DNA of 34,045 nucleotides from Candidatus Staskawiczbacteria bacterium RIFCSPHIGHO2_02_FULL_43_16 (GTDB lineage: Bacteria > Patescibacteriota > Minisyncoccia > Minisyncoccales > Staskawiczbacteraceae), in the NCBI GenBank assembly GCA_001821935.1, contig MHOU01000012.1:114816-148860 (forward strand). The letters run 5' to 3'. The translations under genes and the position numbers were made by a program. Positions within the stretch are counted from its first letter, which is position 1; each line of letters opens with the position of its first letter. The notes under the pieces are model-generated. The model was not told where the DNA came from, searched no databases, and saw only the letters and a program-made list of their open reading frames with translations. Positions 1-34,045 of the stretch are shown one piece after another.

Positions 1-348
1 ATCCCAGTCCCTGCACCAATCCGAAGTTGCCAGACCGAGGCCTTGGAACTTGGCCATGATCAGGTTGCAGGTGACTTCGGGCAATACCAACAGATCCCAC
101 AGATTCGGATCTTGTGCCGGCATTTTCTTGCCCTCCATCGCTTTGGCGTACTGGTCTTTCATGCCCAGCGTCTCATAGAGCGCGCTGTTGTCGAGGGGCG
201 GCAGACTCGCCTGTTGAAGTTGTTGGAGAAACGACGCCTCCACAACCACCAATTCGCCCCGAAGAAAACGCTTGGCGTTTTCAGCGCCCTCGAACTTATT
301 GAACAGGGCTTCCACGCTGACACCATCAACCGACAGAATGTACTTCAT
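1..348 (-). CDS. Hypothetical protein, N-terminal 116 aa, truncated by window edge (MKYILSVDGVSVEALFNKFEGAENAKRFLRGELVVVEASFLQQLQQ...)
   Basis: Manual reverse-strand translation is open from ATG (346-348) to the window edge. SD GGAGG lies about 10 nt upstream and a consensus promoter lies further upstream. It is absent from the ORF track because it is truncated; the listed + ORF 43..372 is antisense to it. Confidence 0.75.
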   Translation of the reverse strand, partial: MKYILSVDGVSVEALFNKFEGAENAKRFLRGELVVVEASFLQQLQQASLPPLDNSALYETLGMKDQYAKAMEGKKMPAQDPNLWDLLVLPEVTCNLIMAKFQGLGLATSDWCRDWD

Positions 349-517
349 GACAAGCCTTCCTCCGACTTATAGTCGGACTTACTTTCTCCTGCTAGGCAGA
401 AAGCGGATATAGGCCGCGAAATGCAGCCATAGGCACAAATTCCCCTCCAAAGAACTTATGTCTACGGCTGATTTCGCAAGTATTTAGCTGTAAACGTACC
501 CCCTTAATCGTGTCCTA

Positions 518-547
518 ATTATAGCATACCTACCTAATTCTTGTCAA
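518..547 (-). promoter_or_regulatory. Sigma70-type promoter TTGACA-N18-TATAAT for the edge CDS, with a leader of about 160 nt
   Basis: Minus strand reads TTGACA agaattaggtaggtatgc TATAAT. Confidence 0.75.
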
Positions 548-550
548 GGT

Positions 551-1093
551 TTACGTAGTTAAATCAATGATTTTTGAGGACTTGCTCTTCAGGGGCTTAT
601 CAACGGTAATAATGAGTCCCACAAGCCTATTTTCCCCGAAAGTGGTCATTATTTGCTCTGCGGTTTTTAAAGGCTCCTGGGTTGAAATATTAACAGAGGT
701 TTGCACCAGCGGCCGGTTTACTTTTTTGAGCAGTTTTTGTAAAAACGCGTGGTTTGGAATACGCAAAGCTATTGTTTTTTTATCTTGGCCGTAAAGTACC
801 CGACGCCCGACGTCGGGCAGATTTCTGCTTAAGATAAATGTATATTTTCCAGGCCAATACTTTCTTAAAATTTTAAACTGGCTGGCGTCAATCTCCGCCA
901 ACTGGCGCGCCATTTTTATGCTAGAAACAAAAACCGGCAAAGGTTTTGCCTTTGGCCGTTTTTTTATTTTGTAAATTTTCTTAACAGCTTTTTTGTTACC
1001 GGCATCAGCAATAAAACCGTAAACCGTATCGGTGGGAACAATGACCACGCCCCCTTTCTTCAAAACCGAAATAGCCTTATTTAACTTTTCCAT
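551..1093 (-). CDS. tsaC: Sua5/YciO/YrdC-family threonylcarbamoyl-AMP synthase
   Basis: N-terminus GGVVIVPTDTVYGFIADAGN...IKKRPKAKPLPVFVSS is typical of the family. Confidence 0.9.
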   Translation of the reverse strand: MEKLNKAISVLKKGGVVIVPTDTVYGFIADAGNKKAVKKIYKIKKRPKAKPLPVFVSSIKMARQLAEIDASQFKILRKYWPGKYTFILSRNLPDVGRRVLYGQDKKTIALRIPNHAFLQKLLKKVNRPLVQTSVNISTQEPLKTAEQIMTTFGENRLVGLIITVDKPLKSKSSKIIDLTT

Positions 1094-1820
1094 CTTTTAA
1101 GAATTCATTTCTAAACTTTTCGATATCATCGGCTTTTCCAAAATCCATCCAGTTATCTTTTAACTTTTTAATTTTCACCTTTTTGTCTTTTGCCAAAAGG
1201 GTCAAAACATCTGTTATTTCATATTCGCCGCGCGGCGATTTACTAGTCAACGGCAACTTGTCAAAAACCTCCGGCGTAAATTTGTATAAACTGGTGTTTA
1301 TCAAATCCCCCACAAATTCTTTGGGTTTTTCTATAATTTCTTTTAGCAATTCACCATCTTCTATCAACACGCCAAACCGCTCGGGGTGCTCTGCCTTCAG
1401 CCCCCCCACATAACAATACTGGTCATCAATGTTCATGCCAGCCAAATCATCAGCCGAATAAAAATTATCGCCCACCAAAGAAATAAACTGATCGCCACCC
1501 GCAAAATCTTTCACGCATTTTAACGGGCAAGCCGTGCCATACTCTTTTTCTTTTGGCCCCAGCACTTCAAACTGGTTTACCATGCCAATGGTCACGCCGG
1601 CAGGCAATTTATACGTTTTCAAAAATTCAGCAATCAAATCTTGCCTGAATCCCACCACCAGCATAATTTGGGTGTAGCCCGCCTTGATAATATTATCTAA
1701 CACATACGCCAAAAACGGCCGGTTATTAACGGTAATTAAATGCTTGGATTTATCTTTGGAAAGTTCCAGCATGCGCGTGCCCTGCCCCGCCGCCGAAACC
1801 ACTACCTTCTTAATTGGCAT
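1077..1820 (-). CDS. Sugar-phosphate nucleotidyltransferase (glucose-1-phosphate thymidylyl/uridylyltransferase-like)
   Basis: VVVSAAGQGTRMLELSKDKSKHLITVNNRPFLAYVLDNI and downstream LVGDNFY/EKPKEF motifs. Start taken at MPIKKV inside ORF 1077..1832. Confidence 0.85.
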   Translation of the reverse strand: MPIKKVVVSAAGQGTRMLELSKDKSKHLITVNNRPFLAYVLDNIIKAGYTQIMLVVGFRQDLIAEFLKTYKLPAGVTIGMVNQFEVLGPKEKEYGTACPLKCVKDFAGGDQFISLVGDNFYSADDLAGMNIDDQYCYVGGLKAEHPERFGVLIEDGELLKEIIEKPKEFVGDLINTSLYKFTPEVFDKLPLTSKSPRGEYEITDVLTLLAKDKKVKIKKLKDNWMDFGKADDIEKFRNEFLKDGKVK

Positions 1821-1821
1821 A

Positions 1822-4698
1822 TTAAATAACAATATTAATCAACTTATTGGGCACGAAAATAATTTTACGCACCTGCTTGCCTTCAATCCATGGTTTTATC
1901 TTGGCGCTTTCTTCCGCCATTTTTTCTACGTCTTTTTGGCTGACGCCGCCGGCAACTTCCAGTTTATCCCGGACTTTTCCATTAACCTGTACCATGATCC
2001 ACAGTTTTTCACTGCCAACCAATGTTTTATCAAACACCGGCCATGTTTGAAGGTGGATTGATTTCTTATTTTTCAAAACGCTTTGCCAAAGTTCTTCAGC
2101 CACATGCGGCGCGAAGGGCGCTAAAAGCTTAAGGAAGGTTTCGTATTGCTGTTTTGAAAGGTGATGCGATTCTATTTCATTTAACAGCTTCATCAAATTA
2201 CTAACTCCGGTGTTAAAACTTAAGTCACCAATATCAATGCCGATTTTATGAGTATAGTTATTAAGCGCGCTGGCTGCAACAGAGCTTGGCTTAACTTTAA
2301 CATCATATGTATGTACAAAATTCCACACCCGGTTCAAAAACCGATACACTCCGGTAATGCCGCCGGGATTCCACGGCCCGCCATGCAAATACGGACCCAT
2401 GAAAGCCAGGTACATGCGTACGGCATCGGCACCGTATTTTTTCACTTCTTGGTCAGGGTCCACCACATTGCCGCGTGACTTAGACATTTTTTGGTTATCA
2501 GGGCCCAAAATAATCCCCCGGTTGCGCCGGTTTAAAAAAGGTTCGCTGGCATTCACATAGCCAAGCTTATGCAGGGCTTTGGCAAAAAACCGGGCGTAGA
2601 GCAAATGCATGGTGGTGTGCTCGGCGCCCCCAAGGTACGAAAATACCGGCAGCCATTGTTTCATTTTTTCTTTGGAAGCAAAGGCTTTTTTATTCTTGGG
2701 GTCAGTGTAGCGCATGAAATACCAGGAAGAATCCACAAAGGTATCCATGGTATCGGTTTCGCGCTGGGCCGGGCCCTTGCAGGTTGGACAGGTTACGTTA
2801 AGCCATTTTGTGGCTTTGGCCAAGGGTGAACGCCCGTCATCGGCCGGCTTAAAATCTTTCAGGGGTGGCAATTTGACCGGCAATTCTTTTTGGGAAACCG
2901 GCACATAACCGCAGGCCGGGCAATGAATCATGGGAATCGGCACACCCCAGTACCGCTGGCGGGACAATATCCAATCACGGAGGCGATAGGTTTTTTGGAA
3001 ATTCCCCACGCCTTTTGATTTTAGCTCTTCAACTATTTTTTTCTTGGCTAATTGAGAATCCATGCCGTCAAACTTACCGGAGTTTACCAAAACGCCATTT
3101 CCAGAGAAACAGACTAGCGAGGGCTGTAAAAATCGCTTAACAAATTCTGACTCATAACTGATGCTCGTATTAGAATCAAGCTTTTTAATTGATTCTTGCG
3201 CATTCATCCAATGAAGTTCCATATCTTCGTGCGCATCCGGCTTTAGCGGAATAGAATTTTCATTTTTCAAAATTACATGATAGGCTTTCTGAAATTTCGT
3301 TCTTTCAACATTTCTAGCGGACGCAAAAAAATTGGTAGATATTTGCCCAAGATATTCTTTAATTTCAAAATCCGTATAACCCGTTTCTTCCTTTACCTCC
3401 CTGGTTAAAGTAGTTACATCGTCATCATTGCTATCGCGACCCCCGCCGGGAATTGCCCATTCATTATTTTTTTTATTGAGTACAAGGAGAATTTTATCAT
3501 CTGATGATCGCGTTACAATTGCCGCTACACTGTCACGAAAAATAGCATTTGGTTTTTTCTGGCCAAATTCCGGCAAGACTACTTCTTTAACCGGCAGGTT
3601 ATATTTTTTGGCAAATTCAAAATCGCGCTGGTCATGTGCCGGAACAAACATCACCGCGCCGGTTCCGTAATGGCCCAGAACATAATCGGCCACCCAAACG
3701 GGGATTTTCTGGTTATTAATGGGGTTGACGGCAAAAATTCCGGCATCTATTCCGGTTTTTTCTTTGGCTTCCTCGCGCTCCAATTCCCTTTTGGCCAAAC
3801 TTTTTTTAACGTAACTTTTAACTTCACTGCTTGCCTGCCAGCCGATACTAAGCCACTTTTGCGCGATTTCAGGAGAAATAACAATGGCGGTTGCGCCGAA
3901 AATCGTGTCCGGCCGCGTGGTAAACACTTCCACAAATTCATTTTTGGATTTTGAATTTTGATGATTGGGATTTATTTGTGATTTGTAATTTGGAATTTGG
4001 AATTTTATAGTTGCTCCTTGTGAACGCCCCACCCAATTTATCTGGCCAAGCTTGGCCGTTTCCTGCCAATCAAGATTTTTTAAACCATCAATCAGCTCGT
4101 CTTTAAATTCGGTTATTTTAAACATCCACTGGGCCAGTTCTTTTTGGGTAACTTCAGATTTGCACCTGTCACACTTACCATCAACCACCTGCTCGTTGGC
4201 CAACACGGTTTTGTCGTTGGGGCACCAATTAACGTTGGTTATGGCCCGGTAGGCCAGCCCCTTTTTGTAAAATTCAATAAACATCCATTGGGTCCAGGCG
4301 TAATAATCCGGGTCTATGGTGCTCACTTTGCGAGACCAATCAAACATGGTGCCCATAGACTTTAACTGGCGGGTCATGTAGGCAATGTTTTGCTTGGTCC
4401 ATTTTTCCGGATGAATATTATGTTTGATAGCCGCGTTTTCAGCGGGCAAACCAAAGGCATCAAATCCAGTGGGGTAGAGCACATTGTATCCTTTCATGCG
4501 AAGGTATCTGGCCTTAATATCCGGCAGGGAAAACGCGTACCAGTGGCCGATGTGAAGATTGCCCGAGGGGTAGGCAAATTCGGTAAGCAGCATCTTATTT
4601 TCCTTTCCGGCAACCTTGTCTTTGGTAACATAAAACTTCTTGGCTTCCCAATATTTCTGCCACTTTTTTTCAATTTTTTGCGGACTGTATTTAACCAT
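1822..4698 (-). CDS. leuS: Leucyl-tRNA synthetase with an internal Nudix domain
   Basis: PSGNLHIGHWYAFSLPD (HIGH), QKMSKSRGNVVDP (KMSKS), TTRPDTIFGAT editing domain, C-terminal VNGKVRDKLEV. Start MVKYSPQKIEKKWQKYWE preferred over the TTG at 4731. Confidence 0.97.
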   Translation of the reverse strand: MVKYSPQKIEKKWQKYWEAKKFYVTKDKVAGKENKMLLTEFAYPSGNLHIGHWYAFSLPDIKARYLRMKGYNVLYPTGFDAFGLPAENAAIKHNIHPEKWTKQNIAYMTRQLKSMGTMFDWSRKVSTIDPDYYAWTQWMFIEFYKKGLAYRAITNVNWCPNDKTVLANEQVVDGKCDRCKSEVTQKELAQWMFKITEFKDELIDGLKNLDWQETAKLGQINWVGRSQGATIKFQIPNYKSQINPNHQNSKSKNEFVEVFTTRPDTIFGATAIVISPEIAQKWLSIGWQASSEVKSYVKKSLAKRELEREEAKEKTGIDAGIFAVNPINNQKIPVWVADYVLGHYGTGAVMFVPAHDQRDFEFAKKYNLPVKEVVLPEFGQKKPNAIFRDSVAAIVTRSSDDKILLVLNKKNNEWAIPGGGRDSNDDDVTTLTREVKEETGYTDFEIKEYLGQISTNFFASARNVERTKFQKAYHVILKNENSIPLKPDAHEDMELHWMNAQESIKKLDSNTSISYESEFVKRFLQPSLVCFSGNGVLVNSGKFDGMDSQLAKKKIVEELKSKGVGNFQKTYRLRDWILSRQRYWGVPIPMIHCPACGYVPVSQKELPVKLPPLKDFKPADDGRSPLAKATKWLNVTCPTCKGPAQRETDTMDTFVDSSWYFMRYTDPKNKKAFASKEKMKQWLPVFSYLGGAEHTTMHLLYARFFAKALHKLGYVNASEPFLNRRNRGIILGPDNQKMSKSRGNVVDPDQEVKKYGADAVRMYLAFMGPYLHGGPWNPGGITGVYRFLNRVWNFVHTYDVKVKPSSVAASALNNYTHKIGIDIGDLSFNTGVSNLMKLLNEIESHHLSKQQYETFLKLLAPFAPHVAEELWQSVLKNKKSIHLQTWPVFDKTLVGSEKLWIMVQVNGKVRDKLEVAGGVSQKDVEKMAEESAKIKPWIEGKQVRKIIFVPNKLINIVI

Positions 4699-4728
4699 AT
4701 TTTCAAATATCGTATCATAATTCAGGGG

Positions 4729-4761
4729 CAAAAAAAAGTCCTACCTTGGGCTAGGCAGGAC
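4729..4761 (-). terminator. Intrinsic terminator for the 4782-5246 gene
   Basis: Minus strand GTCCTGCCT agccca AGGTAGGAC TTTTTTTT. Confidence 0.8.
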
Positions 4762-4781
4762 ATGTGTTGCGACGCAATGCA

Positions 4782-5246
4782 TCATTCCCCCTCCGGATCC
4801 AGCTTTTTCAGAAACGTCAGGGTTTCCTGCTGTTGCACGCCAGGGCCGGGAACCGATGCCCATCGGCCAACCAAGCGCGGGGCGCCGTTGACCGCCTCAA
4901 TGCGGTAGAGGTTTACGCCGCGCACCAGGCCGCGCTCGGTGGTGATCGCCCAGCTGGCGGCTAGGTTACTCCCCTGGCGGATGGCAATGCCGCTGAAGTT
5001 GGAACCGCCACCGACCACCCAGGTGATGAGGTAGACGTCGGCCTTCTTGGTGAGGACAACGATACCACTGTAGTTCTTGCCGCCGGCTTCCTGACCTTTG
5101 CAGGTGTAGTAACCGCTCAAGTCCGCCATTTCAGGCTGAATTTGGCGAACAGGCGGCGGTGGTACCTTCCCCGGTTCAACCACGCCAATAATGAAACCAA
5201 AAAGAAACGCTGCCCAAAGAAAGAGGAACGAAGTCATGTTGACCAT
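4782..5246 (-). CDS. Small hypothetical exported or membrane-anchored protein
   Basis: N-terminal hydrophobic segment MTSFLFLWAAFLFGFIIGVV, then a Gly-rich beta-like domain (YYTCKGQEAGGKNYSGIVVLTKKADVYLITWVVGGGSNFSGIAI). SD GGAGGG upstream. Confidence 0.7.
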   Translation of the reverse strand: MVNMTSFLFLWAAFLFGFIIGVVEPGKVPPPPVRQIQPEMADLSGYYTCKGQEAGGKNYSGIVVLTKKADVYLITWVVGGGSNFSGIAIRQGSNLAASWAITTERGLVRGVNLYRIEAVNGAPRLVGRWASVPGPGVQQQETLTFLKKLDPEGE

Positions 5247-5286
5247 GGAAATCCCTCCAAAAGATGTGAAAGGTGCACGTTATCAA

Positions 5287-5315
5287 ACTATACACCCGCC
5301 TCATTTTTTAAGCAA
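5287..5315 (-). promoter_or_regulatory. Promoter TTGCTT-N17-TATAGT for the 4782-5246 gene
   Basis: Minus strand TTGCTT aaaaaatgaggcgggtg TATAGT. Confidence 0.5.
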
Positions 5316-5321
5316 CGTCGA

Positions 5322-6062
5322 TTATATACCAAATAGTTTTTTAGCATTCGTAGTGGTTTTATCTGCTACCTCTTGAACACTCACCTTTTTCAATTCTGCG
5401 ATTTTTTCAATAGTATATTTCATAAAAATGGGCTCATTGCGTTTTCCTGGTGCCATGGGCGGTGTTAAATACGGGCAATCAGTTTCCAGCAGCATATGTT
5501 CTAGGCCAATGTTTTTTATTACTTCTTCTAGTGGAAACTTGAACATGATGCCATTCATGCCCAAGTAAAAACCCAGCTCAACATATTTTTGAGCCTGCTG
5601 TAATGTTCCGGTAAAACAATGGATAACACCGCGCAGCCCCTGGCCTTTTAGCATTTCCAGCATTTCATCATGCGCCTTGCGGCAATGGATAATGACGGGC
5701 AAATTGAGTTCTTTTGCCAAAGCAATTTGCCGCAAAAAAATATCTTTCTGCTTTTCTTTGTTATATGGTTCACGGAAATAATCTAAACCAATCTCGCCAA
5801 TAGCTACTACCTTTTTTGATTTGGCCAAATCGCGGTATTGTTGCGAATCGAATTCTTCATCAACATCGGTTGGGTGCAGGCCGATAGCTGCATAAAAACC
5901 ATCATGCTTTGCGGCCAATTCAACTGCGCTTTTACTGGTTGCAAAAGAAGTGCCAACATTAATGCAGGCAATGTTAGCGGCCAGAGTTCTGCTAATCACT
6001 TCATTGCGATCATGGTCATACGCATCAACTTGCAGATGCGCATGGGTATCAATCATTTTCAT
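5322..6062 (-). CDS. tatD: TatD-family metal-dependent hydrolase/DNase
   Basis: MKMIDTHAHLQVDAY...IGEIGLDYF...LPVIIHCRKAHDEML...HMLLETDCPYLTP. Start at MKMIDTH, not at 6179. Confidence 0.92.
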   Translation of the reverse strand: MKMIDTHAHLQVDAYDHDRNEVISRTLAANIACINVGTSFATSKSAVELAAKHDGFYAAIGLHPTDVDEEFDSQQYRDLAKSKKVVAIGEIGLDYFREPYNKEKQKDIFLRQIALAKELNLPVIIHCRKAHDEMLEMLKGQGLRGVIHCFTGTLQQAQKYVELGFYLGMNGIMFKFPLEEVIKNIGLEHMLLETDCPYLTPPMAPGKRNEPIFMKYTIEKIAELKKVSVQEVADKTTTNAKKLFGI

Positions 6063-6079
6063 ATATTTGATTCTAACAT

Positions 6080-6125
6080 AAAAAAAGAACGCGCAGAGGC
6101 AATCTTGGTGATTGCGTGCGCGCAA
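6080..6125 (-). terminator. Intrinsic terminator after the csrA pair
   Basis: Minus strand CGCGCACGCAATCACCAAGATTGCCTCTGCGCG followed by TTCTTTTTTT. Confidence 0.7.
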
Positions 6126-6129
6126 AACG

Positions 6130-6333
6130 TTATCTCTTGGCCACGAGGGCGGGCTTGTCGGCGGCGGGTTCCTTGCCATCTTTGTTGCCCAAGAGCTCCT
6201 GCCGGAAGATCGTCACCTCACGCGGGGCTTCAATGCCCAGGCGGGTTTTGTTGCGATCAATATAAACAACAGTGATGCAGATATTGTCGTTGATGTAGAT
6301 CTTCTCACCCAATTTGCGACTTAGTACCAACAT
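6130..6333 (-). CDS. csrA: CsrA-family translational regulator, copy 1
   Basis: MLVLSRKLGEKIYINDNICITVVYIDRNKTRLGIEAPREVTIFRQEL; SD AAAGGA. Confidence 0.93.
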   Translation of the reverse strand: MLVLSRKLGEKIYINDNICITVVYIDRNKTRLGIEAPREVTIFRQELLGNKDGKEPAADKPALVAKR

Positions 6334-6370
6334 TTATCACGTCCTTTCAAAAGAGGGCGATTCCTGGTGT

Positions 6371-6583
6371 TTAGTCAACAGGTTTGGCAACAGCGCTGGG
6401 GTTGGGCTGGGTGTCGGCGGGTTTGCCATGAATGGCTTCATAAACTTCCTGGCGATGCACGGGCACCTCTTTGGGTGCGACAATGCCCAGGCGAACCTTG
6501 TCACCACGAATTTCCACCACCGTAACGGTGATGTCATTGTTGATGACAATACTCTCATTTTTTTTGCGTGAGAGTACCAACAT
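6371..6583 (-). CDS. csrA: CsrA-family translational regulator, copy 2
   Basis: MLVLSRKKNESIVINNDITVTVVEIRGDKVRLGIVAPKEVPVHRQEVYEAI; SD AAAGGAG. Confidence 0.95.
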   Translation of the reverse strand: MLVLSRKKNESIVINNDITVTVVEIRGDKVRLGIVAPKEVPVHRQEVYEAIHGKPADTQPNPSAVAKPVD

Positions 6584-6650
6584 GATGCAATCTCCTTTCG
6601 TTGAAAAAGTGGTAAGCCTTCCTTTGCTTATGGGAAGGTGAGCTACTTAT

Positions 6651-6679
6651 GTTATAGCAAACTTATTTATTGGCGTCAA
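6651..6679 (-). promoter_or_regulatory. Promoter TTGACG-N17-TATAAC for the csrA pair
   Basis: Minus strand TTGACG ccaataaataagtttgc TATAAC. The -35 hexamer contains the metG stop codon. Confidence 0.65.
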
Positions 6680-8127
6680 GTCTTCACCATACCAGATGGT
6701 GAAGACTCAAGCCTTGGGAACAAAATCTCCGATGTTTTGGTTTCAACGGCAGTTTTTATCTTTTGGGAAGTTTCCGGTAAAAACGGCAACAGTAAATCTG
6801 AAATTTCACTCAAAGCAAACAAGACATCAGAAACAACCTGCGGCGCATTCTCTTTCCCCTCCCAGGGCTTCTCTTCATTGATGTATTTGTCGCAAAAAGA
6901 AATTAATTCCCAAATTGATTTTAAGGAATCATTAAATTTAAACTCTTCCAAATATTTTTCAACATCTTTTTTTGTTTTTTCAGTTTCTTTTTGAATTTGT
7001 TTAGAGTTTAGGGTTTCGGATTTAGAGTTTAATTTGTTGGCCATCACAACTGTACGCGCCAACAAATTACCTATGCCTCCCGCCAAATCCGCATTATAGC
7101 GCTGCTGGAACTTTTCAATGGTAAAGTCACCATCTTCTGTCGGTGTAATTTCCCGTAATAAATAATACCTAACCGCATCAACGCCATATTTTTTAACTAA
7201 CTCAAAGGGGTCAATCACATTCCCTAAAGACTTAGACATTTTTTGGCCTCCAACCGTAATAAATCCGTGAATAAAAATCTGAGTTGAATTAGGCAGTCCT
7301 GCTGATAAAAGCATCGCCTGCCACATGCTGGATTGCTGGCGCAAATTATCTTTCCCGGCCACCTGCATACCAGGCCAAAAACTTTCAAAATTTCCATTGT
7401 CAGGCCAGCCCAATGCTGAAATATATCCCACTAGTGCGTCAAACCAAACATACATAACATGTTTTTCATCCCCTGGCACCTCAACTCCCCAAGGCATTTT
7501 TTCTTTTAATCTTGAGATGCTAAAATCTTCCAGTCCTTTTTTGGTAAATTCGGTAATTTCATTTAAGCGCGATGCTGGAACAACAAAATCGGGATTCTTC
7601 TTGTAAAAATCTAAGAGCGGTTTTTGATAACTTGAATATTTGAAAAAATAATTTTCTTCTTCTATCAGTTCAATTTCTTGGTTTGGGTGAACGGGGCATT
7701 TGCCGTTTTCAAGCTCTGAATCGGTTTTTTCTAATTCACAACCCACGCAGTACTTCACACTATAATTTTTTTTATAAATATCGCCGTTTTTTTGGCATCT
7801 TATCCAAAATTCTTGAGCGGCTTTTATATGATGCTCGTCGGTTGTCCTGATGAAATTATCATAAGTAAGGTTAAGCGCGCTTTTTAAGTTATCAAATTTG
7901 GCGGCATACATATCGCAGTAGACCTTGGGATCCATGCCAACTTCTTGCGCTTTACGCAAAATCTTAACCCCATGTTCGTCCGCACCCGTATTAAAAAATA
8001 CCTCAAAGCCTTGAGCGCGTTTGGCGCGGGCAATCACATCTGCTTGAATGATCTCCATGGCAAAGCCGATATGAGGGTCGGCATTTACATACGGAAGGGT
8101 GGTGGTAATGTAAAATTTCTTATTCAT
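6676..8127 (-). CDS. metG: Methionyl-tRNA synthetase
   Basis: TTTLPYVNADPHIGFAMEIIQADVIAR (HIGH-like), GADEHG, GGQKMSKSLGNVIDP. Confidence 0.96.
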   Translation of the reverse strand: MNKKFYITTTLPYVNADPHIGFAMEIIQADVIARAKRAQGFEVFFNTGADEHGVKILRKAQEVGMDPKVYCDMYAAKFDNLKSALNLTYDNFIRTTDEHHIKAAQEFWIRCQKNGDIYKKNYSVKYCVGCELEKTDSELENGKCPVHPNQEIELIEEENYFFKYSSYQKPLLDFYKKNPDFVVPASRLNEITEFTKKGLEDFSISRLKEKMPWGVEVPGDEKHVMYVWFDALVGYISALGWPDNGNFESFWPGMQVAGKDNLRQQSSMWQAMLLSAGLPNSTQIFIHGFITVGGQKMSKSLGNVIDPFELVKKYGVDAVRYYLLREITPTEDGDFTIEKFQQRYNADLAGGIGNLLARTVVMANKLNSKSETLNSKQIQKETEKTKKDVEKYLEEFKFNDSLKSIWELISFCDKYINEEKPWEGKENAPQVVSDVLFALSEISDLLLPFLPETSQKIKTAVETKTSEILFPRLESSPSGMVKT

Positions 8128-9157
8128 GGGCTAGTTGGCCAGCGGACTCTTCCTTCCTCTTCTCCAAAAATTCTTTTAAGAATTCGTATATGATTCCAAA
8201 TACTGGCACCATAAAAATCATTCCTAGGAAACCGAAAATAATTCCTCCAACCAATAAAGATGCCAGCACCAAAATCGGCGGCAAATCCAAAAACTTTTTC
8301 ATTAGCAGGGGGGTAACCAGGTTATTTTCTATAGACTGAATAATCGCCAATACCACAATCACATAACCGGCCAGCACCCATGAATCTGAAACCCCGATGA
8401 AGAGCACCGCCAAGATAGCGGTAATCAAAGGGCCCACAAACGGCACGAAATTCAAAAAACCGGCTAGCAGGGCCAGCAAAAAGGCGTATTTTACACCCAG
8501 TAAAAATAACACGGCAAATGAAGCCACCCCCACGAACAAACAGGCCAAGATCCTGGCCCCAAACCAGCCGGAAACCCGTAGTTGCGCCTTCGCAAAAATC
8601 GCCATGACATAGGATTCGTATTTTTTGGGCGCCAGCAAAACCAGCACCCGTTCCGGACCCCGGTCTTCCAAGGAAATGTAAAAGGCGAAAACGAAAATCA
8701 ATACGGTGGAACTGAGGCCCCCGAAAAAGACCGAAATGGCTTTGACAATAGAACCTGAACTTTCCTGAAGGGCTGAAACCAGAGTGGCGCTGAAACTTTC
8801 AAAATTTTGGGCCACGGCAAAGCCCAAGCCCGTAAAAATCGGGTTGAGTTTTTCAAAATAATCGGGAATGTTTTGTGACAGCTGTTTAACCTCAAAAATG
8901 AATACCGGGGAGGCAATGTAAATTAAAAGCCCCAGCAGCCCGAAAATGGAGAGGTACACCAAAATGACCGCTATCGCCTTGGGCAGGCGCCAGCGCACCA
9001 AAAAGTTAATGGGTGTTTCCAATAAGATGGATATGACCAGGGCGAAGAAAAACCACACCACCACATCCCTGACCAAAAAAAGCACATAAAAAGCAAAAGC
9101 CGCCAGGAAAATCTTGGCGATGGCCATCCATGAAATACCCAATGCTTGATCAGCCAT
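8120..9157 (-). CDS. AI-2E-family (PerM/UPF0118) transporter
   Basis: Multi-TM protein with NFVPFVGPLITAILAVLF and QSIENNLVTPLLMKKFLDLPPILVLASLLVGGIIFGFLGMIFMVPV. Confidence 0.88.
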   Translation of the reverse strand: MADQALGISWMAIAKIFLAAFAFYVLFLVRDVVVWFFFALVISILLETPINFLVRWRLPKAIAVILVYLSIFGLLGLLIYIASPVFIFEVKQLSQNIPDYFEKLNPIFTGLGFAVAQNFESFSATLVSALQESSGSIVKAISVFFGGLSSTVLIFVFAFYISLEDRGPERVLVLLAPKKYESYVMAIFAKAQLRVSGWFGARILACLFVGVASFAVLFLLGVKYAFLLALLAGFLNFVPFVGPLITAILAVLFIGVSDSWVLAGYVIVVLAIIQSIENNLVTPLLMKKFLDLPPILVLASLLVGGIIFGFLGMIFMVPVFGIIYEFLKEFLEKRKEESAGQLAHE

Positions 9158-10429
9158 TTAGATGCGCAATATTTTTAATAACTTTTCTTTCTGTGCTTCT
9201 TCAAACGGCCCGATTACCGATAAATTCAATCTTTCGTTTTTGAAAATATCCTCTGCTACTTTCTTTATATCACTTATCGTAACTTTATCAATCAATTTTA
9301 TTTTTTCTTCCGGTGTTAACAACTCCTTGCCCATTACCTCTTGGTTGGCATAAAATGAAGCTTGGGCATCCGTTGCGTCCAGCGAAAGAGCCATGCTGCC
9401 CCTGATGTAATCTTTGGCCTTTTTCAATTCTTTGGGGCTTATTTTCTTGTCGCGCAGACTGCGGTATTCATCAAGCACCAAACCTACCGCTTTTTGCAAG
9501 CTGTCATTTTTAACCCCCGATTGGGTTACCAAGTATCCGGTGTCAGTAGTAGTATCAACCGAAGTATGCACATAATAGCCAAGGCCATTGCGCTCCCTAA
9601 CTGAAATAAATAAACGCGAACTCATATTTCCCCCCAAAATGACTGACATTAATGTTAGTGCGTGCCGGCGCGGGTCAAACATATCATAAGCCCGTACTCC
9701 CAGGCAAAAATGAGTCTGATCAGTTTTTTTATGATGCAATAAGACTTCCGGCTTATTCTGGAATTCTTTTACCGCCAACTTTGGCAGGGCGTCTTGATTC
9801 TTTGATTTGCCAAAATACTTTTCCATTTTTTGGCTCATTTTTGCAACATCAATATCCCCGGCAATAGCAATAACCGTATTTTCGTTTGAATAATGGGTTT
9901 TGTAATATTCCACCATTTTTTCACGCGTGTAGGATTGGATGTTGCTGACCTCACCAATAACCCGCCAACCGGCCGGTTGGTCTTTATATAACAAATCTTC
10001 AAATAGTTCTGAAACGTAAGAAGTGGGCGTATCCAAATACATGTTTAGCTCTCCAATCACCACACCCTTTTCGCGATCAATTTCTTGGGCCTCAAACTTG
10101 GCATTTAAAAACATATCAGAAATCCAATCCAACGCCACATCCGTATGTTTTCTATCAACTTTCGCCCAAAAACCCGTGGTTTCTTTTGAAGTGAAGGCGT
10201 TATACTGCCCACCAATCATATCTAGGGTTTCTGAAATTTTTAGCGTTGTGGGGCGCTTTTTTGTTCCCTTAAAAAACATGTGCTCCAAAAAGTGGGAGAT
10301 ACCGTTAATATCCTTGGTTTCATATTTTGACCCCGTTCCCACCAACACCAAAACTGTCACGCTCTGGGCGTTTTTCATCGGGACTGCAACAACTCTTAAT
10401 CCATTTTTTAATTTAGTTTTTTTAAACAT
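9158..10429 (-). CDS. M16-family zinc peptidase
   Basis: HFLEHMFFKGTKKR contains the inverted zinc motif HxxEH, with downstream E; GNMSSRLFISVRERNGLGYYVHT. Confidence 0.93.
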   Translation of the reverse strand: MFKKTKLKNGLRVVAVPMKNAQSVTVLVLVGTGSKYETKDINGISHFLEHMFFKGTKKRPTTLKISETLDMIGGQYNAFTSKETTGFWAKVDRKHTDVALDWISDMFLNAKFEAQEIDREKGVVIGELNMYLDTPTSYVSELFEDLLYKDQPAGWRVIGEVSNIQSYTREKMVEYYKTHYSNENTVIAIAGDIDVAKMSQKMEKYFGKSKNQDALPKLAVKEFQNKPEVLLHHKKTDQTHFCLGVRAYDMFDPRRHALTLMSVILGGNMSSRLFISVRERNGLGYYVHTSVDTTTDTGYLVTQSGVKNDSLQKAVGLVLDEYRSLRDKKISPKELKKAKDYIRGSMALSLDATDAQASFYANQEVMGKELLTPEEKIKLIDKVTISDIKKVAEDIFKNERLNLSVIGPFEEAQKEKLLKILRI

Positions 10430-10858
10430 CTATTTTTCTTTTTTATCTTGATACCAAGTATCTTTCTCCTCGTTATAGTCGATTGTAATTTGACGCTCTC
10501 TATCGTATAAATCTATTAAAAACTTTTCTTGGTCATTCAAATCTAATTCTTCGTCTTCTGGTATTAACCCTCTCCCTTTTGCCAATAAAAACTCACTTTT
10601 TTTCTGCCTCGCCTCCCTTGTAAGTCTTTTAAGCATAAGGGAGCCAATTCCACTTTCTTTTTGAAATTCTTCTTTCTCTTTATTTATTTCCTCTAGGCGC
10701 TTTTGCATGCGCGAAAACATTTCGTAATCATCAGACTGCCCTTCTTCAATCGTCGGATCCAAAGATGCTAAAACTTCTTCTTGCGGAGGCGCTTTTTCAT
10801 CTGGAACGGGATTTGGAATTTTTAGCTCTTCACGGGGAGTCCCCGGTTTTTCGCCCAT
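10430..10858 (-). CDS. Hypothetical charged, coiled-coil-like protein
   Basis: Open frame of 142 aa packed between neighbouring genes; low-complexity charged composition. Confidence 0.6.
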   Translation of the reverse strand: MGEKPGTPREELKIPNPVPDEKAPPQEEVLASLDPTIEEGQSDDYEMFSRMQKRLEEINKEKEEFQKESGIGSLMLKRLTREARQKKSEFLLAKGRGLIPEDEELDLNDQEKFLIDLYDRERQITIDYNEEKDTWYQDKKEK

Positions 10859-10869
10859 ATTCTCAGAAA

Positions 10870-11142
10870 TTACTTTTTATAAATATCGTGGTCGTCAATG
10901 TCGCAATAAACAACCTGATTATCTTTTAAAAACTTGAATAGTATCCGATGGCTTTTCGTTACCGAAAACGCCCAAAATTCTGAAAATTCTCCGTGGAGTT
11001 TGTGGGTACGTAAACCGGGATATAAAAAGTTATTCTCAAAAACTGCTATTTTTTGCATAGCAGTTTTTTGGATTTTCATTTCGAGCTTATCAAAACTGCG
11101 TTCAAAAGAAGGTGAAGTAAAAGATTTACTTATCCTTGGCAT
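10870..11142 (-). CDS. RelE/ParE-superfamily toxin-like protein
   Basis: LRTHKLHGEFSEFWAFSVTKSHRILFKFLKDNQVVYCDIDDHDIY; 90 aa; overlaps the upstream putative antitoxin. Confidence 0.82.
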   Translation of the reverse strand: MPRISKSFTSPSFERSFDKLEMKIQKTAMQKIAVFENNFLYPGLRTHKLHGEFSEFWAFSVTKSHRILFKFLKDNQVVYCDIDDHDIYKK

Positions 11143-11341
11143 GAAATTCTGCTAAAAATTCTTTGAATGGTCGTATCTTGCCTTCGCGGATTGCCAGTTC
11201 GCTTTCTAAAACAACTTTGGTAACCTCACGAAGTTCGCGATTTTCTTTTTCGATTTTTTGCCACTTTTTTAAGGGCACCAAAACCATACCGCTGTTTTGT
11301 AAAGCCCTTAACGTTGATAATGAAATAATTTTTTCTGCCAT
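11126..11341 (-). CDS. Putative cognate antitoxin
   Basis: 71-aa ORF directly upstream of the RelE-like ORF with a 17-bp overlap. Confidence 0.75.
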   Translation of the reverse strand: MAEKIISLSTLRALQNSGMVLVPLKKWQKIEKENRELREVTKVVLESELAIREGKIRPFKEFLAEFHAKDK

Positions 11342-11349
11342 GTTTTTAA

Positions 11350-12642
11350 TTACTTAGATAATAGCACACTTATATAACGTTTCAAATCGGAAATATTTAC
11401 TCTTTCCTGTTTCATGGTATCACGATCGCGGATAGTCACCGTATTATCTTCTAATGTTTCAAAGTCAACCGTGATACACGCCAACGTTCCAATTTCATCT
11501 TGGCTGTAATACCGTTTTCCAATATTTCCACGGTCGTCCCAAGCCACCACAAAATCTTTTTTCAGTTCGTTATAAATTTCGCGAGCCTTAGCCACTAATT
11601 CCGGTTTGTTTTTTAGCAATGGGAACACGGCAACTTTGTAGGGCGCCAACGCCGGTTTTAACTTCAACACAATTCTTTCCTCTTCTTCTGTGTAAGCATC
11701 GCAAAGCACCGCCAAAACTGACCTGTCCACACCAAACGTCGGCTCAATCACATGCGGGTATGATTTTTCATTGGTTTCTGTATCTAAATAAGGCTCTTCT
11801 TTATAATGATTCTTCAGATCAAAATCAGTACGATACGCCAAGCCATATAGTTCTTCTTCGCCAAAGGGAAACTTATAATCAAAATCTATTGTTCTTTTAG
11901 AATAGTGAGCAAGCTCATCATCCAAAACTTCTGTTTCACGAATACGTTCTCTTTTTAAACCAAGGCCATTGAACATCCAGCTCAACATTTCTTTTCTCCA
12001 ATAATCAAAGGATTCCTGCCAATCTTTTTCATAAATGAAATACTCAATTTCCATCTGTTCAAACTCGCGCGTCCGGAAAATAAAATTTCCCGGCGTTATT
12101 TCATTCCTGAACGCTTTGCCGATTTGGGCAATGCCAAACGGCAATTTTTTCCGTGAAGTTTCCAGCACATTTTTAAAATCTACAAACATGGCCTGGGCGG
12201 TTTCCGGGCGGAAATAAACAATAGAATCTTTGTCTTCCACGGGGCCCAAAAAAGTCTTGAGCATCAAATTAAAATGTTTGGCAGCGGTCAATTCTCCGCC
12301 ACAATCGGGACATTCTTTAGCATCAATTTTATCGGCGCGAAACCGGTGATGGCATTTTTTACATTCTACCAACGGATCCGAAAACGTTGATACGTGCCCC
12401 GAAGCCTCCCAAACCTTTGGGTTCATAATTAATGCCGCGTCAATGCCCACCATGTCATCGCGCATATGCACAAAACGTTTCCACCACAGCTGCTTGATGT
12501 TGTTTTTTAACTCAACACCCAGTGGGCCGTAATCCCAAGAATTGGCCAGTCCGCCGTAAATTTCAGAACCGGGAAACACAAAACCCCGCCGCTTGCACAG
12601 GCTAATGATTTTTTCCATTAAGTTATCTTTTTGCTTTTCCAT
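11350..12642 (-). CDS. glyS: Glycyl-tRNA synthetase, single-chain class II type
   Basis: [70 protein letters not shown]. Confidence 0.96.
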
Positions 12643-12687
12643 ATTTTGTAATGTTACTCTTAAAAAAGAATAATTTCAATGCAAAAA

Positions 12688-12716
12688 TTGATATTATGTA
12701 ATAAAAATTGTAAAAT
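12688..12716 (+). promoter_or_regulatory. Promoter TTGATA-N17-TAAAAT upstream of the CorA-like gene
   Basis: TTGATA ttatgtaataaaaattg TAAAAT, predicted start site a few nt before the first ATG. Confidence 0.6.
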
Positions 12717-12730
12717 TACAGAATAAAGAA

Positions 12731-13918
12731 ATGCGCATAATATTTATGAAAATAGAAAATATATATCTTGGAACGTGGATGCCCAGGGCGTCCATGCATT
12801 TAAAAGAAATTTACCACTTTCTTGGTGGAACTAAAATGCCGGTAAGCGGGCTTGATGCTAAAAAGTTAGCCCAGCTTCTTTCGAGACTGGAAATCAAAGA
12901 GGTTAATTTCATCGGGGGAAACACCATAGATTTGGTGATGGCTTCCGGTAAAAAGGCAGACATTACCGTTTCAGAAGAAGGAACTGCCATCTTGTCATTA
13001 AAAAAAGGGGAGGCCATCAGCTCTCCCGAGCAAGGACTGAGATTACTGGAAAAGTTCTTCATTGAAAAATTTTCCCCATCATTAAAATACCTTTTTAGCC
13101 TGGGGGCTCCCCTGCCTAAAGCATTAGTGAAGATACAAGAAGTATATCCGGCCATCATCGTAGTAAAAGATTGCCTGCCGAGAGAGTTAGAGGAGTTTAT
13201 TAAAAAGGAGAGAATTGCAATTTATTCTAAAAATGTTTCCCCGAAATTAGATTTCTTTTTTGGAGAGAAAATCAACATACTGCATATAAAAGATGAATCT
13301 ATAAATATACAAGAAATTCTACTGGATACCATATTTCTTAAAGAATTTCCCGAACAACTTAAAAACTACCTTACTATCCACCGGCTGATATGGGAAGAAA
13401 TAGACCACATCAGGGAGGCGAAAACCATTGCCTACAAAGATTTTTCCAAACGCAGGAAGCAGATTAACGATTTCTTGAAAACCCTTTCTTTGATGAAAGC
13501 CAGACTACAGCAAATGGGCGATGTTATAGAAACAAAAGAAAAAATAAAAAAAGGGGTGATCCTGGAGGGGCTGGATACCCTGAACATGAATAGGATCAAT
13601 AATCTTATCGGCGACGTAAAATATATTGAAGACCTGTGGGAAATGACCATTGACTACACAAAAGACACGCTAAACTTGATAGAATCCCTTTCACAAGAAA
13701 ATGTTCAGCGAGAATTGGGCGCGCTTAAATTTATCACGCTGATTTCCGCCATTACCAGTTTTTTTGGCATGAATATTGCCTTCCCTTGGGACGAACAATG
13801 GCCGGTAATTTTTAAAAGCTCATTTGCGGTAGTCGGCATTATTATTCTTGTTTCCATCGCATTCTATTACTTCCTGAAAATATTCATCTACAACAGGAAA
13901 TTTAAAATAACTAACTAG
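12731..13918 (+). CDS. CorA-like divalent cation transporter with a divergent N-terminal region
   Basis: Long helical region, then FITLISAITSFFGMNIAFPWDEQWPVIFKSSFAVVGIIILVSIAFYYF: GMN signature between two TM helices. Alternative start at 12746. Confidence 0.8.
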   Translation: MRIIFMKIENIYLGTWMPRASMHLKEIYHFLGGTKMPVSGLDAKKLAQLLSRLEIKEVNFIGGNTIDLVMASGKKADITVSEEGTAILSLKKGEAISSPEQGLRLLEKFFIEKFSPSLKYLFSLGAPLPKALVKIQEVYPAIIVVKDCLPRELEEFIKKERIAIYSKNVSPKLDFFFGEKINILHIKDESINIQEILLDTIFLKEFPEQLKNYLTIHRLIWEEIDHIREAKTIAYKDFSKRRKQINDFLKTLSLMKARLQQMGDVIETKEKIKKGVILEGLDTLNMNRINNLIGDVKYIEDLWEMTIDYTKDTLNLIESLSQENVQRELGALKFITLISAITSFFGMNIAFPWDEQWPVIFKSSFAVVGIIILVSIAFYYFLKIFIYNRKFKITN

Positions 13919-13922
13919 GGGC

Positions 13923-15134
13923 CTACTGCCCCAGATTGAACTCTAAAAGCGTTGGATTAGCGCTGCCGGCATTTACATTAGTGATAAATTCTTGGGTGAC
14001 ACCGCCGGAGCTAACCGTATTTTTAATAACCTTATCAGCCTCGGCAATAGTGTCTTTTAGTTTAATGCTGAAATTCACAGATGCTTCTTGGCCCGGCGCC
14101 AGCGCCGGCAACAGGAAGGTAATGGTATTACCGGCCAGCACCTGGCCCTGGGAAGATTGCAAGGTAGAAAAATCAAAAGCCGGACCGCTTAATGTTGAAA
14201 CCGCTTGCATGCCGTCAAGTTGCGCCTGGCCGGTATTTTTAAAGGTCAACTGGTAATGCAAGACTTCCCCGGGCCCGCCCGTGTCTGCAAAAGAACCGTT
14301 GATCTGCTGGGAGATAACCAGCAAAGGCTCAATAATTTCCACCTCTTGCTTTACCTCTTTTAAAACAATAAAAATTCCTTTCACCCGCATGCCAAGGCGG
14401 GCAGAAAAGATTATCCGGCTGCCCGCATCAGCCTTGGAGGCCCCGGTAATGGAAATCTTTCCCTTGCTTTCTTTTTGCAGTACCGCCAGTTTCCATTCCA
14501 CATTATCCAAAGATTCCGGATCCGCCAAAACAACATCAAAACCGCCGCCGGTTTCCACTTTGATGCTTACATTTTCCAATGGGTAATCAACCCGGGAAAG
14601 GTAATTAAGAGCATAGGTTACTTCTTTATTTTCTTCAATTTGGGCGGGCAGGTCAAAACCCAGATCCATATCCACCACCGTGATTTTTGTGGCAAAGGCG
14701 GCATCGGATTCATACCGAGCCGATAAATTATGCGGCACATACGAAAGCCGCGCCCGAGCCGTTTTTACATCATCTTCCTTGCCCAGCAGCCGCGCTTTAA
14801 ACCTTACCAGGCGCTCATCGCCCGGATGGATATCTTTGATATCCTGGGTCAGGCGCAACTTGCCGTCTTCCGTCAAAGAATAATCAGGTAATTCAAATAC
14901 GATTTTTACTTCTTCCAGCGTAAAATTGCTGTTATTTTTATAGGTTACGATGTATTCAATTTCTTCTCCCGCGGCGGCGGTTTTCGGACCGGAAATTTCC
15001 AGATGCACAATTTCCCTTGAAAATACGGTATTGCGATAATGAAAAAACCCGACCACGCCAACGGCCAAAAGCCCTGTCGCAATGACAAAAATCGTTATTT
15101 TGCTTTTGAGTATTTTTTTTATATCAATTTGCAT
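13923..15134 (-). CDS. Membrane-anchored surface protein with repeated DUF11/CARDB-like beta domains
   Basis: N-terminal TM (ITIFVIATGLLAVGVVGFF); repeated patterns such as AAAGEEIEYIVTYKNNSNFTLEEVKIVFELP and GGPGEVLHYQLTFKNTGQAQLDGMQAVSTLSG. Confidence 0.7.
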   Translation of the reverse strand: MQIDIKKILKSKITIFVIATGLLAVGVVGFFHYRNTVFSREIVHLEISGPKTAAAGEEIEYIVTYKNNSNFTLEEVKIVFELPDYSLTEDGKLRLTQDIKDIHPGDERLVRFKARLLGKEDDVKTARARLSYVPHNLSARYESDAAFATKITVVDMDLGFDLPAQIEENKEVTYALNYLSRVDYPLENVSIKVETGGGFDVVLADPESLDNVEWKLAVLQKESKGKISITGASKADAGSRIIFSARLGMRVKGIFIVLKEVKQEVEIIEPLLVISQQINGSFADTGGPGEVLHYQLTFKNTGQAQLDGMQAVSTLSGPAFDFSTLQSSQGQVLAGNTITFLLPALAPGQEASVNFSIKLKDTIAEADKVIKNTVSSGGVTQEFITNVNAGSANPTLLEFNLGQ

Positions 15135-15852
15135 AATGGGCGTTGTCGTTTAAATAATGGTAATAACTGTCCGAAATTGCTTTTAACATCTTCTTTGATG
15201 GTGGGGAAACTTTTAATTTTAACAACATGCCCCATTCTTGCTTCACCATCAAGCGCAATATTTTTACCGTATCGGCATTGACCTTTGTTGCGGTTTTGTC
15301 ATGTGCGGCGCACATGTTGCAGGCTATGCCCCCGCCCGCATAGGAAAAATACAAACTGGCGGGGTTCAATGCCTGGCGGCAGGCAACGCAATTGGCCAGT
15401 TCCGGCCGGTAGCCAAGCAGTGAAATAAAATTCCAGAAAAAATAATAGTACAGCAATTTACTATTGGTGGCGGGGTCTTGGAGTTTTTCAAAAATATCCG
15501 CTATAAAATCCCAAATTCCCGGGTCAACCTCCTGCCCTTTTATAAAATCCCCCAGCACCCGCGCTATGGCATTGGCAACTGCAAATTTTTCAGGTTCCTT
15601 TGCCAGGGCGCCATATCTTTTTTGCAACAGCGCATCTGTCAGTATTTTTTTGTTTTTGCCCTGAATAAATTCAATTTCTGAAAAAGAAAATAGTTCCAAT
15701 CCGCCGCGCAATTTTGAATTAATATGGCGTATCGCCTTACCAAAAATTTCCAGCCGGCCGAAATCCCTGGTAAAAACCGAAAAAATCCTATCGGCGTCCA
15801 TCCTGTCTTCCTTCTTGAATACAAAAGCCTCCGTAGCGTATTTTACGGCCAT
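15124..15852 (-). CDS. recO: DNA repair protein RecO
   Basis: TEAFVFKKEDRMDADRIFSVFTRDFGRLEIFGKAIRHINSKLRGGLELFSFSEIEFIQG and a C-terminal Cys-rich zinc region (CVACRQAL...CNMC). Confidence 0.9.
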   Translation of the reverse strand: MAVKYATEAFVFKKEDRMDADRIFSVFTRDFGRLEIFGKAIRHINSKLRGGLELFSFSEIEFIQGKNKKILTDALLQKRYGALAKEPEKFAVANAIARVLGDFIKGQEVDPGIWDFIADIFEKLQDPATNSKLLYYYFFWNFISLLGYRPELANCVACRQALNPASLYFSYAGGGIACNMCAAHDKTATKVNADTVKILRLMVKQEWGMLLKLKVSPPSKKMLKAISDSYYHYLNDNAHYAN

Positions 15853-15859
15853 TGTGTTT

Positions 15860-16324
15860 CTATTCTTTATTGATTAGCTTCTTCAAAGCTTTTATTTCTT
15901 CGTGCCGTTGCTCTCTTTCTTTGATTCTCACATTTACATCAGGATCTTTAGATTTTTCTGTTGCCACTTTTTTCTCGAGTTTAACAACATTTTTTTGCTT
16001 AACAGCAAGATGGCCCCCAACTACTTCATGCGCCAAGGCCTTCCTTTCCGATTCTTTCATACGTATGTTTGGGTCCCACTTTTCTATTACTTTTTTAACA
16101 TCTTTTGGTGAAGCTTTCCCGCCTTTCCAAAATGTAGGCTCGCTTTCTTTGGCGGGTTCTTTTTTATCCGGCAACTTGGGACCCCGGAGTAATTGTGACA
16201 GCAATGTTTGTTTCCTCGCGCCGCTCTCGCCTGTATATGGATTAGGGTAGGGATTTTCTTTGGGAGCCAGATGGCTTGATTCATCCATGGGTTCGGGCAA
16301 TATATTGCTGTTAAATGGCGGCAT
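15860..16324 (-). CDS. Hypothetical highly charged protein
   Basis: 154-aa ORF in the operon between recO and ileS; overlaps the ileS end. Confidence 0.55.
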   Translation of the reverse strand: MPPFNSNILPEPMDESSHLAPKENPYPNPYTGESGARKQTLLSQLLRGPKLPDKKEPAKESEPTFWKGGKASPKDVKKVIEKWDPNIRMKESERKALAHEVVGGHLAVKQKNVVKLEKKVATEKSKDPDVNVRIKEREQRHEEIKALKKLINKE

Positions 16325-19241
16325 GGTTTGTTTTTTTAATAGTAATAATATTTTCTTGGGATAGACTTAGGGTAATGTTCGCCGCCCGCATTTCCTTTAA
16401 TAACATAGTTTTGTTTTTTTCTATGGCCGCCAGCAATTCTTTTGCGCCCGCAATTTCAACCAAAATTTCATCGACTGGCTTCAACTCCGCCTCTTTTCTT
16501 TTGCCCTGTACATCACGGATCAAATCACGCAACATACCCTCTTCCCTTAATTCGGGGGTGATCTGGGTGTCCAATGCTACTTCTTGCTCTATTGTATCAT
16601 CAAATAGTACTTCTTTCACGTTCACCTCGTCTTTGATTAATTCTAGGAGTTCAGTATTATTTGTGATTTGTGATTTTGAATTTTTAATTTTGAGCGAAGT
16701 GAGCGGTTGCCGCACTTTAATCGCCTTGGCATTTCTTTGAGCCAATGCCAACGTCACTACCTGCCTTATTTGCGCCATTTTTTCCAATATTTCCACATTA
16801 AGTTTTTTAGGAGTCGTTGGCCATTGAACCAAATGTACGCTTTTTGCATCACCATCACCGCGTACGGCGCTAAAGAGATACTCGGCAAAAAATGGCATGG
16901 CAGGAGCCATTATTTTAGAGAGTTGCTGTAAAACGAACCGTAGCGTGGCCAATGCCAATTTTTTATCATCATTATCCTCCCGCCCCGAGTTTTCGGGGCG
17001 AGGCCCGCCATCAGCGAGGTTCGCCCGAGGCGACTCGCCCCCTTGAGGGGCGGCTTTAAACCTATCGCGGCTACGGCGCAAGTACCACACCGAAAGATCG
17101 TCAATAAAATCGGCTAAGGGGCGGGTAGCCACATCTAACTGATAGCTTTCGTAACCTGCCGTACAGGTAGTTACCAGTTCCGCTAACCTGGCCAAAATCC
17201 ACCGGTCAAGCACGTTTTTGCTTGTATCTTGAGCAAGAGTTCCATTTTCGTACAGCTTATAAAATTCAAGCACATTATACAGCCGGCCGATATTTTTTTT
17301 AGCTATTTCATCAACGCCTTTTTCAGAAAACGAGAGATTTTCTCCCGCCACTACTGGAGAAGTTAGAATGTAAAAACGCATCGCATCAGCTCCGTATTTT
17401 TCCATAATATCGCTGGGATCAGGATAATTTTTAAGCTTCTTTGACATTTTTTTCCCGTCTTCGGCCCAAATAAAACCTGTAGCAATAGCGTTCTTAAATG
17501 CTGTTTTTCCAAACAGCGCACCAATCAACACATGCTGATAATAAAACCAGGCACGGGTTTGGTCTTGCGCCTCGCCAATGAAATCGGCAGGAATCGGACG
17601 TTTTGTCGCAAACGCAACCGACCCCGAATCAAACCACGTATCTAGCACATCCGGCACGCGCCTAAAACGCCCCACACATTCACAATAAAATGTCACCTCA
17701 TCTACTATTTCTTTATGTAAATCAGTAACCTTTACTCCACTAGCTTTTTCAAGTTCAGCAGCCGAACCAAAAACTTCCTGCTGTCCACATTTATCGCATC
17801 TCCACACCGGAATAGTATTAGCCCAAAACCGCTGGCGGGAAATAGACCAGTCCCGCGCCCCTTCAAGCCATTGGCCAAACCGCCCTTCTTTTATATGCTC
17901 CGGGGACCAATTAATTTTCTTGGCCGTTTTTAACAATTTTTGTTTTATTTTTTCCACCGCCACAAACCATGAACTGGTGGCGTAATTTAACAGGGCTGTG
18001 TCGCACCTCCAACAATGCGGATAGGCATGTTCATATTTTTCATAACTGAAAACCAGGCCTTTTTGTTCCAGGGCTTTCACTACGGTTAAATCAGCTTCGC
18101 GGATTTCTTCCGGCTTATTCTTGGCCCGCGGTTTTAAATCAAGTCCTGAAAACTCTCCGGTTTCAGGCTTAAATATGCCGTCCATTTTCACATGCTGGAC
18201 AAACGGCAAATTGACTTGCTTGAGCAACGCCCAGTCATCAGCGCCAAAGGTTGGGGCTTCATGGGCGATACCGGTGCCATCAGTGTCGGTGATAAAATCG
18301 GCAGCATACACCTTCCAACCATTTTCCCGATTTTTTAATGCCGCATCTTGAGCATAAAAATCAAACAATGGCTTATATTTCAAACCAGCCAAGTCTTTGC
18401 CTTTTAGCGTTTGGACTATTTCATAAGGCTTGTCTTTTAACACTTGTTCAACTCGGCTCTTGGCTAAAATAACCACCTCTTCTCCCGGCTCGCCCGTAGG
18501 GCTATGCCCGAGGGTTTTCACTTTCACATATTCAATATCAGCCCCCACGGCCAAAGCTACATTCCCCGGCAACGTCCAGGGCGTGGTTGTCCAGGCTAAA
18601 ATAAATGTTCCAGGCTGGTCAATTAATTCAAACTTCACGGTCACCGACAAATCTTTGATGGTTTTATAGCCATCGGCCACTTCCCCCTGGCTTAACGTGG
18701 TTTCACAGCGCGGGCAAATATGCATTGACCGATAATCTTCATAAATAAGCCCCTTATCATAAAGCGCTTTAAACGCCCACCATTCACTTTGCATGTACTC
18801 AAAATCCATGGTGCGATAGGCATTCTTCATATCAACCCAGCGCCCAAAACGGGGAATAATTTTTTCCCATTCTCCAATAAAGGTAAAAATACGCTCACGG
18901 CACAAATCATTAAATTTTTTGGACCCCATGGCCAAAATATCTTTCTTTGATTTGCTGCCAAGTTCTTTTTCAACAATATTTTCTATTGGCAGGCCATGGC
19001 AATCCCAGCCCCACTGGCGCTGGACATAAAACCCTTGCATGGTTTTATAGCGGGGAATAGCATCTTTAATAACGCTTTGCAGTAAGTGACCGTAATGGGG
19101 CGTACCTGTGGCAAACGGTGGGCCGTCATAAAACACAAAAGGCTTGCCCTTCTTAGTTTGCTCAAGGGACTTCTCAAAAATCCGGTTATCCCGCCAGAAT
19201 TTCAGTATTTTATTTTCTTCCTCAGAAAAATGGTATGGCAT
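16311..19241 (-). CDS. ileS: Isoleucyl-tRNA synthetase
   Basis: YDGPPFATGTPHYGHLLQSVIKD (HIGH-like), GWDCHGLPIE, DGKKMSKKLKNYPDP. Confidence 0.97.
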   Translation of the reverse strand: MPYHFSEEENKILKFWRDNRIFEKSLEQTKKGKPFVFYDGPPFATGTPHYGHLLQSVIKDAIPRYKTMQGFYVQRQWGWDCHGLPIENIVEKELGSKSKKDILAMGSKKFNDLCRERIFTFIGEWEKIIPRFGRWVDMKNAYRTMDFEYMQSEWWAFKALYDKGLIYEDYRSMHICPRCETTLSQGEVADGYKTIKDLSVTVKFELIDQPGTFILAWTTTPWTLPGNVALAVGADIEYVKVKTLGHSPTGEPGEEVVILAKSRVEQVLKDKPYEIVQTLKGKDLAGLKYKPLFDFYAQDAALKNRENGWKVYAADFITDTDGTGIAHEAPTFGADDWALLKQVNLPFVQHVKMDGIFKPETGEFSGLDLKPRAKNKPEEIREADLTVVKALEQKGLVFSYEKYEHAYPHCWRCDTALLNYATSSWFVAVEKIKQKLLKTAKKINWSPEHIKEGRFGQWLEGARDWSISRQRFWANTIPVWRCDKCGQQEVFGSAAELEKASGVKVTDLHKEIVDEVTFYCECVGRFRRVPDVLDTWFDSGSVAFATKRPIPADFIGEAQDQTRAWFYYQHVLIGALFGKTAFKNAIATGFIWAEDGKKMSKKLKNYPDPSDIMEKYGADAMRFYILTSPVVAGENLSFSEKGVDEIAKKNIGRLYNVLEFYKLYENGTLAQDTSKNVLDRWILARLAELVTTCTAGYESYQLDVATRPLADFIDDLSVWYLRRSRDRFKAAPQGGESPRANLADGGPRPENSGREDNDDKKLALATLRFVLQQLSKIMAPAMPFFAEYLFSAVRGDGDAKSVHLVQWPTTPKKLNVEILEKMAQIRQVVTLALAQRNAKAIKVRQPLTSLKIKNSKSQITNNTELLELIKDEVNVKEVLFDDTIEQEVALDTQITPELREEGMLRDLIRDVQGKRKEAELKPVDEILVEIAGAKELLAAIEKNKTMLLKEMRAANITLSLSQENIITIKKTNHAAI

Positions 19242-19243
19242 AG

Positions 19244-19810
19244 CTATAGTTCTCTTAATTCACCTTTTCTAATCGCCCCCTCATCTCCTTCCATTTTCAT
19301 GCCCCGGGCAACCGTAACCCTTTTTATCCTCCACCCTAACATTACCAAGGTCGCCTGATGGCTAACAATTAAAATACTCTTTCCTTTATAGTTTCGTTGT
19401 ATTTCTTTTAAAAAGTCTGACACCCGATCATACACATCCTGATAGCATTCCCCGCGCGGAGGGCATTTCTTAGCCTTTTCGCTTTCATTCCCAAAAAAAC
19501 TCCTAAAACTTTCGTAAGGTTTTCCATTGAAAACCCCAAAACCAATCTCTCGTAATCTTTTATCAAACTTTAAAGGCGTATTTAATTCTTTGGCCACAAT
19601 TTTAGCCGTCTGCTTCGCCCGCAACAAGGGGGAGGCTACCACCATGTCAATCTGTTTTTCTTTTAACATTTCGGCGGCGGCCATAACCATTTCCTGCCCG
19701 TGCTTGGTCAGCGGATTTTTAAACTTTTCCGGCCAGCTGGAACATACCTGCTTTACATTACTGAGCGCCTCTCCATGCCGTAAAATATAATATTTGTTGT
19801 TCAGTTTCAT
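19244..19810 (-). CDS. Histidine phosphatase (phosphoglycerate mutase-like) family protein
   Basis: YYILRHGEALSN (RHG), LRAKQTAKIVAKEL, GRE-like GECYQDVYDRV, LIVSHQATL. Start MKLNNKYY, abutting the argS stop. Confidence 0.88.
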   Translation of the reverse strand: MKLNNKYYILRHGEALSNVKQVCSSWPEKFKNPLTKHGQEMVMAAAEMLKEKQIDMVVASPLLRAKQTAKIVAKELNTPLKFDKRLREIGFGVFNGKPYESFRSFFGNESEKAKKCPPRGECYQDVYDRVSDFLKEIQRNYKGKSILIVSHQATLVMLGWRIKRVTVARGMKMEGDEGAIRKGELREL

Positions 19811-21459
19811 CACATCTTGTCTGGCGCCTGTATCCCCAGCAACCATAACCCGTTTTTCATAATAATTGAAAATGCTTGTGTTAAGGCAACTTTATACGGT
19901 GAAAACTCATCAGCCCTATCAACAATTTTGCTATTGGCATAATAATTGTTAAATTCGCGCGCCAGTTCGGTTAAATACAAAGTAATAACATGTGGTTCAT
20001 ATTCTGCGGCAGCTTTTTCAACCATTTCTGGAAAATGACTCATCATTTTTTCCAGCGTCCCGACGCCCGACGTCGGTGGATTTTTAAGTGATGCCTTCAC
20101 TTTTTCCGCCCTCGCTTTTACCAGCACCGAAACCGCCCTTACATACGAATACTGCAAATATGGCCCGGAATCGCCTTCAAAAGAAATTGATTTTTCAAAA
20201 TCAAAAATAATATCACTGCCCACAGACTGCTTTAAAATAGAATATTTCAAAGCTCCAATGGCAATCATTTCAATCGTCGCGTCATCCAATGCTTTATCAG
20301 CCGCTTTTTGGCGCACCATTTCTTTAACTTTTTCAATCAACGATTCCGCCGCCACCACCTTTCCGGTACGCGAAGACATTTTTCCTTCGGGCAAACGCAA
20401 CATGCCATGGCCAATGTGTTTGGTTTTTGCCGCCAATGCCGGCTTAATTTTTGCCAGCGCGGCCAGCATCACGTCAAAATAGGCATTTTGTTCGTGGGCG
20501 GTAATAATAACCGAGGCATCGTATTTAAAATATTTGTATTTTAATTCCGGCAAAGCCAAATCTTTAGCCTCATAGGTTGGCAGCCCTTCAGAATTTACAA
20601 ATACCCGCGTATGCAAACCCACGGCCTCACCCTTGAAAACAATGGCTCCCTTTTCTCCTTTTTCAAAAACCTTGCCCAGGCCATCTAAAACAATCTTTTT
20701 CCCAGCATCAGCCACTTCACTTTCAAAAAAGAGCCGGTCAAAATCTGTTCCCAGTTTTTTATAAATAGTATCAAAGTAGGCCAGACTATCTTTTCTGCCC
20801 CGGTCATAGAGTTTGTTTATTTCTTTATCCGATTTTTCAAAAACTTTTTTATTGATACCAACTACTTCCTTTTTGGCAGTTTCATCTTCTTCGTATTTGT
20901 TTGCCCCAAAGGCATAGGCCTGAGCCCAGGCCATATCAGGGTTTCTTAATTTTCCCCAAACTGCTTTGGCAATGTGCATGCCCACATCTCCCTGATAATT
21001 AACGCGTTTTAACTTTACCCCCTGAAATTCAAAAAGGCGCGATATAGATTCCCCAATCGCATTGCTCATTAAGTGTCCAATATGGAATTCTTTTAAAATA
21101 TTGGGGTCGGTATACTCAACAATAACCTTCTTATTTTTTAAACTCTGATTTTTACCAAAGTTTTTATCAACTTTTTTCAGTTGTTCAACAAAAAAATTGT
21201 TGGATAAATAAAAGTTAATGAATCCCGGCCCAGCAACCTCAATTTTTTCAATCATCAGCTTATTCTCACGAATAAGCACTTGATTCACCTGTGCTATAAT
21301 TTCATTGGCAACTTCTACTGGATTTTTGCCAAGTTTCTTTGATAATACCAAAGCCACATTAGAAGAATAATCTCCATGCGTTTTTTCTTTGGGAGCTTCA
21401 ACCAAAAAATCACTCTCCCCCGTTACCTTCTCCAATATTCTTTTTATCTCATCTTTCAT
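19810..21459 (-). CDS. argS: Arginyl-tRNA synthetase
   Basis: VEYTDPNILKEFHIGHLMSNAIGESISRLFEFQG, KMSSRTGKVV, C-terminal DALR domain. Confidence 0.96.
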   Translation of the reverse strand: MKDEIKRILEKVTGESDFLVEAPKEKTHGDYSSNVALVLSKKLGKNPVEVANEIIAQVNQVLIRENKLMIEKIEVAGPGFINFYLSNNFFVEQLKKVDKNFGKNQSLKNKKVIVEYTDPNILKEFHIGHLMSNAIGESISRLFEFQGVKLKRVNYQGDVGMHIAKAVWGKLRNPDMAWAQAYAFGANKYEEDETAKKEVVGINKKVFEKSDKEINKLYDRGRKDSLAYFDTIYKKLGTDFDRLFFESEVADAGKKIVLDGLGKVFEKGEKGAIVFKGEAVGLHTRVFVNSEGLPTYEAKDLALPELKYKYFKYDASVIITAHEQNAYFDVMLAALAKIKPALAAKTKHIGHGMLRLPEGKMSSRTGKVVAAESLIEKVKEMVRQKAADKALDDATIEMIAIGALKYSILKQSVGSDIIFDFEKSISFEGDSGPYLQYSYVRAVSVLVKARAEKVKASLKNPPTSGVGTLEKMMSHFPEMVEKAAAEYEPHVITLYLTELAREFNNYYANSKIVDRADEFSPYKVALTQAFSIIMKNGLWLLGIQAPDKM

Positions 21460-22157
21460 TGAATCGTTGTTCCGATAAATTCTTTTTTATTCAAAAACTT
21501 TTCCAGGCGATCTAAATATTTACCATTAATCACTGCCACTTTTATTTTTAAAACTTCTGCCATCTTGCTGCCCCGCGGGTCAAAAGGCATGCTCATTCCC
21601 GGCGCCCATTTGTTGCCCACTATTTTCCTAAAATCTTTCCAAGGTATTTCTTTAAAGGCCTTCGCATCTTTGTACTTGGCCGGATCCTTGTCGTAAACGT
21701 AATCAATGTTGGTAAGGTTAACAATGGTTTTAATTCCCATATTTTTTGCCAATATAACAGAGCAATAATCCGTTGACCAACCCGGCTTCCAACCACCAGC
21801 CACTACAATATCTTTTTTAGTACTTATCTTTTTAGTTGGGTTAGTAACAATTTCAGAAAACGCCATTTCGCCAAACACTTGCTTTACCACCCGCGCATTC
21901 AGGCGCGAGATATCAATGCCCATTAAATCTCTTTCGGCGTTATCTGCCCCAAATTCCAGCATGGCTTTTTGATAATTCCGGCAAACTTTCCCGCCGCCCA
22001 CAATAATAAAAAATTTATTACCTGCCCTGAGCGGAGTCGAAGGGGAATCCAAAAATTTCACCACGGTTTTTTTAAAAATTTTCAAAAAACCAGTATCAAT
22101 GTCGTTTGGGGCGACAAGAGAGCCACCTAAAGAGATTATTATCGTTTCTTTTGGCAT
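21456..22157 (-). CDS. pyrH: UMP kinase, archaeal-type amino acid kinase fold
   Basis: TIIISLGGSLVAP, FIIVGGGKVCRNYQKA, VVAGGWKPGWSTDYCSVILA, NLTNIDYVYDKDP. Confidence 0.88.
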   Translation of the reverse strand: MPKETIIISLGGSLVAPNDIDTGFLKIFKKTVVKFLDSPSTPLRAGNKFFIIVGGGKVCRNYQKAMLEFGADNAERDLMGIDISRLNARVVKQVFGEMAFSEIVTNPTKKISTKKDIVVAGGWKPGWSTDYCSVILAKNMGIKTIVNLTNIDYVYDKDPAKYKDAKAFKEIPWKDFRKIVGNKWAPGMSMPFDPRGSKMAEVLKIKVAVINGKYLDRLEKFLNKKEFIGTTIQ

Positions 22158-22206
22158 ATTATGGTTTAGTCTAGCCTATTTTGCTTAATTTTTAAAGGTT
22201 TCTAGG

Positions 22207-22238
22207 TAAAAAAAGAAGCCCGATGCGTGACGTCGGGC
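22207..22238 (-). terminator. Intrinsic terminator downstream of the 22275-22766 gene
   Basis: Minus strand GCCCGAcgtcacgcaTCGGGC followed by TTCTTTTTTT. Confidence 0.75.
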
Positions 22239-22274
22239 CTTTTGCTAAATAGTGGTTTCCCCTATTTATCGTTT

Positions 22275-22766
22275 TCACTTGCGAGGGCGACCGAATGCCC
22301 AGAGAATGCTGCCAGCCCAGACGCCCCCCGCACTACCAGAGCGGCATCCATTGAGCAACGAATGATCTGAGTACCGCTTGACGCAGAACAAGTCAGGACC
22401 GCCATCCCCATCGGGGATGGGTTCCTGGGTGGCGATGAAGACCCCATCGTACATGAGCTTGGTGTAGTCCTCGCACCACGCTGGAGCAACCCAGTCGGGG
22501 AGCATGACCAACCCGAGGCCGACGGCTTTGTCATAGGTCTGTTGCCGGGTGGCACCGCTTAAGCCGATGTCCGAGTTGGAGTAGACGACGATGTCTACTT
22601 CATCCTCGGGGCCTCCGTAGTTGGCGTTGGCCAACATCTTGTTAATATACGGATCAACCCGGCACTTGCTGCAAGCCAGTTGCTTCTGGGAAGCGGCGGC
22701 GTTAGTGTGTTCGCCACGCTTCACGGTAGCGACGAGACGGGGTTGAGGCAAGGTAGCAATAGACAT
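22275..22766 (-). CDS. Hypothetical Cys-containing protein
   Basis: 163 aa, SD AAGGAGG upstream, own terminator downstream; CSKC motif near the N-terminus. Confidence 0.7.
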   Translation of the reverse strand: MSIATLPQPRLVATVKRGEHTNAAASQKQLACSKCRVDPYINKMLANANYGGPEDEVDIVVYSNSDIGLSGATRQQTYDKAVGLGLVMLPDWVAPAWCEDYTKLMYDGVFIATQEPIPDGDGGPDLFCVKRYSDHSLLNGCRSGSAGGVWAGSILWAFGRPRK

Positions 22767-22853
22767 GGCAGTTCCTCCTTTTTGGTATTTGCCATTTTAG
22801 AAGAATATCCAGAACAAGTTATGCGAAAGTACTTTTTGGATCCAGCCTATATT

Positions 22854-22883
22854 GATATACGCATTTATTTTTAAAAATGTCAA
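22854..22883 (-). promoter_or_regulatory. Possible promoter TTGACA-N18-TATATC for the 22275-22766 gene
   Basis: Minus strand TTGACA tttttaaaaataaatgcg TATATC. Confidence 0.45.
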
Positions 22884-22991
22884 TGGTTTCAGAAACAACA
22901 ATTAAATGATAATCTAAACGCATGAAAGTCTACTCCGACAACCCTCCTTCGCTAAAGCTTCGGACGGGCAAAGCAAAAAAGCCCATATAAT

Positions 22992-23468
22992 ATGAAAATT
23001 TACTCAGAAAATAAGAAGGCTACCTATGACTACGAGATCCTGGAAAAATACGAGGCCGGGTTGGTTTTGACCGGGCAAGAGGTGAAAAGCATCAAAACCG
23101 GGCATATTAACTTAGCCGGGTCTTATGTGGTAATGTCCACCCGCAACGCTTCGCGTAGCGATGCGGACGGGCAGGGCTTCGGAGCCTTTTTAATCGGTGC
23201 CAAAGTGCCCCCCTACCAACCCAAAAACGCCCCTGTTGACTATAATCCCGAACAACAGCGCAGACTCTTACTAAACAAAAAAGAGATAGATTATTTGGCC
23301 GGAAGGGCAAATGAGAAGGGATTTTCGCTGATACCCTTGAAAGTTTATGAGAATAATGGTAGGATTAAGCTCGAATTCGGGGTTGCTCGCGGAAAAAAGA
23401 AATTTGATAAAAAAGAGAAAATAAAGAAGCGAGATGTCGAGCGCGACATAAGCCGAGAATTCAAGTAA
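22992..23468 (+). CDS. smpB: SsrA-binding protein SmpB
   Basis: KIYSENKKATYDYEILEKYEAGLVLTGQEVKSIKTGHINLAGSYV...RRLLLNKKEIDYLAGRANEKGFSLIPLKVYENNGRIKLEFGVARGKKKFDKKE. Confidence 0.96.
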   Translation: MKIYSENKKATYDYEILEKYEAGLVLTGQEVKSIKTGHINLAGSYVVMSTRNASRSDADGQGFGAFLIGAKVPPYQPKNAPVDYNPEQQRRLLLNKKEIDYLAGRANEKGFSLIPLKVYENNGRIKLEFGVARGKKKFDKKEKIKKRDVERDISREFK

Positions 23469-23474
23469 AGTCAT

Positions 23475-23829
23475 GGGGATGCAAGATTCGATGATTTGTT
23501 CTTTAAAACAATGCAAGTCCAGTATTCTAGAATCTGGTAAAACTTCTAGAAAAAACATATTTGCCAACTTTAACTTCGGTTTTAACCGGCAACTAGCTCC
23601 CGCTTTCGCGTAAGCTACATCGCCCCATCAACTCCTGATAGGTGGCCAGCGGTGTTATACATCAGGATAGATAATTATTTTAGCTTTAGGATAATTATTG
23701 AAACTAATAAAGATCGGGCATTAGAATTTCGCACATCTTTTATCTAATGCCTTAAACCAAAGATACGCTACACTTGTAGATTTGTTTTTTAAGAGCTTTT
23801 CAGACGAGGATTCAAACCCTCCATCTCCA
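23475..23829 (+). ncRNA. ssrA: Transfer-messenger RNA; tag reading frame 23563-23613 encodes ANFNFGFNRQLAPAFA*
   Basis: 5' GGGGATGcaagattcgatg can pair with 3' CATCTCC; T-arm-like gaggattcaaaccctc near the 3' end; internal tag ORF from GCC 23563 to TAA 23611; located between smpB and infC. The 3' CCA appears not to be encoded. Confidence 0.9.
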
Positions 23830-23849
23830 CTTATAATTTAATTAACCAC

Positions 23850-24359
23850 TTGGAAAAAGTTTTAATCAACAATTTCATAAAGGCAAAAGAGGTACGGGTG
23901 ATTGCCGAAGATGGCACCCAGATGGGAATCATGAATATTTTTGCCGCCATTGAATTGGCAAAGTCTAAGGGTTTGGATTTGGTGCAGGTTACGGAAAAAG
24001 TGACCCCGCCCATTTGTAAAATCACCAATTACGGAAAATACCTCTATTCCCAGCAAAAGAAAGAACGAAAGATAAAGGTAAATACCAAAGTAACCAAATT
24101 AAAGGAAATACAGTTGGGATTTAACATTTCACCCCACGACATTGAAGTGAAAGCCAAACGTGCCCAAAATTTCCTGGCCGATGGCGATAAAGTGAAAGTG
24201 GCTCTGAACCTGCGCGGCCGGGAAAAGGCCATGGGAGACATTGCCAAAAAGAAAGTGGAATTTTTCTTTACGGAATTAAATAAGTTAATCCCCATTAAAA
24301 CCGAACGGGAATTAAAACGTGAACCGAAGGGGTTTACGATGATCATTTCTAAAAATTGA
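23850..24359 (+). CDS. infC: Translation initiation factor IF-3 (TTG start)
   Basis: INNFIKAKEVRVIAEDGTQMGIMN...FNISPHDIEVKAKRAQNFLADGDKVKVALNLRGREKA. Confidence 0.95.
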   Translation: MEKVLINNFIKAKEVRVIAEDGTQMGIMNIFAAIELAKSKGLDLVQVTEKVTPPICKITNYGKYLYSQQKKERKIKVNTKVTKLKEIQLGFNISPHDIEVKAKRAQNFLADGDKVKVALNLRGREKAMGDIAKKKVEFFFTELNKLIPIKTERELKREPKGFTMIISKN

Positions 24360-24361
24360 GG

Positions 24362-24439
24362 GACTAGGGGATAGGGTCTAGGGTCTAGTAAAAACGTTTG
24401 CGTTGACTAAACCCTAAACCCTAGACCCTGAACCCTAGC
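24362..24439 (+). repeat. Imperfect inverted repeat of CTAGGGTCTAGGGT-like heptamers in the infC-rpmI gap
   Basis: Left arm ctaggggatagggtctagggtctag, right arm ctaaaccctaaaccctagaccctgaaccctag. Confidence 0.8.
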
Positions 24440-24444
24440 AAAAA

Positions 24445-24633
24445 ATGAATAAAACAAAAAAAGCGATAATTAAAAGATTTAAAATTACCAAAACTGGTAA
24501 GATTTTGCGCCGGTTGGCTGGCCAGAACCACTACCGATCCAAAAAAACCGGTGAAGACAGAAGGAAGGGCCGCAAATGGATTACTCTTTCAAAATCGGAA
24601 ACGAAACGGGTGAAAAGATATTTACAAACTTAG
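24445..24633 (+). CDS. rpmI: 50S ribosomal protein L35
   Basis: KAIIKRFKITKTGKILRRLAGQNHYRSKKT. Confidence 0.9.
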   Translation: MNKTKKAIIKRFKITKTGKILRRLAGQNHYRSKKTGEDRRKGRKWITLSKSETKRVKRYLQT

Positions 24634-24708
24634 GTATTAGGTTTTAGGTGCTAGATATTAGCCGAAAAACGGTGAACTAACATCCAAAACCCAACACCTA
24701 ACACCTAA
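24634..24708 (+). repeat. Imperfect inverted repeat of TTAGGTGTTAGG-like units in the rpmI-rplT gap
   Basis: Left arm attaggttttaggtgctagatattag, right arm ctaacatccaaaacccaacacctaacacctaat. Confidence 0.75.
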
Positions 24709-24710
24709 TC

Positions 24711-25085
24711 ATGACTCGAGTTAAAAAAGGAGCCTCAGCCCATAAACACAGAAAGCATTTACTGGCTCACACCAAGGGTTTTAAGTATGGCCGCAAATCA
24801 AAGTACAAGCTGGCCAAAGATGCCTTGCGCCATGCCTGGACATATTCTTACCGGGACAGAAAAGTAAAAAAGAGGGATTTCCGCCAATTATGGCAATTGC
24901 AAATTAACGCAGCTGTACGACCTTTGGGAATTAACTACAGTAGGTTTATTAACGGATTGAAGAAAAAGAATATTGAAATTGATAGAAAAGTAATGTCACA
25001 GCTTATCGCAAAATACCCTGACATTTTCGCCAAGATTGTTGAAGAAGTGAGAGGAGAAGCAAAAGAAGTAAAATCAGTAAAGTAA
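24711..25085 (+). CDS. rplT: 50S ribosomal protein L20
   Basis: MTRVKKGASAHKHRKHLLAHTKGFKYGRKSKYKLAKDALRHAWTYSYRDRKVKKRDFRQLWQLQINAAVRPLGINYSRFINGLKK. Confidence 0.96.
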   Translation: MTRVKKGASAHKHRKHLLAHTKGFKYGRKSKYKLAKDALRHAWTYSYRDRKVKKRDFRQLWQLQINAAVRPLGINYSRFINGLKKKNIEIDRKVMSQLIAKYPDIFAKIVEEVRGEAKEVKSVK

Positions 25086-25092
25086 TCAAAAC

Positions 25093-25121
25093 AAAAAACG
25101 GACGCCAAGCGTCCGTTTTTT
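25093..25121 (+). terminator. Bidirectional intrinsic terminator between rplT and the convergent surface-protein gene
   Basis: AAAAAACGGACGC caa GCGTCCGTTTTTT. Confidence 0.85.
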
Positions 25122-25131
25122 GTTGTTCCAC

Positions 25132-27282
25132 TTACTGGTTGTTAAACAATGCCAGCAACTCTTTTAATTTTTCTAGAAGCGATGCTAAAAGATTAATCCA
25201 CTGGCTTTCATCATAAACTGTGGGCGAAGTAAGTACTGGTGTGGGAGTAGGGGTTGGTTCTGGAGTAGGGGTTGGTTCTGGAGTAGGGGTTGGTTCTGGA
25301 GTCGGAGATGGTGTAGGGGAAGGCTCGGGTGTTGGCTCGGGTGTTGGCTCGGGCACCGGAGTTGGTGTAGGAGTTGGTGTTGGTGTTGGAGTTGGAGAAG
25401 GTAAGGGAACTGTATCTGGCATGGGGGTGGAGGTTGATGTCTGAGTTGGTGTGGGCGTTGATTCTGGAACAACCACGGACACTGGAGCTGTTTCGGGAGC
25501 AAGGGAAGTTGAAGCATTAACCCTGAATTCCAAGACGGGAGCAGAAAGACCGCCACCAGGAGCTGGATTAAATACCTTAACATAAAGCGTCCTCACGCTT
25601 GCAAGGCCCGTAGGAGATATAGAAAATCTGATTTCTGTTGGTGACATAAATTGAGTGGGTTGGCCATTTCCCAGTTGGCTGTAAGTTCCAGCTACAGTAA
25701 GTGTATAAAGTCTTACCACAGAACCAGGCACAAAATTAGTTCCAGTAACCGCTACCATAATGCCCTGGGTGCCCGCCACCGCCTCTGCTGGATTTAAGCT
25801 GGCAGCAGTTGGAACTGGATTTGCTGAAACGGTAAATGTTGTGTTTTCTGCAGAAAGACCGCCACCAGTACCAGGATTAAACACTTTCACTACTTTTGAC
25901 CCTGCAGCAGCGATGGCTGAGTTAGGAATTACTGCCGTTAATTTGTCTGAAGACAGAGCGGCAGTTACTCTATTTGCGGTCGCGGTTGTGCCGCCAAACC
26001 TGACAACAGCTCCTTGCACAAAATTACTGCCATTAATGGTCAGCGTAAAGGAACCAGATCCAACAGATGATGTTGCTGGAGATATGTCGGCAATACTTGG
26101 TGTTGGGTTATTACCCACAACCACCAGAAACTTTGCCGTGTTAGAATCACCGCCTGCGTTGCCGGGATTACGAACTTTAATCTCATAAGTTCTGCTAGCG
26201 TTAGGGCTTTGCTTAAGAATGGCTTGTCGGATAAAAACCCGTATTTGAGTTGGTGTAACAACAATAACTCTAAAACTATTAGCAGTTATGGGATTTGCGC
26301 CTGTCACCGCAGAAAAAGCCTGCGATTCGTCAGCATCAACTAAAACTGTTGAGCCGACTACAAAGTTCCTGCCGCTAATAAGCAATGAACTATTCATGAT
26401 GGTAACAGCATTTGTGGCGACGCCACCAGCATTGGCAAATGGCACTGATATGATTCCAAGACCTGTAATAACGGGGGGACCAGCATTGGGGGCATCAAGA
26501 TTAACGGCACTTAAAAAATCTGGAGCAGGCGACGACAATACCAGTTTTTCATTTAATGCCTCGAATGTATATGGCCCTGCATACCCTGTGGCCTCCCACC
26601 CCTGATCAATTTGAAATTGAGAAACAGCCGCCCGGGTTTGTATGCCAAAATATCCGGTAGCACCTGCGGGAATCCCATATCCAGCACTCATTAGAGCCTG
26701 CTGTAGGTTTTTTACAGCTGCACCAGAACTTCCCATCGTTAATGTTTGCGTAATTGGCATAACTGAAGAATCAGAAGTATTATTGGCGACCATTCTTTCA
26801 TTTTGAATGAGGCATACATCACTTCCTCCTGCACCAGGTCTGAGATTATTGCAGGGAAAAGGAGTTGGAAGTTCGCGCCAACCAAAAGTAACATTTTCAG
26901 TTACTGAAAATGACGCCGGGATAAGGGGAGGGATAATAACATTTATCGATCTTCCTGCTGTGGCATAACCATTAGCATCAGCGATAACGGTAATGGAAAA
27001 GTTCAGTGGTATAACTATACCTGTTCCACTGAGGGAAAAATTAAAAGTGTAAGTGGTATTCGGGGCGCCATTTGTAATTTCTTTCCTAACAGTAATGCGG
27101 CCGATACCTGGAGCATTCAGAGTATCATCAACTTCTCCGCTAATTGTTGGCAATGTATCGCCACTTGAAGGACCCGTATTAGTCGTTACCGATAAAACAT
27201 CTGCCGCCATGGACGTCTGGGGTCCCAATGCGACACACATAATAATAACGGCCAAACCAAAAATAACTTTTTTACAATTCAT
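25132..27282 (-). CDS. Secreted surface protein with a peptidoglycan-binding-like domain, multiple IPT/TIG-like domains and a Pro/Thr/Glu repeat linker
   Basis: Signal peptide MNCKKVIFGLAVIIMCVALGPQTSMAA; TLTMGSSGAAVKNLQQALMSAGYGIPAGATGYFGIQTRAAVSQFQ (PG_binding_1-like); repeated PTPSIADISPATSSVGSGSFTLTINGSNFVQGAVVRFGG (IPT/TIG-like); TPTPTPTP/EPTPEPTPEP linker. Start at the signal peptide, not at 27366. Confidence 0.85.
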   Translation of the reverse strand: MNCKKVIFGLAVIIMCVALGPQTSMAADVLSVTTNTGPSSGDTLPTISGEVDDTLNAPGIGRITVRKEITNGAPNTTYTFNFSLSGTGIVIPLNFSITVIADANGYATAGRSINVIIPPLIPASFSVTENVTFGWRELPTPFPCNNLRPGAGGSDVCLIQNERMVANNTSDSSVMPITQTLTMGSSGAAVKNLQQALMSAGYGIPAGATGYFGIQTRAAVSQFQIDQGWEATGYAGPYTFEALNEKLVLSSPAPDFLSAVNLDAPNAGPPVITGLGIISVPFANAGGVATNAVTIMNSSLLISGRNFVVGSTVLVDADESQAFSAVTGANPITANSFRVIVVTPTQIRVFIRQAILKQSPNASRTYEIKVRNPGNAGGDSNTAKFLVVVGNNPTPSIADISPATSSVGSGSFTLTINGSNFVQGAVVRFGGTTATANRVTAALSSDKLTAVIPNSAIAAAGSKVVKVFNPGTGGGLSAENTTFTVSANPVPTAASLNPAEAVAGTQGIMVAVTGTNFVPGSVVRLYTLTVAGTYSQLGNGQPTQFMSPTEIRFSISPTGLASVRTLYVKVFNPAPGGGLSAPVLEFRVNASTSLAPETAPVSVVVPESTPTPTQTSTSTPMPDTVPLPSPTPTPTPTPTPTPVPEPTPEPTPEPSPTPSPTPEPTPTPEPTPTPEPTPTPTPVLTSPTVYDESQWINLLASLLEKLKELLALFNNQ
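25235..25450 (-). repeat. Tandem low-complexity coding repeat (Pro-Thr/Pro-Glu linker)
   Basis: + strand repeats of ggttctggagtaggggtt and ggctcgggtgtt. Confidence 0.85.
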
Positions 27283-27310
27283 AAAATTAATTTTGTTATT
27301 TTTTTTAATA

Positions 27311-27532
27311 TTATTTATGATTCCACCAAGTTTTAATTTTTGTGACAATAAACCAAGCCACCCCAACTAATATCATTATTAAACCCAAACTCTTGGCAAA
27401 AGGAATGCCTATAAAAAATAATGCTATTCCCACAAAAAATATCAACCACGAAATAATAAAATTCCTTTTGAGCGACTTACTTGTGAGTTCAATGGTTACC
27501 TTAGGCTGATTATATGGCTCTTGCAATGTCAT
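27311..27532 (-). CDS. Small two-TM membrane protein
   Basis: FIISWLIFFVGIALFFIGIPFAKSLGLIMILVGVAWFIVTKI; 73 aa, upstream of the surface-protein gene. Confidence 0.65.
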   Translation of the reverse strand: MTLQEPYNQPKVTIELTSKSLKRNFIISWLIFFVGIALFFIGIPFAKSLGLIMILVGVAWFIVTKIKTWWNHK

Positions 27533-27558
27533 ATTATTTTTTTGAAACCTATTAACTT

Positions 27559-27589
27559 ATAATACCCCCCCCCCAGCCGAGTTATACAA
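27559..27589 (-). promoter_or_regulatory. Putative promoter TTGTAT-N19-TATTAT whose spacer contains G10
   Basis: Minus strand TTGTAT aactcggctGGGGGGGGGG TATTAT, about 27 nt upstream of ATG 27532. Confidence 0.5.
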
Positions 27590-27613
27590 TGAAAGTTATC
27601 CACACACATCAAA

Positions 27614-28078
27614 TCACTCCTCTTTGATACCTTTTCTTGAAGTAAGAAAATTATGCGCCTTAGTAAAAACCGTTTTAGCGGGTTTATAGGTTAACTTTTT
27701 TAAAGCTTGTTCATACGGAAGCCACACAAAGCCGGTATTTTCTTCATCGAGCTTTACTTCTTTTGTGGTAGTTTCAGCTAGAAAAAAATAAACCAGCTTA
27801 AAAACCCACGGCGCTTTTTTCTTTTCCTCAGGTTTCAAATTATATTTCTTTTTAAATAAAAACTTCGTGTATTCTTTAAATCCCGGAATTATTTTTAAAT
27901 CTTGTATGCCTGTTTCCTCAAAAACCTCCCGCCGAGCCGCTTGTTCTTCGGTTTCCCCATTCTCTATATGCCCCCTGGGAAATTCCCAATGCCCAGATCT
28001 GTAACGCAAAAGCAAATAGTAGGTTTCACCATGTTCTTTCCTAAATATTATTGCCCCAGCTGATTTTTCTTTTGGCAC
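27614..28078 (-). CDS. Nudix hydrolase (Ap4A hydrolase-like)
   Basis: Nudix box GHIENGETEEQAARREVFEETGI. Confidence 0.93.
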   Translation of the reverse strand: MPKEKSAGAIIFRKEHGETYYLLLRYRSGHWEFPRGHIENGETEEQAARREVFEETGIQDLKIIPGFKEYTKFLFKKKYNLKPEEKKKAPWVFKLVYFFLAETTTKEVKLDEENTGFVWLPYEQALKKLTYKPAKTVFTKAHNFLTSRKGIKEE

Positions 28079-28079
28079 G

Positions 28080-29804
28080 TTACTTAAACTGCTTTAATAA
28101 TTCTTCAACCGACAGGGTGTTTATTATATCACTCTTCTCTGCCCAGCCGCGTCTGGCCTGTGCTACGCCGTATTCCATAAAGCCCAATTGTTCTTTTTTG
28201 TGCGCATCCGTGTTGATAATCATTTTTACGCCCTCGGCCTTGGCGCGCCGGATATACAAATCTCGTAGATCAAGGCGGCTGGAAGAATTAATTTCTAAAA
28301 TAGTCCTTGTTTCTTTGGCAATCTGTAACATGTTATCAAAATCAATTTGATATTCATCGCGCGCGCCTACAATTCTTCCGGTTGGGTGGGCAAAAATATC
28401 TACATGAGGGTTTCGCATCGCCTTTTCAATGCGCGCCATCATCTCTTTCTTTTCCATTTTATTTAATGAATGGATGCCAACAATCACATAATCTAACTTT
28501 TCTAACACTGCATCTTTAACATCAATAGACCCGTCTTTTCTAATGTTGGCTTCACAACCATGTAAAATCCTGAAGTTCTTCTTTTTATATTTTTTATTTA
28601 ACTTTTTAATATAAGCATTTTCTTGCAGTAACTCTTTTTCGTTTAAACCCTTTTCTACATTCAAATCATTGGTGTGATCGGAAATGCCGATATACTCATA
28701 TCCTAATTCCATGGCTTTTTTTGCCAACACTTCAATAGAGTCCTTTTCACCATCGGGTTCACTCCAATTAGAATGAACATGCAAATCTCCTTTAATATCC
28801 TTCAATTCAACCAGTTTGGGTAATTTACCCTGTAAAGCTGCATCGATTTCACCTTGGTCTTCGCGCAGTTCCGGCGCAATATACGGTAACCCAAGCGCCT
28901 TATAAACATCTTCTTCCGTTTTTCCGGATATCTGTTTGGATCCGCGGAAAATTCCCCACTCACTTAATTTTAACCCTTTATCAATAGCGATTTTCCGGGT
29001 AGTGATGTTATGCGCTTGGGAACCGGTAAAATATTGCAGTGCCGAACCATAACTTTTTTCAGGAACCACCCTCAAATCCATATCATAACCGCCCTTCATG
29101 TGCACTGATGCTTTTGTTCCGCCCTGCCCCCATATTTTTTCAACACCAGGCAATTTTACAAAAAAATCCATCACTTTTTTGGGATTATTCGAGACCACCA
29201 AAAAATCTACATCACCAATAGTTTCTTTCCCGCGCCGAAGCGACCCTGCAATACTTATTTTTTCAACCTCTTTTAAGGCTTGAAGCTTTTTTAACACTGC
29301 CATAGCCGCGGGTTTTATATCAGAAATTAACACCCGCCCCTTGCTGGTTTTTAAAAATTCCAACCCCTGCAAAATGTTTTTTTCGGTAGTTTCACCAAAC
29401 CCAAACAACGGAGCAATTTGGTGTTTTTTGGCAGCGCGCTCTAAATCTTTCAAATTTTTAACTCCCAATTTTTGATACAACACTTTTACTTTTTTTGGCC
29501 CCATGCCCTCAACCCGAGTCAGCGCATCCATATCCACCGGCAAACCTTTTTTAAATTCTTCGTGAAATTGTACTTTTCCGGTTTTTAAATATTCTTCTAT
29601 GTGGTCAGACATGGCTTTCCCGATTCCTTCAATTTCTTCAAGAGCTTTGCGCCCGCCGGCAATATAAATTTGAGCCACATCATCTTTTAGTGTTTCTAAT
29701 GAAATAGCCGCACGCTCATAAGCGTACGGTTTAAAGGCCACGCCATCTATGCGTAAAAACCTGGCAATGTCATTAAAAATTTTGGCAATTTCCTGGTTTT
29801 TCAT
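28080..29804 (-). CDS. polX: Family X DNA polymerase with C-terminal PHP domain
   Basis: HhH motifs, ISIAGSLRRGKETIGDVDFLV nucleotidyltransferase motif, PHP motif GDLHVHSNWSEPDG, FAHPTGR, INTDAHKKEQLGFMEYGVAQARRGW. Start at MKNQEIAK. Confidence 0.93.
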   Translation of the reverse strand: MKNQEIAKIFNDIARFLRIDGVAFKPYAYERAAISLETLKDDVAQIYIAGGRKALEEIEGIGKAMSDHIEEYLKTGKVQFHEEFKKGLPVDMDALTRVEGMGPKKVKVLYQKLGVKNLKDLERAAKKHQIAPLFGFGETTEKNILQGLEFLKTSKGRVLISDIKPAAMAVLKKLQALKEVEKISIAGSLRRGKETIGDVDFLVVSNNPKKVMDFFVKLPGVEKIWGQGGTKASVHMKGGYDMDLRVVPEKSYGSALQYFTGSQAHNITTRKIAIDKGLKLSEWGIFRGSKQISGKTEEDVYKALGLPYIAPELREDQGEIDAALQGKLPKLVELKDIKGDLHVHSNWSEPDGEKDSIEVLAKKAMELGYEYIGISDHTNDLNVEKGLNEKELLQENAYIKKLNKKYKKKNFRILHGCEANIRKDGSIDVKDAVLEKLDYVIVGIHSLNKMEKKEMMARIEKAMRNPHVDIFAHPTGRIVGARDEYQIDFDNMLQIAKETRTILEINSSSRLDLRDLYIRRAKAEGVKMIINTDAHKKEQLGFMEYGVAQARRGWAEKSDIINTLSVEELLKQFK

Positions 29805-30454
29805 TGAGTAATACTTTCTTTGTCGCCAGAAATGGGAAACCCATGAATATTCTGCGCAACTTTGGGCAGCATGTCTTTTTTTACCCAAAAGATCAGGGCA
29901 ATGGAAATAAAAGAAAAGACGCTGGTTAAAATAAAAATGGCATTAAAACCAATGTAGCTTACCATAATTCCCCCGATAGCACCGGTAACGCCCGCACCCA
30001 CCCCAAAAAAGGTGCTGTCCAAGCTACTTTCGTAAGCCTCTTTACCCTTGTCTGTATGGCGGATAAAAATGGCATAGGAAGATGGAACAATCATGGACAT
30101 GCCCAGGGCGTGGACAATTTGGAAGGCGTAAATATGCCAAGGTAAAAAAGAAAATAAAAAGCCTAGTGGCACCAGCGCCACAATGAATGTACCGATCACA
30201 AAAAACCAGAAATCGTCTATCTCACCGTGGTTTTTATCCAAATATCGGCCAATGGGAATTTGTAAAATAGATTTGGTCACCCAATAAAAAAAGGTGGCAA
30301 AACCAATCAGTCGCGCGCCGTGGGCCACGTCCCCGGTGGCGATTTTTTCCAATAAAAAAATGGCAAACACCGGGCCCAAAAGCCCCCAGGCGGAATTAAT
30401 GATAAAATCCCAGTAAATATACGCGCGCATCACTTTGTTGACACCCTTGAACAT
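29801..30454 (-). CDS. MFS-like membrane protein of half length (about 6 TM)
   Basis: 217-aa hydrophobic protein with MFS-like ...PIGRYLDKNHGEIDDFWFF... loop. Confidence 0.7.
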   Translation of the reverse strand: MFKGVNKVMRAYIYWDFIINSAWGLLGPVFAIFLLEKIATGDVAHGARLIGFATFFYWVTKSILQIPIGRYLDKNHGEIDDFWFFVIGTFIVALVPLGFLFSFLPWHIYAFQIVHALGMSMIVPSSYAIFIRHTDKGKEAYESSLDSTFFGVGAGVTGAIGGIMVSYIGFNAIFILTSVFSFISIALIFWVKKDMLPKVAQNIHGFPISGDKESITQ

Positions 30455-30495
30455 GGTTTCATTGTATCACAAAAGCGCCCGATTGGGCGCCTTCG

Positions 30496-30972
30496 CTAAC
30501 TAACCTCGTATGTGATGTTTTTTATTTTATACTTCGTTTTCTCAGGCGAATCAATTACCACCTCTTCACCAATTTTCCGGCCCATTAAGGCCGCCCCAAC
30601 CGGCGATTCGTTGCTGATTTTGCCCAGTTCGGGGTGAGCCTCCAATGTTCCCACCATGACAAATTCATCTTTCTTGCCATTTACCTCAACTTTCACCCTG
30701 GCTCCCAAATTCACAAAGACCTGTTTTTCTTTGGGCGGTTTTTTTATTAATTGATGGTGCTTTAAAATATCTTCCAATTTATCCATACGGGCGCGCATTA
30801 ATTCCATGCCTTCCTGGAAACTGACAAATTCCGGGTTTAAATCGTCAGATTCAACCATTTTGGGAGCCTCCTCATCAATGGCCTTGGTGTGTTCGGCCGC
30901 CACCAGCGCGTCATACTCTTTTTTTAGCTCCTGGAATTTAGCCTTGGTCAAATGAAATATTTTATTTTCCAT
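30496..30972 (-). CDS. greA: Transcription elongation factor GreA/GreB family
   Basis: FHLTKAKFQELKKEYDALV...NPEFVSFQEGMELMRARMDKLEDIL...ISNESPVGAALMGRKIGEEVVIDSPEKTKYKI. Start at MENKIF. Confidence 0.88.
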   Translation of the reverse strand: MENKIFHLTKAKFQELKKEYDALVAAEHTKAIDEEAPKMVESDDLNPEFVSFQEGMELMRARMDKLEDILKHHQLIKKPPKEKQVFVNLGARVKVEVNGKKDEFVMVGTLEAHPELGKISNESPVGAALMGRKIGEEVVIDSPEKTKYKIKNITYEVS

Positions 30973-31115
30973 ATTGATGGTTCCCCGGATTTTAGTATTA
31001 GTAAGCCTGTCGTTCATCTTATTTTAAATCCCATTGCGAGTCAATTCTTGGCAAATTTCCGCGCCGTGGGATAGTATTTATTACATCAAAATAAGACGGA
31101 TGCCCAATGTCTTCC

Positions 31116-31448
31116 TTACACCTTATAGACCCTATAACCCTCCCTGACTTTTTCTTTTACCTTTAGGCCTACCGAGATTCCCTTTTTAGCTTTTTTCAAA
31201 GGCTTATGGTCAAATTGCATGGAAACGACCGTTTGGTTAAAATCTGTGTTTTCCCCGCCCACAATCCTAATTTCATCGCCTTCGTTTAAGGGAGCCGACA
31301 ACGCAATCACCCCCACTTTAATGTGGTCAAAATAATGGGTTACTTTTCCCGCCAATTTTCCGAACTTTTGCACCGGCAATTTTTTGATTTTGGTTTTTGC
31401 TTTTTTGATCGGCGCTTTTTTTATTTTTGATTTGGTTATTTTTTTCAT
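31116..31448 (-). CDS. Small protein with EF-Tu domain 2-like fold
   Basis: GKVTHYFDHIKVGVIALSAPLNEGDEIRIVGGENTDFNQTVVSMQFDHKPLKKAKKGISVGLKVKEKVREGYRVYKV. Confidence 0.65.
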   Translation of the reverse strand: MKKITKSKIKKAPIKKAKTKIKKLPVQKFGKLAGKVTHYFDHIKVGVIALSAPLNEGDEIRIVGGENTDFNQTVVSMQFDHKPLKKAKKGISVGLKVKEKVREGYRVYKV

Positions 31449-31470
31449 AGATTTTTATTTTCATTGTAGC

Positions 31471-31504
31471 AAAAAACCGCGCCATTGCAATGGCGCGGTT
31501 TTTT
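31471..31504 (-). terminator. Strong symmetric intrinsic terminator (candidate terminator of the 31722 transcription unit)
   Basis: AAAAAACCGCGCCATTGCAATGGCGCGGTTTTTT. Confidence 0.8.
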
Positions 31505-31722
31505 GCCTAACCACGAAACACGGTTAACCATTTACCTAATTTTTTATTATTAAAAAGATTGGGTGAAAGGTCAACTTGAAAGTGAAAAAGCTCTCCGAAG
31601 AAAGCTTTTGAGAATTTGTTTTTGGGTTGGGTTGGTGTGACGGGTTTTGGGGTGGGCAGATTTTGAAAGGTTCGGGGAACCAACTTTTTTCAAACGAGAT
31701 GTTTGTGAAAGTTGACTCACCC
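31471..31722 (-). ncRNA. Candidate structured non-coding RNA with its own promoter and terminator
   Basis: Outer helix GGGTGAGTCAACTT (31722-31709) with AAGTTGACctttCACCC (31577-31561); internal hairpins CAAAC-ATCTC-GTTTG, GGTTC-CCC-GAACC, and AAAGCTTTC-TTCG-GAGAGCTTT; flanked by promoter and terminator. Confidence 0.6.
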
Positions 31723-31724
31723 TT

Positions 31725-31752
31725 ATTTTAGCAAACCACAAAACCATGTCAA
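31725..31752 (-). promoter_or_regulatory. Promoter TTGACA-N16-TAAAAT for the candidate ncRNA
   Basis: Minus strand TTGACA tggttttgtggtttgc TAAAAT aaGGGTGAG. Confidence 0.65.
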
Positions 31753-31857
31753 CACCCACCCTGTGGATAAGTCAGGGAGCGCAAGAAACAGTTGCGCGAA
31801 CACTGATACCCAACTTACCTCTGCCGGAGGCAATAAATAAAAGGGTATAAAAGGGGG

Positions 31858-31893
31858 CATAAAAAGAGCCACGCCGACGAATCGGCATGGCTC
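31858..31893 (-). terminator. Intrinsic terminator of the pyrD-pyrC unit
   Basis: Minus strand GAGCCATGCCGA ttcg TCGGCGTGGCTC TTTTTATG. Confidence 0.85.
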
Positions 31894-31900
31894 ATAAAAA

Positions 31901-32923
31901 CTAAAGAAGTGTCCAGCCTATGTCCCTGCCCGCCCAGAACGGCTCAACAAGCCAGGACCCAACTTCATAGGCGTTAGGAATCCTGAATGGCTTTCTGACC
32001 AATATCGCCTTGCGCGAACAAGGCCTAAAACCATGCAGTCGCCGGGCATTGCGGCTCGTAAAATCCACGAATTTTACAATGCCTTCTTTTGTTTCCAGCA
32101 TCCTGCCAAGCGCATACGCATAAAGTTGCAAACCAAACGGAGCCGTGTATGCCCCACAGGCACAGCAATCCTCATGCACATGTTTTGCATTAGTAGGATG
32201 CGGCGCATCATCCAGCCCAGCCACCACCCAGCTATGGCCTTCTTCAATCAAGCTTATCAATCCAAGCTGATCGATTAAGGTCTTGATGGTAGGCTTGCAG
32301 GCCGCGCGCACATCGCCAAACGACAACGTTTCAGTTGTGGCCAAGTGATGGGCGGTAAGCGTCACAAAAAATCTTCCGGTTCTTGCCATCTGCTTCCAAA
32401 GCGGAATGCAGCGCGCGTCCGTACCATGCTCCCACACAATTGTCGCGCCCTCATTAAGAAACATATCGGCAATCGGCCAAAACTGATACTCAGCATCCCG
32501 ATTGTCAATCAGCATGCAAGGATGTTCGGGATGCAAGTGGACCTTAATCCCCAGCTTGCCGCAGTACTTCACTCGATGTAGCAGTGAACCATAATGCGCA
32601 ACTCCGTTGTGTGATCTAGTAGTACGGTTTAAGGGATAAATTTTGCAGTCCTTAATGCCTGCAGCCGTCCAATCACGCAACATATCATAAGTTGTTGCCT
32701 CATTCATCATGGCGATGGGCAGAACCTGGATGCTGGGCGACACTAAGCCACAATACTCCTTCACTTGCCTGGCCGTTGTCAGTCCAAGTGCAGTATTGGG
32801 CATAGGCCCCAGCAAATCCGCACCACCCTTGATGGCAAGTTTGATTAACGGCTCCATCGCCTCACCTTCACGAAGATGACAATGCGGATTAGCCAGCATC
32901 TCAACAAATACTTCCGAACCCAT
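31901..32923 (-). CDS. pyrC: Dihydroorotase-like amidohydrolase
   Basis: ANPHCHLREGEAMEPLIKLAIKGGADLLGPMPNT, KIYPLNRTT, VHLHPEHP, TAHHL, GLDDAPHPTNAK. Start MGSEVF with SD TTGGAGG. Confidence 0.88.
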   Translation of the reverse strand: MGSEVFVEMLANPHCHLREGEAMEPLIKLAIKGGADLLGPMPNTALGLTTARQVKEYCGLVSPSIQVLPIAMMNEATTYDMLRDWTAAGIKDCKIYPLNRTTRSHNGVAHYGSLLHRVKYCGKLGIKVHLHPEHPCMLIDNRDAEYQFWPIADMFLNEGATIVWEHGTDARCIPLWKQMARTGRFFVTLTAHHLATTETLSFGDVRAACKPTIKTLIDQLGLISLIEEGHSWVVAGLDDAPHPTNAKHVHEDCCACGAYTAPFGLQLYAYALGRMLETKEGIVKFVDFTSRNARRLHGFRPCSRKAILVRKPFRIPNAYEVGSWLVEPFWAGRDIGWTLL

Positions 32924-32925
32924 GA

Positions 32926-33873
32926 CTACCTCCAAGTAAGAGAATTTGCATAACGGATGATCCCCGGTACACACAGGGAACGCGTCGGAATAACGGTTGA
33001 TACAAAACAGGAAGAAGCGCCGGCATTGCGATATTCCCGGACATGGCCACCAGAATAGATACCTCCGCCTCCGCGAATGTGCTTGGTGAAACCGGCTTGG
33101 CGCAGCTTCCTGATATATGCCAACACATGCTTTCGCAATGCCGGCCCGGAAACTCCGCCGCCGCCGTATTTTTTCAACGGCGAAACTTTCTGGCCAAACA
33201 CTTTTTCCCCGAATCCATCCAAGTCATAGTGCCAAGTATTGGAAACACAAATGCCATCACAGTTGTCATCGTCCTCTAAAAGCATGATGGCTTCTATGGG
33301 TGCCGAGGCAACGGTGTATTTGGGCACCAACTCCACCTCTAGCGGAGCATATGCTGCTAGTACATCGGTAGAACCTTTGATTTGCTCACTGGGACTTTCT
33401 TCGCCATTGGGACAGGACAGGTTAAGTTCCAAACTGAAGGGGGCGCGAAAGTGCTTTTTCTCGCCGCCAAGAACGTCAGCCATTCTGCGGTGCTCAGCAA
33501 GACGAAGCTCGGGCGTGGCCGCCATAGACATTAAAGAAATGACAAACGGCTTTTCCATCCGTTGCCAGTTTCCCGTAGTAAGCAGGGCAATTAACCCTGG
33601 GGTCGGAACGCTAACTGCATTAAGCCCGTTGCCGGTCAAAAAATCAAAATGAATACAATCCGGATACCAATGGGCGGGCTTGTAGTCTTTGGTTAGTTCC
33701 ATGTTTCCCGGCCGGCCATCCATGTTAGTTGTCTTAGAAACGAAAGTCAGGCCGTCTTTATACTTGATACCCAGGCGCCGCAAAAGAACCTGATACCAAT
33801 ACTCGTCCTGATTGAAAAAACCCAAGGCTCCCGAGCCGTTGAAAATGTTTCCAAACTTGCGCAAATCTTTCAT
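32926..33873 (-). CDS. pyrD: Dihydroorotate dehydrogenase-like flavoprotein
   Basis: SLELNLSCPNGEE, DGICVSNTWHYD, KYGGGGVSGPALRKHVLAYIRKLRQ, IRGGGGIYSGGHVREYRNAGASSC. Start MKDLRKFG with SD CGGAGA; the longer start at 33909 lies at or upstream of the predicted TSS. Confidence 0.85.
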   Translation of the reverse strand: MKDLRKFGNIFNGSGALGFFNQDEYWYQVLLRRLGIKYKDGLTFVSKTTNMDGRPGNMELTKDYKPAHWYPDCIHFDFLTGNGLNAVSVPTPGLIALLTTGNWQRMEKPFVISLMSMAATPELRLAEHRRMADVLGGEKKHFRAPFSLELNLSCPNGEESPSEQIKGSTDVLAAYAPLEVELVPKYTVASAPIEAIMLLEDDDNCDGICVSNTWHYDLDGFGEKVFGQKVSPLKKYGGGGVSGPALRKHVLAYIRKLRQAGFTKHIRGGGGIYSGGHVREYRNAGASSCFVSTVIPTRSLCVPGIIRYANSLTWR

Positions 33874-33915
33874 AGGGAAGTCTCCGATATTAAGTTGTGA
33901 AAAGGACATTGCGTA

Positions 33916-33944
33916 AAATTACCACAAATAGCCTCATTTTTCAA
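33916..33944 (-). promoter_or_regulatory. Promoter TTGAAA-N17-TAATTT for pyrD-pyrC
   Basis: Minus strand TTGAAA aatgaggctatttgtgg TAATTT. Confidence 0.5.
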
Positions 33945-34013
33945 TTTTCACTCTGAATTACGAAATGCTTTCGCGGTATTTTTTCCAAATTTGGAAAGTG
34001 AAAATTTGATAGA

Positions 34014-34045
34014 ATTCCAAAACGTAGCAAGCTACGTTTTGGAAT
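34014..34045. repeat. Perfect inverted repeat, 15-bp arms, at the window edge
   Basis: ATTCCAAAACGTAGC aa GCTACGTTTTGGAAT. Confidence 0.9.

Follow-up and report, generated by a model that had tools for sequence, protein, structure and literature searches.

A stand-alone non-coding RNA gene of about 140 nt, here named RNA1, very probably occupies positions 31722-31584 on the minus strand of the window (the whole 34,045-nt stretch of contig MHOU01000012.1 that was analysed), with the architecture listed in Table 1. At the sequence level the unit has its own promoter and its own terminator, and ten homologues with the same layout and with paired substitutions support the suggestion of the first-pass annotation that a new small RNA is transcribed here from its own promoter. 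The terminator that had been assigned to it (31471-31504) and the length of about 250 nt were not borne out: the unit is about 139 nt long and ends at a UUCG terminator. The description as an orphan holds, as no Rfam family matches it. The genome that contains the window is 740 kb in size and is available in 12 contigs.

Anatomy, promoter and surroundings of RNA1

Transcription is predicted to start at about 31722-31719 and to end at about 31584-31585. The promoter TTGACA-N16-TAAAAT, already noticed on the minus strand in the first pass, was recovered at 31752-31725 as the top promoter match within 30-34 kb (11 of 12 positions), and its spacer TTTTRTGRYTTG is similar among close homologues. 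The gap between the consensus DnaA box and TTGACA is 8-11 nt in all ten homologues. The 5' hairpin of the window shows a z of -4.1 and a P(unpaired) of 0.28, and includes the CAAAC/GTTTG pairing reported earlier. The linker (C 42%, A 39%, G 5%) opens with a CCTTTC element (CCUUUC in the RNA), and GCUCUUUC stands after the hairpin in most homologues. Pairing predictions leave this C-rich segment single-stranded; a scan of both strands of the 34-kb window for 60-nt stretches holding no fewer than 25 C and no more than 2 G reported this one alone. The C-rich, A/C-biased strand and the UUCG stem described in the first pass were thus both confirmed. For the GGTTC/GAACC hairpin drawn in the same annotation the complementarity is present, but it competes with the 5' hairpin and is absent from the folds of the homologues. 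The listed open reading frame at 31571-31759 exists, and its start is indeed upstream of the transcription start site.

Table 1. Features of the RNA1 locus (positions in the window) and of the RNA2 loci in related genomes
Feature	Position	Strand	Basis
DnaA box TTATCCACA, then GGG; 9 nt ahead of the -35	31762..31770	(-)	sequence; 10/10 homologues
Sigma-70-type promoter TTGACA-N16-TAAAAT, TG before the -10	31725..31752	(-)	promoter scan and homologues
Small RNA RNA1, about 139 nt	31584..31722	(-)	predicted; homologue comparison
5' hairpin, tiers GGG/CCC, GAGTCAACTTT/AAAGTTGGTTC and CAAAC/GTTTG	31674..31722	(-)	fold, covariation
Single-stranded linker, 64 nt	31610..31673	(-)	predicted; composition
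Intrinsic terminator AAAAGCUUUC-UUCG-GAGAGCUUUU with U-tract (UUCG stem 31609-31586)	31582..31609	(-)	sequence, homologues
Next promoter TTGACC-N17-AATAAT	31546..31574	(-)	promoter scan
Second terminator hairpin CCGCGCCATTGCAATGGCGCGG with T-run	31471..31504	(-)	sequence and fold
Downstream gene, 110-aa protein with EF-Tu domain-2-like region	31116..31448	(-)	
greA-like gene, next after the 110-aa gene	30496-31017	(-)	
RNA2 loci	L062:1939-2072(-), L051:1295-1428(+), L142, L145, L148-L153, others		

The first-pass annotation had described the unit as a single closed structured domain of 250 nt, from 31722 to 31471, with a closing helix whose arms are about 145 nt apart. The complementarity between GGGTGAGTCAACTT and AAGTTGAC..TCACCC is real, and the 167-nt fold (31556-31722; z = -5.2, 0 shuffles equally stable) makes use of the helix, but the whole 252-nt fold (31471-31722; z = -6.9, 0 shuffles equally stable) favours the local 5' hairpin, and no equivalent helix stands clearly above shuffles in any homologue. 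In the homologues the UUCG hairpin and its U-tract make up an intrinsic terminator. The 3' arm (31575-31556) lies past them, and part of it is included in the -35 (TTGACC at 31574) of the following promoter, so that a promoter would sit inside the supposed unit. A single closed domain is therefore scarcely credible. The RNA1 transcript probably ends at about 31584 and not at 31471, because the 3' terminator hairpin is common to all ten homologues. The strong hairpin at 31471-31504 exists as described, and is the terminator of a second short unit begun at 31574-31546, not of RNA1. In G001 the second unit is a different RNA at that place, and in G009 and G007 a new promoter is found about 20 nt past the RNA1 terminator.

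The named relatives of the 110-aa downstream protein belong to Candidatus Staskawiczbacteria, Nealsonbacteria and other Paceibacteria, which places the genome in the Staskawiczbacteria group of the Patescibacteria. Rfam 15 at gathering score gave a sole match in the window, a tmRNA away from RNA1 (23475-23832(+), 104.6 bits); ARAGORN missed the tmRNA there.

Homologues and conservation

RNA1 homologues were identified in 9 of the 13 genomes of the window's genus and in one genome of a sister genus, with one copy per genome; the other four genomes of the genus gave no detectable copy by BLAST, terminator pattern, synteny or covariance model. BLAST with the unit found little in relatives beyond the UUCG hairpin; its match in G009 lies behind the same TTATCCACA-TTGACA promoter and a C-rich strand. 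The homologue of G008 was gained by a terminator pattern search, and those of G001, G002 and G004 by reading upstream of the orthologous 110-aa gene. The covariance model R1, which comprises the promoter and the 5' hairpin, recovered the known homologues and added G010, G007, G006 and the sister-genus genome G023. The linker and the terminator are outside the model and are nevertheless present in every homologue, and therefore confirm the matches independently. Applied to 247 genomes of the order with an E threshold of 0.002, R1 found only the ten genuine members, the other matches that were read by eye being to the promoter alone; at E 5e-5 in 384 genomes of the class it found the window itself only. 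Reading through the other DnaA-box promoters gave no more RNA1 copies.

All ten members consist of a 5' hairpin of 47-53 nt, a C-rich, G-poor linker of 50-76 nt and a 3' terminator hairpin. The linkers contain 38-53% C and 2-10% G, with a predicted P(unpaired) of 0.80-0.99; that of the sister genus is U/C-rich, not A/C-rich. The 5' hairpin has z values from -3.0 to -7.7 in nine of the ten homologues and is weak in G001 (z -1.6), and in many of the hairpins the outer tier is separated from the middle one by an AA/GA internal loop (by eye). The letters of the linker vary among homologues while its composition and openness are kept, and so no seed or target is nameable. In the terminator stem, substitutions are paired between homologues (G-C to A-U), independently of the model. 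All covariation of the 5' hairpin comes from A4, an alignment fitted to the model structure, in which 18 double-change cells were counted versus 8.3 in shuffles (0/500) and 9 pairs versus 5.3 (2/500), every slid version scoring lower. As A4 leans towards the structure, this covariation is good, not final, evidence. The covariation check proposed in the first pass came out above shuffles on A4, but for six members in a plain MAFFT alignment RNAalifold returned the terminator hairpin only and no 5' hairpin.

Possible function and alternative readings

The absence of a fitting Rfam family, the lack of a kept reading frame and the differing downstream genes argue that RNA1 is not a 6S RNA, a peptide gene or a leader. 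The Rfam scan proposed in the first pass found no family over the unit at gathering or relaxed thresholds, and the best sub-threshold matches fall mainly on the terminator hairpin at 31471-31504. The 6S-like RNA polymerase regulator also considered there would suit the strong promoter, the stable folds and the dispensability of a chaperone, and 6S RNA (RF00013) is likewise a stand-alone gene of similar size range. RF00013 nevertheless has no match in window or genome at E 0.1, and all ten folds consist of two hairpins and an open strand, not a closed rod, with the closing stem and central bubble of 6S RNA absent; G003, a genus member without RNA1, carries elsewhere an RNA that resembles 6S far more closely. 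Such a regulator is highly improbable. Equally improbable is a short mRNA that encodes a small peptide rich in Pro, Thr and Lys, with the C/A-rich strand merely lacking stop codons: the window, G001 and G007 have open frames that resemble one another to some extent around FQKR, but no register is stop-free in all ten members, one member has stops in all three, and start positions are not conserved. The FQKR-region similarity follows from the conservation of the UUCAAAA hairpin strand. That RNA1 serves the downstream gene (greA operon) as a leader or attenuator is very unlikely. It does lie upstream of EF-Tu-D2-like/greA genes in six of the ten genomes, but in two others the gene behind it is nusA and in the last two the genes are unrelated, and a terminator and one or two more promoters intervene between RNA1 and the gene. 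The RNA of G003 (L234:1501-1632(+)) reaches 27 bits with RF00013, below the gathering score, and has GGGAG..CACCCAC motifs and a terminator; neither RNA1 nor RNA2 (see below) is detectable in this genome.

RNA1 would most likely act on other RNAs. In the proposed scheme its transcription begins at a strong promoter of the DnaA-box type, which is common in the order, and stops at the UUCG-type terminator of the unit. The 5' hairpin and the terminator hairpin would protect the ends and keep the C-rich strand of 50-76 nt open, as fold and composition suggest. This strand, possibly starting from GCUCUUUC, would pair with G-rich sites, most likely the ribosome-binding regions, of several mRNAs, and the pairing would lower their translation without Hfq. 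The GCUCUUUC element presumably resembles the anti-Shine-Dalgarno end of 16S rRNA. Several start codons of the window genome have no obvious Shine-Dalgarno sequence (by eye), which weakens a role in Shine-Dalgarno pairing. Hfq was detected in none of 36 genomes of the window's family, with a working positive control, and no match to Rho (TIGR00767) lies above the cut-off in the same 36 genomes. The paired matches of TIGR00767 below the cut-off are frames of about 460 and 510 aa, as expected of the F1 ATPase beta and alpha subunits. An Hfq-dependent small RNA and a Rho decoy were rejected on account of these absences.

The composition of the linker alone suits a protein-binding strand equally well. 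As a decoy or scaffold, the C-rich strand between two hairpins would bind and titrate a single-strand RNA-binding protein such as a cold-shock protein, ribosomal protein S1 or a lineage-specific factor, and the conservation of only composition and openness fits a protein that reads C-rich single strands. Rho, the best-known reader of C-rich, G-poor single strands, is absent, and the decoy is judged unlikely, if worth keeping in mind. Of the two, base pairing is favoured, since titration presupposes a protein partner still to be found. The preferred reading, in which an Hfq-independent small RNA with a DnaA-box promoter uses its C-rich strand to pair with G-rich sites on mRNAs, is given an even chance of being right; the base-pairing mechanism taken by itself is a plausible, slightly doubtful proposal, and control of RNA1 by DnaA, as suggested by the promoter sequence, is a tentative one. 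As read from the box, expression of RNA1 would track DnaA, i.e. the replication state. The full scheme of a replication-coupled small RNA, in which box-bound DnaA drives the synthesis of a C-rich antisense RNA and translation is thereby adjusted in a bacterium that lacks Hfq and Rho, is improbable as a whole.

Small RNAs that silence translation by UCCC or Shine-Dalgarno pairing are known; RsaE has a UCCC motif and RsaI pairs with Shine-Dalgarno sequences (PMC9266662). Like RNA1, RsaI and RsaE-RoxS of the Firmicutes are small stand-alone RNAs with their own terminators and an unpaired C-rich segment able to pair with G-rich Shine-Dalgarno regions. RNA1 differs in having no detected sequence relation to them, a longer linker with variable letters, a DnaA-box promoter, and its occurrence in another phylum, one without Hfq.

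A second RNA, DnaA-box promoters and significance

A different structured RNA of about 133 nt, RNA2, with its own promoter and terminator, precedes the 110-aa gene in most relatives. In many relatives it takes the same place that RNA1 has ahead of the EF-Tu-D2-like gene, but its structure is unrelated and pseudoknotted, with an invariant GGACA/UGUCC pair, and its spread is order-wide: of 247 genomes of the order, 77 carry it, all but one of them as a single copy. Its covariation amounts to 49 double-change cells versus 14.4. It has no match in Rfam and was not found in the window genome; matches of R2 outside the order were rejected as tRNA, judged by best match. G001, G010 and G023 carry both RNA1 and RNA2, adjacent to each other in G001, and because both occur together in these three genomes RNA1 is not a form of RNA2. 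RNA2 is possibly a housekeeping RNA of the order, and is perhaps more interesting than RNA1.

Of 196 genomes of the order, 82 contain the pattern TTATCCACA-N4..24-TTGACA, whereas the reversed control pattern had 0 matches among the genomes listed. In the 112 sites listed the gap peaks at 9 nt, with 74 at 8-10 nt. These promoters precede many different genes; by eye these include lexA-type regulators, ribonucleotide reductase, pilin-like proteins and helix-turn-helix genes. The RNA1 promoter is thus one of a set of this layout, and DnaA may bind at these boxes. Behind DnaA-box promoters of L018, L034, L035 and L037 a recurring leader-like structure, GAAGACCC..UUGAAAAU..AGGCCUUCUU, was observed upstream of a helix-turn-helix gene.

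The literature that was searched yielded essentially nothing on regulatory RNAs in Patescibacteria. RNA1 as a predicted small RNA gene restricted to its lineage is well supported by comparison, its mechanism remaining conjectural. A small RNA gene with ten homologues, in genomes where Hfq and Rho are not detectable, offers a concrete way into the study of post-transcriptional control in such reduced genomes. Through its DnaA-box promoter it is tied to an architecture that is apparently widespread in the order, and RNA2, an order-wide unclassified structured RNA, came to light in the search for RNA1; RNA2 and the DnaA box at fixed spacing may matter more than RNA1 itself. If the replication-coupled scheme were true, Patescibacteria would have an RNA regulon under DnaA control, with RNA1 as its first member.
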